Below, piece after piece: positions 1-64,000 of a DNA stretch of 64,000 nucleotides; the stretch's first letter is position 1; every line of letters starts with the position of its first letter. Below the pieces are notes generated by a model, which had not been told where the DNA came from, searched no databases, and saw only the letters and a program-made list of their open reading frames with translations. The DNA is from Deltaproteobacteria bacterium (GTDB lineage Bacteria > Desulfobacterota > Binatia > Binatales > Binataceae). The translations under genes and the position numbers were made by a program. The stretch lies in the NCBI GenBank assembly GCA_021831785.1, contig JAKBMB010000026.1, forward strand, positions 1 to 64,000, written 5' to 3'.

Positions 1-716
1 GCGGGCCGCCGTACCCGCCATGATGCGTGGGCGCCACGCCCGCGCGGCCAATGACCACCCACCGACCGGGCTGGCACCGCGGCCACAGGGCGGGCACGGC
101 GGCCCGCCCCACTACTCAAAAATTCACCAACTTTCAGAATAACAGAAGTGCCGATTATGGCTGTTATTCCGAGAGTAAGCTGCCGGAGCGAAGAATCCCG
201 TGCAGTTGATGACTTTGTAAACTTATCAATGGGACAGCACACTAGAGATCGTCGATATTAGCGCCGAGTGCGCCCCTGAGCCTCCTTCTCCGCTCCTGCT
301 CACCGGCTCTCGGGAGTTCCCCAGCCTTCGGGGTGATACCGGGGCTTGAACATCGTAATACGTAAAAGCCGCGCAATCAGCGAGATCCTGCCGAGGCGGC
401 TTTGGACTGTTCTTTCCGTGTCGCCGTAAACCGTGAACCCCTAAACAGTTAGATTCGGCAGACCCCTTGAACGCGCAGACGTTCTCGTGCTTTTCCTCCC
501 AAGTAGACGCGTTCAGCAGAGCGCTCTCGCATCCTTGAGAGGGAGCCTTTGCTCAGCGGCGACAGCACGTCTACACTTGCCCCCAAAAGCGCAGCTAGAC
601 TGCTCACGCGGCGCGTTGACGGCCGGTGCGGACTCGCGTACATTACGGGCAAATCTTAAGCGGCCGCAAGGGGGGGACCTACCAAGCCGGGCCTGCGGCT
701 TCAGCGAGGGCAGGAC
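1..716. other. Non-coding stretch at window start
   Basis: I see no convincing gene. Open frames here are short and lack family-like sequence. Two structures are visible: a GC-rich hairpin at 88-109 and a small CCCC/GGGG hairpin at 319-333. The last part is the upstream region of the PQQ dehydrogenase. A purine-rich stretch (GAGGGCAGG) just before 717 can serve as its ribosome binding site. Confidence 0.6.
88..109. repeat. GC-rich palindrome
   Basis: GGGCGGGC at 88-95 pairs perfectly with GCCCGCCC at 102-109 around a 6-nt loop. It resembles the longer palindrome at 5738-5784 in composition and core, so both may belong to a dispersed palindromic repeat family. No T-tract follows, so a terminator role is not supported. 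Confidence 0.45.
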
Positions 717-2405
717 ATGACGAATAGCATGCGTTGGGCTAGGCTCACATTAATCGTTTGCCTTTTGATTGTCGTGGGGGTATCGGGCGCGCATGCCGCC
801 GAACCTTTGTTCGTCACCGATGATATGCTCCTGAACGCGGCGCGCGATCCGAACAACTGGCTGATGTACGGGCGGGACTACTCCAACACTCGATTCAGCC
901 CTCTCAAAGAAATTAACGTCCAAAGCGTGCGCAAACTCGTGCCAAAGTGGGTGTTTCAGTTCGGCGTCCTCGACGGCCAGACGACTACCCCGGTGGTAAA
1001 CAACGGGGTGATGTACGTCACGTCGTCGTGGAGCCACCTGTTCGCGCTCGACGCTAAGACTGGAGAGATGCTCTGGCGCTATGACCATCAGCTTCCCGAG
1101 GATATCGGCAAATACCTTTGCTGCGACGCGGTAAACCGCGGCGTAGCTGTCTATCACGACAAGGTTTACCTTGCCACACTCGACGCTCATGTGTTGGCGC
1201 TGGACGCAAAGACCGGGAAAGTTGTGTGGAACACGACGCTCGCAAACTACAAGGACGCTTACACCATGACGGTTGCGCCCCTGATGGTGAAGGGCAAAGT
1301 GATCGTCGGAATGTCGGGCTCGGAGTACCCGATTCGCCTGTTCATTGCTGCTCTAGACGCAGAGAACGGCCGCACCCTCTGGCGAAGGTACACCATTCCG
1401 GCCGGCGGTGAGAAGGGCAGCGAGACCTGGGGTGGGGACTCGTGGAAATACGGCGGCGGTTCCGCTTGGGTCACCGGCTCCTATGATCCGGAGCTAAACT
1501 TGGTGTACTGGGGTGTCGGCAATCCGGCGCCTGACTGGGACGGCAGCGCCCGCCCTGGTGACAACTTGTACACGGCGTCCACTTTAGCGCTTGACCCGGA
1601 CAGCGGCGCGATCAAGTTCTACTTCCAGTACACACCCCACGACGTATGGGACTTCGACGGCGTTAATGAGTCCATTCTAACCAGCGTGCACGGGCATAAG
1701 GCGTGGGTGCACGCCGACCGCAACGGCTTCTTCTATGCCATCGACCGCGGCAGCGGCGAGCTTATCTACCACCGTCCGATCGCGGAAGTCAACTGGGCCA
1801 CTCTTGACGGCAACGGGCGACCGGTCGTCAATAAATCCAAGGTTCCCACGCGAGACTACATGGCTACCCATGTCTGCCCGGGGCCTAACGGCGGCAAAGA
1901 GTGGAACCCGATGGCGATGAGTCCCCTCACCGGGTACGTTTACGTTCCGACCCGGGAGGTCTGCGTGGACGTGCAGGGGCTGAAGCAAACCCCGCAGCCC
2001 GGCCAACCGTACTGGGGCGTTAAGAGCATAAAGTTTCACCAGGGATATGGTCAGCTACTAGCGGTAGACCTGGAATCGGGGAAAACGGCGTGGGCGGTGC
2101 GCTTTAAGTCTCCCGTTATGAGCGGGACTCTAGCAACCGGCGGCGCAGTGGTATTTGCGGGGACGCCTGAGGGAAAATTCATGGCCTTCGACGCGCGGAC
2201 CGGCGAGCAGCTTTGGCAGTTTGCCACCGGGTCGGGAATCGTCGGCGGACCGATGACATACGTTGTCGACGGCAAGCAGTATGTCGCAGTTCCCTCTGGC
2301 CTCGGCGGGTGGATGGGATGGGCGACCATCGGCGGCGGCGGTGCGCCGTGGCTAAAAGACGTGCCCAAGGGAGGAGCTCTTTTCGTCTTCGGGCTTCTCG
2401 ACTAG
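717..2405 (+). CDS. PQQ-dependent alcohol dehydrogenase, lanthanide-type
   Basis: This is a periplasmic quinoprotein alcohol dehydrogenase of the eight-bladed propeller family, 562 aa. A signal peptide (about 1-27, ending AHA) directs export. The adjacent cysteine pair C135-C136, which forms the vicinal disulfide over PQQ, lies in YLCCDAVNRG. Metal ligands expected in the family are visible: E203 (SGSEY), N269 (GNPAP) and catalytic D312. Two residues later is D314 (WDFDG). Calcium enzymes (MxaF) usually have Ala there, while lanthanide enzymes (XoxF, ExaF) have Asp, so a rare-earth cofactor is inferred. The protein is somewhat shorter than XoxF (about 600 aa), so the substrate (methanol, ethanol or another alcohol) is not fixed. 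No cytochrome c, xoxJ-like or pqq gene is adjacent. Confidence 0.9.
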   Translation: MTNSMRWARLTLIVCLLIVVGVSGAHAAEPLFVTDDMLLNAARDPNNWLMYGRDYSNTRFSPLKEINVQSVRKLVPKWVFQFGVLDGQTTTPVVNNGVMYVTSSWSHLFALDAKTGEMLWRYDHQLPEDIGKYLCCDAVNRGVAVYHDKVYLATLDAHVLALDAKTGKVVWNTTLANYKDAYTMTVAPLMVKGKVIVGMSGSEYPIRLFIAALDAENGRTLWRRYTIPAGGEKGSETWGGDSWKYGGGSAWVTGSYDPELNLVYWGVGNPAPDWDGSARPGDNLYTASTLALDPDSGAIKFYFQYTPHDVWDFDGVNESILTSVHGHKAWVHADRNGFFYAIDRGSGELIYHRPIAEVNWATLDGNGRPVVNKSKVPTRDYMATHVCPGPNGGKEWNPMAMSPLTGYVYVPTREVCVDVQGLKQTPQPGQPYWGVKSIKFHQGYGQLLAVDLESGKTAWAVRFKSPVMSGTLATGGAVVFAGTPEGKFMAFDARTGEQLWQFATGSGIVGGPMTYVVDGKQYVAVPSGLGGWMGWATIGGGGAPWLKDVPKGGALFVFGLLD

Positions 2406-2747
2406 GTACGTTTCCGTGGCCAAAGCATGCCATCGCGCACTTTTGCAACGATGCATCGGGGGGTCATGACGCAGTGCGACAGAGCAGGTTGAGTTGAAGC
2501 CGCACCTGACAAGGTGTATCCCGCCATGTTCTTAGACTCTAGCCCCGCGGACCACCGGCCTGGCCCGTACCTGCCGGATTTTCGCCGAACGGAGAAGCCT
2601 TTCGCGCTTCAGCGGGCTCTGCGATGGTGTGCCGCGCTCAGTAAGATAGCCATCAGAAACTCACGCTCCCGCCATGGGAAAGCTATGGCAACGGGAGACC
2701 TGGCCTGACGCCGTAGAGAGAGGAGAGAGGCGCGGGTTTGTTGTTGT
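2406..2747. other. Intergenic, no feature seen
   Basis: The stretch between the PQQ dehydrogenase and tRNA-Cys holds only short frames without recognisable families. I see no terminator with a T-tract and no repeat. Confidence 0.5.
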
Positions 2748-2823
2748 TGGAGGCGGCGAGCGGATTCGAACCGCTGCATAGAGGTTTTGCAGACCTCCCC
2801 CTTAACCACTTGGGTACGCCGCC
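2748..2823 (-). tRNA. tRNA-Cys (GCA)
   Basis: On the minus strand a full cloverleaf can be drawn. The acceptor stem GGCGGCG/CGCCGCC is followed by discriminator U and an encoded CCA (2748-2750). There is a short D-arm (CCC/GGG), anticodon stem GAGGU/ACCUC with anticodon GCA, and T-arm AGCGG/CCGCU with loop UUCGAAU. U73 and anticodon GCA are the standard identity elements of tRNA-Cys. Confidence 0.95.
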
Positions 2824-3584
2824 CTGCCCTTTAGAGCATCTTCTATTTCGCCACATCCGACCCGTGGCACGCAAACCTATACCCATCGATTGAGGTCGCG
2901 TCAAACGGCGCCCTTTGCTTGAGACACCCCCCGCCAGCCCGATTGGCAGTTCAAACCCATAAGCACCCGCGCCGACGGCAGCCTGAAAGCCGGCGCGATC
3001 ACGCGAGCGGCCTCGGAAAGCGCCGGACGAACTTTACGCTTCGCCGATGTTTCCGGCGGCGATTGCCGCTCAGCTTAGCGTATCGAGGCGGCGACCTGAA
3101 CACAGACCGGCGGTGAAAATCTCATGGACTGGCGCGCTCGCGCGCGAATAGGACTTGCACAAAATTCATGGCATCCTCAAGCGCAAGCAGTTTAGCCGCG
3201 CGCCAAATTATTGGCGCCGGCCGGTGAAATTCGGTCGCAGCGCGGTTGACGTATAGCAAGAGGCGTCGCGCCACGCATACCGAGCAGGCCAGTCAGATCG
3301 GCCTGAAAAGAAGTCGCCGGTCGGCCCGCAAGTTCTCGGCTCGGGGCGTGCGGCGGGCCGTGGGCGGACCGGCTTTCTCGACGGGAGGCAAGCGGCTTCT
3401 TAATTAAGAGTCAATGGAACGAAGCTTGCTCGTACTTGGTACAGAGGGCTAAAGGTTAACCTGGGTGATAGGTTGAGGCGCGTAACTGGAGCTAGTCAGC
3501 CCGAAATTTAACTCGCTTCCAGGGCTCCGCGGCAAACTTAGCGGGTATGGGCATCGTGTTGTAACCAACGGAGCTGACAAATTG
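2824..3584. other. Intergenic, no feature seen
   Basis: About 760 nt without a supportable gene on either strand. Open frames read as Arg/Pro-rich shadows of GC-rich DNA. The 3' end is the leader of the DUF2844 gene, with a GGAG 11 nt before its ATG. Confidence 0.5.
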
Positions 3585-4082
3585 ATGGGAATTTTGTCGC
3601 CGGCCAAAAGCGGGAAGCCTACGCGGTCGCCGCTCGGAAAACTATCCTTGATCGCTGCCTTGGCGTTCATGCTGTGCGGCAATCATTCGGCTTGGGGCAA
3701 ACTGGGCGAGAGCGCGGCGTCGATCGAGACCGACCGCCAACAGCTTTCGGGGCAGATTCAGACTTACGCCGGGACGGGATTTAACGTCAGTGAAATCACC
3801 ACGCCCGACGGTATGAAGGTCCGCGAGTACGTTGCGCCCGACGGCACCGTGTTCGCCGTGGCATGGCGCGGTCCGCGCGCGCCGAATCTGCCAAGCCTGC
3901 TGGGCAATTACTACGCCGAGTATCGTGACGCGGCCAGCAATGGACCGTTTTTTTTGCATCGCTCGAACGTCAAGACGGCACATATCGTCGTCGAGACCGG
4001 GGGTCCGATGCGCGCTTTATGGGGACGCGCGATAGTTCCGAGCCTGATTCCAGCGGGTGTCAGCGAGGACGCGATTAAATGA
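3585..4082 (+). CDS. DUF2844 domain-containing exported protein
   Basis: A 165-aa protein with an N-terminal hydrophobic signal (SLIAALAFMLC, ending near WGKLGES). The body matches the DUF2844 pattern: a conserved start LGESAASIETDR, then an (E)YVAPDGTVFAVAWRGP core and an LLGNYY motif. The function of the family is unknown. ATG at 3585 is preferred over the in-frame TTG just before it. The stop codon overlaps the start of the DUF3443 gene (ATGA), so the two are translationally coupled. These two families are commonly found side by side, which suggests a shared extracytoplasmic role. Confidence 0.85.
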   Translation: MGILSPAKSGKPTRSPLGKLSLIAALAFMLCGNHSAWGKLGESAASIETDRQQLSGQIQTYAGTGFNVSEITTPDGMKVREYVAPDGTVFAVAWRGPRAPNLPSLLGNYYAEYRDAASNGPFFLHRSNVKTAHIVVETGGPMRALWGRAIVPSLIPAGVSEDAIK

Positions 4083-5335
4083 GGCCCGCGCTTTTCGGAC
4101 TAATGCTTTGCGCTTGCTTCTTGTGCGCCTGCGCCCCGGGCGGCGGAAGCTCCGGTACCGGCGGAGGCTCCGGCATCAACGTGAGTCAACCGACGGTGCC
4201 CGGCGCCAACGTTTTGACACTGACCGTCAACGCCGGGCTCGCGCAAAATTCCGTCGACAGCGCGTTCACCACGGTGACGATCTGCGCTCCCGGGACCTCC
4301 TCGTGTCAGAGCATCTCGGGCATCGTGGTAGATACGGGCTCTTACGGCCTGCGGCTTTTCGCTTCGCAGGTGAGCGTGAACCTGCCCGCCGAGACCTCCG
4401 GCGGTTCGACGGTGGTCGAGTGCGCTTACTTCGGCTCATTCACCACCTGGGGCCCGATGAAGACCGCGGCGCTAACCCTGGGCTCCGAGCCGGCGATCAA
4501 CGTGCCGGTGCAGATCATGAACGACCCCAAGTTTCCGGCGCCGAGCTCCGCTCAGTGCAGCGGTAGCTCTCCTCCCGCGGCCTGCCAATGCCTTAACAGC
4601 GCCCCGAATCCCACTATCGTCACCACCGCGCAGCAAATCGGCTCGAACGGCATCCTGGGCGTGGGAGTGTTTACCTCCGATTGTGGCGCAGCGTGCAGCA
4701 CGGGCTCCGGCAGGGGCACTCCGGGTTACTACCTGTGCCCGGCTTCCGATGTGAGCGGATGCAGTGTGGCGCCCGTACCGGACAGCGAACAGGCGCAAAA
4801 CCCGGTGTGGCTTTTGCCCACGGACAACAACGGAGTGGTAATCGACCTACCGGCCATCCCGGCCATCGGAGCCGAAACCGCCACCGGTTCGCTGATTCTC
4901 GGCATCAATACCCAATCGAACAACGCGCTCGGAAACGCGACGATTTTCCCGTTGGATGCTTCGGGCGAGATGACCACAACGTACAACGGCACGAACTACA
5001 TCAGCTTTATCGACAGCGGCTCAAACGGGCTGTTTTTCCCGGATTCAAGCATACCCTCATGCTCCTCGGACCCGGGGTTTTACTGCCCGCCGTCAACCCT
5101 CGCGCTTTCCGCCGTAAACACCGCCACCAATGGCACGACGGGAACGGTTATGTTTGACATCGCCAATGCCAATGCGCTTTTTGACAGTACGAATACCGCC
5201 TTTAACGACTTGGGTGGCAGCTTAGCCGGCTTTTTCGACTGGGGGCTTCCGTTCTTCTTCGGGCGCCCGGTCTTCTTCGGCATCGCGGGCCAAAACCCGT
5301 CGCTGTCAGGCTCCGCCGGCTTCGACGCTTACTAA
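4079..5335 (+). CDS. DUF3443 domain-containing lipoprotein
   Basis: A 418-aa protein that starts with a lipoprotein signal peptide (LMLCACFLCAC, likely lipidated Cys18) and a Gly/Ser-rich linker. The remainder fits DUF3443: an NVLTLTVNAG opening, a VDTGSYGLRLF motif that resembles an aspartic-protease-like DTG segment, many paired cysteines, a second IDSGSNGLFF motif, and a C-terminal GLPFFFGRPVFFGI segment. DTGS and DSGS in the two halves suggest a pepsin-like bilobal fold. That is my inference, and protease activity is not shown. It overlaps the DUF2844 gene by 4 nt. Confidence 0.85.
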   Translation: MRPALFGLMLCACFLCACAPGGGSSGTGGGSGINVSQPTVPGANVLTLTVNAGLAQNSVDSAFTTVTICAPGTSSCQSISGIVVDTGSYGLRLFASQVSVNLPAETSGGSTVVECAYFGSFTTWGPMKTAALTLGSEPAINVPVQIMNDPKFPAPSSAQCSGSSPPAACQCLNSAPNPTIVTTAQQIGSNGILGVGVFTSDCGAACSTGSGRGTPGYYLCPASDVSGCSVAPVPDSEQAQNPVWLLPTDNNGVVIDLPAIPAIGAETATGSLILGINTQSNNALGNATIFPLDASGEMTTTYNGTNYISFIDSGSNGLFFPDSSIPSCSSDPGFYCPPSTLALSAVNTATNGTTGTVMFDIANANALFDSTNTAFNDLGGSLAGFFDWGLPFFFGRPVFFGIAGQNPSLSGSAGFDAY

Positions 5336-5378
5336 GCGCGCCGAGGCTGCACGCCGCGATTGTCGGCGACCCAGCTCG

Positions 5379-5421
5379 CTGAGAACTGCTTAATATAGCG
5401 ACAGGCACACGCTCAGCTTGG
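5379..5421 (+). repeat. Dispersed 43-nt repeat, copy A
   Basis: This segment matches 31412-31454 at 38 of 43 positions without gaps, including an uninterrupted shared 16-mer in the middle. Both copies are followed within about 120 nt by a related CATCCTNACCTTCCC segment and an inverted CCC/GGG sequence. They look like two members of a small non-coding element family. Confidence 0.75.
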
Positions 5422-5429
5422 TCGTCGAA

Positions 5430-5465
5430 CAGGCTTTTAGCCTGTCATCTCGGGCTAAAAGCCTG
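5430..5465. repeat. 13-bp perfect inverted repeat
   Basis: CAGGCTTTTAGCC (5430-5442) is the exact reverse complement of GGCTAAAAGCCTG (5453-5465), with a 10-nt loop. It lies 95 nt after the DUF3443 stop codon. It may act as a transcription end or be part of a mobile repeat. No T-tract follows on the plus strand. Confidence 0.7.
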
Positions 5466-5499
5466 AGCCACTGTCATCTCAGGCTGGAAACTTGAGCCG
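5442..5499 (+). repeat. 29-nt imperfect tandem direct repeat
   Basis: Two adjacent 29-nt units, 5442-5470 and 5471-5499, share CTGTCATCTC at the start and GAGCC at the end, with a few substitutions between. The first unit contains one arm of the 5430-5465 hairpin. Confidence 0.65.
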
Positions 5500-5737
5500 C
5501 CCCTCATCCTGACCTTCCCTCTAAAAGGGAGAAGGAACGTATTTTATCCTACCCCCCGCCGCGCCTCTTAACTCTTTCCCCCGCCGCGGCCCCGCTTAAC
5601 TCTGAGGCGAAAATAACTTCATCGATGAAGACTCGGAAGCCCGCGCCCTAGGCCTGCGGCATACTCCAAAGGCAGAGGACCGGCTTGCGGGTTTTTGGTG
5701 CGTTGTGGACTTTGCCCGGTCCGCGGGCCTCGGTGGC

Positions 5738-5784
5738 GCGGGCGGCCCTGCCCGCGCGGGGCACGGGCGGGCAGGGCCGCCCGC
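5738..5784. repeat. 16-bp GC palindrome
   Basis: Positions 5738-5753 pair perfectly with 5769-5784 (core GGGCGGCCCTGCCC), with a loop of about 15 nt. It sits downstream of the aldo/keto reductase, between convergent genes. It resembles the palindrome at 88-109. Confidence 0.7.
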
Positions 5785-5861
5785 CCGACCAAGATTTATT
5801 TCGCTTGAGGGTTAACTCCTTGCGCCGGCGTGGGCCAATGGCTAGAGCACTGAGCCAGCTT

Positions 5862-6878
5862 TCAGTCGCTCCGCTTGAGCATTCGGACCGGCGTCGGATG
5901 CTCGTGGCCCAAGACTGTATGCGGCTGGTACGGCGCTTCAAGCTCGGCCACTTCCTCGGCGGAGAGCTTTAGGCCGAGACCCTTGACGGTGTCCCGCAGA
6001 TGCTCAAGCTTGGTGGCTCCGATAATCGGCGCGGTTACCCCCGGCGCCTGGAGGACCCACGCCAGCGCCACTTGAGCGGGAGTAGCCGCGCGGCGCGCTG
6101 CCGCTTTCGCGACGGCCTCGGCGACCGCGAAATCCGTCTCCCGGTAGTAAAGCGTCTTGCCGAACTCATCGGTGGTCGCGCGCAGCGTGGGCGTGGGAGA
6201 GCCCGGCGTGCGGTTGCCGGCCAAAAACCCGCGCGCCAGCGGGCTCCACGGTAGCACCGCGATGCCCTGGTCGATGCAAAGCGGGATCATCTCGCGCTCC
6301 TCCTCGCGGTAAACCAAATTGTAATGGTTCTGCATCGAGACGAAGCGATGCCATCCGTGCTCGCGCGCTAAGAACAGCGCCTTGGCGAATTGCCAGACGG
6401 CCATGCTGCTCGCCCCGAGGTAGCGCACCTTGCCCGCGCGCACTAGCGCGTCGAGGGCATCGAGCGTTTCCTCAATCGGCGTGCCGTAGTCCCAGCGATG
6501 AATTTGATAGAGGTCAATATAGTCGGTTTGCAAACGCCGCAGAGAGGCTTCGCAGGCTTCCATGATATGTTTGCGGCTAAGTCCGGAGCGGTTTTGGCCG
6601 GGTCCCATCACGCCCCAAACCTTGGTCGCCAGCACGATATCGTCGCGTTTGACCATCTCTTTGAGCATCCGCCCGGTGATCTCCTCGCTCACCCCGGTCG
6701 AGTAGACGTCAGCGGTGTCGAAGAAGGTGATCCCGGCGTCGAACGCGAACGCGAAATGCACGCGCGCTTCGGCCTCGCCGACGACCCATTGACGCCATCG
6801 CTTGTCGCCGTAAGACATGCATCCGAGACAAATCCGCGACACGGTCACGCCGGTTTTCCCAAGCTTGGTGTATTGCAT
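5862..6878 (-). CDS. Aldo/keto reductase
   Basis: A cytosolic NADPH-dependent oxidoreductase of the aldo/keto reductase superfamily (338 aa, (beta/alpha)8 barrel). The start at 6878 begins MQYTKLGKTG, the usual family opening, and is preceded by GGGAGG/CGGAG. The catalytic tetrad is visible: D54, Y59 (FFDTADVYS), K86 (LATKVWG) and H127 (LYQIHRWD). The C-terminal coenzyme region contains PIIGATKLEHL. The substrate cannot be told from sequence. It is divergent from the FAD oxidase gene at 7301 and shares a 422-nt intergenic region with it. Confidence 0.92.
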   Translation of the reverse strand: MQYTKLGKTGVTVSRICLGCMSYGDKRWRQWVVGEAEARVHFAFAFDAGITFFDTADVYSTGVSEEITGRMLKEMVKRDDIVLATKVWGVMGPGQNRSGLSRKHIMEACEASLRRLQTDYIDLYQIHRWDYGTPIEETLDALDALVRAGKVRYLGASSMAVWQFAKALFLAREHGWHRFVSMQNHYNLVYREEEREMIPLCIDQGIAVLPWSPLARGFLAGNRTPGSPTPTLRATTDEFGKTLYYRETDFAVAEAVAKAAARRAATPAQVALAWVLQAPGVTAPIIGATKLEHLRDTVKGLGLKLSAEEVAELEAPYQPHTVLGHEHPTPVRMLKRSD

Positions 6879-7300
6879 CTCCGTTCTAACCTCCCACTTT
6901 CGCCGATCGTCGTTGGTTCGGTCCGCTCGCGCTGTCGGTTGAACCCGCTCATCTTCTTGTGGCCCGGGGCCGCCGGCGCCGCAGCCTATCGCTCGCGCAG
7001 CCCTTTGCGGCTTGCGCCCCGCGCGTGGCACCCTGTCGGGCAACGCCGCTCGCTCCGGACACTAATTGTAATAGCGGTGGGTCTGCAGACGAAAGCTTAC
7101 GGAGCCGGTATAGGTCCCGGCGAAGGGCGGCCGACAGGTGAATATGCGGCGCCAGCTTGCCTTCGCCCCCTTTTCCGCGACAACTCGTCGGCCAATAATG
7201 AGGGCGGATAAGCCGAGTTGGCCGCGGGAATTTGCGCGGCGGCAATCGATGAGCGACAATCAGGCGGTAATACCCGATATTCGTCAGAGGAGTAGGGCTA
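6879..7300. other. Divergent intergenic region
   Basis: The region lies between the starts of the aldo/keto reductase (minus) and the FAD enzyme (plus), so both promoters must lie here. I recognise no operator, riboswitch or gene. GAGGAGTAGGG just before 7301 is a good ribosome binding site for the downstream gene. Confidence 0.5.
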
Positions 7301-8911
7301 ATGGCAGCAGGGAAGCTTAAGTTCTGGGGCTGGGGTTACGAAGACCAAGGACCGAGTCCTGAGCAACAACGGGGAATTGCGGCGCGGATGGCCCAGCGCT
7401 TCGGGCTCGGCGAGCTTAAGATCAGACCCGCCCCTATGCTCAGGGAAATTACCCTGCGGCCGTGCCGTATCAAACCGCCGCCCGACCTGGCTTCGATTTG
7501 CTCCATCGAGGTCTATGAGCGCGCGCTGCATAGTTACGGCAAGAGCTATCGCGACCTGATCCGCGCGTTCAGGTGCGAGTTTCCCAACCCGCCCGACGTG
7601 GTAGCGTATCCGCGGGATGAGACCGATATCGCTCGCGTGCTCGAATGGTGCGCTCGCGAACGGATGGCGGCGGTGCCGTTCGGCGGCGGCAGCAGCGTAG
7701 CCGGCGGAGTCGAGCCGCCCTCCGACGCGTATTATCGCGCAAGCGTGACGCTCAATATGCGCCACTTTAACCGGGTCCTTGAAGTGGACCGCGTTTCGCG
7801 CGCGGCGCGGATCCAAGGCGGAATTTTTGGTCCGGCGCTTGAAGATCAGCTTAGGCCGCACGGCTTAACTCTGCGCCATTTTCCCCAGTCATTCGAGTTC
7901 TCTACTTTGGGCGGGTGGATTGCGACCCGCTCGGGGGGTCACTACGCGACGCTGTACACGCATATCGACGACTTCGTCGAGTCACTGCGCATCGTGTGCC
8001 CCAGTGGGATCGTTGAGAGCCGGCGCTTGCCGGGCTCCGGCGCCGGTCCGAGCCCCGACCGCATGTTCATCGGCTCAGAGGGCACGCTCGGAATCATCAC
8101 GGAAGCCTGGATGCGGCTTCAGGAACGGCCCAAATTTCGCGCCGGCGCCTCGGTATGCTTCCCCGACTTCCTCTCCGGGGCCAAGGCCGTGCGCGCGATC
8201 TCGCAAACCGGCCTCTATCCGGCCAACTGCCGGCTGCTCGACCCGCTCGAAGCCGCCTCGGCCGGCGCCGGCGACGGCACCACGGCGGTGCTGGTCTTGG
8301 CCTTCGAGTCAGCCGATCATCCGGTGGATGCCGGCCTGACGCGCGCGCTGGAATGCTGCGCCGATCACGGCGGGACCGCCGAGGTGCCCCGCCAGGAGGT
8401 GGGCAAGGGCGAGGCGACCCATGAGGGGCGCGCCGGCGCCTGGCGACGGACGTTCCTCAACGCCCCTTATGTGCGCGACACGCTGGTAGCGATCGGCATT
8501 ATCAGCGAGACCTTCGAGACCGCCATCACCTGGGATCGCTTCGAGGACTTTCACCGAAAGGTAATGGAAGCGACCCAAGCGGCCGTCGCCGGAGTTTGCG
8601 GCGCCGGCACCGTCTCTTGCCGCTTCACCCACGCTTATCCCGACGGCGTGGCGCCTTATTACACCGTGCTCGCGCCGGGGCGCCCGGGAGCAGAGATCGA
8701 GATGTGGGAGGAGATCAAGGCCGCGGCCTCCGATACTCTGTTAAGCCTCGGCGGCACGATCACCCACCATCACTCAGTCGGCCGCGACCATCGTCCGTGG
8801 TACGACCGCCAGCGTCCGGAGAGATTCGCCAGGGCCTTTAAAGCCGCCAAGCGCGAGCTTGATCCTAAGGGAATATTGAACCCGGGCGTGCTCATCGATC
8901 CCGACCACTGA
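7301..8911 (+). CDS. FAD-binding oxidoreductase, alkylglycerone-phosphate synthase-like
   Basis: A 536-aa flavoprotein of the FAD_binding_4 / FAD-oxidase_C (VAO) family. The N-terminus KFWGWGYED resembles the entry motif of alkyl-dihydroxyacetone-phosphate synthases. The FAD-binding loop PFGGGSSVAGG is at 126-136, and a second FAD segment (GSEGTLGIITEAW) follows. Near the C-terminus ITHHHSVGRDH corresponds to the catalytic HHH(G)VG motif of AGPS enzymes. AGPS makes the ether bond of plasmalogen-type lipids, but bacterial homologues are diverse and many are of unknown function. The start is supported by a strong ribosome binding site. Confidence 0.85.
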   Translation: MAAGKLKFWGWGYEDQGPSPEQQRGIAARMAQRFGLGELKIRPAPMLREITLRPCRIKPPPDLASICSIEVYERALHSYGKSYRDLIRAFRCEFPNPPDVVAYPRDETDIARVLEWCARERMAAVPFGGGSSVAGGVEPPSDAYYRASVTLNMRHFNRVLEVDRVSRAARIQGGIFGPALEDQLRPHGLTLRHFPQSFEFSTLGGWIATRSGGHYATLYTHIDDFVESLRIVCPSGIVESRRLPGSGAGPSPDRMFIGSEGTLGIITEAWMRLQERPKFRAGASVCFPDFLSGAKAVRAISQTGLYPANCRLLDPLEAASAGAGDGTTAVLVLAFESADHPVDAGLTRALECCADHGGTAEVPRQEVGKGEATHEGRAGAWRRTFLNAPYVRDTLVAIGIISETFETAITWDRFEDFHRKVMEATQAAVAGVCGAGTVSCRFTHAYPDGVAPYYTVLAPGRPGAEIEMWEEIKAAASDTLLSLGGTITHHHSVGRDHRPWYDRQRPERFARAFKAAKRELDPKGILNPGVLIDPDH

Positions 8912-8920
8912 ACGGTTGAC

Positions 8921-8956
8921 GCGCGGCGCCGCGGTTTTTGTCCGGCGGCGCCGCGC
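8921..8956. terminator. Strong GC hairpin after FAD gene
   Basis: GCGCGGCGCCGC (8921-8932) pairs exactly with 8945-8956 around a 12-nt loop containing TTTTT. It lies 10 nt after the stop codon of the FAD enzyme and 65 nt before the TPR gene. There is no 3' T-tract, so it may stop or pause transcription only weakly, or stabilise the mRNA end. Confidence 0.4.
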
Positions 8957-9021
8957 GCTCGACCCGCAGCGCCAGCAACTAAACGAAGTTGCCGCAGCCC
9001 AATTGCACGAGGAGACTGGCA

Positions 9022-9360
9022 GTGCCGAGCAAAGAGGAACTGTGCGACCAAGCGGTCGATCTTTACGCCGAAGACAATTACGAAGAGGCAATCCGGCTAT
9101 ACGAACAGGCGCTCGCGCTTGACCCGGCCTTCAGCGAGGCGATGCACGGGTTGGCCATGTGCTACCAGGCCACGGGCGACCTGGACCGCGCCATCGAAAT
9201 GACCAAGACGCATATCGAGCATGATCCGGAGGATATCTTGGCCTTCACCAACCTCAGCATGTTCTATCAAAAAAAAGGGATGATTAAAGAAGCCGAGGCG
9301 GCTGGGGCCGAGGCGCGAAGATTGGATTGGAAGCGCCAGCTCCAGGAGGGCAAGAAGTAA
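9022..9360 (+). CDS. Small tetratricopeptide-repeat protein
   Basis: A 112-aa protein made almost entirely of about three TPR units (roughly 5-38, 39-72, 73-106), each with the A-x-Y/F-x-G/A-x2-A-I and DP patterns (NYEEAIRLYEQALALDP). Such helical repeats mediate protein-protein contacts. No catalytic domain or signal peptide is present. The start is taken as GTG at 9022, because CGAGGAG lies 7 nt upstream and PSKEEL follows. An upstream ATG at 8989 has no such site. Confidence 0.8.
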   Translation: MPSKEELCDQAVDLYAEDNYEEAIRLYEQALALDPAFSEAMHGLAMCYQATGDLDRAIEMTKTHIEHDPEDILAFTNLSMFYQKKGMIKEAEAAGAEARRLDWKRQLQEGKK

Positions 9361-9504
9361 TTTGTCTCGCCCAATAATTCGGCGCTTTTTGATCGATACG
9401 AGGCCGGCGCGCGGTCTTTGCTCAGTGCCCTTGCATGCCGTCGCGCGAGCGCCTTTGCGGACAAGGCCTCGGACAGACCGCGCCGGCGCTTCGAAGCTTC
9501 GGTA

Positions 9505-10527
9505 ATGCAGCCCAAATCGCCGGTTGTCGTAATTCACGGCGGCGCGGGAGGTCAAACCCCCGGGCCGGACGTCGCGCGCCGCAGGCAGGTCATGCTCAAC
9601 GCCGTGCTGGCCGCCGCAACTAGCCTCAGACAAGGCGCAAGCGCTCTCGACGCCGCGGTCAAGGCGGTGGTAGCGCTCGAGGACGACCCGCTATTTAACG
9701 CCGGCTACGGCTCGGCGCTCAATCGTGAAGGTGCCGTCGAGATGGACGCCTCGGTGATGGTCGGCGGGACCGATGCTCGCGCTGGGGCCGTCGCTGCGGT
9801 GCGCGGCGTCAGAAATCCGATTCTGCTGGCCAAAGCCGTGATGGAACGCACGTCCCATGTGCTGATAGTCGGCGAAGGGGCCCGACGCCTGGCGCGCGAG
9901 GTCGGGCTCAAGCGTTGCCGGCCGCAAGCGCTGATTAGCGAGCGGGCCCGGCTTCAGTGGCAGGCACAGGCGCTGCAACGGCTCCGACCCCAGGCGGCTG
10001 CCGGCACACCGGTCAGAGCCGGGCGCGAGCGTCTTGCCCCGGTTCGCGAGCGCCGTGGCGCGGGGAGCCAGGCCGGCAGACCGGTCCGAGCCAAGGCCGG
10101 TACGTTTACGCCGGGCGCAACGGTCGGGGCCGTCGGATTGGATATGCACGGCGGCCTGGCTGCCGCTACCTCAACCGGAGGAATCATGGGCAAGCTGCCA
10201 GGGCGAGTCGGCGATTCGGCGATAATCGGCGCGGGTACTTTCGCCGACCCAAGCGGCGCAGCTTCCGCCACCGGAGCGGGCGAAGCTATCCTTAAAGTCG
10301 GGCTTTGCGGCGAGGCGGTTCGAGCGCTGCGGACGCTATCGGCTAAGCACGCCGCCTTGCGGGCGATTAGCAACCTGGCCAAGGCAACCGGCGCGCAAGC
10401 GGGGATCATCCTGCTCGACCGCCGCGGCGGCTACGCTTATGCGCATAACGCCCAAGCGATGGACGTTGCTTGCTTCGACCCGGTAAATGGCGCGCGCTTT
10501 TTCACCGTCCGCCCAACGCCTCTTTGA
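9505..10527 (+). CDS. Isoaspartyl peptidase / type III L-asparaginase
   Basis: A 340-aa Ntn-hydrolase of the asparaginase T2 family. The start is placed at MQPKSPVVVIHGGAGG because the family begins with a short beta strand and the HGGAG loop. The autocleavage site, and thus the nucleophile, is T206 in ATVGAVGLD, followed by the TSTGG substrate motif. Cleavage there would give alpha (about 205 aa) and beta (about 135 aa) subunits. The segment just before T206 (about 150-200) is Arg/Ala-rich linker, as is common in the family. It would remove isoaspartyl residues from peptides or hydrolyse asparagine. Confidence 0.9.
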   Translation: MQPKSPVVVIHGGAGGQTPGPDVARRRQVMLNAVLAAATSLRQGASALDAAVKAVVALEDDPLFNAGYGSALNREGAVEMDASVMVGGTDARAGAVAAVRGVRNPILLAKAVMERTSHVLIVGEGARRLAREVGLKRCRPQALISERARLQWQAQALQRLRPQAAAGTPVRAGRERLAPVRERRGAGSQAGRPVRAKAGTFTPGATVGAVGLDMHGGLAAATSTGGIMGKLPGRVGDSAIIGAGTFADPSGAASATGAGEAILKVGLCGEAVRALRTLSAKHAALRAISNLAKATGAQAGIILLDRRGGYAYAHNAQAMDVACFDPVNGARFFTVRPTPL

Positions 10528-10761
10528 GCGCGATCGAGCAAGAAATCCCGGTTCTCTGCCTTAACCAGCCACGGTTCCCTAAGATAAAAATGCCGCCCGC
10601 GCGCGAAACCGGACGAGCCGGTAAAAAGGAGCGGTGCGCAGGGTCCCATCTCATTTCGGCGGCGGCCACAAAACTTTGGCTTGCCGTCGGCTGCAGCCTC
10701 GCGCCAAATTGTTTCGTGCCGCGCCGTTGGCAACTTTAACATCCGCATCAGATAGACCATC

Positions 10762-12690
10762 ATGACGTACTCCTCGCTGAATCAAGCCGCGGCCGGAGCG
10801 GAACGACCCGAAAACCTCTATCCGAAGGCGACCCGCGCACTGTCGCTATCCACAGTCTTGAAATTTCTGCTGGCGACCGGGTTTGCGCTCGCCTTGTTCG
10901 GACTCGACATAAACTCGCCTTTCGAGACCGACCAGGAGCCCTATTACGCTTCGGTGATTCGCGACGTCGCAGAGAACGGGCGCTGGCTGGCGCCGCTCGA
11001 TGGTTACGGCGAAATCTGCCGCAAGCCGCCGCTTTACTTGTGGTTATCCGCCTTATTGGTCAAAGCTACCCGCGGTTCGGTCGACGAGGTAACTACGCGG
11101 GCGGTCAGCTTGACGGCGGGAGCAGTTCTCGCGGGTGAAACGCTGCTCGTCGGGCAGGCGTGCTTAGGTCCCGCCGGAGGATGGCTGGCGTATCTTTTTC
11201 TGCTCGGCAGCTATGGATTTGCCTCGCAGGCGGCGTGCGCGCAAACCGACATGCTGATGGCGTTGTTTGTCCTAAGCGCGATAGTCCTGGCGTGCCGCTT
11301 GGAGGAAGGGAAAGCGCCGGCGCGCGCCGGCGGCGCGATCGGTCTCTTGCTCGGGCTCGCGATTCTGACCAAAGGTCCCTTGGCGTTGGTCTTGAGCGGG
11401 CTGGTGATGATGGTCTATCGGGGACTTGCCGGCCAAAATCCGCTGGACCTGTTTCGGCGTGGATGGGTCTGGCGCGCGGCAGCGCTGGCTTGCGTTATCG
11501 GCCTATCGTGGTACGCGATAGCCTGGCTTAGCTGGCGCGAAAACCTGCTCACGGTTCATGTGCTGCAGGAAAACCTGGGGCATTTTTTGCCCGCCCGATT
11601 CGGCGGGACCGGAGAGGCTTCGAAGCCGCTCTACTTCCCGACGCTTAAGCTGCTTGGCGGCGCTCTGCCGATGAGCCTGGGGGCGCCCGCGCTCGTTCTG
11701 GCGATTTGGCGTTCCGGGCGCGGGCTTGTCTCGCGCAAGCTCTTGGCACTGCAACTAAGTATCGTGATTGTGGTGCTGGTTTTTTTCACTTTGGCGAGCT
11801 CTAAACGGCCGGTTTACGTACTTCCCGCGTACCCTGCTCTGGCAATCCTTCTGGCCTGGGTATTTCTTACCGACGGGCGACTCGCCGCGGCGCCCAGCGG
11901 ATGCCGCGAGCGGTCGCTCGGCAGCGCCGAGAGCATCGCTCAGGGTCAGCCGGAACGCGCCGCCGCAGCCCAAGAACCGAGAGCGCGGACTGCCGGCCGG
12001 TCACCCGACCGGGCGAGTTCTTTAGTCGGCGCTCTACGCAGCAGCGCCTGCATGTTGGCCGTATTCGGCTTTGCCGCCGCCGTCGTTGCATGCCTCATCG
12101 CGAAGTTCGCTCTGGATCTCTTACCCGGTCTAGCGGCGCATTTCGCTCCCACCGACGCCGGCTACACCGCGCTTTTCGTCCGGCTCGCCACGCGCCCGGC
12201 CCTTGGAGTAATTATCTTTGTTTCGACAAGCGCGATCGGCCAGGCGCTGGTGATCGGCGGCTTATGGCGTAAGTCGCGCTCCGTTTCGAGCTTCGGCGTG
12301 GCGTTGCTGGCGCTGGCCGGGGTGGGACTGTGGCTCGGCTTACTGAAGCCCGCGCACGCCCAACTTTACACGCTGAAAGGTTTCGTAGCCACTGCTCGCA
12401 GCTCGACCGGTCAGGCGCCGGTCTATGTGCTCGGTGGAGAGGACTATCAGGTTTCGTTTTACTATAAGAAAACCGTACCGATATGGCGGCCGGACGAGCT
12501 AGCGAAGTCAGGAGCCCGGTCAAGCGCTTATCTCATCGGATGGAGCAATGATCTGGCGCGTGCCCAGATACCGGCAGGGCATCGGCTTGAGCTTAGTTTT
12601 TGCGCAGGCGCAAAGCGTCCGCGCGGCCAGATGTGTCTGGCTAAGGTGTCGCCGCTCGGATCGACGGCCTCCGGCTTCAGTTCGAGGTAG
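10762..12690 (+). CDS. GT39-type polyprenyl-phosphate glycosyltransferase
   Basis: A 642-aa multi-pass inner-membrane protein of the ArnT/PMT (GT39, GT-C fold) type. The first periplasmic loop carries the acidic motif (FETDQEPYYA) and the downstream KPPLYLWLSALL motif typical of the family. Many membrane segments follow, for example around 170-330 and 440-530. A hydrophilic Ala/Arg-rich insert lies near 385-430. The soluble C-terminal part (about 545-642) has the VYVLGGEDYQVSFYY pattern seen in ArnT-like enzymes. It probably transfers a sugar from a lipid carrier to lipid A, protein or another envelope acceptor. No arn genes are adjacent. Confidence 0.88.
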   Translation: MTYSSLNQAAAGAERPENLYPKATRALSLSTVLKFLLATGFALALFGLDINSPFETDQEPYYASVIRDVAENGRWLAPLDGYGEICRKPPLYLWLSALLVKATRGSVDEVTTRAVSLTAGAVLAGETLLVGQACLGPAGGWLAYLFLLGSYGFASQAACAQTDMLMALFVLSAIVLACRLEEGKAPARAGGAIGLLLGLAILTKGPLALVLSGLVMMVYRGLAGQNPLDLFRRGWVWRAAALACVIGLSWYAIAWLSWRENLLTVHVLQENLGHFLPARFGGTGEASKPLYFPTLKLLGGALPMSLGAPALVLAIWRSGRGLVSRKLLALQLSIVIVVLVFFTLASSKRPVYVLPAYPALAILLAWVFLTDGRLAAAPSGCRERSLGSAESIAQGQPERAAAAQEPRARTAGRSPDRASSLVGALRSSACMLAVFGFAAAVVACLIAKFALDLLPGLAAHFAPTDAGYTALFVRLATRPALGVIIFVSTSAIGQALVIGGLWRKSRSVSSFGVALLALAGVGLWLGLLKPAHAQLYTLKGFVATARSSTGQAPVYVLGGEDYQVSFYYKKTVPIWRPDELAKSGARSSAYLIGWSNDLARAQIPAGHRLELSFCAGAKRPRGQMCLAKVSPLGSTASGFSSR

Positions 12691-12864
12691 GTTCTGCCGA
12701 AGGATTCGGCGCCGCTTCGCGGGGATGCGGGGAAGGCAGCGATCACGACGGCGCCTGTCTGCGCCGGACAAGTTCGCCGACGGCGCGGTCGCCTCCGCCA
12801 CGGAGAGAGCGCGGCGTGCAAGGTCGCTAAGCTAGTTTGAAGCTGAAAGAAGCGGAGCGATTTT

Positions 12865-13047
12865 ATGGCGGCTTGGCTAAACTTCATCGTCTCACTGATT
12901 CTCCCGCTGTGGGGGATCGCGGTCATCTACTTGGGTTTGCACTGGTTCGTTATGAGCTGGCTTGGATGCGGAATTGGCGTGTCTCTGATGGGTCTGATAT
13001 TGATGGCGGGCAACCCCTGGGTTACCGGCCTGCTGCGCCGGCCCTGA
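12865..13047 (+). CDS. Small two-helix membrane protein
   Basis: A 60-aa product with two hydrophobic segments (about 5-27 and 29-50: LILPLWGIAVIYLG, GVSLMGLILMAG). AGCGGAGCG lies about 6 nt before the ATG at 12865, a good ribosome binding site. I recognise no family. The strong RBS and hydrophobic coherence support a real small gene. Confidence 0.6.
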   Translation: MAAWLNFIVSLILPLWGIAVIYLGLHWFVMSWLGCGIGVSLMGLILMAGNPWVTGLLRRP

Positions 13048-13333
13048 TCCGGTGCTTCGATTGCCTGCGCGGACCTACGCTATTCGCAGGCGCGCCACGC
13101 TGTGCTCAAGTCTACGTCCGGCCCGCGCACAGCCCATCATGAATTGAGGCCGCTCACCAGACAACGAGAGGGCCCCGGCGCACAATCCAAACCGGTCTTG
13201 CGGCGCCCAGGTCCTGCGCCTATTACATGGAGACGAAGCACATTGCCGCGGGGCCCATATATGGCGCCGAGGGGCTGCCGGCGCTAGCCGGCGAATTGCT
13301 CGAAAGCCGCGTCGGCGCTAGGGTTGTGTTGCA

Positions 13334-13672
13334 ATGCCTATCTACGAATATCAATGCGCCCGGTGCGCGGCCGTGAGCGCGCTCGTGGTGTTAGGCTCAG
13401 GCTCTAACGACAAGCCGCGATGCCAAAGCTGCGGGTCAGCTCGGCTAAGGCGCGTCATGTCCACGTTCGCCGTGGTGGCAAGCGAAGCGTCACGTCTGGC
13501 AAACCTCGATACCTCCGCGGCGGGCCGCAGCGAGTCTTTCTACAAAGACGCGCGCAACGTCGGTCTGGGGGCGAAAAAGCGCGCCCAGCAGATGGGAGTC
13601 AACCTAGGCCGCGGATTCGACGAGACCGTAGAAAAGGCGCGCAGCGGCAAGCTGGTGAAAGACATGCTATAG
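13334..13672 (+). CDS. FmdB-family zinc-ribbon protein
   Basis: A 112-aa protein starting with the conserved MPIYEYQC of FmdB/putative regulatory proteins. Zinc-ribbon cysteines C8, C11, C30 and C33 are all present, and the RRVMSTF segment follows as usual. The tail (50-112) is basic and helical and varies between homologues. The family is often called a regulator because of its link to formamidase/amidase operons, but its biochemical role is not established. It is followed closely by another small zinc-finger gene. Confidence 0.88.
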   Translation: MPIYEYQCARCAAVSALVVLGSGSNDKPRCQSCGSARLRRVMSTFAVVASEASRLANLDTSAAGRSESFYKDARNVGLGAKKRAQQMGVNLGRGFDETVEKARSGKLVKDML

Positions 13673-13789
13673 CCTGCAAGCGCTCCCTTCGTATCGCCTA
13701 ACGGTGTGCGATCGAGCGCCAAAAACGGGCTGATTCGATTTATCTGTGGCGAGAGTGGGGTTTTACTCCCAGCCAACAAGGCTTTCGTA

Positions 13790-14071
13790 ATGAGCGTTGT
13801 GGACGAAAAGGATCGCCTGGGACAGAAGCTGCGCGACCTGGAGAAGGCACGCGAAGACCAATGGGCGGCGGAGCACGACCGCGAGCTTCTCGATAAACTG
13901 CGGCGCAGGGCTGCCGCGCAAGGCCCGCAGATGAACTGCCCACAATGCGGGCGCGCACTGGAGTCCGTCACTCGCAAGGGGTTTTCGATGTCGCTATGCA
14001 GCGAGCATGGGGCGTGGATCGAAAAGGAAGCTCTGGAACGGCTGCTCGGAAAGGTCCGAGATAGCAAATAA
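13790..14071 (+). CDS. Small protein with TFIIB-type zinc finger
   Basis: A 93-aa protein with a charged N-terminal helix rich in Asp/Glu/Lys/Arg (1-45, coiled-coil-like) and a C-terminal zinc-binding module, C50-x2-C53 ... C70-x2-H73, followed by GAWIEKEALERLL. This matches the zf-TFIIB (PF13453-like) layout except that the fourth ligand is His rather than Cys. The start at ATG 13790 is chosen because the upstream extension has no family resemblance. Confidence 0.7.
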   Translation: MSVVDEKDRLGQKLRDLEKAREDQWAAEHDRELLDKLRRRAAAQGPQMNCPQCGRALESVTRKGFSMSLCSEHGAWIEKEALERLLGKVRDSK

Positions 14072-14090
14072 CCGCGCCAGCCACCCGCCC

Positions 14091-14624
14091 TTACCCGCGC
14101 CGCCGCCCCTTAACGCGCGCTCTAGCCCGCGGCTGCAGCCTCCCCTCAGGCAGGCCCTGCGGCTTCGCCGCAAGCTTCTCGATCGTCGCCTGCGTTCGCC
14201 TCATCGTTTCGACCATCTCGAGTTGCGCCTTAACGCGGCCAATCAAGCGCTCGCTCGAAACGGGCTTCACCAGAAAATCGCTCGCCCCAAGACGAGCCGC
14301 GCGCATCCGCGAGCCGTTGTCGTCTCTCGCCGTAACTACGATCACCGGAATTTCCGCCGTGGCCGGATCGCGTTTGAGCGCTCGACAGACCTCAAAGCCG
14401 TCCATCTCCGGCATCATCAGGTCCAGCAGGATTACGGACGGGCGCGCGGCTGCTAAAAGCTCGAGGCACTGCGCGCCGCTGTCCGCTTCAATCGTGTCGA
14501 AGCCTGCCTTGTCCAGCAACAGCGCCAGCACCTCGCGCACGTCCGGGTCGTCGTCGACCACCATGACGCGCTGCTTCGCGATTCTTGCGTGCGGCTTGCG
14601 CCTAGCAACTCTTTGCGGTTTCAC
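14091..14624 (-). CDS. Stand-alone response regulator receiver protein
   Basis: A 177-aa protein with one CheY-like receiver domain (about 18-135): acidic pocket D24-D26 (VVDDDP), phospho-acceptor D68 (ILLDLMMPEMDG), T98 and K120 (FLVKP). The C-terminal 40 residues are basic with no output domain recognised. It begins with GTG overlapping the stop codon of the sigma-54 activator (GTGA), so the two are co-translated. It may receive phosphate from a distant kinase and act by protein contact. No histidine kinase gene is nearby. Confidence 0.9.
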   Translation of the reverse strand: MKPQRVARRKPHARIAKQRVMVVDDDPDVREVLALLLDKAGFDTIEADSGAQCLELLAAARPSVILLDLMMPEMDGFEVCRALKRDPATAEIPVIVVTARDDNGSRMRAARLGASDFLVKPVSSERLIGRVKAQLEMVETMRRTQATIEKLAAKPQGLPEGRLQPRARARVKGRRRG

Positions 14625-15655
14625 TGTGGTACGGGAATGTCCGCACTGATCACGCCGCAGCGGCGCAGCTTGGCTGAAAACGTCGTGCGCTTAAGCCCGA
14701 GCAGCCGCGCCGCGGCTTGCTTATTACCGCCGGTGCGCCTGAGCGCCTCGTTGATATAACGCCCTTCCAGGTTCCGTATGATGGCGCTCAAGTCAATCCC
14801 GCTCTCGTCCAGCGCAACACCCGGCCGAGGCTCGCTCTCAAGGTGCATCCCCTGCCGTACCACCTCAGGCAATTGAGAGACATCGAACTCCTCCCGGTCG
14901 CTCAAAACAGTCAGCCTTTCGAGCAAATTTTCAAGCTCGCGCACATTGCCCGGCCAATCGTACGACCATAGATAAGCCATCGCCTCGTCCGTGACCGACC
15001 AGTTGCGCTGGCCATGACGGGCCCGCAGGCGCTCGAGGAAATACTCGACCAGGACGGGGATATCGCTGCGCCTCTGGCGCAGCGGGGGTACCGTAATCGG
15101 CACTACCTGGAGCCGGTAAAAAAGGTCTTCGCGAAAGTTTTTCTCGCCCACCGCTTGCGCCAAGTCACGATTGCTCGCGGCGATTACGCGCATGTCGACC
15201 GTCACCGCGCGATTGGTTCCCAGCGGTCTGACCTCTCGATCTTCAAGCACGCGCAGCAGCTTTACTTGCAGCGCCAGCGGCATCTCGCCGACCTCGTCCA
15301 GAAAAATCGTGCCGCCGTTGGCGGCGGCGAACAACCCCTGGCGCGACGCCACCGCTCCGGTAAAGGCGCCGCGTTCGTGCCCGAACATTTCGGACTCCAG
15401 CATCTCGTGCGGAATCGCCGCGCAATTGACCGGAATAAACGGCCTATCGCCGCGCCGCGAGCCCGCGTGTATCGCGCGCGCAACCACCTCTTTCCCGACG
15501 CCGCTTTCGCCGCTGATCAAGACGATCGAATCGGTCGCCGCGATCCGCTCGATAAGCTCGCGCAAGTGTACCATCGACGGGTGCTCGCCGATAAGCCGCG
15601 CCGGCGCTCCGGCCAACCCGGTACGCTCAGCGCTTTTCGCGATGAAAGACGCCAT
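14621..15655 (-). CDS. Sigma-54-dependent transcriptional activator
   Basis: A bacterial enhancer-binding protein of about 344 aa that starts almost directly with the AAA+ domain. Walker A is GESGVGKE, the sigma-54 contact loop GAFTGA is intact, Walker B is GTIFLDEVGEM, and the arginine-finger/sensor region (REDLFYRLQVVPI) follows. A C-terminal Fis-type helix-turn-helix (GNKQAAARLLGLKRTTFSAKL) binds DNA. There is no N-terminal receiver, GAF or PAS domain, unlike NtrC. Regulation may therefore come through the overlapping response regulator gene. The start at 15655 is inferred, and a longer in-frame N-terminus exists. Confidence 0.9.
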   Translation of the reverse strand: MASFIAKSAERTGLAGAPARLIGEHPSMVHLRELIERIAATDSIVLISGESGVGKEVVARAIHAGSRRGDRPFIPVNCAAIPHEMLESEMFGHERGAFTGAVASRQGLFAAANGGTIFLDEVGEMPLALQVKLLRVLEDREVRPLGTNRAVTVDMRVIAASNRDLAQAVGEKNFREDLFYRLQVVPITVPPLRQRRSDIPVLVEYFLERLRARHGQRNWSVTDEAMAYLWSYDWPGNVRELENLLERLTVLSDREEFDVSQLPEVVRQGMHLESEPRPGVALDESGIDLSAIIRNLEGRYINEALRRTGGNKQAAARLLGLKRTTFSAKLRRCGVISADIPVPQ

Positions 15656-15778
15656 CCCGTGACCCGCTCGCCCAGGCCCCCAGCCCTTGTCGTCAGCCTC
15701 CGGCCTTATCGAGGCATGGCCGCCCCGACAGAGGCCCGGCAAAAGCATCAAGCGCTCAACGCAAACGCGCCGCGATCG

Positions 15779-16285
15779 TCACCGCGCCGCGTCGGTTAAG
15801 ACTTCCCTATATACCGCTAACTGCCCCGGCGCCTCCGCGACCGAAATTTCGAGCGCGGCCAGGCCCTCCAGCGCCGCACGCCCCTCTAGCCGCCGACGCA
15901 GCTCCCCGCAAATAAACCGCGCCAGCTCCTCGGCCGAGCTATGGACGATCGGCAGCAACCGCACGTCGTCGGCCGGAAAAATAAACTCATCCTGCCCGCA
16001 TCGAACGGCCACGCGCCTGTCGCTCCGCCGCTCGAACACCAAACAGTCGCTCTCGGCCGGCAAAAGCGTACGCTCGTCCAGCGCGCCCACGATCTCGCGC
16101 ACCATTTCCTTGACCAGCCCGAAATCAAGCACGTACCCGGTCGCTGCTAGCCGCCCCTCTATTCTTACCCCGACTTGGTAGTTATGCCCGTGCAGCGGCT
16201 CGCGAAAGCCCGGATAGGCGATAAAATGGGCAGCCGAGAACTTGAGGTTCTCCTTGGCGACGACGACCGAGAACTTAGAACCCAT
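15779..16285 (-). CDS. 6-pyruvoyltetrahydropterin synthase / QueD-family protein
   Basis: A 168-aa T-fold protein. The zinc ligands of the family are present: H20 (SAAHF), H32 and H34 (PLHGHNYQV). The C-terminal catalytic His and Glu patterns (IVHSSAEELARFI, ISVAEAPGQLAVYRE) are also visible. The usual catalytic cysteine just before the HGH motif (for example KCERLHGH) is replaced by R28 (FREPLHGH), so 6-carboxytetrahydropterin synthase activity is doubtful. It may be a divergent pterin enzyme. The start at 16285 overlaps the end of the upstream GGCT-fold gene by 11 nt. Confidence 0.82.
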   Translation of the reverse strand: MGSKFSVVVAKENLKFSAAHFIAYPGFREPLHGHNYQVGVRIEGRLAATGYVLDFGLVKEMVREIVGALDERTLLPAESDCLVFERRSDRRVAVRCGQDEFIFPADDVRLLPIVHSSAEELARFICGELRRRLEGRAALEGLAALEISVAEAPGQLAVYREVLTDAAR

Positions 16286-17225
16286 GGCTAAGTTTCCCAT
16301 CCGGCCCGCCGCCGGCAAGCTCGAGCAGCGCCAAGATAGATTGCGATGGGCCGACGCGGAATCGCTCCTCGTAGCGCCGCTCGCCAAGCGAAGTCGCGGC
16401 TAAGAAATGCGCCTGTTCACCGCCACCTGCGCCGTCGAGCACGCCGGCCAACTCACGCGCCAGCGCGCTCTCAAAGTCAACCTGCCCAAGCAAATCGCTC
16501 AGATCAAGCCCGTGCCAAGCACCCAGCAAGCACTCCACAAAATAGCCAATCTGCGCTTCGCGGTCGACCGCACCCGATTTACCCCAGTCGAGCCCCTCGG
16601 ACAGGCCTAAGAGGCGATCAATCTCGCACGCGCGACGGCGAGAAACCACCTGCGCGGCGCCGCTGCCTTCAAAACCGGAGCCGATCGCGATGATCGCCGT
16701 GAAACCCTCGTCAAACCGCAAGGGATGAAAGATATAACCGGCCGAGGTGTAGTTCAGAAGCTCATATAGCGTCCGCCGGTATTCAAGCAGCCGATGACCG
16801 GCGCGCTCGGAAAGCCCCAGCAAGAACTCGCCGAGTGAAAGCCCCGCCCGGTCTGCCAGCGTAATCAGCTCGACGAGCTTCTCGGCGCTATACTCCTCGC
16901 GGCGGGCAATCGCGGGCGCACTCGTACGGTCGAACACCAACCCGAGCGCGCCGATTTCGCCCGCACGCGCGCTAAGCCCGACGCGCGCGCTAAGCGGCGC
17001 TTCGACCGTCTGCGGCTCGACGTCCATCGCCAGATAATTCCCGTGACCCGAGGGTTTGGCCAACCCCCGGCGCACGTTGCGAATCAGGACCGGAAAAGCA
17101 TCCTTGGCTCTAAGCTCGCTTTTGCCGTCACGGCGCACCGCGAGCAGCCCCGAGCCGCTCATCAGCGACCCGTAGCCAACCATCACCAAGTTCTGCTTTG
17201 TCGGCGCGAGGTTGGTCGCACTCAT
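16275..17225 (-). CDS. Gamma-glutamylcyclotransferase-fold protein
   Basis: A 316-aa protein whose N-terminus contains VMVGYGSLMSGSGL, the substrate-loop signature (YGSL) of the gamma-glutamylcyclotransferase/AIG2 fold. Further weak matches are GALGLVF and EEYS, where an acidic catalytic residue would be expected. The C-terminal 150 residues (TSAGYIFHPLRF onward) are not recognised by me. The start at ATG 17225 places the fold at the N-terminus. It overlaps the PTPS-like gene and is likely in one transcript with it. The substrate is unknown. Confidence 0.65.
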   Translation of the reverse strand: MSATNLAPTKQNLVMVGYGSLMSGSGLLAVRRDGKSELRAKDAFPVLIRNVRRGLAKPSGHGNYLAMDVEPQTVEAPLSARVGLSARAGEIGALGLVFDRTSAPAIARREEYSAEKLVELITLADRAGLSLGEFLLGLSERAGHRLLEYRRTLYELLNYTSAGYIFHPLRFDEGFTAIIAIGSGFEGSGAAQVVSRRRACEIDRLLGLSEGLDWGKSGAVDREAQIGYFVECLLGAWHGLDLSDLLGQVDFESALARELAGVLDGAGGGEQAHFLAATSLGERRYEERFRVGPSQSILALLELAGGGPDGKLSHGF

Positions 17226-17457
17226 GCCCGGCCATCCCGGAGATTCATCCGGCGGAACTCGGCCGGACAAGCGACGTCGCGTCGCACGAAACGCTCCGCG
17301 CTGCTCCGACTGCTCAGCGCACAGCACGGCCCGCGAGCGTACGCGCGATGCCGGTCAGATAAGTCCACGCGGCGCAAGTTCAACTGCATGGTTTTGTCCG
17401 GCGCGATAGCGGTGTCACCCGTCGCTGGCTTGCGGCGCTGAGTCGGCGAGCACGGCC

Positions 17458-18264
17458 CTAAAAGCCTAGCACGTCGCGTATCGAATAGAACCCCGGCTTT
17501 TGCGTCGCCAGCCAGCGCGCGGCGCGCAAAGCGCCCTGCGCGAACGAATCGCGGCTTTGCGACCTGTGTGTCAACTCCAAACGCTCGCCGCGGCCGCCGA
17601 ACAGCACCGTATGATCGCCGACGGCGTCGCCGGCACGAAGCGCCAGGATGGCGATCTTGTCTTTGGGCCGCTCCCCGATTAATCCTTCACGGCCAAAAAC
17701 AGCGCTGCCGCCGAGTTCGTGTCCACGCGCCTGCGCAACCGCCCGGCCCAGCGCGAGCGCCGTGCCGCTGGGCGCGTCAACCTTGAAACGATGATGCAGT
17801 TCGGTAATCTCAACGTCGAAGTCAGGCAGCGCGGCGGCGACCTCCGCGGCAAGCTTTATCAGCATGTTGACGCCAACGCTCATGTTGGGCGACGCCAGAG
17901 TGCGTGTCCTCGGCGCCAGGTCGCGCAGCCGGCGCTCCATCTGGGGCGTAAAGCCGGTGGCGCCGATAACCATCGCGGCGCCGCAATCGGCCGCGATCTC
18001 CAGATGCTCCAGCGCCGCCTGGGCGCTGCTGAAGTCAAGCGTGACGGTGTCGGGGCCGGCCAATTTTGCATAATCGGCGACAAGCGCAACCGAAAGCTTG
18101 CCGCATCCCGCAGTTTCGCCGGCGTCCGCGCCCAGCGCCGGATGGCCGGCCGCTTCGACGGCTCCAACCAAGTTCAGGGAGGAGTCCTGCGCGATTAGAC
18201 TTATCAGCGTGCGGCCCATACGGCCCGCAGCGCCGGCCACGATCAACTTAAGCTTCTCTGCCAC
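17458..18264 (-). CDS. dapB: 4-hydroxy-tetrahydrodipicolinate reductase
   Basis: DapB reduces 4-hydroxy-tetrahydrodipicolinate to tetrahydrodipicolinate with NAD(P)H in the lysine/diaminopimelate pathway. The 268-aa product has the nucleotide-binding GAAGRMGR (11-18), the family catalytic region ELHHRFKVDAPSGTAL with the conserved His-His and Lys, and the C-terminal GREGLIGERPKD and SRDSFAQGAL segments. The start is GTG at 18264, with GGGAG 8 nt upstream. A longer N-terminal extension would be atypical. No other dap gene is adjacent. Confidence 0.95.
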   Translation of the reverse strand: MAEKLKLIVAGAAGRMGRTLISLIAQDSSLNLVGAVEAAGHPALGADAGETAGCGKLSVALVADYAKLAGPDTVTLDFSSAQAALEHLEIAADCGAAMVIGATGFTPQMERRLRDLAPRTRTLASPNMSVGVNMLIKLAAEVAAALPDFDVEITELHHRFKVDAPSGTALALGRAVAQARGHELGGSAVFGREGLIGERPKDKIAILALRAGDAVGDHTVLFGGRGERLELTHRSQSRDSFAQGALRAARWLATQKPGFYSIRDVLGF

Positions 18265-18339
18265 GCGCTCGACTCCCTGGCACGATGCGACTCTGATGAA
18301 TAGCAGGCCCTTGTGCCGGCGCGTCAAGCGCGCCTCGGG

Positions 18340-18567
18340 CTACGCCGCCGCCGGCGCGGAAGCGGCCTTGCTGTGAGCGGTGTTCCAATGCTGTTCGCAA
18401 AGGCTGCCTTTAAATCGCGGCTTACGGCAGTTTTCCGCCGTGCAAATCTTATAGCGTGCTTTGGGCATGCTGCCCTGTTTCCAGAGTCGATAATGTTTGC
18501 GGCAGTAACGTTTCGCGACAGCCTCGCGGCCGCATCCCTCAGCTTTACAAGGACCTTTTCCAGCCAT
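18340..18567 (-). CDS. Small protein with two Cys3His repeats
   Basis: A 75-aa basic protein with two exact copies of the spacing C-x4-C-x9-C-x2-H: C7/C12/C22/H25 and C42/C47/C57/H60, each reading like GC...AK.YC.KHY. Each unit can bind one zinc ion. The C-terminus is an Ala/Ser tail. Similar short Cys/His proteins occur in deltaproteobacteria-like genomes. The function is unknown; nucleic-acid binding is plausible but not shown. Confidence 0.78.
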   Translation of the reverse strand: MAGKGPCKAEGCGREAVAKRYCRKHYRLWKQGSMPKARYKICTAENCRKPRFKGSLCEQHWNTAHSKAASAPAAA

Positions 18568-18910
18568 AGACCTTTTTCACCTGAACTATGCTGACAGTTT
18601 CATACCTGACCATCACGCCACCTTAACTTGTAGCAAACTTCTTGAGTGAAAGCGGTACCAATTTTCGCCGCAAGCCCGCCTTTACACGAGAACTGGACAG
18701 TGGCTCGACCAAGCCGCAAATGTCAAGCACGCTAACCGGCGGCTTCGGTACCGGAACGCCTCTCATCGAGTTCCAGCTGCTCTTGCAAAAGCGCCGGCGA
18801 CGGAGCGGTGGCCCTCGATCTTGGCGCTCATTAATGCGTATTTGCGATGGTCCTTGCGCGGATGATCGGTTCTCAAGGGCGCATCGTTGCCGTAGAGGCG
18901 AATCCTCACA
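18568..18910. other. Intergenic region before hydrolase relic
   Basis: No supportable gene is seen. It might hold the scrambled upstream part of the hydrolase relic that begins at 18911, but I could not find family-like sequence in any frame. Confidence 0.4.
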
Positions 18911-19321
18911 ATGCACGGAGGCGTGATCACTAACTGGCATCCGTCCTTCTTTAACACCTACGAAGTGCTCGTGCCGAAGGTTGACAAGGTTGGAATCGAT
19001 TTGGGTGGAGTGCGGGTGCCACTGGTGGGCGTACCGGTCGCCACATTGACGGGCTGGAACTTGCGGGCCGCGCCCTATGCCGAGGGAGATATCTGCGGGC
19101 TCAACGGCATGTACTTGCCGCTGCCGGTCACGGCCACCTCGGGTGACCCGAGACCCTCCTTGCAGTCGCTTTACGGAACGCACGGCGGATATGTCGCAGC
19201 GGTGGCTGGCTATGTGAGCCAGCAGGTGCTGCAGCGCTACCTGCTTGCGGAGGATGCGGCGCAGGCGATCAAAAACGCCGCCCGAAGCGACGTCCTACAG
19301 TCGGTGTCGTCCGGGAAGTAA
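18911..19321 (+). pseudogene. 3' remnant of an alpha/beta-hydrolase-domain (Abhydrolase_10-like) protein
   Basis: The 136 codons match only the last part of large secreted alpha/beta-hydrolase-domain proteins: YEVLVPKVDKVGIDLGGVRV, then VPVATLTGWNLRAAP, EGDICGLNG, GDPRPSLQSLYGTHGGYVAA and a LLAEDAA tail. Normal members are roughly 450-700 aa. An in-frame stop lies at 18893 just upstream, so the N-terminal two thirds, including the catalytic domain, are missing. I call it a gene relic rather than a functional small gene. Confidence 0.7.
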
Positions 19322-19480
19322 TTGACACATCAGTCGCCTTAGCGTCGGGCCGCCAAGGCACAACGCAGCCCTATCAAGGAGCCGAAGGAGACCCTCATGG
19401 GACTCATCGAGCAATGAGATATGCGCGGAATCAGGCTTCGGATTAGGGCGCGAGGCTGGGGTGCCGCCGATCTCGAAAGC

Positions 19481-19513
19481 CCTCTGAGCTGTATTCCCCA
19501 TTCAGCTCAGAGG
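19481..19513. terminator. 11-bp perfect hairpin between convergent genes
   Basis: CCTCTGAGCTG (19481-19491) pairs exactly with CAGCTCAGAGG (19503-19513), with an 11-nt loop. It lies between the plus-strand hydrolase relic and the 3' end of the minus-strand transporter-receptor fusion. It could serve as a bidirectional terminator, although the T-tract is weak. Confidence 0.5.
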
Positions 19514-19581
19514 TCGTTTCAGAGACCGGCCGTAGCGTCTTATGCGCCTTGCCTGAAACACTGATCGGCTAGGCGCGACGC

Positions 19582-22500
19582 TTATGGCCGGGCGGCCGAT
19601 ACCGGGGCGAGAAACGGCAGCGGGATAGTCACAGCATTGTACAGTGCCAGACGCGGTCCGTAAGCTGCCTCGAAAAAACCGATGCCGGTGGAAGGGCGAA
19701 TCAGATTGGTGCGATCAAACATGTTGATCAGAGTGATTTGATCTTGGGCTTGGCCCACGCCTGGAATATAAAAGCTACGTCCGATACCCAGGTTCAACCA
19801 CCACCAGATGGGAAGTTGCATCGTATTGGCAAAGCCACCGCGATAGCCGCTGCTGAAAACTCCGTCCACGCTGAACAGATATTTCCCCCAGCGATAGACC
19901 ACGCCGCCGGAAGCTCCGAAAAGCGGCTCATGGTCAAGAATAATGTAATGGTCGGCCATGTAAGCGAGCTCGGCGGCGTTAAAGTTGTACTGACCGCTCG
20001 CCACGCCCATTTCCTCGTCGCGCGCCGCCGTGAAATTGAGCCTGAGCGTCAGGTCTTCGCGATTGTAGGCCAGCGTCTGCTCAAAGCCCCATCCGTAGCC
20101 GTGCTCATAGTTAAACGGTATATAAATCGGGACGAAGCCAAATTGCCCCTCATCTAAGTAATGCTGTGAGAGGCGAAAGTAGCTGTCCTGGCCCAGAGTC
20201 AGAGTAGGCGTCAGATGGTTCACCACGCCAGCGTCCCAATAATAGTCGCGCTCGGGCAAGGGAAAGGGATTACCGACTTCGCTAAGCGCCCCGGTCGTGC
20301 CGGCGAATTTCTGAAAGCTCACCGGTGAGAGGCCCGCGAAGGGCGGCACCTGGAAATAGCGCGCAAAGCCGGCATGCACGGCGGTGACCGTCGTCGCTTG
20401 ATAGAGCAGATTCACGTCCGGGCTTATCTGATTACCCTGGACAAAACCCAGCGCCTGGTCAAAACGCGCCCCATAGGTGGCGCGCAGCTTCTCGGTAATC
20501 TGCCAGGTATCCTGCACATACACGCCGAGCAACGTGTCGGCTCCCTGGAATTGACCCGCGATCGCCAGCGGCACGTTGCTCGTCTGCTGCCCCTGGCTGT
20601 TGACCGGGAAGACCAGCGAATAGTTATTGAACCCTATGTTGTAGCGGCCTGCGTAAAAACCGAAACCCAGCGTATGGGTGTCGGTTAGCTGGTAGGTCGC
20701 GTCGCCCTGAAGCGTATTGGCAAGGTCCGTGTGGCTCACCCGCGAGGCGACGCCCTGGTAGATCATGTCGCCGATCGGGTCGGGCGTAAAAAGCTGGGTG
20801 TTATAATGGCCGCCGTAAGCAAGCTGGTAAGAGAAAGCCGGACCGATCGTACCGGTCAGTGCTAGCACACCAAAGTAGTCATTCTGCTCAAGCCCTGAGT
20901 TGATCATAGTGGAGGGATAGGTCGCCGGGTTCACACCCGCCAAGCTGTAGAGCACAGGCTGGTTCGGTACGTTGGGGAACTGATTGTTCAGCACGGCCAC
21001 CCCGGTGATGAGGCTCAAGCGGGCGCTGGAGCTCAGGTCGTAGGTGAAATAGCCGAAGCCCTGTCCCTGATTGGTGTAGTCGTGAATCGGCGTGGCATTA
21101 GGGGTGGCCGAATCCAGCCCCAGGTTGGAGTATTGGTAGTAGCCGGTCACATAATAGCTTAGCTTGCCTTTGCATCCCGCCCACTCAAAGCTCGGCTCTG
21201 CCGTCTCGCGCATTCCGCCGTAAGCCGTGAACACTCCGATCGGCTGGTCGCAGCCGTCTTTGGTGCGGATGTCGATCACGGCTGAATCGCGATAGCCGTA
21301 TTGGGCCGGCAAAATTCCGTCCAAAAGGCTTACGCTGCGAATCAGCCGCGAGTTAAGAAACTGAGCGAACCCAGGTTCGGTAGTAATATCGAGCGGCAGC
21401 ATGAGGCCATTGATCCGCCACTGAAAGTCGGCATGCTCGCCGCGCACGTGGAATTGGCCATCAAGATCGCGGGCCACGCCAGGCATCTGAGACAACACGC
21501 CGGTCATCGTGGTGTTATTGCCTGCCGGAAGCTCATTGATATCGCGTTCGGTAAGGGTGTACTGACTCGCCCCGGTTGAAGAGAGTCTTACCTGGGAGGG
21601 CAGGCGCGACGCCTTAATCGGCACGCTTAGCGGCTGCTCGGACTCAAGCGTAAGCGTAATTGGCTTCGCAGGCGCAGAGCCGCCCACCTTCACAATGATG
21701 ATTGCGGGCTTAAAGCCGCTCTTGCGTCCGACGACGGCGAACACCCCGGGCATCACCCGATCCAAAGTGAAGTCACCGCGCTCGTCGCTTTCGGCTCGCG
21801 CGACCAGTTTTTGATCCGCGCGCTTGAGCTCTATTTGAACGCCGGGCAGGGCCCGTTTGAGCGCGTCCGTGGCATGTCCGCGCACGCTGAAAACCGTACG
21901 ACGTTCCCCATCCGCCAAGGCAGGGTGGCGCGCCAGCAGCGTGAGCAAAGCGGTCGAAACGCCGATTATGGCACGGCGCGTGATAGCGCGCCCCCGACGC
22001 AGCAGCTTGAGATAGCGTTGGCGGCTAAAAAGCCATGCCGCCATGATAACCACGGTGGCCAAAACGCCCACCTGCGCGGAACTTACCTGATCCAGCGCCT
22101 GATAGAACGACCCTCTAAGGTGAAGTCCCCCGACAAGTAGCTTTAACCATTCGCTGCCCGCAACAAAAAGCGCAAGCCCTGCGGACAAGCCGGTTAGCAA
22201 AAGGTTAAAGCGAAGCTTGCGCACAGCGTCCGCGAATGTCCAATCGTAAATACTCATCACCAGGATGCCATCGAGCGTATCAACCAGGCTCATCCCGGCG
22301 GTAAACAGCAGCGGAAATACCATCACGCCCCAGAGCGGAAGTCCGCCTTGGAGGGCGGCTGCGGTCGACAGGCCGAGGATCGCAATCTCGCTGGCGGTAT
22401 CGAAACTAAGGCCGAACAGCAGGCCGATCGGATACATCTTCCAGCCTGCGTCGACGCGGCGATAAAGCAAGCGAAACAGACGCGCCGCCCCACCCCGCTG

Positions 22501-23064
22501 GTCCAGCAGCTTTTCGATGGCCTCGCCGGACACATCCGTAGACGGGTCGCGGCGCAGGACGTCGACCGCCGCCCACAAGCACCGGAAGATACCGATGTTG
22601 ATGATGCCGATCACGGTGAGAAAACCCGCGGAGCAGAGCGCGCCCGCCGCACTATGGAGCCCGAACTGCAACCAGCGTTCGGCGCTGGCGCTCGACCGTG
22701 CCGCGAGCACCGCGATCAAAGAGAGCAGCACTACGACAGTCGAGTGCCCGAGCGCAAAAAAGAGGCCGGTCGACGTCGGCCGCTTTCCGTCCTGGCGAAG
22801 CTTACGGGTTACGTTGTCGATCGCCGCGATGTGGTCGGCGTCGAAACCGTGGCGCAGCCCCAGAAAGTACGCCAATGTTCCGGCGCCGAGGACAGCGCCG
22901 CCGCCAACAGATGTCAGCGCCGCGAGCGAAAGCCATGCCGCGCCATTCACGCCGCCCAGCACGATCAACGGCGCGGCGCCCGGCCGGCAGAATCTCGGCC
23001 ATCCGGTCCGCATAGCGGCGGACAGCGCATTCTTCGGCTGCAAAGAAAATGCAGGTCGATTCAT
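19582..23064 (-). CDS. Fusion of NiCoT nickel/cobalt permease and TonB-dependent receptor
   Basis: One uninterrupted frame of 1160 aa joins two normally separate proteins. Residues 1 to about 350 are a NiCoT (HoxN/NixA) inner-membrane permease: signature HGFDADHI at 72-79, LGHSTVV near 105, GLSFDTASE at 218-226 and LLFTAGMSLVDTLDG at 252-266, with about eight membrane segments. Residues about 357-384 (RAITRRAIIG... to PALA|D) look like a signal peptide. A carboxypeptidase-like regulatory domain follows (about 388-475), then a TonB plug (about 500-600) and an outer-membrane barrel to the end. The cobalamin riboswitch upstream suggests cobalt rather than nickel as cargo. Inference: signal peptidase may cut the chain into permease and receptor. 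Internal initiation, for example at M341, is an alternative. Confidence 0.88.
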   Translation of the reverse strand: MNRPAFSLQPKNALSAAMRTGWPRFCRPGAAPLIVLGGVNGAAWLSLAALTSVGGGAVLGAGTLAYFLGLRHGFDADHIAAIDNVTRKLRQDGKRPTSTGLFFALGHSTVVVLLSLIAVLAARSSASAERWLQFGLHSAAGALCSAGFLTVIGIINIGIFRCLWAAVDVLRRDPSTDVSGEAIEKLLDQRGGAARLFRLLYRRVDAGWKMYPIGLLFGLSFDTASEIAILGLSTAAALQGGLPLWGVMVFPLLFTAGMSLVDTLDGILVMSIYDWTFADAVRKLRFNLLLTGLSAGLALFVAGSEWLKLLVGGLHLRGSFYQALDQVSSAQVGVLATVVIMAAWLFSRQRYLKLLRRGRAITRRAIIGVSTALLTLLARHPALADGERRTVFSVRGHATDALKRALPGVQIELKRADQKLVARAESDERGDFTLDRVMPGVFAVVGRKSGFKPAIIIVKVGGSAPAKPITLTLESEQPLSVPIKASRLPSQVRLSSTGASQYTLTERDINELPAGNNTTMTGVLSQMPGVARDLDGQFHVRGEHADFQWRINGLMLPLDITTEPGFAQFLNSRLIRSVSLLDGILPAQYGYRDSAVIDIRTKDGCDQPIGVFTAYGGMRETAEPSFEWAGCKGKLSYYVTGYYQYSNLGLDSATPNATPIHDYTNQGQGFGYFTYDLSSSARLSLITGVAVLNNQFPNVPNQPVLYSLAGVNPATYPSTMINSGLEQNDYFGVLALTGTIGPAFSYQLAYGGHYNTQLFTPDPIGDMIYQGVASRVSHTDLANTLQGDATYQLTDTHTLGFGFYAGRYNIGFNNYSLVFPVNSQGQQTSNVPLAIAGQFQGADTLLGVYVQDTWQITEKLRATYGARFDQALGFVQGNQISPDVNLLYQATTVTAVHAGFARYFQVPPFAGLSPVSFQKFAGTTGALSEVGNPFPLPERDYYWDAGVVNHLTPTLTLGQDSYFRLSQHYLDEGQFGFVPIYIPFNYEHGYGWGFEQTLAYNREDLTLRLNFTAARDEEMGVASGQYNFNAAELAYMADHYIILDHEPLFGASGGVVYRWGKYLFSVDGVFSSGYRGGFANTMQLPIWWWLNLGIGRSFYIPGVGQAQDQITLINMFDRTNLIRPSTGIGFFEAAYGPRLALYNAVTIPLPFLAPVSAARP

Positions 23065-23066
23065 GG

Positions 23067-23102
23067 CGTCTCTCGCGCGGGATCACCCTACGGCGAGAGA
23101 CG
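23067..23102 (-). promoter_or_regulatory. Hairpin sequestering the ribosome binding site
   Basis: On the minus strand CGTCTCTCGC pairs perfectly with GCGAGAGACG (10 bp). The loop itself can form GGG/CCC around TGAT. The 3' arm contains GAGAGA, the likely Shine-Dalgarno sequence, and ends two bases before the ATG of the NiCoT-TBDR fusion. This placement fits the translational expression platform of the upstream cobalamin riboswitch. Confidence 0.7.
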
Positions 23103-23198
23103 ACGGTTTCGGCGGGCGGGCCCAGCATTCCCTAATTCCATCGCAAGCAGGCGCACGGCCGCCGAATCCACTCTCCCCACGAACAAGCAGACCCCGAT

Positions 23199-23351
23199 GA
23201 GTCGCTCGGCCGGTCTCCTGGCTTGGGATTCCTCCTAGAGGCCGAGCCTCCCCAGTTGCCCAGTGGCGCCATCGGCCTTCGCGCTCCCTCACAGTTGCGG
23301 GGCAGCGCCGGATTCGCACCGGCTTCCCGAGCGCCGAGCAGCGAGCGACTC
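23199..23351 (-). promoter_or_regulatory. Cobalamin (B12) riboswitch
   Basis: The 153-nt minus-strand element begins and ends with a perfect 10-bp P1 stem (23342-23351 with 23199-23208). In order it shows the cobalamin aptamer blocks: AAGCCGGTGCGAATCCGGC, then GCTGCCCCGCAACTGTGAG, then GCCACTGGGCAACTGGG (the B12 box region), and CCAAGCCAGGAGACC near the 3' end. Such riboswitches shut off B12 or cobalt uptake genes when adenosylcobalamin is abundant. It lies 135 nt upstream of the ATG of the permease-receptor fusion. Confidence 0.95.
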
Positions 23352-23372
23352 TAGCATCGCCTTTGCTGCTCG

Positions 23373-23760
23373 TCAAGAAAAATTCGTTCCGTTGTCATCA
23401 ACGTTGTAGATGCCCAGGGCATAAACATTTAAAGATGGCCGCCTGGTGGAGTAGAGCCGAGCGATGGAGAACATCGAGCGGCGCGTGTGGCGAGAGGCGC
23501 GGGCGAGGACGCGGCTGGCAGCCGTCAGTTCGGCGGTTTGCCCCAGCCCTTCAAGGATCTTGTACGACCTAGCTGCCTCCTCACGATCGCTCTTGGAGAT
23601 TGCGAACCCCACATGGACCACGACATAGTCCCCGAGTACGGCCTCAGGAACGTACCGGAGACAGGGCTCTCGGGTTATGCCCGCAACCCGAACTCCGCCA
23701 AGACGCAGACCGTTATCCTCACGGACCCCCGACGATCTCGTCGGAGATGCCCAAGCACAT
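23373..23760 (-). pseudogene. hypC: Frameshifted hydrogenase chaperone hypC
   Basis: HypC carries the Fe(CN)2CO group with HypD during [NiFe]-hydrogenase assembly. The minus strand starts at 23760 with MCLGISDEIVG, including the essential Cys2. It loses frame at the run of five C's (plus strand 23726-23730) and meets a stop. In the next frame the protein resumes (NGLRLGGVRVAGITRE, then RYVPEAVLGDYVVVHVGFA and ISKSDREEAA). Removing one base from that run restores a continuous HypC. The C-terminus also runs about 40 codons past the usual end (near LGQTAEL). It is likely inactive, or a sequencing indel; the damaged neighbours favour real decay. Confidence 0.85.
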
Positions 23761-23794
23761 TTACTTTCTTCTGCCCGCCGCGTGCGCCATTCTC

Positions 23795-24310
23795 TCAGCC
23801 CGCTCGCTGCGCCACGATTCGTCCCCAGACCCGAACCTCGGGGTAAACTCGGAGCATCAAGATTTTCGGCGGCTCGAGACCAAAGTCGCGCATGTCGAGG
23901 GTCTTTTCGCCCTCCACCTCTAGCGTTGCGCCGTCGTCGAGGATTCGAACGCTCACCTCGCCTTCGACGCTTTGCGTCCGCCCGTGAAAAGCGAGGCTGC
24001 CGCGTACATGATAGCGGCCGGCGGCACCCAGCGCCTTCACCTCGAGCATCACTGCGCGCACCTGCGGATATTTGCGCACTTCGAGCCTGCGTTCCAGCTC
24101 TCGGTCATAGAGCATGTTGCCGGTTTTCAGGCTTCCCACGTCGAGCTCCACGCGCGCCTTCGGAGGCACGCGAAGGTCGAGCCGGCCTTCCGTTACCTCC
24201 ACCTCGATATCGCCCACGACTCCGGCAAAATCGCCGCGAATCGGATGGAGGCTTGAGCGGGTCTCCGCCAAAAGCCGGGAACGTTCGGACACAATGCGGA
24301 ACGTCGCCAT
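23795..24310 (-). CDS. YceI-like domain protein
   Basis: A 171-aa beta-barrel protein of the YceI/lipocalin-like family, starting MATFRIVSERS. Diagnostic segments are LHPIRGDFAGVVGDIEVE, VELDVGSLKTGNMLYDRELE, RKYPQVRA and YHVRGSLAFHGRTQSVEGEV. Canonical YceI is exported and binds isoprenoid lipids. This version has no signal peptide and should be cytoplasmic. It lies between hydrogenase-related genes and appears intact, 34 nt upstream of the broken hypC. Confidence 0.85.
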   Translation of the reverse strand: MATFRIVSERSRLLAETRSSLHPIRGDFAGVVGDIEVEVTEGRLDLRVPPKARVELDVGSLKTGNMLYDRELERRLEVRKYPQVRAVMLEVKALGAAGRYHVRGSLAFHGRTQSVEGEVSVRILDDGATLEVEGEKTLDMRDFGLEPPKILMLRVYPEVRVWGRIVAQRAG

Positions 24311-24323
24311 ACGCCTGCGGCCA

Positions 24324-24428
24324 CTAGATCTCGCGCATCTTCGGGTAACGCGCAATGTCCGAAAGCGACGTTACCGCCACGTACGCGACCGCTAAAGCCA
24401 CGACCGTGGTGAAAATACGCTGCAACAT
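24324..24428 (-). CDS. 34-aa single-pass membrane protein, DUF6893-like
   Basis: An intact 34-codon gene with a perfect AGGAGG ribosome binding site 8 nt before the ATG at 24428. It encodes one membrane helix (IFTTVVALAVAYVAVTSL) followed by SDIARYPKMREI. Tiny proteins of this form (hydrophobic helix, then a D-I-x-R-Y-x-x-M/I-R ending) accompany group 1h hydrogenase operons, where they are annotated as DUF6893. The role is unknown; membrane anchoring of the hydrogenase is a guess. Confidence 0.7.
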   Translation of the reverse strand: MLQRIFTTVVALAVAYVAVTSLSDIARYPKMREI

Positions 24429-24475
24429 TGGCTATGCCTCCTGCGTACTTGCCGTTTGGACGTTAACCTTCTTCG

Positions 24476-24924
24476 CTATGAGCTGGCACATGGCCCCGAG
24501 CACGTTGCGACCTCTTGGGCCGCCGGCTCGCTAAGCCTGATCCTTTCGACGATCTCCGGCGGTTCACATCCGACAATGAAAACCCGCCCGATGCGCCCGC
24601 CTAAGGCGCTGACCATGTTCAACACCGAGCGCGGGGCCATGCCGTGAACGTCCACCAGGAATCCGTGCTCTTCCTCGTTCAAGTCCACCTCTAGGACGAA
24701 GACAGTTTCGGGAGCGTCGCCGCAAGCCGTAGCGTTGACGGGAATCAAAGTGTCGCGGCCGTCGAGCCGCTCGTACGCCAGATGGATGGCGCGGATGCCG
24801 GAGTCTCTAACCTCCACGCCCGCTGGGAGACCCTGCGCGGCCAGTCACCTGGCCGCCTCAACGCCGAGACCGTCATCGCCGAAAAAATGTTGCCGACGCC
24901 GGCCACTAAGACCATGTGGCTCAT
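24476..24924 (-). pseudogene. Broken hydrogenase maturation protease
   Basis: A HyaD/HycI-type endopeptidase would cleave the C-terminal tail of the hydrogenase large subunit. The gene starts at 24924 with MSHMVLVAGVGNIF, the family opening. It loses frame in a run of six A's (plus strand 24882-24887). The next frame gives FGDDGLGVEAAR, with the Ni-binding Asp region, then a TGA at 24845-24847 where family members usually have Trp. The same frame continues after it (VEVRDSGIRAIHLAYERLDG, LVDVHGM, VFIVGCEPPEIVER) to the normal end at 24476. With two lesions it is not functional. Confidence 0.85.
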
Positions 24925-25020
24925 TTGCCCCGGCCCCAAGCGGTTCGACTTCGTCGGGATAGAAGTGTAAGAAACGCCGATGCCATTGATAGAGCTCGGC
25001 GGCGGAATCGTCCTCGACTG

Positions 25021-25190
25021 TCACTTCACAAAGATACTGTAGCCGCGGAAGATCGATAACGTGCTGTAGCGCTGCGCCACTTTCCTCTTCGCGAAGTCGA
25101 TTTTGGGATATATTCCCCACGCTCCCCACGATGCGGGTGATGGGGTCCCAAATCATCTCGACCAATCCCTTGGCCGTGTTGGTCCCTGGT
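25021..25190 (-). pseudogene. N-terminal fragment of [NiFe]-hydrogenase large subunit
   Basis: The minus strand encodes GLVEMIWDPITRIVGS, the conserved N-terminal motif of hydrogenase large subunits. After a one-base frame change it continues GIYPKIDFAKRKVAQ, then STLSIFRGYSIFVK and a stop at 25021. The family normally continues for another 450-550 residues and includes both CxxC nickel sites. Here none remain, because the maturation protease region follows directly. The wording of the motifs fits the group 1h (high-affinity, H2-scavenging) type best. Confidence 0.8.
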
Positions 25191-25259
25191 ATCTTCCGAA
25201 CCTTCCCTACGAAGCCCCAATTGCCCTCTTTGCGGCGGCCATCGAACCATTGCGCCAGA

Positions 25260-25461
25260 TGCCCACCACCCCGGTTGGTGGCCGGTTGTAAGTTCTCGAC
25301 CGCGCATGCGCCGCTTCGGTTCCTGGTCCAAAGTTTTCCTCGGCGATTCGCGCAGAGCGCGAATCGCCGCGCCCAAGAGCCCGCTGACGCCGGCCGAGGC
25401 CTTGGCTCCGGGCGGCTCGTCCTTGAAGGGCATGAACTTTTCGGGAAATTCGGGCAGCGGC
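25260..25461 (-). pseudogene. C-terminal fragment of [NiFe]-hydrogenase small subunit, copy A
   Basis: On the minus strand PEFPEKFMPFKDEPPGAK, then GLLGAAIRALRE, KTLDQEPKRR and RELTTGHQPGW correspond to the C-terminal end of group 1h-like small subunits (GFPDKFMPF..DEPPGAK, KEPKWR, LTTGY.P). The upstream part with the cluster-binding cysteines is absent, and the expected Cys before PGF is not there. It directly precedes the large-subunit fragment, in the order expected of an intact operon. Confidence 0.72.
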
Positions 25462-25467
25462 CGCACG

Positions 25468-25536
25468 ATGTCGGGTTTTCGGGGCAAATTTATGCGGTTG
25501 ATGGAAGAGCCGCCGGGAGCGAAGATGTCTTCGAGC
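25468..25536 (+). pseudogene. Inverted second copy of hydrogenase small-subunit motif, copy B
   Basis: The plus strand reads SGFRGKFMRLMEEPPGAK and then MSS, resembling the same small-subunit motif as copy A but on the opposite strand. The reverse complement of 25399-25461 aligns with this segment over about 60 nt at moderate identity. The locus is thus a diverged inverted duplication. It passes directly into PAS-domain-like sequence. Confidence 0.5.
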
Positions 25537-25797
25537 GCCGTATTGATACACGGCCGCACGGCGCGCAACATATCCGAGCGAGATCGCGCCGAAAGCGACA
25601 GACGCGAGACCGAGGCTCGCTTTTGCTCACTAGTAGCGCAGCTTCCAGCCGTCACCTTCATGGGCACTCCGGAGGGCGGCCTCAGCGAGCTTTACGTGAG
25701 TCCTCAAATCGAGAGGTTACTTGGTCTCCTGCAGGAGGAGTGGCCCGGCGATTCATTTCCTTGGCGTAACCGACTTCACCCTGAAGACTGCCCGTGA
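25537..25797 (+). pseudogene. PAS-domain sensor fragment
   Basis: The plus strand encodes the end of one PAS/PAC unit (HGRTARNISERDRAE, cf. RDITERKRAE) and most of a next PAS domain (EARFCSLVAQLPAVTF, then LYVSPQIERLLGLLQEEW and RLHPEDC) before a TGA at 25797. Intact homologues continue with 'LHPDDR...' and further sensor or kinase domains. No start codon context or kinase domain remains, so it is a fragment of a sensor protein. Confidence 0.7.
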
Positions 25798-26216
25798 TGA
25801 CTAGGGCAGGATGGTCGGATCGGTTGCCGCCATTCGAAAGCCACAGGCGACGGTACGCCTGTCAGATAGCGGGCGCATCCAGGCGCTCGGCGCACGCTCG
25901 CTGTCTTCAGGCTCTGGAAGCAGCTCGCAAACCGGTGGTGCAATCTTTGCTATGTCCGGGTGGCATCCCGCGAGAGCGTTTCATACCTGGGATTCCGGCA
26001 CTATCTGGTTTGGCCGCCGGAGACATCCGTGTGAGCACGCGGGCAAGCACGACGGTAACGCGCAGCACAAACCTCAGACGACGCGCCGCGAGAGACAGTG
26101 ACTACGATTACAAACGACAGGCCCTGCTTCGGCTCATGAGCGCGGATGATCCAGGGGTAGTTCGACACACGGCGCAACAAACGCGTGCCCGCGAAATAAC
26201 CGGTGAGTAGTAATCG
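25798..26216. other. Degenerate intergenic region
   Basis: Frames are open here but do not match families I recognise. The expected continuation of the PAS protein is not found in any frame. The composition suggests decayed coding DNA between the hydrogenase/PAS relics and the NDH-2-like gene. Confidence 0.45.
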
Positions 26217-27443
26217 ATGAAAAGAATACTGATTATTGGCGGCGGATTTTCCGGACTCGCAGCCGCGATGGGTGCGGCACGTAAACTCGATGAGCTCGGA
26301 GTTACTAACCGCGAGGTCGCAGTCACCCTGGTGAACCGCAACGCGTGGCATTCGATCCGCGTGCGCAACTACGAGCGGGACTTGAGCGAGATTCGAGTTC
26401 CGCTCGACGACGTGCTCAAACCAATCGCAGTCGAACGCGTCGAAGCTCAGGTCACCGCCATCGACCTCGCACGCCGCCGCGTGACCATTAAAACGCTTAA
26501 CGGCCCAACCCAACTCGAGTACGACCGAATAGTGCTCGCGGCGGGAAGCCAAGTTAATCAACCGGATACCCCGGGTCTTGCCGAGTGCGCTTTCAATGTC
26601 GACACGTTCGACGCGGCCGCGCGCCTGAGTGACCACATTGCAAAACCGGCAAAAAAGCCGCCCGGAGCGGGCCGTTATACCGCGCTGGTCATCGGTGCAG
26701 GTCTAACCGGCATCGAGGTCGCCTGCGAATTGCCCGAGAGATTGCGCATCGCGGGAGCGGGCGACGCCAGCCCGGCGCCGCCGCGCGTGATCCTTGCCGA
26801 CCATGCGCCGCAAATCGGGTCGGTCATGGGCAACGACGCGCGATCGGTTATCGGCGAGGCGCTCGCGGCACTCGGTATCGAGACGCGTACCGGAATCGTC
26901 GTCAGCGCGATCGATCAAGAAGGCGCGACCCTAGCCGACGGCAAACGAATCGAGGCTGACACGGTCGTGTGGACCGCCGGCATGCGCGCTAACCCGTTAA
27001 CGGCGCTGTTTCCGGTCGAACGCGATCCGTGGGGACGCATTGCCGTGGATGAGTTTCTTAAGGTCAAGGGCGTCGCCGACGTGTTCGCCGCAGGCGATGT
27101 CGCAAGGATGATCATCGATGGCCGCCATCCGACCGTGATGTCGTGCCAGCATGCGCGTCCGATGGGCAGATTCGCAGGCAACAACGTAGTTTGCGATTTG
27201 CTCGGCGTGAAGCCGCTGGCACTGCAAATTAACTGGTACGTGACCTGCCTCGATTTGGGGCCGTGGGGAGCGGTTTATACGCACGGATGGGAGCCTAAGG
27301 TCGTAGCGTGGGGAATGGCGGCCAAGCGCACCAAGCGGACAATAAACTGCGTTAGAATTTACCCGCCGCGATCCGGCAGTCGGCGCGAAATTCTGGAAGC
27401 CGGCGCGCCCACAGTACCCTCGCCGCCCGAGTCCTACCGCTGA
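26217..27443 (+). CDS. FAD-dependent pyridine nucleotide-disulphide oxidoreductase, NDH-2-like
   Basis: A 408-aa flavoprotein with two Rossmann folds. The N-terminal FAD site is ILIIGGGFSGLAAA (about 4-17), and the NAD(P) site is ALVIGAGLTGIEVA near residue 160. The VVWTAGM and VFAAGDVA segments are typical of type-II NADH dehydrogenases and related ferredoxin/sulfide reductases. No redox-active CxxC is visible, arguing against a disulfide reductase. It probably passes electrons from NAD(P)H to quinone without pumping protons. A C-terminal amphipathic membrane helix is not obvious, so the acceptor is uncertain. Confidence 0.88.
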   Translation: MKRILIIGGGFSGLAAAMGAARKLDELGVTNREVAVTLVNRNAWHSIRVRNYERDLSEIRVPLDDVLKPIAVERVEAQVTAIDLARRRVTIKTLNGPTQLEYDRIVLAAGSQVNQPDTPGLAECAFNVDTFDAAARLSDHIAKPAKKPPGAGRYTALVIGAGLTGIEVACELPERLRIAGAGDASPAPPRVILADHAPQIGSVMGNDARSVIGEALAALGIETRTGIVVSAIDQEGATLADGKRIEADTVVWTAGMRANPLTALFPVERDPWGRIAVDEFLKVKGVADVFAAGDVARMIIDGRHPTVMSCQHARPMGRFAGNNVVCDLLGVKPLALQINWYVTCLDLGPWGAVYTHGWEPKVVAWGMAAKRTKRTINCVRIYPPRSGSRREILEAGAPTVPSPPESYR

Positions 27444-27819
27444 CACCCCACAGCGGATGCTGGGTTGCGGCGGCTGCATCGCCACCGAGCAACGCCGGCC
27501 CCGGCGCCAAAGTCGCGGACGGAGTTAGCGGACCGTCGAGCTCCATCCGGACTCCGATCGCTCAAAGCCGCTTGACCCCAATCATCTTTGGGTTGAATCC
27601 GAAGCGCCTGCGGCTCGTCCAAGACTATCAAAGAGTTACGCAGCGGTACGCACCGTCGCCGGCCCGGGGGTCAGCCGACCACCATGGAATCGAGCCGGAG
27701 AACTCGCGCGGGCACCGGGAAAACACTACGGCGAGCGGCACGCCGCGCTGGGGAAATAGACGCCCTTGAGGGCGCATCGGCGAATGACTTTAAGCGCCCC
27801 GCGGCCGTTGAGGACAAGG
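27444..27819. other. Intergenic, no feature seen
   Basis: Short frames only, without family resemblance. GAGGACAAGG at the end is the ribosome binding site for the MFS gene starting at 27820. Confidence 0.5.
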
Positions 27820-29124
27820 ATGGTTGATGGGGCCGGAATCGAGCCGGACGCAGCAGACACCGATATCAACACGGATCACCGAGCCTTTATCAACACGTCG
27901 GACGAATCTCGCCCACCGGGCGCCGGCGTACCTCGGCTGCTGATCGTCAGCCGAGCGATTCGTGGCGTCGGACAGGGCATGATGCTCGCCGACTTTGCCC
28001 TATACCTGAGGGCGCTGGGATGGAATGCGGCTGGAGTCGGTCTTCTGCTCGCCTTAGGGGCCTCGGGCGAGATCATCGCCAGTATCTTCGTCGGATGGGC
28101 GGGGGACCGCGGAACCAAAAAGCACTTCCTCATATTGGGAGAGGCTTTGACCTTGGCCGCCTGCTGTATGGCAGCGTGCTCGGCGTCGTCCCGGGTTTTA
28201 GCGGCTGCCGCGCTTTTGGGCGGGCTCGGTCAGCGTTCCAACGGCTCACCAGGGCCATTTTCTCCCTCAGAACAATCTTTGTTTGCCTATTGTTCGCCGC
28301 CTTCCCGGTTGGGTGCGGTGCTGAGCATCAATTCTGCCACCGGCTTTGCCGGCCTCGGCGTCGGAGCCTTGCTCGGCGCCTTAGTGGTAACCTGGTGGCG
28401 GCACTTTTCGGGCCCGCAGGTGTTTTGGCCGCTGTTCATCATCTCGGCCATCCTGTCGCTAGCAAACATCCTTTTACTTGCATATATTTCGGAGCCGCCC
28501 CGGCCGCCGCGCCCGGAAGCGCCATCCGCCGTCGTCGAAAGTTCCATCAGAAAGAACGAAGCCCATTCGCTTACTTGGCTGGTTTTGACCAACCTGCTCA
28601 ACGGAGTGGCCATAGGCATGGCGGATCTCCTGGTGCCGCTCTGGTTTGCCAAACAATTCCATGCAAAACCGACCTCGATCAGCTCGCTGATGGCCTTTAC
28701 GTTTTTCCTCACCGCGTTGCTGGCTTGCGCTGCGGCGACCCTGATCTATCGAACCGGGCATTTGAAGCTGCTTCTTCGAACACAGTCTATGTCCGCGGGG
28801 CTTCTCATCATCTTCCCCTTTATCCCGGTCTATTGGTTGGCCTTCATGATACTTGCCATTCGTTACGCTTTGACGCGCTCACCGGGCGGCGTCAGGCAGA
28901 CGCTCACCAACGCCCTGGTGCAGCGGCAGAGGATCGGTCTAGCGACCAGTCTCAACGTTTCCTCGCTCCAGGCTGGCCAGCTATTCGCCCCCTACTTCGC
29001 CGGCCTGCTTTTGGACCATGGACAGGCGGCCACACCATTTTTTCTGGCCGCCTTCTGCCAGGCTTTCGCGGTGTGGTTCTACAAGTGCTCCTTTCATGAG
29101 CCCGCGCCGGATACGGACAGGTGA
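27820..29124 (+). CDS. Major facilitator superfamily transporter
   Basis: A 434-aa inner-membrane protein with about twelve hydrophobic segments. The loop between helices 2 and 3 shows the MFS motif A form GWAGDRGTKKHF (cf. G-x-L-a-D-r-x-G-r-r). A hydrophilic N-terminal tail of about 45 residues and a central loop rich in Pro/Arg near 225-245 are present. The substrate cannot be inferred. The start at 27820 is favoured over upstream codons because AGGACAAGG precedes it closely. Confidence 0.85.
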   Translation: MVDGAGIEPDAADTDINTDHRAFINTSDESRPPGAGVPRLLIVSRAIRGVGQGMMLADFALYLRALGWNAAGVGLLLALGASGEIIASIFVGWAGDRGTKKHFLILGEALTLAACCMAACSASSRVLAAAALLGGLGQRSNGSPGPFSPSEQSLFAYCSPPSRLGAVLSINSATGFAGLGVGALLGALVVTWWRHFSGPQVFWPLFIISAILSLANILLLAYISEPPRPPRPEAPSAVVESSIRKNEAHSLTWLVLTNLLNGVAIGMADLLVPLWFAKQFHAKPTSISSLMAFTFFLTALLACAAATLIYRTGHLKLLLRTQSMSAGLLIIFPFIPVYWLAFMILAIRYALTRSPGGVRQTLTNALVQRQRIGLATSLNVSSLQAGQLFAPYFAGLLLDHGQAATPFFLAAFCQAFAVWFYKCSFHEPAPDTDR

Positions 29125-29260
29125 CCGGGGCCGCAAGCAGGTCGGACCCCCAACCACTCGCGCGCCGGCGCGGTCGTCACGCGAAGATTTCGTCAGGGGA
29201 GATCAAGCAGCGATAACCGTCGCCCTCAAGGAAAAGGCAAAAACTGGAGAGCTGAACATT

Positions 29261-30565
29261 ATGGCGACTGGATTGCTCGGGGCGATCGACTGCTGGCTTA
29301 CACTGCCCTTGTGTCTGGCCGTGCGATGGGTAAATCGAGGCTTAGCTCCGCTGTCCGGCCAGCGCGGCCCGGCAGCGCGGCCGCAGACTATCTGCCTGGC
29401 GAAATTCGCTGGCCTCGGAAGCATCATCAACACCACGCCGCTACTGCGCGCGGTGCGCAAGCGCTACCCTTCCGGTCACATCGTCTATTTGACATTCGCG
29501 CGGCACGAGGAACTGGTTCGGCGCTTGACTCCGGTCGACGAAGGTTTGTTCATCGATGATCGCTCGCTGTGGTCACTGGCCCGCTCGCTCTACTTCGTGA
29601 CCAGGCGGCTTAAGCAGCTTGCTCCCACCTGCTACTTGGATCTTCAATACTATAGCGTCTGTTATTTTTCCGCTCTGGTTGCGATCCTGAGCGGCGCGCC
29701 ACAGGTCGTAGGCTTTATCCGGCAGCCGAGCTTGGCAAAAAAGCGCTTCCTGACTTGTGCCGTCTACTTTAACGCCTTTCAACCGCTGCAGGAGGCGTTT
29801 CGGCAAATTGCAGCCGCAATCGGCTGCGAGTTATGCGTCTCTTCGCCCGCGGGCGAATGTTCGCTGAGGATTTTTTCGAAAGACCAGGAGGAGGTGAAGC
29901 AGTATCTGAGCCGACGGGAAAAACAACCGCGGCGGTTGCTGGTGGTCAATGCGAATGCTTCCGCGGCGTGCCTCGAGCGGCGCTGGCCCAGGGAATCCTT
30001 TGCTGAAACAGTACGCGGACTACTGCGCCGGATGTCCGATCTGCGCGTCGTGCTAATCGGCGCAGCCGATGAACGGGGCTGTGTCGAAGGGCTGCGTTAT
30101 GCCATTGGGCCGGACAACCAGCGAGTGCTGAACCTGGCTGGCGTGCTGTCGCAGGGAGGGCTGCTGGCGCTACTCAGACAAGCAGACTGCCTACTCAGCA
30201 ATGATAGCGGCCCGATGCACGCGGGCTTCGCGCTGGGGACTCCGACAGTCGCCCTATTCGGCCCCGCCAACCCGCAGGACCATATATCACAGGCCGACCT
30301 GCGGAAATCGGTTATTTTTTATGCGCCGGTTTTCTGCAGCCCGTGCATCCACTTCATCTCGCCCCCGCCCTGCGGCGGCGACAACACGTGCATGCGGCTG
30401 ATTCCTGTGGCCTCCGTCCGCGAGGCGTGCCTGGCGCTTCTGACCGGCAAGGCTTTGCGCGGCTCCCTCGCTGCGCAGTGGAGACCACCGGCCTTCGTTG
30501 CGCCAACGGTTGCTTGGGGTGCGCCTCACGATGCGCTTTACGTTCACCGCTGTGCACCCTCCTAG
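29261..30565 (+). CDS. Glycosyltransferase family 9 (heptosyltransferase-like)
   Basis: A 434-aa GT-B enzyme of the ADP-heptose:LPS heptosyltransferase family. The N-terminal domain opens with TICLAKFAGLGSIINTTPLL. The C-terminal nucleotide-sugar motif is LLSNDSGPMHAGFALGTPTVALFGPANP, the hallmark of GT9. An additional Cys-rich segment (CSPCIHF, PPCGGDNTC) near 365-385 is common in this subgroup. A hydrophobic helix near the N-terminus suggests membrane association. It probably adds a sugar to lipopolysaccharide core or another glycolipid. The ATG at 29261 has GGAGA upstream. Confidence 0.88.
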   Translation: MATGLLGAIDCWLTLPLCLAVRWVNRGLAPLSGQRGPAARPQTICLAKFAGLGSIINTTPLLRAVRKRYPSGHIVYLTFARHEELVRRLTPVDEGLFIDDRSLWSLARSLYFVTRRLKQLAPTCYLDLQYYSVCYFSALVAILSGAPQVVGFIRQPSLAKKRFLTCAVYFNAFQPLQEAFRQIAAAIGCELCVSSPAGECSLRIFSKDQEEVKQYLSRREKQPRRLLVVNANASAACLERRWPRESFAETVRGLLRRMSDLRVVLIGAADERGCVEGLRYAIGPDNQRVLNLAGVLSQGGLLALLRQADCLLSNDSGPMHAGFALGTPTVALFGPANPQDHISQADLRKSVIFYAPVFCSPCIHFISPPPCGGDNTCMRLIPVASVREACLALLTGKALRGSLAAQWRPPAFVAPTVAWGAPHDALYVHRCAPS

Positions 30566-30727
30566 CCGATATAATTCCGCGGCGCTCGATCGGTTTAAAG
30601 ATCGAGGTGAAGGCGCATGGCATCTCCCACCTCACGCGCGATGGCGGCGTTGAGCATGGGCAACGCGCCGCCTCGTAGGCGTTCCTTAACGATAACGATA
30701 GTGCGAATCTGCAATAAATGCCTTCTG

Positions 30728-30843
30728 GGCAAGATTGAGGATACGTCTGTGGTGAACGAAGGTAAGGAAGTGGTCCAAGCGACGTTGGTAGCGGACCATG
30801 AGGCCGCGGAAGTTGTGGCGCCAGGCGAACAGCCGCGCGACCT
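30728..30843 (-). mobile_element. IS5-family transposase relic
   Basis: The minus strand encodes VARLFAWRHNFRGLMVRYQR and then RLDHFLTFVHHRRIL. This is the near-C-terminal block of IS5-group transposases (usual form: VERTFAWLHNFRRLVVRYER...YLAFVHLACIL), which contains the last catalytic Glu. Here that Glu position reads Ala. No start, no rest of the gene and no terminal inverted repeats are recognisable, so it is a dead fragment. Confidence 0.7.
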
Positions 30844-31411
30844 TCGCGCGCCTGCACGAGCGGCTATCTTGGAGGCGCCGCCGCCGTGATCCACGGCTCG
30901 GGAAATTAGTATGACGTGTACCACCTGCCCCCTCCGGCTTGCAACACCGGCGACCCTTGGGCGTAATTTAGAAGCGGCACCAAAAGGCGCGCGCCGAAGC
31001 CGGCGGTCGGATCGCTGGTATCTCACGGATGCGGTAGTTGCGGACCAAAATGTCATGGGGCGAGTGCGCCGGACGTTGAGGCGGTCGAGAACCTCGCGCA
31101 AATCCACAGAGCGGCAGCGCAGGAGTGGGCCGCCGACCCGGCGGGGCTTCCCCGGCCGGGTCCCATCGGTCGGCCCGTCAGATCAAACGCGCATCGATTA
31201 CGCGCGACGCTTTCATGCGCTGCGCTGGCTGACCTCCGCTTCGTACGCCGCCTCGATGCCGAAGGCGCCGGTACGCGCTTCCGTATCAGCCGCGCTCATG
31301 GCACTGGGGTCTTCACCGTTTTCGAGGCGGCCGCCGCGAGCCTTCCACCGCCGCCTCGCGCTCATTACTGCTAAAACCGCGCGCGGCCACTGCCCGCGCA
31401 AAGCCAACCTA

Positions 31412-31454
31412 CTGAGAACTGCAGAATATAGCGACAGGCAGACTCTAAGCTTGG
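31412..31454 (+). repeat. Dispersed 43-nt repeat, copy B
   Basis: Matches copy A at 5379-5421 in 38 of 43 positions, same orientation, no gaps. A related CATCCTCACCTTCCC segment follows at about 31471, as after copy A. Confidence 0.75.
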
Positions 31455-31703
31455 GCCTCTACCGCCACCCCCATCCTCACCTTCCCCCGCCGCGCGGGGG
31501 AAGGCCGGGAAGGGGGCGCGGGCCTTGCCCGCGTAGCGCGCACCAGGCCACCCCCACGACTCTGCGCTGTCTCAATATTTTGCAATCCTCAATAATCCTA
31601 GCGCCTAGGCCAAAAGGCGCTGCCGGCAAAAAGCCTGCCTCAACATTCCTCAGACTCGTGAAGCGCGCAGCGGTAGCAGCGAGCTTCGCAACGGAGACCA
31701 GTT

Positions 31704-32669
31704 ATGAGACGTGGCGTTAAGAAGCTCAGTGTGTGCGTGGCGGTCACGCTCGGTTTGCACAGCTCAATTGCCTTTGCCTTAAACGTTAAGTTTGGTGCAC
31801 CCCCCACGGTGGGGATAATTGCCGGGTCCGCCGCGTCGGTCATCGTGTGGACGGTCCCAGTGATGCTGCAAGGGCAGAGCGGGTTCTCGTTGCTCGGCTC
31901 AGAATTAACCTCCGACGGCAAGTATCTCGGCAACAACTTGGTGTGGGACGCCGAAGACGTGGTCACTTCACCGCTTTACATCGCCGGCCAAAACAGCCCC
32001 TTTCGCTCCAGCGACTTCTACCTGGCGGTGCTCGGACTGGGCGCCATATGGAGCGGCTCGTTCGCGCTCGACAAGACCATGAAGAATAATTTGGTATCCA
32101 TGAGCGGCACCGACGCGGGTTTGCTCGAGCATGTGAGCTATGGCCTTGTCAGCTCCGCTACGGCTGGCCTTTACGGCTACGGACTCTACTCCGGCGATAC
32201 TCGAGCCCGTGACATGGCGATAACCGCGGGCGAAGGCGCCGGAGTCGCCACGCTCGTTGACGCCTTAATCGTTAAGCCTGCATTCGGCCGGCTCAGGCCG
32301 CGTCAGACCAGCAGCCACACAGCGTTTTTCTCCGGCGGCGCGTCGTTCGTCTCGGGCGACGTGACCCCAATGTTCGCCTTGGCCGCCGGCGTGAGCGAAT
32401 ATTTCAACAACGCCTGGTATGTCGCGGGCCCGATCTACGCCGCGGCGCTGACCGACGGCTTCGGCCGCATGGGATACAACGCACATTGGTTCTCGGACGT
32501 GATCGGCGCGGCCATGCTGGGCTCGCTCACGACCGAGTTGCTTATCCATCTGCACGCCGAGCATGCCCTAGAGGGAAGCCGCTGGCATCTGTTTGCCGAA
32601 ACCCCGCCGCCTACGCCGTACGATCCCAACGCGTTCGGCATGGGCATCGGGTTGGCGTACAACTGGTAA
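31704..32669 (+). CDS. PAP2-superfamily phosphatase-like protein
   Basis: A 321-aa protein with an N-terminal signal peptide (LSVCVAVTLGLHSSIAFA). The type-2 phosphatidic acid phosphatase motifs are ordered normally: motif 1 K191-x6-R198-P199 (KPAFGRLRP), motif 2 SFVSGD at 214-219, motif 3 R255-x5-H261-x3-D265 (RMGYNAHWFSD). Motif 2 normally reads PSGH; here the catalytic-helper His is Asp219, so activity may differ. Family members dephosphorylate lipid phosphates in the envelope, or act as acyltransferase/exchange enzymes. GGAG lies 9 nt before the start. Confidence 0.8.
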   Translation: MRRGVKKLSVCVAVTLGLHSSIAFALNVKFGAPPTVGIIAGSAASVIVWTVPVMLQGQSGFSLLGSELTSDGKYLGNNLVWDAEDVVTSPLYIAGQNSPFRSSDFYLAVLGLGAIWSGSFALDKTMKNNLVSMSGTDAGLLEHVSYGLVSSATAGLYGYGLYSGDTRARDMAITAGEGAGVATLVDALIVKPAFGRLRPRQTSSHTAFFSGGASFVSGDVTPMFALAAGVSEYFNNAWYVAGPIYAAALTDGFGRMGYNAHWFSDVIGAAMLGSLTTELLIHLHAEHALEGSRWHLFAETPPPTPYDPNAFGMGIGLAYNW

Positions 32670-32691
32670 GGCGTAATTTACAGCGCGCCGC

Positions 32692-33846
32692 TCAGATACC
32701 GACTCCTTGCATCTTGCCGTCAGCGGTCAGGCGGCGCTGCCGCCCGCCCCATTCGACGGTGTTGCCGATCAAGCTGGCAGTCCACAGCCCCGCTAAGAGC
32801 AGGTCTTTGAACGGCACCAGAAGCATGTCGGTGAACTTAAACGGCAACTTAAACACCAGCACACCCATGACGGCTGACATGATTAGCCTGGCGGCCAGCG
32901 TCCCCGCTGCGAGCTTCAGCGCCGCAGCGCTAAAGCCTGCAAGCGGCAGCAGAGCGAGCGCCCAAAAGGTGCCGTTAATGAAGATTCTTCCCAGGCTGAT
33001 GGGACGTATTCTGCGGTCCACGCGCCAGCCGCGCAGTTGATGGCGCCAGAAGTCGCTGACGGTTTTTTCCTCGGGTGTCGTGGTGACCAGCGCGCTTGAA
33101 ACTTTGATGCGGTAGCCGGCGGCGGCGACATTGCGCGCCAGCACCAAGTCGTCACCGAAACAGTCCTTGACCGCGTCCAAGCCGCCGATCGAGTCGAGCA
33201 CGTTTGTTCTGATCGCGATACACGAGGCGTAAGCATGACGCGCCGATTCAATGTACTTCGACAAAATCGCGATTGGAGCAAAGTCGGTGTTGATGAAAAG
33301 CGCCTCCAGCCGCGCCCCAATGTCCCCGGATGCCGGCTTGCCGCAGTAAATACAGGTGACCAGCCCGACTTTGTCCTCGCCGAGCTCCCCGACCAAGCGG
33401 CGCACGTGATCGCGTCGTACGCGGCCGTCGGCGTCGCTCATGACCAAGACCTCGGCCTGGGGCGCATGGTCGAGCATCCACAAAAGCTTGCCAACCTTCG
33501 GATTTCCGGCATGGCCCTGGCCTATCGTCACGACGACGTCGGAAGACGGGTATTCGCGTTCGATCGCGCGCACGATGAGCGCCGATCCGTCTTGGTCGCT
33601 GGTTGCGCCGAAAACAAACTTCTTGGCCGGATAATCGACCTCGAGCAGATTGCGCACGTTTTGCAGCATCTGTTCGCTGAAACCGTGCAACGGCCTGAGC
33701 AGCAGCACGCTGGGAGGCTCGTCGGGCAGCGGCTTAGGCGCCGCCGCGGATTCCAGGGCGAAGCGCAAGCCGGCCAGGCATGCCGCAGCATAGTAAGCCA
33801 ACGAGCTATAGATACAGAACGAGATAAAGTGGTACAAAAAATTCAT
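32692..33846 (-). CDS. HpnI-like ceramide-glucosyltransferase-family glycosyltransferase
   Basis: A 384-aa inner-membrane GT21 glycosyltransferase. An N-terminal membrane helix (about 5-28) precedes the GT-A domain. It shows VLLLRPLHGFSEQMLQN, a metal-binding MSDADGRV, a FGDDLVLA acidic motif and QLRGWRVDRR, which corresponds to (Q/R)xxRW. Two or three C-terminal membrane segments follow. HpnI adds N-acetylglucosamine to bacteriohopanetetrol, and the sequence is of that type. No other hpn genes are visible in the window, so assignment to the hopanoid pathway is by similarity only. Confidence 0.78.
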   Translation of the reverse strand: MNFLYHFISFCIYSSLAYYAAACLAGLRFALESAAAPKPLPDEPPSVLLLRPLHGFSEQMLQNVRNLLEVDYPAKKFVFGATSDQDGSALIVRAIEREYPSSDVVVTIGQGHAGNPKVGKLLWMLDHAPQAEVLVMSDADGRVRRDHVRRLVGELGEDKVGLVTCIYCGKPASGDIGARLEALFINTDFAPIAILSKYIESARHAYASCIAIRTNVLDSIGGLDAVKDCFGDDLVLARNVAAAGYRIKVSSALVTTTPEEKTVSDFWRHQLRGWRVDRRIRPISLGRIFINGTFWALALLPLAGFSAAALKLAAGTLAARLIMSAVMGVLVFKLPFKFTDMLLVPFKDLLLAGLWTASLIGNTVEWGGRQRRLTADGKMQGVGI

Positions 33847-34349
33847 CGAAGTTACGCCGTCTTATGCGGTAGCCAAGCCGTGGCTCGTGCCCGGCGACGA
33901 CCGAGCGATTCCGGCCGGTTCTCGAACTTGAGTAGTTGCGATATGGTCCCCTGGGTGACCGTCTCCCGCGCGTGAATCGCCGCCTTTCGACCGAGTCGCG
34001 CACGCGCGACGCCGCGACGAGCTTAGAGCGGGCGCAGCCGCCGGCAACCATGCACAAGCAGCAGACCGGCTTCGGGCGCGCAGCGCCGGAGCGGGGAACA
34101 GTCCGTCGTCCGCCGGCCAAGGACTGCTCGCGCGTTGTCGACCGACGCGCAGCATCCAACCGGTGGCGCGCCTTGCGGCCGGCAAAGGCGTAAGTCGAAC
34201 TATCGCACAAACTCCGCCCGCTTCACCTCGCGCGGTCACCAGCATCCGAGCCAAGACCGGTGGGTCGGCGCAAGCCGACAGCTCCGGTGCGCGAGCATGA
34301 CTTCTGCTGCTCGAAGCCCCCAAGGGGACGTAAGCGGCATCGAGCCAAG
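33847..34349. other. Intergenic, no feature seen
   Basis: About 500 nt upstream of the HpnI-like gene and downstream of the Spy/CpxP-like gene. Frames are Arg/Ala-rich shadows. I see no terminator, repeat or RNA. Confidence 0.5.
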
Positions 34350-34748
34350 CTAGGGCGTACCCGCGAGCTTCTTGCGCTGCGCGGGGCTAAGAATTTTCGC
34401 CAGTTTTTCCATTGTCTCGGTATGCAAGTCAATCATCTGGCCGGTCAGGCGCTTCAGTTGCTCGGTCTTGGCCCGCACCACATCCTTGTCGGCGCCACCG
34501 AGCACGGCCGCGTTTAGTTCGCGGTGAGCGGCCACCATTTTTCGCTGCAAGTCGGCGCCTCGTTGTTGATCGGCGACCGCCAAAACGCGTAGCTGGTTCG
34601 ACTGCTGATCGGTCAGGCCTAGCTGCTGCTTCAATCGCGTTATTTGGTCGGTAGACGGGACATTCTGTTGCGTCTGCGCGACCGAGACAAAGCGCGGCGC
34701 GCCCAAAGCCAGAAACGTCGCAAGTAAAGCAGCGACCAGATATCTCAC
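34350..34748 (-). CDS. Spy/CpxP-like periplasmic protein
   Basis: A 132-aa secreted helical protein. A signal peptide (LVAALLATFLALGAPRFVSVAQ) is followed by a charged helical body with LTxxQ-type motifs (LGLTDQQSNQL, ILSPAQRKKL), the signature of the Spy/CpxP/CnrX family of periplasmic chaperones and metal sensors. Downstream of a TetR/RND efflux locus such a protein may buffer envelope stress. It is 277 nt from the TetR gene, so it is not clearly in the same transcript. Confidence 0.75.
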   Translation of the reverse strand: MRYLVAALLATFLALGAPRFVSVAQTQQNVPSTDQITRLKQQLGLTDQQSNQLRVLAVADQQRGADLQRKMVAAHRELNAAVLGGADKDVVRAKTEQLKRLTGQMIDLHTETMEKLAKILSPAQRKKLAGTP

Positions 34749-35025
34749 ACCAGGATCCTCCCTAATTCAAGTCGAGCCATCCTAGCCGATAGCGGCAGCC
34801 GGCAGCTCGAAAATTCCCATCCGGAGTGACCGTTGCTCATGGGCGAGATGCCGGTTTCTAGGACTATGCTCCCTCACAGTGTCATACAAATGGCGCGAAA
34901 ACGCCACCTCAGCCCACTCCTTTGGGCTGCGGCGCTTTCAACCGCTCTTCGCCCGCTGCGCTCTCTTGGCTACCACGCCAGCTCAGCCGCGCGATGCGCA
35001 GGGCATGACCGGACCGGCGCGCGCT

Positions 35026-35796
35026 TTACTTCGACGGCGACAAGGGCGATTTGCGTCCGGCGCGGCTTGGGCCGCCGGGCTGCGCCGATCCGACGCGCTT
35101 GCGCGGTTGGCGTGAGCCGGTCGCGCGCCGCGCGCAGCCGTTGATTCCGTTGAAAAAAAGCGCGAGCACCGTCTTCGCGGCTATCTCGGGCGTGTCCGTG
35201 CTCTTGCGAAAGCGGACAACGCCTCGGACCATGCCCAAAAGCGCTTCGGCACACAGCCGAGCATCGAGGTCGGCGCGCAGCTCGCCGGCTGCGACGCCCT
35301 CGGCAAGGGCCGCATGAATCATATCGGACAGCCTGGCCCGCTGAGTATAAAAGCCGTGTGAGAACGGGCCCGAAGCTGGTTCGGTAGCTTGAAGCAGGAC
35401 AAAAAAGAATCGCCGATCCCAGAAATAATCCGTGGTGTGACGAGTGATCAGAGAAATTTTTTCCGCCGGGGAATGGGCCTTCGCGAGCGCTTGCGCCAGC
35501 CGACGCTGAAGCTCGGCAAAACCCTCGATAATCGCAGCCAGGTACAGCTCCCGCTTGGAACCGAAACAGCGGTAGAGCGTGCCCTTCCCTACGCCGGCGC
35601 GGGCGGCTAGCTCTTGAGCACGCACGCGATGAAACTCGCGCGTTCCGAACAACTCGGCGGCCGAGCGGATTAGACGGCATCTTAACTGCGGATCGGGCCG
35701 CCGGCCAGGTCGCTTTGCGATCGTAAGATGGGGCTTTTGGCCGCCGTCCGCGGTATCCAGCCGCTCAAGCGCGTCGCGATTTAAATTATCGCCCAC
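35026..35796 (-). CDS. TetR/AcrR-family transcriptional regulator
   Basis: A 256-aa regulator. The N-terminal DNA-binding domain (about 38-90) contains LIRSAAELFGTREFHRV and the helix-turn-helix LAARAGVGKGTLYRCFGSKRELYLA. The ligand-binding helical domain follows, and the last 30 residues are a basic tail. It lies 145 nt downstream of the RND permease genes in the same orientation, suggesting it represses the efflux operon in response to an effluxed compound. No operator palindrome could be assigned with confidence. Confidence 0.9.
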   Translation of the reverse strand: MGDNLNRDALERLDTADGGQKPHLTIAKRPGRRPDPQLRCRLIRSAAELFGTREFHRVRAQELAARAGVGKGTLYRCFGSKRELYLAAIIEGFAELQRRLAQALAKAHSPAEKISLITRHTTDYFWDRRFFFVLLQATEPASGPFSHGFYTQRARLSDMIHAALAEGVAAGELRADLDARLCAEALLGMVRGVVRFRKSTDTPEIAAKTVLALFFNGINGCARRATGSRQPRKRVGSAQPGGPSRAGRKSPLSPSK

Positions 35797-35940
35797 ACCC
35801 TGCTACGGCCTCTTTTCCAAATTCGTCGAGCCCAGACTCGTCGCGGTCTAAAGTTGCCGTCCACGGTATCCCGCAGCGCCGGCGTGCGTGAAACGCTGCG
35901 CAGTAGTCAGCCGCACCCAACTGCCGCGATGCTCCAAATC

Positions 35941-38900
35941 CTAACTCGCTGCCGCGCGGACCCGCCGGCGGCGCGTGGCGCGCTCTTCGATCGCGACGTA
36001 AAGCGCGGGAATAAAAAACAGGGTGAGAAGCGTGGAAAGCGAAAGGCCGCCGATAAGCGCGCGCGCCAGCGGAGCGTTGGTCTCGCTGCCCACGCCGAGG
36101 CCCAACGCCATGGGAAGCAGTCCGGCCAAAGTCGCCACCGTAGTCATCAGGATCGGCCGCAGCCGCACGCGCGCCGCCTCGACCACCGCGTAGTGCAGCT
36201 CTCGCCCCGCTGCGCGCAGGACATTGGTGTAATGAACCATCAACACCCCGTTTGACACCACGATCCCGACCATCATGATAACGCCCATGAAAGAGGACAC
36301 CGAAAACGCGGTATGAGTCAGAAACAGCGCCCACACCACGCCCGCCATCCCCAGCGGCACCGAGAACATGATAATAAACGGATCGACCAGCGAACGGAAC
36401 TGCGAAGCCAAGACCATGTACACCAAAATCATGGCCAGGACCGCCGCGCCCTCGAGCGTGTGAAAGGCGCCGCGCTGCTGTTCAATTTGGCCGGTCAGCT
36501 TAAGGCTGAAGCCGGGCGGCAAAGGAAGCTTGGCCAAGCGCGCCTCTAGGTCCTGCGCGATGACGCCCAAGTCGCGATTGACGGGATTGGCCGTGATGTC
36601 GATTGCGCGCTGCAGGTACTTGCGGTCGATCTCAATCGGTCCCGAGCCGGGCTTGACCGACGCCAGCGTGCGCATCCGCACGACCCCCATGTTGCGCGAC
36701 GGATCGCCGACCGAGCCGCGGTTGACCAGGAACGTGTCACCCAGGTCGCGGACATGGCTTCGGAAGTCATCTTGATACCGAACCACGATGTTGTACTCGT
36801 TGCCGGTACGCGGGTCGATATAGATCGAAGGCGAGTTGGTCGAGCCGTTGGTAGAATCGAGAATTACGTGCGCGGCGTCGTATTGGTAAATGCCGGCCAG
36901 CGCCGCTTTTTCACGGTCAACGTCAATGTCAAACTCGGGAAAGTTCTCTTCGCGGCTGATCTGCACGTCAGCCAGACTCGGCATGCCCCTCATGATCCGC
37001 GTTATTTGGCGCGCCAGCGCGGCGCCCGCGCTCAGACCGTACCCCAGCTCAAGCACGTCTACGGGAGCGGGCGATCCGAAGTAGAGCACCCGGGTGATCA
37101 GTCCGCCGGGGTCCATGTACTGCTTCACGGCGGGAAACTTCCGCGCCAGAATCGGACGCAAATAGTCAACGACCTGCTTGGTGGACATAGAACGGCGAGT
37201 CGGGTCCACCAGATGGACGCTGATTTGCGCCGCGTGCGGTCCGGTGTTCGAGGAGTAGGTGGCTTGGCGCGCCGAGGCGCGTCCGGCGGTAGTCAAAAGA
37301 CCGATCGCCGACTGGGTAATCGTGATCCATCCGGGCGGAAGATCGCGGCGAATTTCGTCCTCCAACTGACCCACGGCCTGCTCCGTCAACTCAATCCGCG
37401 TCCCTACGGGCAGGCGAATGCTGAGATGAAACTGGCTCTCGTCGGAAACAGGCATGAACTCGACGCCGATCCCGCGCACCAGCAGCGTTGAAACCGCGGC
37501 AAAGCCGACCACCGCGAACACGATCAGCCTTCGGTGTTCGAGCGCGCGCACCAGAGCGCGCCGATACGCGACTTCCAGCCAGTCCACCGCCGCCTTGCAC
37601 GCCGCTGCGGCTTCAGTCGCGAGCCTGCCGCGCGCCTGGCGATAACCGCCCTGATCCAGATAGCGCAGACACAAAAGCGGGGTAACCGTGCGCGAGACCA
37701 GAAAAGAGGCCAGCAGCGAACAGGTGACCGCGATGGCCAGCGGCGTGAACAGAATCTGCCCAACGCCCTGCGCGAAAAGGCTCGGCAAGAAAACGATCAC
37801 CGTGGTTATCGTCGAGGCGAAAATCGGCATCGCCACCTCGTTCGCGGCCTCCACAACGGCTTTGCGCCTGGAGGAAGCGCCGGCAAAATGGCGCGCGATG
37901 TTCTCCAGCTCGACTATCGAGTCATCCACCATCCGTCCCACCGCCAGCGCGAGCCCTCCCAAGGAGAAGATATTGAGCGATTGTTGGTCGAGGTAGAGCA
38001 ACAGAAACGTGGCCAAAATCGAGAGCGGGATGGCGAGCGAGATGATCATCGTCGCGCGCAGGCTCTGCAGGAAAAAGAGAATCACCCCGAAGGCCAACAG
38101 CGCGCCCTGCAGCGCTTCCCGGCGCAGCGAGCTGATCGATCGGCGGATATACGTCGACTCGTCGAAAAAGATCGCCAGCTTTATGGCGGGCGGAATTCCG
38201 ACCAGGCGATCGAGCGCATCGCGCACCGCGTTGACCACCTCCACCGTGTTCTGGCCGGGCTGCTTATAGATCGCCATATAGACGCCGCGCTGTCCGTTGA
38301 TGCGAACGATGTAGCTTTGATCCTCCGAACTATCCATCGCTCGCCCCAGCATCCCAATCGTGATCGGTACGCCGCTGCGGTTGGCCGCCACCACGTCATT
38401 GATGCGGTCGACCAGTTTGAGTTGGACGTTGGTGGTGACGCCGTACTGGCGGTCGCCGACCTTGATCCACCCGGCCGGCTCGAGCAAATTGGCGCCATTG
38501 ATCGCTTGCGAAAGGTCGAGCAGCGAAAGCCCGACCGCGGCCATGCGTTCACGGTCCACGGCGACCGAGATTTGGCGGATCTTGCCGCCCGACACCACCG
38601 CCGACGCTACCCCCGGAAGCTGCTCGAACTGCGGTTCGATAACGTTGTAGGCCAGGTCGTAAAGCTGGCGTTCATCCATGCCCGCGCCGGAGACGTCGAC
38701 CGCGCAGACCGGAATGTTGGCCAAGTCGTACTTGATGATAAACGGCGACTGCACGCCGGTCGGCAGCATGTTGAGTATCTGCTGGATGCGGTTGTTGGCC
38801 TCGACCATCGCGGCGCTCAAATCCGCGCTCCAATCCAGCCAGACGCTGACCAGCGAGACGCCTTCCTTGGAAACCGACTCGATATGGTCGACATTGGAGA

Positions 38901-39120
38901 GCCCGGAGACCGCCTTCTCAACCGGATAGGTGACGGTGTGCTCGATGTCCTGCGGCCCGGCCCCCGGGTAGAGCGTCGCGACCCGCAGTACGGGCAGGTT
39001 AATGTTCGGGAACAGATCGATCGGCAGGCGGTTGAGCGAGACTATGCCAAGGATCGCGATGGCCAGCGTCACCATCGCGATCAGCACCGGGTTTTTGAGC
39101 GCCAGACGAGTAAGCCACAT
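35941..39120 (-). CDS. RND efflux permease (second of pair)
   Basis: A 1059-aa inner-membrane proton-driven transporter of the AcrB/MdtB-like (HAE) type. It begins MWLTRLALKNPVLIAMVTLA, has twelve expected membrane helices and two large periplasmic loops, and carries the transmembrane aspartates in GRMVDDSIVELENI. In the C-terminal half, where AcrB has the essential Lys940 (GLSAKNAIL), it reads GIVVSNGVLMV, so the proton relay differs. It is a diverged paralogue of the upstream 1121-aa permease, spaced by 129 nt. The pair may form a hetero-oligomer as in MdtBC, or work as separate pumps with one adaptor. Confidence 0.93.
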   Translation of the reverse strand: MWLTRLALKNPVLIAMVTLAIAILGIVSLNRLPIDLFPNINLPVLRVATLYPGAGPQDIEHTVTYPVEKAVSGLSNVDHIESVSKEGVSLVSVWLDWSADLSAAMVEANNRIQQILNMLPTGVQSPFIIKYDLANIPVCAVDVSGAGMDERQLYDLAYNVIEPQFEQLPGVASAVVSGGKIRQISVAVDRERMAAVGLSLLDLSQAINGANLLEPAGWIKVGDRQYGVTTNVQLKLVDRINDVVAANRSGVPITIGMLGRAMDSSEDQSYIVRINGQRGVYMAIYKQPGQNTVEVVNAVRDALDRLVGIPPAIKLAIFFDESTYIRRSISSLRREALQGALLAFGVILFFLQSLRATMIISLAIPLSILATFLLLYLDQQSLNIFSLGGLALAVGRMVDDSIVELENIARHFAGASSRRKAVVEAANEVAMPIFASTITTVIVFLPSLFAQGVGQILFTPLAIAVTCSLLASFLVSRTVTPLLCLRYLDQGGYRQARGRLATEAAAACKAAVDWLEVAYRRALVRALEHRRLIVFAVVGFAAVSTLLVRGIGVEFMPVSDESQFHLSIRLPVGTRIELTEQAVGQLEDEIRRDLPPGWITITQSAIGLLTTAGRASARQATYSSNTGPHAAQISVHLVDPTRRSMSTKQVVDYLRPILARKFPAVKQYMDPGGLITRVLYFGSPAPVDVLELGYGLSAGAALARQITRIMRGMPSLADVQISREENFPEFDIDVDREKAALAGIYQYDAAHVILDSTNGSTNSPSIYIDPRTGNEYNIVVRYQDDFRSHVRDLGDTFLVNRGSVGDPSRNMGVVRMRTLASVKPGSGPIEIDRKYLQRAIDITANPVNRDLGVIAQDLEARLAKLPLPPGFSLKLTGQIEQQRGAFHTLEGAAVLAMILVYMVLASQFRSLVDPFIIMFSVPLGMAGVVWALFLTHTAFSVSSFMGVIMMVGIVVSNGVLMVHYTNVLRAAGRELHYAVVEAARVRLRPILMTTVATLAGLLPMALGLGVGSETNAPLARALIGGLSLSTLLTLFFIPALYVAIEERATRRRRVRAAAS

Positions 39121-39249
39121 CGCCGCTAACCATCTGCGCGCGCGCCGCGGGCGGTGCCTTGAGCACCGGTTGCGCGCTTGGCCGGCACGCCACGGCCGGC
39201 GGCCCCGGCGCCGTGTCGCCGATGCCCGCGGGGCGGGACCGCGCCGCTC

Positions 39250-42200
39250 TTACCGGCCGGGCGGCGCAAGCGCGTCGTCATCGTCGTCCTCGTCAAGCGG
39301 GAGCAGCGTGCGCGGAAAGACGCTTTCCAACAGTTGGTAGAACGCGGGCACGAAGAACAGCGTAAGAACCGTGGACACCGAGAGCCCGCCGATCACGGCG
39401 CGCGCAAGCGGGGCGTTGGATTCGCTGCCGATGCCGAGCCCGAGCGCCATGGGGAGCAAGCCCACCAGCGTCGCCACGGTGGTCATCAGGATGGGACGCA
39501 AGCGCGTGCGCCCGGCTTTTATCACCGCTTCGTGCGCGGCAAGGCCGCGCCGGCGCAAGACATTGGCGTAATCGACCAGCAGCACGCCGTTGGACACCAC
39601 TATCCCGGCCATCATGATCACGCCCATAAAGGAGCTGGTCGAGAAGGTGGTCCCAGTCAGGTACAGCGCCCAGACCACGCCGGTCATTCCGAACGGCACG
39701 GTGAACATGATGATAAAGGGGTCTATCAGCGACCGGAACTGGGAGGCCATCACCATGTACACCAGCAATAGCGCCAGCGCGGTGGCGAAGTAGAGGCTGC
39801 TGAACGCGCTCTGCTGCTGGGCTATCTGACCCGCCAAGCGCAGGCTGAAGCCGGGCGGCAGCGGAATCTGATCGAGCCGCTGGCGCAGATCCTGAGCAAG
39901 CGAGCCCAAGTCGCGCCCGGCGGGCGAAGCGGTGACGTCGGTCACGCGCTGAAGGTATTTGCGGTCGATCTCGAGCGGACCGGCGCCGGGGAGGATGCGC
40001 GCGATGTTGCGCACCTGCACGATTTGGTTGACACCCGGTATGCCGCTGGCGCCGGCAGTGCCGGTGACAGGCGCGAGCGGCGCCGGAGGAGGCTGCTCGC
40101 CGCCGCCGGGAAGCTCGCCACCGCCGCCCTGACCGGCACCCGGCACACCGGACGTGATCAGGTTGAGCGCGGCCGGAAGCCCGCTAACCGAGGTCGACGG
40201 CGCAAGACCTCGGTTGACCAGAAAGATTTGTCCCAAATCCGATACGTGCGCGCGGTCCGCGGGACGCAGTTGAACCACGATGTTATATTCGTTGCCCGTG
40301 ACCGGATCGGTAAACACCGGCGGGTTGAGCGTATTGCCGTTGAGCGAGTATAGAATCGCGTTGGCGGCGTCGCGCTCGTTGATGCCGAGCAGCGCGGCCT
40401 TGATACGATCGATCACGATGTTGAACTTGGGGAAGTCCGGCTCGCGCGCGATGCGCACTCCGGCCAGGCCCGGCGTCGCCTGCATCGCCGCTGCCACGCG
40501 CGCCGCGGCCTCGTGCGCCCGTTCCAAGTCGTAGCCGAGCACTTCGACCTCGATTGGCGCCTCGGCGCCGAAGTTGAGCACGCTCTCGACCGTTCCGGTC
40601 GGACGAACGTAAAGCTGAGCTTCAGGAAACGCGGCGGCCAGGCTGGTGCGCAGCCGGGCGACGATCTCGTCGGTCGATAGAGTCCGCCGGTCGGGGCGCA
40701 CCAGCTCAACGTCGATAAACGCGGCGTGCGGGCCGGTGTTGGTCGAATAGACTGCGGCCTGGGCGTTGACCTTGCCGGCCGTGGTAAGCAGCCCAATATT
40801 CGAGAGCATCATCTTGAGCGCCCCCGGGGGAAGCTCGCGCCGAATCTCAGCTTCGATTCGCTCCACCAAGCGCTCGGTATATTCGATTCGCGAGCCGACC
40901 GGGGCGCGGATCGCGACCTCGAAATGGCTCTCGTCGGAGGCCGGGAAGAACTCCGTGCCGATGAGCGGCACCAGTCCCAACGATACTACAAACAACGCCG
41001 CCACCGCGCTCACCGTCACGACAGGACGGGCGAGCGCGCGCTCAAGCGCGCGCTCGTAAATCAGCTCCGAGCCGCGCAAAAGCGCCTGTACGAGCGCGCC
41101 GGCGCGCTCCAGCAAGCTAGCGCTGTTCGCGTCGCGCGCGCGCTCGGGACCCAGGTACTTGAGGCATAGAAGCGGCGTAACCGTGCGCGAGATCAGAAAG
41201 CTCGCCGAAAGCGAGTAGCTAATCGCGAGCGCCATGGGGATAAATAGAAGCTGGGCCACGCCGGTGATGAAAATGATCGGAAGGAAGACCACGATCGTCG
41301 TCACCGTCGAGGCCAGAATCGGCATCGCCACCTCCCGCGCCGCCGCCAGCACGCCAGCCACCCCCGAGTTGCCGGCGGTAAAATGGCGGGAGATGTTCTC
41401 CAGTTCCACGATGGCGTCGTCGACCAGCCGCCCCACGCCAAGCGCCAGACCGCCCAGCGTGAAAACGTTTATCGCCTGGCCGGAGAAGTAGAGCAAAAGA
41501 AAAGTCGCCACGATCGAGAGCGGAATCGCGACCGACACAATCAGCGTGCCAGAAAGGCTTTGCATAAACAGCAAAATGACCACGAAGGCAAGCGCCGCGC
41601 CCTCCAGCGCCTCGTGCTCCAAATTGCGTATCGCGTCTTTGATGTACACGGACTGGTCAAAGGTAAGCCTAAGCTCCACCGCCTCGGGAACGCCCACCAA
41701 ATGCTTGAGCCGCTCGCGGACCGCGTTCACCACGTCCACCGTGTTAGCGCCGGGCTGCTTGTTAATCGCAAGGTACACCGCTCGATGGCCGTCGGCGCGC
41801 ACGACGTTGGTTTGCTCTTCCGCCGAGTCGCTCACCGTACCCAGGTCGCCGACCCGCACCGGCACTCCACTCGTGGCCGCGACGACGACCCGCGCGATCG
41901 ATGGCACCAACCGGAACTGCGCGTTGGAGAAAATGTTGTACTGGCGCTCGCCGATGCGAATCCATCCCGAAGGCTGGATCAAATTCGAATTGCCGACCGC
42001 GTTCACCACGTCCAGAATCGAAATTCCGCGCGCCTGCATCTGATCGCGGTCCACCGAGACCGTAATCTGACGGACTTTGCCGCCGTTGACCGTCGCGGTT
42101 GCGACCCCAGGCAACTGCTCGAGCTGCGGGGCGATCAGGTTATAAGCCAAATCGTAAAGTCGGCGCTCATCGATACCTGCGCCGCCCACGGTGACGTTGC

Positions 42201-42615
42201 AGACCGGCAGGTTGGAGACGTCGAACTTGACCACGAACGGCTGCTGCACCCCGGCGGGAAGGATGTTGAGAATTTGCTGGAGGTGCTGCGTGACTTCGAC
42301 CATCCCGCTTTCGATGCTCGAGCCCCAGCGCAGCCATACTTGGACGATCGACAAGCCCTCCTTGGAATACGACTGAACATGGTCGACGTTCGAAACCGAG
42401 GTGACCGCTTTCTCGACCTGATAGGTGACGGTTTTCTCGACGTCCTCGGGGCTGGCGCCTTGGTAAATCGTACCGACGATCAGCACCGGCAGCGAAATGT
42501 TGGGAAACAAATCCACCGGCATTCGCGTCAAGGACGTTGCGCCGAGGATAACGATGGCGAGCGATACCATCAAGATGAAGATCGGATTTCGAAGCGCAAG
42601 CCGGGTGAGCCACAT
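39250..42615 (-). CDS. RND efflux permease (first of pair) with Gly/Pro insert
   Basis: A 1121-aa RND permease starting MWLTRLALRNPIFILMVSLA. The helix-4 aspartates are in GRLVDDAIVELENI; the Lys940-equivalent region again reads GIVVSNGVLLV. Compared with the neighbouring permease it has an extra stretch of about 50 residues in the second periplasmic loop, rich in Gly and Pro (GQGGGGELPGGGEQPPP), followed by VNQIVQVRNIARI. The C-terminus is acidic (DEDDDDDAL). It follows the adaptor gene by 312 nt. Confidence 0.93.
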   Translation of the reverse strand: MWLTRLALRNPIFILMVSLAIVILGATSLTRMPVDLFPNISLPVLIVGTIYQGASPEDVEKTVTYQVEKAVTSVSNVDHVQSYSKEGLSIVQVWLRWGSSIESGMVEVTQHLQQILNILPAGVQQPFVVKFDVSNLPVCNVTVGGAGIDERRLYDLAYNLIAPQLEQLPGVATATVNGGKVRQITVSVDRDQMQARGISILDVVNAVGNSNLIQPSGWIRIGERQYNIFSNAQFRLVPSIARVVVAATSGVPVRVGDLGTVSDSAEEQTNVVRADGHRAVYLAINKQPGANTVDVVNAVRERLKHLVGVPEAVELRLTFDQSVYIKDAIRNLEHEALEGAALAFVVILLFMQSLSGTLIVSVAIPLSIVATFLLLYFSGQAINVFTLGGLALGVGRLVDDAIVELENISRHFTAGNSGVAGVLAAAREVAMPILASTVTTIVVFLPIIFITGVAQLLFIPMALAISYSLSASFLISRTVTPLLCLKYLGPERARDANSASLLERAGALVQALLRGSELIYERALERALARPVVTVSAVAALFVVSLGLVPLIGTEFFPASDESHFEVAIRAPVGSRIEYTERLVERIEAEIRRELPPGALKMMLSNIGLLTTAGKVNAQAAVYSTNTGPHAAFIDVELVRPDRRTLSTDEIVARLRTSLAAAFPEAQLYVRPTGTVESVLNFGAEAPIEVEVLGYDLERAHEAAARVAAAMQATPGLAGVRIAREPDFPKFNIVIDRIKAALLGINERDAANAILYSLNGNTLNPPVFTDPVTGNEYNIVVQLRPADRAHVSDLGQIFLVNRGLAPSTSVSGLPAALNLITSGVPGAGQGGGGELPGGGEQPPPAPLAPVTGTAGASGIPGVNQIVQVRNIARILPGAGPLEIDRKYLQRVTDVTASPAGRDLGSLAQDLRQRLDQIPLPPGFSLRLAGQIAQQQSAFSSLYFATALALLLVYMVMASQFRSLIDPFIIMFTVPFGMTGVVWALYLTGTTFSTSSFMGVIMMAGIVVSNGVLLVDYANVLRRRGLAAHEAVIKAGRTRLRPILMTTVATLVGLLPMALGLGIGSESNAPLARAVIGGLSVSTVLTLFFVPAFYQLLESVFPRTLLPLDEDDDDDALAPPGR

Positions 42616-42927
42616 TCTTCTACCCTACTATGGGAGCGTGTCGCCTTAAGCGGACCGCGTAGACACCGCCTTGATCGCATCACCGCGCCCTAAGCGCGCA
42701 GACCCTTTGTTATTTAGACGAAGCGGCGCCGCCTGGGGTCGAAAGCGGCTGCGCGGCTTAATCACTCGATACCGGAGCCAGATCCTACCAATGGGGTTGT
42801 TCATCACGCCGGTCCGATCTAACCTTCGACTTGTCAGCGACTCGGCACGAAAAAGGCGCATCAAGCTGCGGCCCGCCCGCGTAAAATCTTCAACTCGCAG
42901 CGGCAAAGGAAGCGCCGCGCTCGCGGC
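42616..42927. other. Gap inside RND operon
   Basis: 312 nt between the adaptor stop and the first permease start. No gene is supportable. The gap is long for a tight operon and could hold an internal promoter. Confidence 0.45.
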
Positions 42928-44286
42928 CTAACTGTCGGGCGAGCGATGCGGGGCGTTTGCCGGGGCGGTAGAATCGACGCCGGCATCCCAGCCTGGACCC
43001 GAAGACAGCGGCCTGTCGGCCGCGGCGCGGGCCTTTCCAGCGCGCCCGTGGATCCCTGCGGACGCGGCGTGGCTTTTCTCGCTGCGCGTCTCGGCGCGCT
43101 CACCGGCGCGGTGGGCCGCAGCCGAAACCGCTCGCGCCGTTGCCGGCAAGGGGGCGCCGGCGAGCGGCGGGTCGCTCGCGGTGGCGGGCGACTGCCCAAA
43201 GGCTTGCGCGTTCCCCGGGCTCGCCTCGTTTAGCACGGCCGCAACCTTGAGCGGCGAGCCGTCGTCGAGCAGCTCGGCGCCCGAGACCACGACCTCCTCG
43301 TCGCCGCTAAGGCCGCTCACTATTTGCACCGCATCGCTTTCCTCAAGGCCGGTCTTCACCGCAGTCTTGTGCGCATGGCCATCGCGAACCGTGTAGACGA
43401 AACTCCCCTGGTCGCCGTGAATCACCGCGGCGGGAACCAGCGTCAACACGTCATACTCGTTGAACAAATTCAACACGACGCGGGCGAACATACCGGGCTT
43501 CAGCAGGTTCTCCGGGTTGACCAAATCTATCTCGGTCTGCATCGTGCGTGTGGTCGGATCCAGTCCCTGCGCGATTCGCGTCACTTCGCCGAAGAAGGTC
43601 TTCTCCGGATAAGCGTCGGTCTTGACCTCGGCGCGGCTGCCGAGCTTCAGCCGGCCCACGTCTTCTTCCGGCACGTAGACAAAGATGCGCGCCTTACTGG
43701 AGTCGGCGAGCACGAACAACGGCGACTGACTCATGCCGGGAAAGACCAAATGGCCGGGGTCATAGTTGCGCTGAATGATGTAGCCGGGAAACGGCGCGCG
43801 AATGAAGCGATAGTTGTAAAGCTCCTCCTGTTCTCGGTAGGTCTCTCGAGTGGACTTGTAGTTGGCGAGCGCGGTGTCATAGTCCTGCCGCGAAATAACA
43901 TGTTCGTCGAGCAGGCGGCGGTAGCGGTCATAGTTCGCTTCGGCCAATTCGAAGTTGGCCTTGGCCTGGCGATAGGCCTTTTCCTGCTCCGGATAGGTCA
44001 GCACTGCGAGCATTTGGTCGGTTTTCACGTGGTCGCCGCGGTCGACGTAAATGCGCTTAATGAAGCCTGGAACCTTGGCTGTCAGGTCAACCTGGCGAAT
44101 CCCCAACAGGTCGCCGGTAAGCGTTACCTGCCGCGCGAGGTCGCGCCGCTGCGGACGCACCACCGTGACCACCGGGATGCCATGGCGCGGGCGAGAAACC
44201 TGCTCGGCGGCCCGCCGCTGCCCGGCGCTATAGGCAAACGCCGCCAGCGCCGCAAGCGTCCCGAGAACCGCAATCCATTTTTTCAC
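42928..44286 (-). CDS. RND efflux periplasmic adaptor (membrane fusion protein)
   Basis: A 452-aa adaptor linking the RND permeases to an outer-membrane channel. An N-terminal signal/anchor helix (MKKWIAVLGTLAALAAFAYS) precedes the lipoyl half-motif (VDLTAKVPGFIKRIYVDRGD), a coiled-coil hairpin (YRQAKANFELAEANYDRYRR) and beta-barrel domains (RIFVYVPEEDVGRL, VNPENLLKPGMFARVVL). The last 90-100 residues are an Ala/Pro/Ser-rich low-complexity tail not usual for the family. It is the first gene of the operon. No TolC gene is in this operon, but two lie at 48-52 kb. Confidence 0.92.
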   Translation of the reverse strand: MKKWIAVLGTLAALAAFAYSAGQRRAAEQVSRPRHGIPVVTVVRPQRRDLARQVTLTGDLLGIRQVDLTAKVPGFIKRIYVDRGDHVKTDQMLAVLTYPEQEKAYRQAKANFELAEANYDRYRRLLDEHVISRQDYDTALANYKSTRETYREQEELYNYRFIRAPFPGYIIQRNYDPGHLVFPGMSQSPLFVLADSSKARIFVYVPEEDVGRLKLGSRAEVKTDAYPEKTFFGEVTRIAQGLDPTTRTMQTEIDLVNPENLLKPGMFARVVLNLFNEYDVLTLVPAAVIHGDQGSFVYTVRDGHAHKTAVKTGLEESDAVQIVSGLSGDEEVVVSGAELLDDGSPLKVAAVLNEASPGNAQAFGQSPATASDPPLAGAPLPATARAVSAAAHRAGERAETRSEKSHAASAGIHGRAGKARAAADRPLSSGPGWDAGVDSTAPANAPHRSPDS

Positions 44287-45047
44287 GAACCGTCACTCCT
44301 CGAGGCTCGCCGGCCGCTTGAAACCAAGGGTATGGCGCAAACACTCGCTGTCACGGTTTTATCACAAACGCCCGACCGCGCAGTCTCGTCGCGCAACGGC
44401 TTCAGTAACTTTGACGAGCTGAACACCCAATAGGTTGACGCACACGCCGTCGGCGGCTTGAATGCCTATCGCAGGTTGCCGCGCCAGGCGTCTTTTTAAT
44501 GATTCAGCGCTCGGCTGCTCGAAAAATAGACGAACCACGGTCTTTCCAGCAGCTCACACGCCACGCGATGACCGCCTTGACCGAACTACCGACAAGCCTG
44601 AAGCCTCGGCCGTTCGCTGGTATATCTGCGCTTTCATGTGCAGACCCGGTCAGAGGCGGCTTGCTTCACCTTCGGTTTGTTTTAGTCAACCGAGTCACCT
44701 TGCGCAGCGTCTTTGGGCATGAGGGGCGAACGCGTAGTAGAGGTTGCCAGACGGCTTTGATTTCCTTATCGTTGCTTGAACTGGCCGCTTTAGGCAAGTA
44801 GACATCTTTCAGCACCGGAATCGTTATCTCGCCATTCGCTGCCGACAACCGCCGAAGGCTCTTGCGGCGCATCGATAAGCGCAGCTTCTGGTAGCAAAGA
44901 TATCCCCCGAGGCTTGGACGGATGGTCTCCTAGATCCCAGGGTGGTTGCGCTTTCCGCCTCAAAGACGCTAGTTCAAGTAGATAAGGCGTTTGTACTCCT
45001 GCGAGAGCCAGGGGCAGCACCGCTGTTTGAGTACTGAAGGCAGACTA
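44287..45047. other. Divergent intergenic region, no gene seen
   Basis: About 760 nt between the divergently transcribed adaptor and DUF799 genes. It should contain both promoters and any TetR operator. I could not identify a convincing gene or a clear palindromic operator. Confidence 0.5.
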
Positions 45048-47252
45048 ATGATTGCTCGTTTCTGGCTGGTTGGATTAGCCGCCCTCGCATGGAGTTGCAG
45101 CCTTATATCATCACAGCCGCCCGACCAGCCTCAGCATCTTTTCCTTGGCGAGTATGACCGACAAGCGCACGGGCGGATGACCTGGTTCGACCATCTGGTC
45201 GAATTTGACCCTGGCACATTTGACGTACGCGCCACGTCAGAGTATCGCACCGACCCGCCGCGAAAAATCGCCGTACTGCCCTTCACGGACACGGGCAGCG
45301 GCAACTACGTGCTGGATAAGGCGCCGGTTGCCGTGCGCAAGAGCGAGGAATTGGGCGACTGGCGTTGGACCGACTCCAATCGTCTGCGAAAGGTTCTCGA
45401 AGGATATCTAGCGGAACGCGAGTTCGCGACCGTCAACCTGGTCGAAGTCGATGCCATCCTGGCCGCCCACGGCGTCGATGATGACGCCAAGCTAAGTCAT
45501 GTTACGCCGCAGCAACTCGGCCGCTGGCTCGGCGTAGACGCAGTGGTTTACGGCGAGGTAACGCATTACGAAGTGTACTATTTTTACTTGGTCGCCGGCT
45601 GGCGCGTAAAGCTCAAGGTCAAAATGGTGTCGACCGAGAGCGGATGCGCGCTAGTCACCGCCGCCGGCACGCGCTTCAAGATGGAAGTCAAACCGGCGGT
45701 CGCCCTCAGAGACATTGCGTTCAATTCCGCTCTGGACCTGACTGACTTGCGCGACGTGGATCTGCGGCGCGCCGAAGAGGAAGCGGCGCGCGAAATTGTC
45801 TGGCGGATTCCGAACACCGCGGATACCAACATGCCCCCTGTGCCGCCCGACGCTGCGGGCATCGCCTCGCACTCTACCGATGCGTCGCTGGAGCGCCAAG
45901 CGAAAGGCGGGCCGACCGAAAAGTCTCAAGCCCCGCGATCTGACGCGATGCAAGCACTTGCGTCGAGCCGATCATCAGGGCCCGCGACAGACCGGTCGCC
46001 ATCGCCTGTAACCGCCGATCCACCGGTGCCTGCTGCGAGCGAACTGCCGGTGTCTGCGACAAGCGAACCCCAGGCACTCGACGGATTCCGGCCGCCGGCG
46101 CCTATTGCAAACGGGCCGACGAACACTGCGGCAATCACGGGGCAAGACGCTGCGTGGAGCCCGAGTAGGCAGAAGCCCTTGGGATCGGCGGCTGATCCGC
46201 TCGACGAACCTGGCTCGCTCGCCGCCTTTGCGCGACAAGCTAGTTTCGATGTTGAGGCTGCGCAGGGAGGAGACCCGCCCGCCGCCGTATCGCCCGACCT
46301 GCTGGACCTAGCAACGCAAACGGTCTCCTCCTCTCCGACGTCCGCGTGCATGGGCGAGGCGGCGTGGGACAACGACCAAGACTATTCCAGGGCTGCGTCT
46401 CGCCCCGAGCGTTTCTTTCTCCCAGAGCAGCGCAACTTGAGACATGGCCGCAAGACGATTTTGGACCGCATGATCGAAACCGATCCGGAGACCTTTCCGA
46501 TGCGCGTGGCCCAGCAATATTATGAAAACCCGCCCAGCACTGTGGCGGTGCTGCCATTTCTGTACACCGGCAGCGGGAATCTTCAGGTCGACAAGCTGAT
46601 TCCGGTCACCTTTCATCTGGCGCCGGAGCGCGAAAAGTGGCGCTGGACGGTCGGCAACCGCGTGCGGCGAACCTTCACCGCTTACCTGGCTCAGCGCGAG
46701 TTCGAGATCGCGCCGCTGCCGAAGATTGACGCCGCCCTCAAGGCACACGGCATCACGACGTATCAGCAGTTAATGCGTGTCCCGCCCGAGCAGCTCGGCC
46801 GCTGGCTCCATGTGGACGCGGTCGTGTACGGCGACGTCACCAGATACGAAGGCTACTACGTGTTTCTGGTCGGCGGGTGGACAGTTGGCTTGCGGATGCG
46901 GATGGTTTCGACCGCCGACGGCCAGGAGCTGATTGGCGCCGAGGGCGGGCGCTGGGCCATGGTGCTGCAGCCGGCCTTGACGCTGACCGACATCCTAATC
47001 GATTCGGGCTTAAACCTGTTCGAATCGCTAAGGGACATCCGCATAATACGAGCCGAAGAGGAAACCTGCCGCGAGATAACTCTGCGCATCCCCGAGGTGC
47101 CAAGGCATATAGATTCGCTCCAGTCGACCGCCGTGCATGATCAAGCAGGAGGCCTAAAACTCCAGAGAATCCTCGTTGCAGGGGACAAGGGAACTAATCG
47201 AGACCCCAGCTCCCTTATAGAGAAGCGTGACGACGCGCCCGTCGCTAATTGA
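45048..47252 (+). CDS. Tandem DUF799/GNA1162-like envelope protein
   Basis: A 734-aa protein that contains the same domain twice. An N-terminal hydrophobic signal ending AWSC (a non-canonical lipobox) precedes domain 1 (about 55-270: RKIAVLPFTDTGSGNY, QLGRWLGVDAVVYGEVTHYE, MVSTESG). A Pro/Ala/Ser-rich linker of about 190 residues follows. Domain 2 (about 490-690) reads STVAVLPFLYTGSGNL, QLGRWLHVDAVVYGDVTRYE, MVSTADG. Both match the DUF799/GNA1162 lipoprotein fold. Single-domain relatives belong to a putative trans-envelope complex. The start at 45048 has GAAGG upstream. The duplication inside one chain is unusual. Confidence 0.82.
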   Translation: MIARFWLVGLAALAWSCSLISSQPPDQPQHLFLGEYDRQAHGRMTWFDHLVEFDPGTFDVRATSEYRTDPPRKIAVLPFTDTGSGNYVLDKAPVAVRKSEELGDWRWTDSNRLRKVLEGYLAEREFATVNLVEVDAILAAHGVDDDAKLSHVTPQQLGRWLGVDAVVYGEVTHYEVYYFYLVAGWRVKLKVKMVSTESGCALVTAAGTRFKMEVKPAVALRDIAFNSALDLTDLRDVDLRRAEEEAAREIVWRIPNTADTNMPPVPPDAAGIASHSTDASLERQAKGGPTEKSQAPRSDAMQALASSRSSGPATDRSPSPVTADPPVPAASELPVSATSEPQALDGFRPPAPIANGPTNTAAITGQDAAWSPSRQKPLGSAADPLDEPGSLAAFARQASFDVEAAQGGDPPAAVSPDLLDLATQTVSSSPTSACMGEAAWDNDQDYSRAASRPERFFLPEQRNLRHGRKTILDRMIETDPETFPMRVAQQYYENPPSTVAVLPFLYTGSGNLQVDKLIPVTFHLAPEREKWRWTVGNRVRRTFTAYLAQREFEIAPLPKIDAALKAHGITTYQQLMRVPPEQLGRWLHVDAVVYGDVTRYEGYYVFLVGGWTVGLRMRMVSTADGQELIGAEGGRWAMVLQPALTLTDILIDSGLNLFESLRDIRIIRAEEETCREITLRIPEVPRHIDSLQSTAVHDQAGGLKLQRILVAGDKGTNRDPSSLIEKRDDAPVAN

Positions 47253-47398
47253 CCGACAACTTTAGTTAAGTCCGGGGAGGAAGAGCAGCCGGCCGGCGCT
47301 AACCGGCGCCGCTCTCGGACTGCCCGCGCGAATCCGCACGCTGCGGCTCGCTCGGCCGCCTGATGGCGGTTGACTCCGACCGCATTCCTTTGGCCTGC

Positions 47399-48037
47399 TC
47401 AGTTGCACGCGCACTGGGCGCAACGCGGGATAAAGACCTGTCCGCGCCGGCTCTGTAGAAGCGCAAAGCCGCTCACGCCCCCCGGCGCCGTCGTTAAGCT
47501 CGGCAAACCGGGCACGCCCTGGAGGGTGCCTATCGGCGGGGCGGGCGTGGGGAAAAACTCGAACGCCGGGGTCGGAATGTCGATGGTGGACGGCGTGCGG
47601 CTGAACTGAAAGGTCAAACAGGCGTTCTCCGCCGTCGCGCGCGCCGCGTAGTAACCGTTCGCCGAGACGTTGCCGCTCCAAAACGGGCGCGAAGCGAAGC
47701 CGTAGCACGTGCACGCGAAAACCCGCGGCGTGGGTAACGCGCTGGGCGTGGCGCGCGCCAGCGGAGCGACCAGCGTGGGCGTGGCGAGCAAGCTCACCGT
47801 AGCCAGCGGCACCAGCGGCGCCAGCGGCGCCGGTGCGCCGGGCAGCGCCAAGGGCGTCGGCGCCCCGGGCAGCACCGGCGCAGGCAGAACTACGGCCGGC
47901 GGCGGAACTCCGATCCCCACCTGCGCGGCGGCCTGGTTGCGCGCCCGGTCCGCGACCGCCAAGAGCGAAAGCACGATCTCCACGGCCGCCGCCACGGCTA
48001 GCGTTCTCAGCGCTCGTCGAGACATCTCACGGGTCAT
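47399..48037 (-). CDS. Hypothetical secreted Pro/Ala-rich protein
   Basis: A 212-aa product with an N-terminal hydrophobic segment (LRTLAVAAAVEIVLSLLAVA), a long Pro/Ala/Leu/Val-rich stretch (about 40-105) and a C-terminal half with several cysteines (FACTCYG, CLTF, RCAQCAC). I recognise no family. The hydrophobic start, the ordered cysteines and the lack of a competing gene support it, but the low-complexity region could also be a compositional artefact. It overlaps the leader of the TolC-like gene in opposite orientation. Confidence 0.45.
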   Translation of the reverse strand: MTREMSRRALRTLAVAAAVEIVLSLLAVADRARNQAAAQVGIGVPPPAVVLPAPVLPGAPTPLALPGAPAPLAPLVPLATVSLLATPTLVAPLARATPSALPTPRVFACTCYGFASRPFWSGNVSANGYYAARATAENACLTFQFSRTPSTIDIPTPAFEFFPTPAPPIGTLQGVPGLPSLTTAPGGVSGFALLQSRRGQVFIPRCAQCACN

Positions 48038-48271
48038 TTAGTGCGCCAACAATTTTGGAACCGGCCGGTCCGTTTTGCGTTGACCATGCGTCGTGTATAT
48101 TCGCTATCATTGACGTTGCCGCGCCGGCGCGCAAGCCTGCCGCGCAGGGCCGCTGTTGTCGGGCACAGCTTAATCAGTGAGCGTACGGTGGCAGCACGGG
48201 CCGCGTTCAGCTTAGCGCGAGCAAGACTCCGGCAAGCAAAGACTCGGGAGCTCAAGGGCACACTTAGAGCA

Positions 48272-50203
48272 ATGCACAGGCCGGTTCGCGTATTGTGGGT
48301 CGCCATTGTTGCCATTCTGGCCGCGCTGCGGCTTTCGACCGGGCGCGCGTTCGCGCAGAGCTCACCAAGCGGCTCGGCCGCAGCCGCCACGATAACCAAG
48401 GGCGCACCGGCCTCCAGCGCCGCCGCAGCCGACGATCCGGTATTGCCACTGCCCGGACCGCAAAGCGCCCCCGACATCAGCATACCGGTCAAAGATGCCG
48501 CGCCGTTCGAAGAGAACGAGGACGTTCTTTCGCTGCCGTCGGTTTTCGCCCGACAATGGTCGTTGATCGAGCGAGTTCCTGCGGAGAACGTTATCAATCG
48601 CGGCTATCTGCGCACGCGTTCGCGCGTGCGCCGTCTGCTGAGTCTTAAGCAGGCGATTTATGTGGCGTTGCTGAATAATCCGGCGGTCAAAGCGGCGCGG
48701 CTTGATCCGGTCGCCGCGCAGGAAGCGGTCAATATGGCGTGGGCCGAGTTCGATCCCGATACGCAGGCGTCGGTGGGCATAACCAACAATGTTATACCCG
48801 CCGTCTCGCCGTTTGAGACTTTTGCCGCTAACCCCGCTTTGTCGACCACAGAATACGAGTGGAATTTCGCCATGTTAAAGGTTCTGAGCAGCACCAACGG
48901 GCTGCTCGAGTTGGAGCTTACCAACCTCTACGAGAGCTCCAACAGCTTTATCCAGACGGTCAACCCATACTATCAACCGATGCTGCTGCTCACGCTTTCG
49001 CAGCCGCTTCTGCGCAATTTCGGCTGGAATTTTGCGACCATCGGCGTGCAGATCGCCGAATCACAGCAAAAGCGCGCGCAGTGGGTTTACAGGCAAGCGA
49101 TCGATGACTTCGTGATGCGGGTGGGTTTCGACTACTGGAATCTAGTCCGGGCTATCGAAAATCTGCGCGTGGCCCAGGAAGCGCTCAAATTCTACGACGA
49201 CCTGGTGCGCCAAAACCGGATTAGCCTTAGGGTCGGCACGATGGCGCCGCTCGACGTCGAAGAAGCCGGGGCCGCGGCCGAGACCGCGCGCGCCAACGTC
49301 TACACGGCCGAAGCTAACCTGGAAACCGCGCGCGTCACGCTGCGCCAGGACGCTATGATCAACCCGTCGCACGACTTCATCCCGGACAACGTCGAACCAA
49401 CCGAGCGCCCAAACCCGCGCGAACAGCTTCCTGTCGACGACGAGCAGGCGATCGAGCACGCCGTGCTCTATCGCCCGGTTTTGCACGAATTGCGCCAGAC
49501 GATTGAGACCTACCAGCTTCAAGCGAAATTCATGGAAAACCAGCTCTTACCGCAGTTCAACCTTACCGGCCAGATTGGGCTCACCAACGAGCAAGGCAAC
49601 GTGATCTGCGCGCCCAGCTTTGGTTTCGTAGCGTCGAACTGCATTGTAGGGCCCCCTTTTGCGGCCCCCGTCGTCGGCGCGCCGGGCTATCAGCTCCCCT
49701 TCCAGGGCGGCTACAACACGGCGCTGGCCAAAATGTTTAACTTTAGCTTTTACCAGTACTCAATCTTTTTCACCTGGACTATGCAGCTTGACAACGCCAC
49801 CGCCAAGGCTGGGTTGTCGCAGGCGCGCGTAAGTTACGAGCAGCAGCGTATGGAGTACCGCGACATGCTCTCCCAGGTGGTGACCGACGTCGAGAGCTCG
49901 ATCGTGAACGTGCGCGCCGATCTCAAGCGGGTATCCGCCACCGAGGCCGCGACCGCGTACGCCCGTCGGGCGCTGCGCGATGAAGACGGGCGCTTCAGGG
50001 TCGGGATGGCCACTACGCACGACCTCTTGCAATTCGAGGAACAACTGGCCAGCGCCGAGGGCAATCAGGTGCAGGCCGAGGTCGACTTCGAGCAGGCCAA
50101 GCTCCAACTCTTGCGCGCGCAGGGAGGCTTGCTTTCTTACTTCAACATCAATTTTGAACTTCAAGACCCTCGTCAGGACGTCCCCTGGTATGCGCGTTTC
50201 TAA
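48272..50203 (+). CDS. TolC-family outer-membrane efflux protein (first copy)
   Basis: A 643-aa outer-membrane channel protein. A signal peptide (VLWVAIVAILAALRL..GRAFA) precedes an Ala-rich linker and an N-terminal extension (about 60-105) shared with the next gene. Two TolC repeats follow, with LKQAIYVALLNNPAVKAA, NLVRAIENLRVAQEALKFYDDLV, YTAEANLETARVTLRQD and a second-repeat QARVSYEQQRMEYRDMLSQV. It ends WYARF with a terminal Phe, as barrel proteins do. It should form the outer-membrane duct for the ABC exporter or the RND pumps. The start is set at the ATG before the signal peptide. Confidence 0.9.
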   Translation: MHRPVRVLWVAIVAILAALRLSTGRAFAQSSPSGSAAAATITKGAPASSAAAADDPVLPLPGPQSAPDISIPVKDAAPFEENEDVLSLPSVFARQWSLIERVPAENVINRGYLRTRSRVRRLLSLKQAIYVALLNNPAVKAARLDPVAAQEAVNMAWAEFDPDTQASVGITNNVIPAVSPFETFAANPALSTTEYEWNFAMLKVLSSTNGLLELELTNLYESSNSFIQTVNPYYQPMLLLTLSQPLLRNFGWNFATIGVQIAESQQKRAQWVYRQAIDDFVMRVGFDYWNLVRAIENLRVAQEALKFYDDLVRQNRISLRVGTMAPLDVEEAGAAAETARANVYTAEANLETARVTLRQDAMINPSHDFIPDNVEPTERPNPREQLPVDDEQAIEHAVLYRPVLHELRQTIETYQLQAKFMENQLLPQFNLTGQIGLTNEQGNVICAPSFGFVASNCIVGPPFAAPVVGAPGYQLPFQGGYNTALAKMFNFSFYQYSIFFTWTMQLDNATAKAGLSQARVSYEQQRMEYRDMLSQVVTDVESSIVNVRADLKRVSATEAATAYARRALRDEDGRFRVGMATTHDLLQFEEQLASAEGNQVQAEVDFEQAKLQLLRAQGGLLSYFNINFELQDPRQDVPWYARF

Positions 50204-50283
50204 TGCCGTCTGCGAGCTTGGCGGCGTTTTCGTCAGACGGTTGGGCGAATGAGTAAGTAAATGACCAAGCGAGGAGCAGAGCG

Positions 50284-52167
50284 ATGAGGAACGTAGCCGA
50301 TCATCTGCTGGCTGTTGCACTCACGGTTTTCGTGGCGCAGACGTTCATGGCGCGCGCGCTGTTCGCTCAGACCTCGGCGGGACGCGCCGGGGCGGCCTCA
50401 GGAGCGTCCGCGGCCACCCCGGCGATACCGCTGACCGGCGCGCAGAGCGCGCCGCAGGTCAGCGTGCCGATCTCCGAGAACTCCAGGTTCGAGCAGGGGC
50501 AAAATTTTGTCGACCTGCCCTCGGTTTTTTCCCATCAATGGTCGTTGACGCGGGAGGTCCCGCCCGAGAGCATCATTAACCGCGACTATATACGTACGCG
50601 CTCCCGCGTGAGGCGGCTGCTGACTTTGAAGCAAGCGGTGTATATCGCGCTGATGAACAATCCCGCGATCAAAGCCGCCCGGCTCGATCCGGTCGCCGCC
50701 CAGGAGGCGGTGAACATGGCTTGGGCCGAGTTTGACCCCGACTCGCTGGCGAACATCGGGCTGCTCGACAGCTCGCTCCCCATCTCGACACCGATCGAAA
50801 CCTTTGCCGCGAGTCCACAGTTGACGACCAATCAGTACGAATGGAACTTCGCGCTCAATAAGATTCTCGCCACCACCAATGGAACTCTATCTCTTCAGTT
50901 CACCAATTTGTACGAAAACACTAACAACCTGACGCAGACGGTTAATCCGTATTACAACCCGGTGCTCCAGGTTTCCCTTTCGCAGCCGCTTTTGCGCAAC
51001 TTCGGCTGGAAATTCGCCACCCTAAGCGTGCAGATCGCCGAAACCCAGCAAAAGCAGGCCCAGTGGATGTACGAACAGACGGCCGAGGACTTCGTGCTGC
51101 GCGTCGGCAGCGACTATTGGAACCTGGTGCGCGCGCAGGAAAATCTGCGCGTCGCGCAAGAGGCGCTTAAGTTTAATGAAGATTTGGTGCGGCAGAATAG
51201 GATCAGCCTTCGGGTCGGCACGATGGCGCCTATCGACCTCCAAGAGGCCGAGTCCGCATTCGAGACCGCGCGCGCCAATGTCTATACGGCCGAGGCGAAC
51301 CTGGAGACCGCGCGCGTTACTCTGCGCCAAGACATTATGCTTAATCCGGAGCACGCCTTTATCCCCGAGAACGTCGAGCCCGCCGACGCGCCCAACCCGC
51401 GCGAGGAGCTTAGGCTCGACCGTGAAGGCTCGCTCGAGCGGGCAGTGCTCTATCGGCCCGAGCTGCATAGTCTGCGCCAAGCGATCGTCACCGATCTGCT
51501 GCAGGCGAAATTCCAGGAAAATCAACTCCTGCCCCAGGTCAACCTCCAGGCCCAGTACGGCGTCAGCAACGAGCAGGGCAACGTAATTTGCGGACCCAGC
51601 TTTGGCGTGGTAACCCCCAATTGCACCTCGGCCACGCAGCCGACCGGCGGCTACCAGGTACCCTTCGAGGGAACTTACGGCAGCGCGCTAAGCAAGATGT
51701 TCGACTTCAGCTTCTACAACTATGCCGCTTTCTTCAGTTGGGAGATGCAGCTTGATAACGCCACCGCCAAGGCCGCGTTGTCGCAGGCCCGTGTTACCTA
51801 CGAGCAGCAGCGCATGCAATATCGCGACATGCTCTCGCAAGTCATAACCGACGTCGAGAGTTCGCTCGCTAATGCGCGCGCCGATTTAAAGCGCGTTGCC
51901 GCGACCGCGGCGGCGACCGAGTATGCGCGCGAGGCGCTGCATAACGAACAGCAGCGCTTCAGAGTCGGGATGGCTACCACGCACGACCTCTTGCAGTTCG
52001 AGGACGAGCTGGTCAGCGCCGAGGGCAATGAGGTGCAGACCCAGGTCGACCTTGAGCAGGCCAGGCTTCAGCTTTTGCACGCTGAAGGACGCCTGCTCGC
52101 CTTCTTCGGCGTCAATTTCGAGCTGCAAGATCCGCATACGAACATCCCGTGGTTCGGTAGGTTCTAA
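50284..52167 (+). CDS. TolC-family outer-membrane efflux protein (second copy)
   Basis: A 627-aa paralogue of the preceding gene, similar along its whole length (for example RTRSRVRRLLTLKQAVYIAL and RLDPVAAQEAVNMAWAEFDP), evidently a tandem duplication. GAGGAG lies 6 nt before the ATG. Signal peptide, linker, N-terminal extension and two TolC repeats are in the same order, and it ends WFGRF. It lies 81 nt after copy one. Two copies could serve two pumps (ABC and RND) or form mixed trimers. Confidence 0.9.
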   Translation: MRNVADHLLAVALTVFVAQTFMARALFAQTSAGRAGAASGASAATPAIPLTGAQSAPQVSVPISENSRFEQGQNFVDLPSVFSHQWSLTREVPPESIINRDYIRTRSRVRRLLTLKQAVYIALMNNPAIKAARLDPVAAQEAVNMAWAEFDPDSLANIGLLDSSLPISTPIETFAASPQLTTNQYEWNFALNKILATTNGTLSLQFTNLYENTNNLTQTVNPYYNPVLQVSLSQPLLRNFGWKFATLSVQIAETQQKQAQWMYEQTAEDFVLRVGSDYWNLVRAQENLRVAQEALKFNEDLVRQNRISLRVGTMAPIDLQEAESAFETARANVYTAEANLETARVTLRQDIMLNPEHAFIPENVEPADAPNPREELRLDREGSLERAVLYRPELHSLRQAIVTDLLQAKFQENQLLPQVNLQAQYGVSNEQGNVICGPSFGVVTPNCTSATQPTGGYQVPFEGTYGSALSKMFDFSFYNYAAFFSWEMQLDNATAKAALSQARVTYEQQRMQYRDMLSQVITDVESSLANARADLKRVAATAAATEYAREALHNEQQRFRVGMATTHDLLQFEDELVSAEGNEVQTQVDLEQARLQLLHAEGRLLAFFGVNFELQDPHTNIPWFGRF

Positions 52168-52432
52168 TCGCGGCAGCGCAGCTCTTCCTCGGAGGTCAGC
52201 GCGGGATCCGACCGCGGCGCAGAGGAATTTAGCGCACAGCGGCGGGAGGCCAGGCAAGTTTAAGCCAAGGCCTCACAGTCTGGTATGATGCTGCCCGATG
52301 AGCTAAAGGCGATGCAGCCAACATTTCCACGCGGCGCGGCTGTGAACGCGATCCTCGCCGCCTATCACCTTCCACTCAGGCACCAGCAGTGTGCCCACCT
52401 TTTTCAGCGTGACGGGTCCTCAGGCTGGCGCG

Positions 52433-53524
52433 ATGGCTGAGGGGACCAAGGTTCGCGTCCGCTCTCTGGTTCTGTTGGCCCTAACTGCGTGTGTCGCGGC
52501 GGGGCTCGTGCTCTATTGGCTGGCGGCCGGACGCTTTGCGCGTAGAGAACCGCAACTTACGCTCTACGGCAACGTGGACATCCGCGAGGTGCAGGTTGCC
52601 TTCAACGACTCGGACCGAATCTCGCGGATGTATGTTCAGGAAGGCGATTTTGTCAGGCCGGGACAGCTTCTCGCGGAGCTCGACCCGCGCCGCTATACCG
52701 CGAATTTCGAGCAGGCCCGGCGCAACGTTGAGGCGCAGAGGCAGATTTTGGAACGGCTGCTTCATGGTTCACGGCCGGAGGAGATCGTGCAGGCGCGCTC
52801 GACGATGGAGGCGCTGCGCGCGACGATGCGCGATGCCAATGTGACGTATCGCCGGGACGTGGAGCTCCGGCGCCAGCAGGTTATCCCCCAACAAGAACTC
52901 GACGACGCTGAAGCGAAGCTGAAGGAGGCGCGTGGCAACTACGAGGCCACGCGGCAAGCCTGGATTCTAGCGGTCGAGGGGCCGCGCATCGAGGACATCG
53001 AAAATGCCCGCGCGGCGCTTGAAGCTGACCAGGCTGCGCTTGCCTTCGCGGAGCGCGAGCTGGCCGACACCAAGCTTTATGCTCATTCCGACGGGATCAT
53101 CGAGGAGCGCGTCCTAGAGCCCGGTGACATGGCCGCGCCCAACGTACCAGCCTTCACGATGGCGCTCACCAATCCCTTGTGGGTGCGCGCATATGTTCCC
53201 GAAACCTATATGGGCCGCATCTACCTCGGTATGAAAGCGTCGATAACGACAGATAGCTATCCCGGCGAGGTCTTCCAAGGATGGATCGGATACATTTCGC
53301 CGACCGCGGAATTCACGCCTAAGAACGTCGAGACGCCCGAGCTGAGGACGCGGCTGGTCTACCAGATACGCGTGTACGCCTGCAATCCGCGAAACGAGTT
53401 GCGACTCGGGATGCCGGCGACGGTTACGGTCGCGCTCGATCAGCCGGTCCCGAGCGCAAGCCAGGTCAACGGCCTTGGATGCGGAGAGCAAAATCAGTCC
53501 GGCGGACAGTCGCAAATACACTGA
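52433..53524 (+). CDS. ABC exporter membrane-fusion protein, YbhG/HlyD-like
   Basis: A 363-aa periplasmic adaptor. One N-terminal membrane anchor (SLVLLALTACVAAGLVLYWL) precedes a lipoyl half (LYGNVDIREVQVAFNDSDRI), a long coiled-coil hairpin (about 90-210, with ELRRQQVIPQQELDDAEAKL), the second lipoyl half (KLYAHSDGIIEERVLEPGD) and a barrel domain (MGRIYLGMKASITTD). This is the YbhG layout. The ATG at 52433 is preferred; a GTG 42 nt upstream is possible and neither has a strong Shine-Dalgarno. Its 3' end overlaps the ATPase gene by 50 nt. Confidence 0.9.
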   Translation: MAEGTKVRVRSLVLLALTACVAAGLVLYWLAAGRFARREPQLTLYGNVDIREVQVAFNDSDRISRMYVQEGDFVRPGQLLAELDPRRYTANFEQARRNVEAQRQILERLLHGSRPEEIVQARSTMEALRATMRDANVTYRRDVELRRQQVIPQQELDDAEAKLKEARGNYEATRQAWILAVEGPRIEDIENARAALEADQAALAFAERELADTKLYAHSDGIIEERVLEPGDMAAPNVPAFTMALTNPLWVRAYVPETYMGRIYLGMKASITTDSYPGEVFQGWIGYISPTAEFTPKNVETPELRTRLVYQIRVYACNPRNELRLGMPATVTVALDQPVPSASQVNGLGCGEQNQSGGQSQIH

Positions 53525-55280
53525 AGCCGCGCTGACGCTCGAATCGGTCAGCAAGGGCTTCCGTGCCGGGGGCCGCACTGCTCAGGCTCTCGAGCGCGTA
53601 AGCCTCGCGGTCAAACGCGGAATTGTGACCGGACTTATCGGTCCCGATGGCGCCGGCAAGACCACGCTCATGCGCTTGGTCGCGGGCTTGCTCGCCCCGG
53701 ATGAGGGGAAAATCGTTGTGCTCGGAATTGACGCACTCTCGCAGCCGCAGCACGTCCAGTCCATCATCGGCTATATGCCGCAGAGATTCGGCCTGTACGA
53801 GGACCTCAGCGTTCAAGAAAACCTCGACCTTTACGCAGACCTGCACGCGGTGGCGCCGGTCGATCGCTCTTCTCGTTATTCCGATCTGATGCGCATGACG
53901 GGACTGACGCCGTTCACCACCAGACTTGCGGGCCGGCTTTCCGGCGGAATGAAGCAAAAGCTCGGACTTGCCTGCGCGCTGGTCGGCTCGCCGCCGCTGT
54001 TGCTGCTGGATGAGCCGACGGTCGGTGTCGACCCGGTCTCGCGGCGCGAGCTGTGGGCGATCATTCATCGCTTGGTCGAGGAGCGCGGCGCAACCGTGCT
54101 GCTGAGCACGGCCTATCTGGACGAGGCGGAGCGCTGCACCGAAGTCATCCTGATGCACAGCGGCAAGCTGCTCGGCCAAGACGACCCCGCGGCATTCACT
54201 CGCCGAATCGCGGGAAGGACCTTCCAGATCTTCGCGCCCGGGATCTCGAAGCGCGTCTTGCAGGAGCGCGTGAGCCAGGCGGCGGGCGTGCTCGACGCGA
54301 TCATCCAGGGATCGCGCGTGCGCGTCGTCACCGAGCAGCCGGTTGCGCCGACCGCTGCAGCGCTGACAACCGACAACTGGGAGGTGACAATCACGCCGGT
54401 TGCGCCCCGCTTCGAAGACAGCTTCGTCAGCCTGCTCAAGGGCGCGGGACACTTCGCGCAGGCGTCTCCGATTCGCGCGGCCAACGCATCGCCGGGAGCT
54501 AGCGCAGCGACCGCCGCGGATGTGATCGTGGTGCGCAACCTGAGCCGGCGATTCGGCGAGTTTTACGCAGTCCGCGACGTAAGCTTTACGGTAAGACGCG
54601 GCGAGATCTTCGGCCTGCTGGGAGCGAACGGCGCCGGCAAATCGACCACCTTTCGGATGCTCTGTGGACTGCTGCCCGCCTCGGAAGGCACGCTGCAAGT
54701 CGCCGGGCTGGATCTCCGCCATGCCGCAGCGCAAGCGCGCGGGCACGTGGGCTACATGGCGCAGAAATTCTCTCTCTACGGCGATCTCTCGGTGCTGCAA
54801 AACCTGTGCTTTTTCAGCAGCGCCTACGGGCTCAAAGCTAGGCATCAGCGCGAGCGTCTCGACTGGGCGCTCGATGAATTCGAGCTTCGCCCGTTCGCCG
54901 ATGCCACCAGCCGCGACCTGCCGCTGGGCTTCAAGCAGCGTCTGGCGCTGGCAGTCGCTTTGATGCACGAACCGGACATCCTATTCCTCGACGAGCCGAC
55001 CTCAGGGGTGGATCCGCTCGGGCGGCGCGAGTTCTGGCGCCGAATCAACGCCTTGGCGCAGAGCGGAATCACCGTGATGGTCACGACGCACTTCATGGAA
55101 GAAGCCGAGTATTGCGATCGGCTGGTGATCATGGCCCAGGGCCGGATTCTCGCCGAAGGGACCTCAGAGGAAATGAGAGCGCGCTTTCGTTCCGACACGC
55201 TTCCCAATCCGACCATGGAGGACGCCTTTGTCGCCTTGATCACCGGGGTGGAAAACCGTCAAGCGGGAGCCGCCGCGTGA
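53475..55280 (+). CDS. Double-ATPase ABC transporter subunit, YbhF-like
   Basis: A 601-aa cytoplasmic ATPase with two fused nucleotide-binding domains. NBD1 (about 15-315) has Walker A GPDGAGKTT, signature LSGGMKQKL and Walker B LLLLDEPTVGVDP. NBD2 (about 345-590) has GANGAGKSTT, the YbhF-type degenerate signature LPLGFKQRL and LFLDEPTSGVDP. It powers the two permeases encoded next. Overlaps on both sides (50 nt with the adaptor, 4 nt with the permease) show tight coupling. Confidence 0.95.
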   Translation: MDAESKISPADSRKYTEAALTLESVSKGFRAGGRTAQALERVSLAVKRGIVTGLIGPDGAGKTTLMRLVAGLLAPDEGKIVVLGIDALSQPQHVQSIIGYMPQRFGLYEDLSVQENLDLYADLHAVAPVDRSSRYSDLMRMTGLTPFTTRLAGRLSGGMKQKLGLACALVGSPPLLLLDEPTVGVDPVSRRELWAIIHRLVEERGATVLLSTAYLDEAERCTEVILMHSGKLLGQDDPAAFTRRIAGRTFQIFAPGISKRVLQERVSQAAGVLDAIIQGSRVRVVTEQPVAPTAAALTTDNWEVTITPVAPRFEDSFVSLLKGAGHFAQASPIRAANASPGASAATAADVIVVRNLSRRFGEFYAVRDVSFTVRRGEIFGLLGANGAGKSTTFRMLCGLLPASEGTLQVAGLDLRHAAAQARGHVGYMAQKFSLYGDLSVLQNLCFFSSAYGLKARHQRERLDWALDEFELRPFADATSRDLPLGFKQRLALAVALMHEPDILFLDEPTSGVDPLGRREFWRRINALAQSGITVMVTTHFMEEAEYCDRLVIMAQGRILAEGTSEEMRARFRSDTLPNPTMEDAFVALITGVENRQAGAAA

Positions 55281-56401
55281 ACCGCGAGCAAATCATGAGG
55301 CTGCGCGGCCTTTTGCGCAAGGAGTCGCTGCAGATAGTGCGCGATCCCTCAAGCATCGCGATAGCCTTCGTCATGCCGGTGGTCCTGCTGCTGATCTTCG
55401 GCTACGGCGTGTCTCTCGATGCCAAGCGAGTACCGCTTGCACTCGTCATCGAACAGCCCAACGACGACACCGCGAGCTTCGCGGCCGGCTTCTTCCAGTC
55501 GCCATACTTCGTGCCGGTCCGCTTTGCTACGGTCCAAGAGGCCGACGCTGCGATGGAGACACGCCTAGTGGACGGCATCGTGTGGCTGCGCAGCGACTTC
55601 AGCCGCCAGATGCTGAGCGAGGGCAATGCGCCGATCGGTCTCATCGTCAACGGCGTTGACGCCAACAACGCTCGCCTTATCGAAGGCTACCTCCAGCAGG
55701 TCTGGGCGGATTGGCTGGCGAAGTTCGCAGCCACCCAGGGTCTGTCGCTGAAGATCCCGGTCCAGGTAGACGTGCGCGTCTGGTTCAACCCGGCAGTTAT
55801 GAGCAAAGACTTCCTGGTCCCCGGACTCATCGCCGTTATCATGACGCTGACCGGCGCGCTGCTGACCGCGATGGTGGTGGCGCGCGAATGGGAGCGCGGC
55901 ACGATGGAAGCGCTGCTGGTCACGCCCGCCGGTATTTACGAGATCATCCTGAGCAAGCTCCTGCCGTATTTCGTGCTCGGCATGGGGGGCATGCTGCTAT
56001 CAGTCGCGATGGCGGTATGGCTTTTCGAGGTCCCCCTGAGAGGGTCACTGTGGCTTTTGCTGGCCTCATCTTCAGCTTTCCTTTTGTGCGCGCTCGGCAT
56101 GGGGCTGCTAATCTCCACGGTTAGCAAAAACCAGTTCGTCGCCGGGGAGATCGCCATTCTTGTCACCTATTTGCCGGCGTTCATACTTTCCGGTTTCGTG
56201 TTCGACATTCGCAGCATGCCCGCAGCCGTTCGACTGATCACGCATATCGTTGCCGCCCGCTATTTCGTGACCATCCTGCAAAGCGTTTTTTTGGCCGGCA
56301 ACGTCTGGCCGGTGGTTTTGCCGAACATCCTCGGGCTGGTTTTTCTTGCAGCGATATTCCTGGGGTTGGCATATCGCTCGGCACGCAAGAGCCTGGAGTA
56401 A
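55277..56401 (+). CDS. ABC-2 type permease, YbhS-like
   Basis: A 374-aa inner-membrane subunit. The start is GTG at 55277 overlapping the ATPase stop (GTGA), with GGGAG 7 nt upstream. One N-terminal helix (IAFVMPVVLLLIFGYGVSLD), a large periplasmic domain (about 45-170) and five C-terminal helices with REWERGTMEALLVTP form the ABC2_membrane_3 pattern. Together with the next gene it forms a heterodimeric export channel for a drug-like or lipid-like substrate, which is unknown. Confidence 0.93.
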   Translation: MNREQIMRLRGLLRKESLQIVRDPSSIAIAFVMPVVLLLIFGYGVSLDAKRVPLALVIEQPNDDTASFAAGFFQSPYFVPVRFATVQEADAAMETRLVDGIVWLRSDFSRQMLSEGNAPIGLIVNGVDANNARLIEGYLQQVWADWLAKFAATQGLSLKIPVQVDVRVWFNPAVMSKDFLVPGLIAVIMTLTGALLTAMVVAREWERGTMEALLVTPAGIYEIILSKLLPYFVLGMGGMLLSVAMAVWLFEVPLRGSLWLLLASSSAFLLCALGMGLLISTVSKNQFVAGEIAILVTYLPAFILSGFVFDIRSMPAAVRLITHIVAARYFVTILQSVFLAGNVWPVVLPNILGLVFLAAIFLGLAYRSARKSLE

Positions 56402-56410
56402 GAGCAGACA

Positions 56411-57520
56411 ATGCTGCATCGAGTGTTCGCGCTGGTCATCAAGGAACTACTCGCCCTGCTCAAGGACCCCAAGAGCCGCTTAGTCCTGATCGGCCCACCG
56501 ATCTTCCAGCTCGTCGTATTCGGTTATGGGGCAACCTATGACCTCAATCACGTACCCTTCGCGGTCTATAACGAAGACCCGAGCCAACCGTCGCGCGAGC
56601 TAGTCGCCCGCTTCGAGGGAGCGCCGGCGTTCCAAGAGGTCGCGCGCATTCACAGTGATGCCGAAGTCGCCTGGCTCATCAACCGCGGCCAGGCGCTCAT
56701 GGTGCTGCATATCGATCGCCGCTTCAGCCGCGACCTGCTTCATGGAGCGTCGGGGCGAGTTCAGTTCATTTTAGACGGGCGTAACTCCAACACCGCGCTG
56801 CTGGTGTTGGGCTACGCCAACACGATTGTCGCTGACTTCGATAGCTGGTGGGCCTCCCGTCACGGCTGGAGCAACCCGCCGGCGACGCTCGACATCCGGG
56901 CGCGCTTCAATGAAAACCTCGAATCGCGGTGGTTCATTATTCCTGGGGTCGCGGCGCTGCTTACCGAGGTCGTGGGGCTCCTGGTCACGGCGTTATCCGT
57001 GGCGCGCGAGCGCGAAGCTGGGACCTTCGATCAACTGCTGATAACCCCGATGCGTCCGATCGACATTCTACTGGGCAAGAGCATTCCAGGTTTGCTTATC
57101 GGGAGCCTCGAAGCGACGCTCACCTTTGCGGTGGCGGTACTGTGGTTTGGGGTGCCGCTGCAAGGCGGACTTGTTCCGCTATACCTCGGCTTGTTCTTGT
57201 TTCTGCTGTCGGTGGTCGGGATCGGTCTGATGGTCTCCTCGCTTTCCGTCACGCAGCAGCAGGCGTTGCTTGGCGCCTTTCTATTCCTGGTGCCTTCGGT
57301 CATTCTGTCAGGCTTCGCCACGCCGATCGCGAACATGCCGGTGCTGGTGCAGTACCTGACCTATATCAATCCGATGCGCTACTTCCTTGTCGTCGTACGC
57401 GGCGTGTTTCTGGAGGGAGCTTCAACCTATTCACTCGTCTCTCAATACTGGCCGATGATGATCATTGGCGCGGCGACGCTCGCGATGGCGGGATGGTTGT
57501 TCCGCCGCCGCCTCTACTAA
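56411..57520 (+). CDS. ABC-2 type permease, YbhR-like
   Basis: A 369-aa paralogous permease 9 nt after the previous gene. It shows the N-terminal helix region LVLIGPPIFQLVVFGYGATY, a periplasmic domain, the conserved cytosolic loop REREAGTFDQLLITPMRP, and a helix bundle ending in YFLVVVRGVFLEGA. The adjacent pair, the double ATPase and the YbhG-like adaptor complete a YbhGFSR-type exporter. Confidence 0.93.
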   Translation: MLHRVFALVIKELLALLKDPKSRLVLIGPPIFQLVVFGYGATYDLNHVPFAVYNEDPSQPSRELVARFEGAPAFQEVARIHSDAEVAWLINRGQALMVLHIDRRFSRDLLHGASGRVQFILDGRNSNTALLVLGYANTIVADFDSWWASRHGWSNPPATLDIRARFNENLESRWFIIPGVAALLTEVVGLLVTALSVAREREAGTFDQLLITPMRPIDILLGKSIPGLLIGSLEATLTFAVAVLWFGVPLQGGLVPLYLGLFLFLLSVVGIGLMVSSLSVTQQQALLGAFLFLVPSVILSGFATPIANMPVLVQYLTYINPMRYFLVVVRGVFLEGASTYSLVSQYWPMMIIGAATLAMAGWLFRRRLY

Positions 57521-57541
57521 CTTCTCGGGTCGGCAGCACAC

Positions 57542-58234
57542 GTGAGCCTGGACCCCGGCAACCACATCATCACGGCCCTAAGTCTTGTCGGCGTCGCTCT
57601 CGATGCGCTCGGCGGGCTTTACCTAGCGTACGACCTGTTCGGTTCCAGATATGGTCTGCTGCGAATGCTCACGCGCTCAGTCACCTACAGCTTTTTGTGC
57701 GCCGCATGTTCCTGGCCGACGCTGGGATTATGGTTCGGCGCGGTTGGCGCCGCCATCCTGGGGCCGTTGCTTGCGCTGGAACACACACGGCACGGAAAGC
57801 ACGGAGCGGAATCGCGCGGCGAGGCGTTGTGCTTTCAAGCTATGCGGGCCGCGGCGCTGGGGCTGGCAGGTTGGCTGACAATCGACCTGCGCTTTGGGTT
57901 GTCCTTCGGGCTTGGCTCGATGGTCGCTCTGGCCGCGCTTTACAGACTTCATTTCTCGCCTGCGCATACCTACCGATCGAGCCGCAGCCCACAGCTTGGG
58001 GCACGCCTCATCGCTTCCGCCGCGGCGCGCGGTGTTGCTATCGGGATGGCCGGCCTTGTAGGTGGTGCTTGGGCGCACGAGTCCGGCGCGCTGAAGTTTG
58101 GCGTCGAGATTGGTCTGGTCGTCGGAACACTCAATGCTTTTGTGCTTTCGTTTGGACCGATCGTCGAATGGTGGGCCGACAGTCTCTCGGACCGTTCGCT
58201 AGGGGCACTATGCGCGCGTTGCGCCGAAAACTGA
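57542..58234 (+). CDS. Uncharacterised multi-pass membrane protein
   Basis: A 230-aa protein starting with GTG 21 nt after the permease stop, so likely the last gene of the exporter operon. About five hydrophobic segments are visible (ALSLVGVALDALGGLYLAYD, GLWFGAVGAAILGPLLAL, GLSFGLGSMVALAALY, GVAIGMAGLVGGAW, GLVVGTLNAFVLSFG). A short hydrophilic loop (HTRHGKHGAESRGE) lies between helices two and three. I do not recognise a family. Linkage suggests an accessory role in export. Confidence 0.7.
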   Translation: MSLDPGNHIITALSLVGVALDALGGLYLAYDLFGSRYGLLRMLTRSVTYSFLCAACSWPTLGLWFGAVGAAILGPLLALEHTRHGKHGAESRGEALCFQAMRAAALGLAGWLTIDLRFGLSFGLGSMVALAALYRLHFSPAHTYRSSRSPQLGARLIASAAARGVAIGMAGLVGGAWAHESGALKFGVEIGLVVGTLNAFVLSFGPIVEWWADSLSDRSLGALCARCAEN

Positions 58235-58263
58235 GGAAGCGCTTGTCTGCGTATGGGAAAATG

Positions 58264-58340
58264 TGGTTGCGGGGGAAGGATTTGAACCTTCGACCTCCGG
58301 GTTATGAGCCCGGCGAGCTACCAGCCTGCTCCACCCCGCG
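58264..58340 (-). tRNA. Initiator tRNA-fMet (CAU)
   Basis: The 77-nt minus-strand sequence reads CGCGGGG at the 5' end and CCCCGCA plus encoded ACCA at the 3' end, leaving the C1:A72 mismatch typical of bacterial initiator tRNA. The anticodon stem carries GGG/CCC pairs flanking the CAU loop (CGGGCUCAUAACCCG), also diagnostic. The D-arm and the T-arm (GGUUCAAAUCC) are intact. Confidence 0.97.
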
Positions 58341-58529
58341 AATAGATAGTAGCGGCAAGCCGCGCGGCAAATCAACCCGTCGGCGCCTGCGCACTCGCCG
58401 ATCACCGGAGCTGGCAGGCTCGCCATTCGCTGCACTACTTGATAGCTTTAGATGCGGTCTAGATTGCGTCCGTGCCGCGCATCTCGTGTAGCTCAGAGGC
58501 GGCGATAGGGTGGAAGGAACCAGCTTGCG

Positions 58530-59687
58530 ATGAGCTTGAAAGCCAAGGCGGCAATAGTCGGGATCGGCGAACTCAAACCGAGCAAGGAGCCGGGCGAATC
58601 GACGGCGCTCGAACTGATGGCTGCGGCGAGCGCGCAGGCGCTCGCCGACGCGGAGCTGGACAAGAGCGACATCGACGGCTTCCTGGTTGGCATGCCCTTT
58701 AGCGACCCGGGTATCCTTTATCCTTCGGCCGCAGCCGAAGCGCTGGGGCTGCGGCCGCGAATGCTCAATCAGGTCGACATCGGCGGAGCGGCGGGGGCCG
58801 GAATGGTGTGGCGGGCCGCGGCTGCGATTGACGCCGGCATGTGCCGGGCGGTGCTATGCGTGGCCGCCGATCTTAACCGGCTTGGTGATCAGCGCCCGCC
58901 GATGATCTCGACGGCGCGGGAGTTTGAATGGCCATACGGCAATATCGGCGCTAACTGCGGCTATGCGATGATCGCGCAGCGCCATATGTACGAGTACGGC
59001 ACCAAACCCGAGCAGATGGCCAAAGTTGCGGTCGACCAACGCAAAAACGCGCTTAAGAACCCGCTTGCCATCTTTAACGATAAACCGCTCACCGTCGAGG
59101 AAGTGCTGGCCTCGCGCATGATCGTCGATCCGCTTCATCTGTACGAGATCGTAAGCCCGGTGAGCGGCGGCGCCGCCTTCGTGGTCAGCGGTCCCGAGCT
59201 TGCGCGGCGCGCGCGCCATCCCGCGATCTGGTTACTCGGCGCGGGCGAGAGCTGCAGCCATGCCACTATCACTTATGCGCGGTCGCTGACCGAGTCGGCC
59301 GTTAAGCAATCGGCCACGGCGGCGTTCGCGATGGCCGGGCTTAAGCCGCAGGACATGAACCTGGTGTGCCCTTACGACTGTTACACGATTACGGTGCTGA
59401 TCACGCTGGAGGACGCGGGCTTTTGCAAGAAGGGGCACGGCGGGCCGTTCGTGATGGAGCGCGACCTTTCCTACGCCGGCGATCTGCCGTGCAACACGCA
59501 TGGCGGCCAGCTTTCCTTCGGTCAACCGGGGCTTGCCGGTGGGATGAGCCACGTTACGGAGGCCGCGCGCCAGTTGATGGGGCGCGGCGGCGAGCGCCAG
59601 GTGAAAAACGCGCGCTTCGCCTTCGTCAACGGCAATGGCGGAATAATGAGCGAGCAGACCAGCCTGATTTTCGAGCGGCGAACATGA
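58530..59687 (+). CDS. Thiolase-fold protein lacking the N-terminal nucleophile Cys
   Basis: A 385-aa member of the SCP-x/lipid-transfer thiolase group (SLKAKAAIVGIGE opening, FDLVCPYDC-like NLVCPYDCYTI, NTHGGQLSFGQPGLAGG). Where thiolases have the nucleophile (for example NNNCATG) this protein reads DIGGAAG, with Gly86 at the Cys position. The catalytic His of NTHGG is kept. Cys-less thiolase-fold proteins paired with DUF35 partners include Ltp2/ChsH2-type retro-aldolases of steroid side-chain breakdown, so an acyl-CoA lyase role is more likely than thiolysis. The stop overlaps the DUF35 gene start (ATGA). Confidence 0.88.
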   Translation: MSLKAKAAIVGIGELKPSKEPGESTALELMAAASAQALADAELDKSDIDGFLVGMPFSDPGILYPSAAAEALGLRPRMLNQVDIGGAAGAGMVWRAAAAIDAGMCRAVLCVAADLNRLGDQRPPMISTAREFEWPYGNIGANCGYAMIAQRHMYEYGTKPEQMAKVAVDQRKNALKNPLAIFNDKPLTVEEVLASRMIVDPLHLYEIVSPVSGGAAFVVSGPELARRARHPAIWLLGAGESCSHATITYARSLTESAVKQSATAAFAMAGLKPQDMNLVCPYDCYTITVLITLEDAGFCKKGHGGPFVMERDLSYAGDLPCNTHGGQLSFGQPGLAGGMSHVTEAARQLMGRGGERQVKNARFAFVNGNGGIMSEQTSLIFERRT

Positions 59688-60091
59688 ACGGCTATCTAAA
59701 GCCCCTGCCCAAGCCTTCTAAAGTCAGCGCGCCGTTCTGGGCGGCGGCGCGCCGCCATCAGTTGATTCTGCAACGATGCGAACGCTGCGGGACTTTTATC
59801 TACTATCCACGCTCGCGCTGCCCCCACTGCTTTGATGATCGGCTCGGCTGGCAGCAGGTGAGCGGGCGCGGCGTGGTTTACAGCTTTACGGTCGTGCGCC
59901 GCGCAATGAGCCGAGCTTTCGGCGACGCACCTTACGTGCTGGCGATCGTCGAGCTCGAAGAAGGTCCGCGCCTGACTACCAACATCGTCGCGGCGCCGGA
60001 AGCGGTGAGCGTCGGGATGAAGGTGACAGCGCACTTTGACGATGTCACGCCCGAGTGCACGCTGGTCAAGTTCAAGCCCGCCGAAGAGTAG
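59684..60091 (+). CDS. DUF35 OB-fold/rubredoxin-like zinc-ribbon protein
   Basis: A 135-aa acyl-CoA-binding partner protein. The zinc ribbon has C32, C35, C46 and C49 (CERCGTFIYYPRSRCPHC), followed by the OB-fold (GRGVVYSFTVVRR, YVLAIVELEEGPRLTTNIV). DUF35 proteins bind CoA thioesters and form complexes with the thiolase-like enzyme encoded immediately upstream, with which it shares a 4-nt overlap. Confidence 0.9.
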   Translation: MNGYLKPLPKPSKVSAPFWAAARRHQLILQRCERCGTFIYYPRSRCPHCFDDRLGWQQVSGRGVVYSFTVVRRAMSRAFGDAPYVLAIVELEEGPRLTTNIVAAPEAVSVGMKVTAHFDDVTPECTLVKFKPAEE

Positions 60092-60189
60092 CGCGTATTC
60101 CCGCGCCAAAGCTGCCCGCGCAACGACCGCGGCGGATGCGGCGTGGGGATATGCGCAAGCGCTTATGCGCGCCCGGGAGGAGCGTCGCT

Positions 60190-61638
60190 CTAAAGGTACG
60201 GACTTGAAGGCAAGCGCGTCTCGCCCATCAAGTAGCGGTCGATCGAGCGCGCCGCTTCGCGACCCTCCCAGATCGCCCATACCACCAACGACTGGCCGCG
60301 GCGCATGTCGCCGGCCACGAACACGCCGGGCACGTTGGTCATGTAGGATTCATCACCGATCACGTTGCCGTGGCCGTCAAGCTTAACCTTAAGCTGAGAG
60401 ATTATAGTGTCCGGCTCCGGGCCGGCGAAGCCCGCGGCGATCAAGACCAAATCGCACGCGAGCGTGAATTCGGTGCCTTCGATCTCTTCCATCACGCGCC
60501 GCCCATGTTCCTGGCGCCATTGAATCCGTACACCGTGCATGCGCGTGACGCGTCCTTTCTCGCCGGAGAAGCCGACGGTGTAGATGCCCCAGTCGCGAAT
60601 CACTCCCTCCTCATGCGAATAGGAGGTGCGCAGGATCTTCGGCCATTCCGGCCAAGGCATTTCCGGCGTGCGTCCTTGCGGTGGGCGCGGCAGGTACTGA
60701 AATTGGTAAATGACCTGAGCCCCCTGGCGGTTCGCCGTTCCGACGCAATCCGAGCCGGTGTCGCCACCGCCCACGACCACGGCCCGCTTGCCGGCGGCCG
60801 AGATTATCTGCGCGGGGTCGAACCGGTCGCCGAAATTGCGCTTGTTCTGCTGCACGAGATAATCCATGGCGAAGTGGATGCCTTCGAGGTCGCGGCCGGG
60901 CAGCTTGAGGTCGCGGGGCTTGGTCGCGCCGCCGGTCAGGCATAGCGCGTCGAAGTCGCGTTGCAGTTCCTGCGCGCACACGTCCACGCCCACGTGGCAG
61001 TTGGTGCGGAACTCTACGCCCTCGGCCGCCATCTGCTCGACGCGGCGCTGGACGATCGATTTTTCCAGCTTGAAGTCCGGAATACCGTAGGTCAGCAAGC
61101 CGCCGAGCCGATCTTCGCGCTCGAACACCGTCACGCGATGGCCGGCGCGGGCCAATTGCTGGGCGCACGCCATCCCGGCACATCCCGAGCCGACCAGGGC
61201 CACGCGCTTGCCGGTGCTGCGCGCGGCGGGCATCGGCGCGATCCATCCTTCGGCGAAGGCGCGGTCGGCGATGCTTTTTTCGATCACTTTAATCGTGACC
61301 GGATCGTCGTTGATGTTGAGCACGCAGGCTTCCTCGCAGGGCGCCGGGCAAATGCGGCCGGTGATCTCGGGGAAGTTGTTGGTCGAATGGAGCATCTCGC
61401 TCGCCTCGCGCCAACGCCCGCGGTAGACCAGGTCGTTCCAGTCCGGAATGATGTTCCCCAGCGGACACCCGCGATGGCAGAACGGGACGCCGCAATCCAT
61501 GCAGCGGGCACCCTGGGCGCGCAACTGCTCTTCCGGCAGCGGGGCTTCAAACTCGCGCCAGTCCAGAGTGCGTTCCTCCACCGGCCGGTGAGCCGGCCCT
61601 TGGCGCTTGAACTCAAGAAAGCCCGTCGTTTTACCCAT
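60190..61638 (-). CDS. gltD: Glutamate synthase small (beta) subunit
   Basis: A 482-aa NADPH-oxidising subunit of glutamate synthase. The N-terminal iron-sulfur motifs are intact ([28 protein letters not shown]). The FAD site [21 protein letters not shown] and the NADPH site [15 protein letters not shown] follow, and [16 protein letters not shown] is near the C-terminus. It transfers electrons from NADPH to the large subunit for glutamine-dependent glutamate formation. It follows gltB by 156 nt on the same strand. Confidence 0.96.
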
Positions 61639-61794
61639 CAGGCGACCGTCCGCGCGCGGCTGCGTTCAGCGGCGCATGACTTCGACAATGCTCTGCCTGC
61701 CGGCGCCACGGGCCACCGCTCTCGCTCGGTGGATCGCTTCGTCTGCCGTTCAAGCGTTGCGCAGCGCGACAAGGTCCCGCCTCGCGACGGCGGC

Positions 61795-64000
61795 TCAAAT
61801 CGCAGCTACGCGCGCCATGTCGGAGTCCAGACGCTGGCGCTCCAGGACCTTGCGATACTCGACCGGAACCACCTTGACGAAGCGCGGCGCATACGTCTGC
61901 CAGCTATCAAGAATTTGCCGCGCCAATTTGCTTTGGGTGTACTGGAAGTGGCGCGCGATAAGCGACCGGACCAGGTTTCGTTCCCGACCGTCGTCGAAGG
62001 TGCCGAGCTCGACCATTTCCATATTACAGCGGCTGGCGAAATCACCCTCCCGGTCCAGCACGTAGGCCACGCCGCCGCTCATTCCCGCCGCGAAGTTACG
62101 TCCGGTGCGGCCCAGTACGACCACGGTGCCGCGCGTCATGTATTCGCAGCCGTGGTCGCCCACGCCTTCGACCACCGTCTTGGCGCCGCTGTTGCGAACC
62201 GCGAAGCGCTCCCCTGCGACACCGCGGAAGTAAGCCTCGCCCGCGGTAGCTCCGTACAGGGCGACATTGCCGATGAGGATGTTCTCTTCAGCTTTGAAGG
62301 TCGCCTGCCGCGGCGGGCGGACGGCGATGAGCCCTCCCGACAAACCCTTGCCGATATAATCGTTGGCGTCGCCCTCCAGATGGAGCGCGACTCCGCGCGC
62401 GAGAAAGGCGCCGAAGCTCTGGCCTGCCGAGCCCTCGGCGTAAATCTGAATCGTACCTGCCGGCAGCCCGGCCTCGCCGAAGCGGCGCGAAATCTCGGCC
62501 GACAACATCGTGGCAAAGGCGCGGTCAACGTTGCGAATCGCCGTGCGAATCTTGACCGCGCGCTTGTGCTCGAGGGCGCTTTTGCAAAGCTCGAGCAAAC
62601 GCCGGTCTGCAACCTTATCGAGCTGGTGGTCTTGCGCCTCGGTGCATCGTATCGAGACTTCGCCGCTTACCCGCGGGCGGTGCAAAATCTGTCCCAAGTC
62701 GACGTGCCTGGCCTTCCAATGGTCGGTCGCATAGCTGGGCTCCAAACATTCGACACGCCCCACCATCTCGTGGATCGTGCGGAAGCCAAGCTGCGCCATG
62801 TACTCGCGCACCTCCTCGGCGATAAACATCATCAGGGTTTCGACATGCTCGGCCTTGCCCGTAAAGCGCCGGCGCAAAACCGGATCATGCGTGGCTATGC
62901 CGACCGGACAGGTGTTCAGATGGCACACGCGCATCATCACGCAGCCCATCGCAACCAACGCCGCGGTGGCGAAGCCGAACTCTTCGGCACCGAGCAGCGC
63001 GGCAACCACGACATCGCGCCCGGTCTTAAGCTGGCCGTCGGTCTCGAGCCGGACCCTGCCGCGCAGATCATTGAGCACCAGCACTTGCTGGGTCTCCGCG
63101 AGGCCCAGCTCCCACGGGATGCCGGCGTGCTTGATCGAGCTCTGGGGCGAGGCGCCGGTTCCGCCGTCGTAGCCGCTGATCAGGATCAAGTCGGCCTTGG
63201 CCTTCGCTACGCCCGCGGCGATCGTCCCCACTCCAACCGTGGCCACCAGTTTGACGCTAACCTGAGCGTGCTCGTTGGCTGCCTTGAGGTCGTGGATAAG
63301 CTGCGCCAGATCTTCGATCGAGTAGATGTCGTGATGAGGCGGGGGCGAGATCAGGCCTACCCCGGGCGTCGAGTAGCGAATGCTCGCGATATATTCGTCC
63401 ACCTTGTGGCCGGGCAATTGGCCGCCCTCGCCGGGCTTGGCGCCCTGGGCAATTTTGATCTGCAGCTCGTCAGCGTTAACCAGGTAGTTGCTGGTAACGC
63501 CGAAGCGCCCGGAGGCGACCTGCTTAATCGCGCTGCGCCGCCAGTCGCCGTTCGGGTCGGGCCTAAAGCGTTCAGGGTCCTCGCCGCCTTCGCCGGTATT
63601 GCTCTTGCCTCCGATGCGGTTCATCGCGATCGCGAGCGCTTCGTGCGCTTCCTTGCTGATCGCGCCGAAAGACATTGCGCCGGTCTTGAACCGTTTGACG
63701 ATCTCGCCGACCGGTTCGACCTCCTTAAGCTGAATCGGCGGCCTGGTCGGCTTGAACTTGAGCAGCCCGCGCAGCGTGGCTCTACGGCTTGATTCCTCGT
63801 CGACGACGCGCGTGTACTGCCTAAAGAGCTTGTAGCTGCGGGCGGCGATCGCGTGCTGCATCTTGGCAATCGTGACCGGGTTGTACATGTGGAGCTCGCC
63901 GCGGCGCCGCCACTGATACTCGCCGCCGGTCTTCAGAGCGTGCTCCTCGCCCGGCTCGGCGCGGAAGGCTTGCTCATGGCGCGCGGCGATTTCGCGTTCG
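61795..64000 (-). CDS. gltB: Glutamate synthase large subunit, partial (C-terminal part)
   Basis: The frame runs off the window edge; about 734 C-terminal residues of an expected 1500 are visible. The synthase domain contains [10 protein letters not shown], the FMN/2-oxoglutarate region ([43 protein letters not shown]) and the 3Fe-4S cysteines in [15 protein letters not shown]. The C-terminal GXGXG beta-helix domain follows ([34 protein letters not shown]). The glutaminase domain would lie beyond 64000. It forms the gltBD operon with the downstream gene. Confidence 0.96.

Follow-up and report, generated by a model that had tools for sequence, protein, structure and literature searches.

A NiCoT permease and a TonB-dependent receptor encoded as one polypeptide behind a cobalamin riboswitch in Binataceae

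A TBDT and a NiCoT encoded as separate genes behind a B12 riboswitch are known from N. aromaticivorans, as described in a 2021 review (PMC7689651). According to the same review, no cobalt-specific outer-membrane receptor had been confirmed by that time, and the metal specificity of NiCoTs is not revealed by their sequence identity (PMC7689651). A comparable arrangement is found on plasmids of Novosphingobium sp. ES2-1 and P6W, in which a cobalamin riboswitch is followed by separate genes for an outer-membrane TonB-dependent receptor and a NiCoT, the ES2-1 pair adjoining cobW and cobN. Five regions of plasmid matches were examined, and on a plasmid of Sphingomonas parapaucimobilis a riboswitch-controlled NiCoT lies with cobW and cobN and with no receptor alongside; the receptor-NiCoT pair is therefore not universal. 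Another relevant system is FbcH, the cytochrome b/c1 polyprotein of Bradyrhizobium, in which a polytopic inner-membrane protein is joined to an exported protein through an internal signal peptide and the polyprotein is cut by signal peptidase.

The window analysed here, a stretch of 64,000 nucleotides, carries a gene in which permease and receptor are joined (Table 1). The sequence-only reading had given its single 1160-codon minus-strand frame exactly, and the order that it proposed, a NiCoT permease followed by a TonB-dependent receptor in one chain, was borne out by the Pfam domains. The Novosphingobium systems share the order of cobalamin riboswitch and then receptor and NiCoT, but they consist of two genes with the receptor first, whereas the fusion is one gene with the permease first. 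In addition, BLASTP found no significant similarity between the ES2-1 receptor and the fusion receptor, and CarboxypepD_reg had no match in the ES2-1 or P6W receptor. A literature search of titles and abstract openings returned no fused inner-membrane permease and outer-membrane receptor, and to our knowledge no transporter has been described in which such a pair is made as one chain. Within that search, the earlier remark that no transporter of this form was known stands for the fused form; the pairing itself is known as separate genes.

Table 1. Coordinates of the fusion gene, its parts and its neighbours in the window
Feature	Position	Strand	Details
Cobalamin (B12) riboswitch aptamer, RF00174	23191..23353	-	full-length, 89.7 bits (gathering 31.5)
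NiCoT-TBDT fusion gene	19582..23064	-	1160 aa, ATG start, stop included
NiCoT permease domain (NicO, PF03824), residues 59-347	22024..22890	-	Pfam 226.9 bits (gathering cut-off 27.7), profile 2-284/287; span identical in the class scan; AlphaFold mean pLDDT 59-95, residues 31-370
Positively charged loop after last NiCoT helix, residues 348-364	21973..22023	-	8 positive, 0 negative; read from sequence
Internal signal-peptide-like segment, residues 360-384	21913..21987	-	predicted cut after A384 (ALA/D)
CarboxypepD_reg domain of receptor, residues 393-464	21673..21888	-	36.1 bits (cut-off 32.3)
TonB-dependent receptor beta-barrel match (TonB_dep_Rec_b-barrel, PF00593), residues 658-1094	19783..21093	-	Pfam 39.8 bits (cut-off 27)
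Syntenic downstream neighbour in 3/3 fusion loci, presumably dapB	17458..18327	-	matches in L037/L194/L008 and in L098; context only

In the NiCoT half, the motifs HGFDADHI and LLFTAGMSLVDTLDG can both be read, together with the NiCoT signature HX4DH; H72, D77, H78 and F221-D222-T223-A224 are invariant in all 19 aligned rows. Permeases of the HoxN/HupN/NixA type (TC 2.A.52) resemble this half in the NicO domain, the HX4DH signature and a nearly full-length match. The fusion differs from them in an added C-terminal receptor of about 775 residues and in scoring 285.6 bits against TIGR00802, under the curated cut-off of 333.05; TIGR00802 matched in 8 of the 395 genomes of a phylum scan, and the cut-off was reached in none of the 395, by fused NiCoTs or others.

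The receptor half (residues 393-1160) is assigned by Pfam to the CarboxypepD_reg/TonB-dependent receptors. Plug (PF07715) had no match at E <= 0.01 in any of the three fusions described below, and it was found (26.8 bits, cut-off 23.9) in a paralogue 54% identical to the fusion receptor. Stand-alone CarboxypepD_reg-type paralogues in the same genome are 45-54% identical to the fusion receptor and homologous over most of its length, and they also have a signal-peptide-like stretch ahead of the CarboxypepD_reg region (the domains of one were checked with Pfam), but theirs is N-terminal and that of the fusion is internal. In a sequence search of the PDB, the receptor half weakly matched the colicin I receptor (E 1.7e-7), and the NiCoT half had no match. 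The whole-chain AlphaFold model was poor (mean pLDDT 49.9 overall; 59-95 at residues 31-370, 60-83 at 401-470 and mostly below 50 in the barrel) because the receptor was covered by three rows only, and with its barrel failed it leaves the receptor fold unconfirmed. That one polypeptide comprises an inner-membrane half and an outer-membrane half is supported.

The same two-domain architecture, sought among homologues, occurs in two further species, one of another genus, so that the fusion is present in three species (G000, described here, G001 and G015) of two genera. Across the junction the frame is open in all three (1160, 1165 and at least 735 codons), which rules out a sequencing error or hidden stop between the domains. 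In the third species the fusion is broken between two contigs, and the final 100 bases of one recur 7 bases into the other. Since the fusion recurs together with its downstream gene in two more species, it is not an assembly error, and the case that relatives would always carry two separate genes did not materialize. Identity among the three fusions is 66-69% in the NiCoT halves and 79-85% in the receptor halves. By a simple counting method, dN/dS between G000 and G001 is 0.13 for NiCoT, 0.18 for the 32-codon junction, 0.16 for CarboxypepD_reg, 0.035 for the plug region and 0.055 for the barrel, with the 39 codons ahead of NiCoT saturated. For the 32-codon junction the value is 0.76 between G000 and G015, on a sample too small to speak for or against constraint there. 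Both halves are under purifying selection.

Beyond these three species, no NiCoT-receptor fusion was found by a peptide-pattern scan of genome contigs, a class scan (148 genomes) or the phylum scan (395 genomes); the peptide-pattern scan returned 61 loci, with both halves in one frame only in L037 and L038. In a plasmid collection, no single place covered 80% of the fusion protein. Among 19 NicO frames of more than 500 aa from distant subfamilies, the 10 examined had no outer-membrane domain at E <= 0.001 (Pfam) and NicO formed their C-terminal end, two of them (L134 and L137) being incomplete where their own sequence stretches ended. A second kind of fusion was found in one genome of a related genus, in which a NiCoT controlled by the same riboswitch class is joined to an OprB porin. 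The sole start codon between its halves is a TTG in a hydrophobic stretch. It sits on a separate tree branch from the NiCoT-receptor fusions and, judged from sequence, is independent of them.

Between the two domains, residues 348-384 read RQRYLKLLRRGRAITRR-AIIGVSTALLTLLARHP-ALA/D (the slash marks the predicted cut), with no stop and no frame change. Eight positive and no negative charges lie in this segment, whose hydrophobic stretch then ends at the predicted cut. It stands where stand-alone receptor homologues carry their signal peptides, and the stand-alone NiCoT of G009 terminates level with fusion residue 359. On a home-made signal-peptide score, the three fusions (4.78, 4.60 and 3.71) fall inside the range of 28 stand-alone homologue rows (mean 4.76, sd 0.90, minimum 2.47), which leave out duplicated loci (L037, L038, L103, L104, L111), L035 with its broken frame, and loci whose match falls short of the domain start (such as L027 and L028). 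The lowest fusion score was attained by 2.2% of 7000 random barrel stretches. The hydrophobic core is weaker in the fusions (h10 1.90-2.08 versus a stand-alone mean of 2.56, sd 0.48), and the putative cleavage site is AXA in two of the three species and A-F-G, a weaker motif than ALA, in G015. The earlier description of a signal-peptide-like junction is supported. The further notion of a self-processing protein was not upheld, as no sign of autoproteolysis was seen; an ordinary signal peptidase would do the cutting, and the genome has two Peptidase_S26 matches.

Upstream, 126 bases separate the cobalamin riboswitch from the fusion start codon. A riboswitch of this class stands directly ahead of the fusion gene in G000 and in G015, and ahead of a tandem of NiCoT and fusion in G001; it points to cobalt as the likely cargo, strengthening an earlier suggestion of cobalt uptake made with the riboswitch overlooked. 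Unfused NiCoTs under riboswitch control are retained in G001, within the riboswitch unit of its fusion, and in G009; function therefore does not require fusion. No riboswitch was found in flanks of about 1.5 kb at 20 loci of stand-alone receptors, with L003-L005, L023, L027, L028 and L033-L036 outside the scan. Two NiCoTs (L039 and L073) adjoin a urease-linked RNA family, with no cobalamin riboswitch within their local stretch.

The gene probably encodes a B12-repressed uptake polyprotein for cobalt, possibly also for nickel, that is split by the cell's signal peptidase, a reading in which we infer topology, cleavage, destination, direction of control, transport and metal. When adenosylcobalamin is scarce, the riboswitch would permit expression of the 1160-aa chain, and the NiCoT half would enter the inner membrane, its C-terminal end staying on the cytoplasmic side. 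The charged loop and the following hydrophobic segment would next serve as an internal signal peptide, leading the rest of the chain into the Sec channel, and signal peptidase would cleave after ALA. The freed receptor would assemble in the outer membrane, while the former signal peptide would stay on the permease as an additional C-terminal helix. A single start codon would thereby yield, in equal numbers, the proteins for taking one scarce metal across the outer and the inner membrane. The likeness to FbcH would be one of analogy, not homology; both FbcH products remain in the inner membrane, whereas the second product here would reach the outer membrane.

It is also conceivable, if unlikely, that the receptor is made mainly from an in-frame start near the junction and that the fusion is a mere overlap of reading frames. 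Candidate codons exist in G000 (GTG, TTG, GTG and ATG at residues 332-341) and in G001 (ATG, TTG and GTG), the two sharing a TTG within the hydrophobic stretch, and initiation at a non-standard codon, AUU or CUG for example, is possible. Nevertheless, no in-frame ATG, GTG or TTG at the junction is common to the three species, and in G015 the frame is free of such codons from shortly ahead of the last NiCoT helix until after the predicted cut, so separate initiation has little to recommend it. Moreover, no well-spaced Shine-Dalgarno motif was seen by eye ahead of the candidates, and a start at ATG341 would leave two hydrophobic segments ahead of the receptor. Somewhat less probable again is that anatomy and processing are as proposed but that nickel alone or a cobamide is carried. 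NiCoTs also transport nickel, a hydrogenase-maturation-protease-like frame lies nearby (24476-24817; HycI 19.3 bits, below the cut-off of 23), and other receptors that are BtuB-like by eye stand behind B12 riboswitches in this bacterial family, among the matches listed. Control by a B12 riboswitch speaks against this, as does the parallel in Novosphingobium with its cobW and cobN genes, and import of a cobamide would be ill-matched to a NiCoT partner.

That the chain stays uncut and permanently bridges the two membranes, an inner-membrane permease being tied through CarboxypepD_reg and linkers to an outer-membrane barrel, seems improbable, and equally so that the receptor of such a covalent two-membrane bridge passes metal directly to its joined permease. 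The domain order would permit a bridge, in which 8 residues separate A384 from the CarboxypepD_reg match and a linker follows that domain, and the weaker motif of G015 fits it. Nonetheless, AXA in two species and A-X-G in the third stand where stand-alone receptors have their sites, the linkers are, by estimate, short compared with the breadth of the periplasm, and we know of no precedent for a tethered barrel assembling in the outer membrane. As all three species have other NiCoT and receptor copies, the fused copy could be spare, but a degenerate or non-functional read-through is barely credible for a gene kept across two genera with no stop, domain dN/dS values of 0.035-0.16 between G000 and G001, and a conserved downstream neighbour and riboswitch.

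If the chain is processed as proposed, an internal signal peptide at the end of a polytopic protein can launch a long outer-membrane barrel, and two steps of cobalt uptake would be tied at a fixed ratio. The fusion offers a candidate for a cobalt-specific outer-membrane receptor. Together with it, the OprB fusion suggests at least two origins of this device within a single bacterial family, each in B12-riboswitch-linked NiCoTs.

The sequence-only reading had proposed that a NiCoT permease and a TonB-dependent receptor (TBDT) are encoded in one frame, and this fusion is genuine. By Pfam, the window protein carries NicO (residues 59-347), CarboxypepD_reg (393-464) and a TonB-dependent barrel (658-1094), all over cut-off, and has no match to the Plug model; a structure model of the barrel failed. 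In NCBIfam the NiCoT half is nearest to HoxN/HupN/NixA transporters, with a score under the curated cut-off. Elsewhere in the same genome (G000), the receptor half has four stand-alone relatives (45-54% identity) and the permease half two (43-48%).

A search for the same architecture in 57 genomes, the window's among them, revealed two further fusions: a 1165-codon frame in G001 (same genus, 81% identity) and one in G015, a different genus of the same family. Sequence matches identify their public records as JAJYYI010000024.1 (FK3.bin99) and JAJPIL010000010.1 (Centralia_MAG_33), respectively, and two of the three fusion genomes are, by their titles, metagenome assemblies. The G015 frame leaves its contig end after 735 codons and its remainder starts a second contig, with the final 100 bases of the first recurring 7 bases inside the second, a pattern as at an assembly break. 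Relative to the window, the NiCoT halves are 66-69% and the receptor halves 79-85% identical, and dN/dS between G000 and G001 is low in both (NiCoT 0.13, CarboxypepD_reg 0.16, plug region 0.035, barrel 0.055); for the 32-codon junction it is 0.18 against G001 and 0.76 against G015. The downstream gene, which we take to be dapB, matches at all three loci. Scans outside the class relied on sampling or peptide patterns, and the fusion may occur elsewhere.

Coordinates of the fusions and associated features
Feature	Location	Strand	Remarks
NiCoT-TBDT fusion gene	window 19582-23064	minus	1160 codons, ATG start
Unfused NiCoT and NiCoT-TBDT fusion (G001)	L037:5785-6876 and 7368-10862		
NiCoT-OprB fusion (G003)	L100:3112-5745	+	behind cobalamin riboswitch
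NiCoT with efflux-like frames (G009)	L099:3-5972		
HycI-like and short frames	window 24476-25165	minus	

As for the junction, the early proposal of an internal signal-peptide-like segment ending ALA|D is supported. Residues 348-364 bear eight positive and no negative charges; a hydrophobic stretch comes next and leads up to ALA|D, for which the two related fusions have RALTRRVVLGVSTALVTLLSRQPALA|E and RALTRRVIIGLTTAIVTLITRQPAFG|D. Of the unfused NiCoTs, the closest (G009, 61%) ends at the equivalent of residue 359, the point at which the extra segment of the fusion starts, and in alignments on the CarboxypepD_reg region the segment coincides with the signal peptides of stand-alone homologues. 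On a home-made score combining hydrophobic core and cleavage motif, which is not a trained predictor, the fusions reach 4.78, 4.60 and 3.71 versus 4.76 for stand-alone homologues (sd 0.90, n=28); 3.71 is attained by 2.2% of 7000 random barrel stretches, and the fusions' hydrophobic cores (1.90-2.08) lie under the stand-alone mean of 2.56. No in-frame ATG, GTG or TTG at the junction is common to the three species, and G015 has none in residues 375-444 of its frame, from just ahead of the last NiCoT helix to beyond the predicted cut. The simplest reading is that the fusion would be made from one initiation.

The C-terminus of the NiCoT family is cytoplasmic, and the junction charges suggest the same here, in which case the segment would be correctly oriented for an internal signal peptide. 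In the most probable scheme, expression would open under low B12 and the NiCoT half would integrate into the inner membrane, after which the internal signal peptide would start the receptor's passage through Sec, signal peptidase would cut after ALA, and the receptor would end up in the outer membrane. The G000 genome has two Peptidase_S26 matches (173.3 and 59.5 bits). The nearest mechanistic precedent is the FbcH cytochrome b/c1 polyprotein.

Cobalamin riboswitches precede the fusions in the window (89.7 bits, 3' end 126 bases ahead of the ATG) and in G015 (59.2 bits); that of G001 (104.6 bits) is followed by an unfused NiCoT and, after ~0.5 kb, the fusion. We infer the metal preference of the fusion from this control and its context. 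Among 148 genomes of the class, 15 HoxN-type NiCoTs above 100 bits occur in nine; six lie in riboswitch units (two in G001, one each in G000, G003, G009 and G015), four of them fused to an outer-membrane protein, counts that are not independent because the four fusions represent two events. Eight others scanned (L101, L102, L105-L110) have no riboswitch nearby and none is fused; the fifteenth, a G025 fragment at a contig end, lay outside the riboswitch scan.

Several other loci deserve mention. The stand-alone riboswitch-controlled NiCoT of G009 is directly followed by frames resembling, by eye, TolC, HlyD-type and RND efflux proteins, which is unexpected beside an uptake gene. An uncharacterised conserved protein of ~200-220 aa stands directly behind cobalamin riboswitches at L185, L190 and L213 (G024, G020, G006), reading MGEEALQKSSGTETIEHLDG... 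in G024. Low riboswitch matches (35.5-54.8 bits, cut-off 31.5) upstream of proteins TonB-like by eye (L222-L229, L231, L232) suggest that the energiser TonB may be under B12 control. The window also holds a HycI-like frame (19.3 bits, below the cut-off of 23) and a short frame, without a Pfam match, which by motif looks like the beginning of a NiFe hydrogenase large subunit; both are possibly hydrogenase remnants.

A fourth fusion, found in one genome (G003), joins NiCoT (residues 98-378) to an OprB porin (476-876; 130.7 bits, cut-off 22.9) in an 878-codon frame, with a signal-peptide-like stretch between the halves ending NCLA|SEG. From residue 375, its sole in-frame start is a TTG at 429, within the hydrophobic part. 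In stand-alone OprB relatives L240-L244 (59-68% identity) a signal-peptide-like stretch precedes the domain; L245 (54%) has none in the part examined. The NiCoT tree places the three receptor fusions in a single clade (100/99) and pairs the OprB fusion with the unfused NiCoT of G001 (100/100). Because they fall on separate branches, the two fusion types are independent events. G001 has two NiCoTs in one riboswitch unit, the unfused one being sister to the OprB-fused NiCoT. Two of the OprB-type frames, L242 (G033) and L243 (G017), are both 626 aa, score 606.7 bits and share an identical N-terminal stretch; this likeness across two genera may reflect recent transfer or contamination.

Among receptor homologues, one in Paraburkholderia has zinc genes and a Fur-family regulator as neighbours, which fits a receptor family related to metals, and one in Bradyrhizobium adjoins exbB/exbD, without metal genes. 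Passages of a 2021 review (PMC7689651) place a receptor of Novosphingobium aromaticivorans behind an adenosylcobalamin riboswitch, then NiCoT and CobW, and regard no cobalt-specific outer-membrane receptor as confirmed at that date. On two Novosphingobium plasmids a riboswitch is followed first by a TonB-dependent receptor gene and then by a separate NiCoT gene; on the ES2-1 plasmid cobW and cobN follow, and on a plasmid of Sphingomonas no receptor adjoins the riboswitch, NiCoT, cobW and cobN. The ES2-1 receptor has no significant similarity to that of the window. Given these pairs and this dissimilarity, the functional pairing of TBDT and NiCoT is already known and has apparently arisen repeatedly; what is novel is its fused form.
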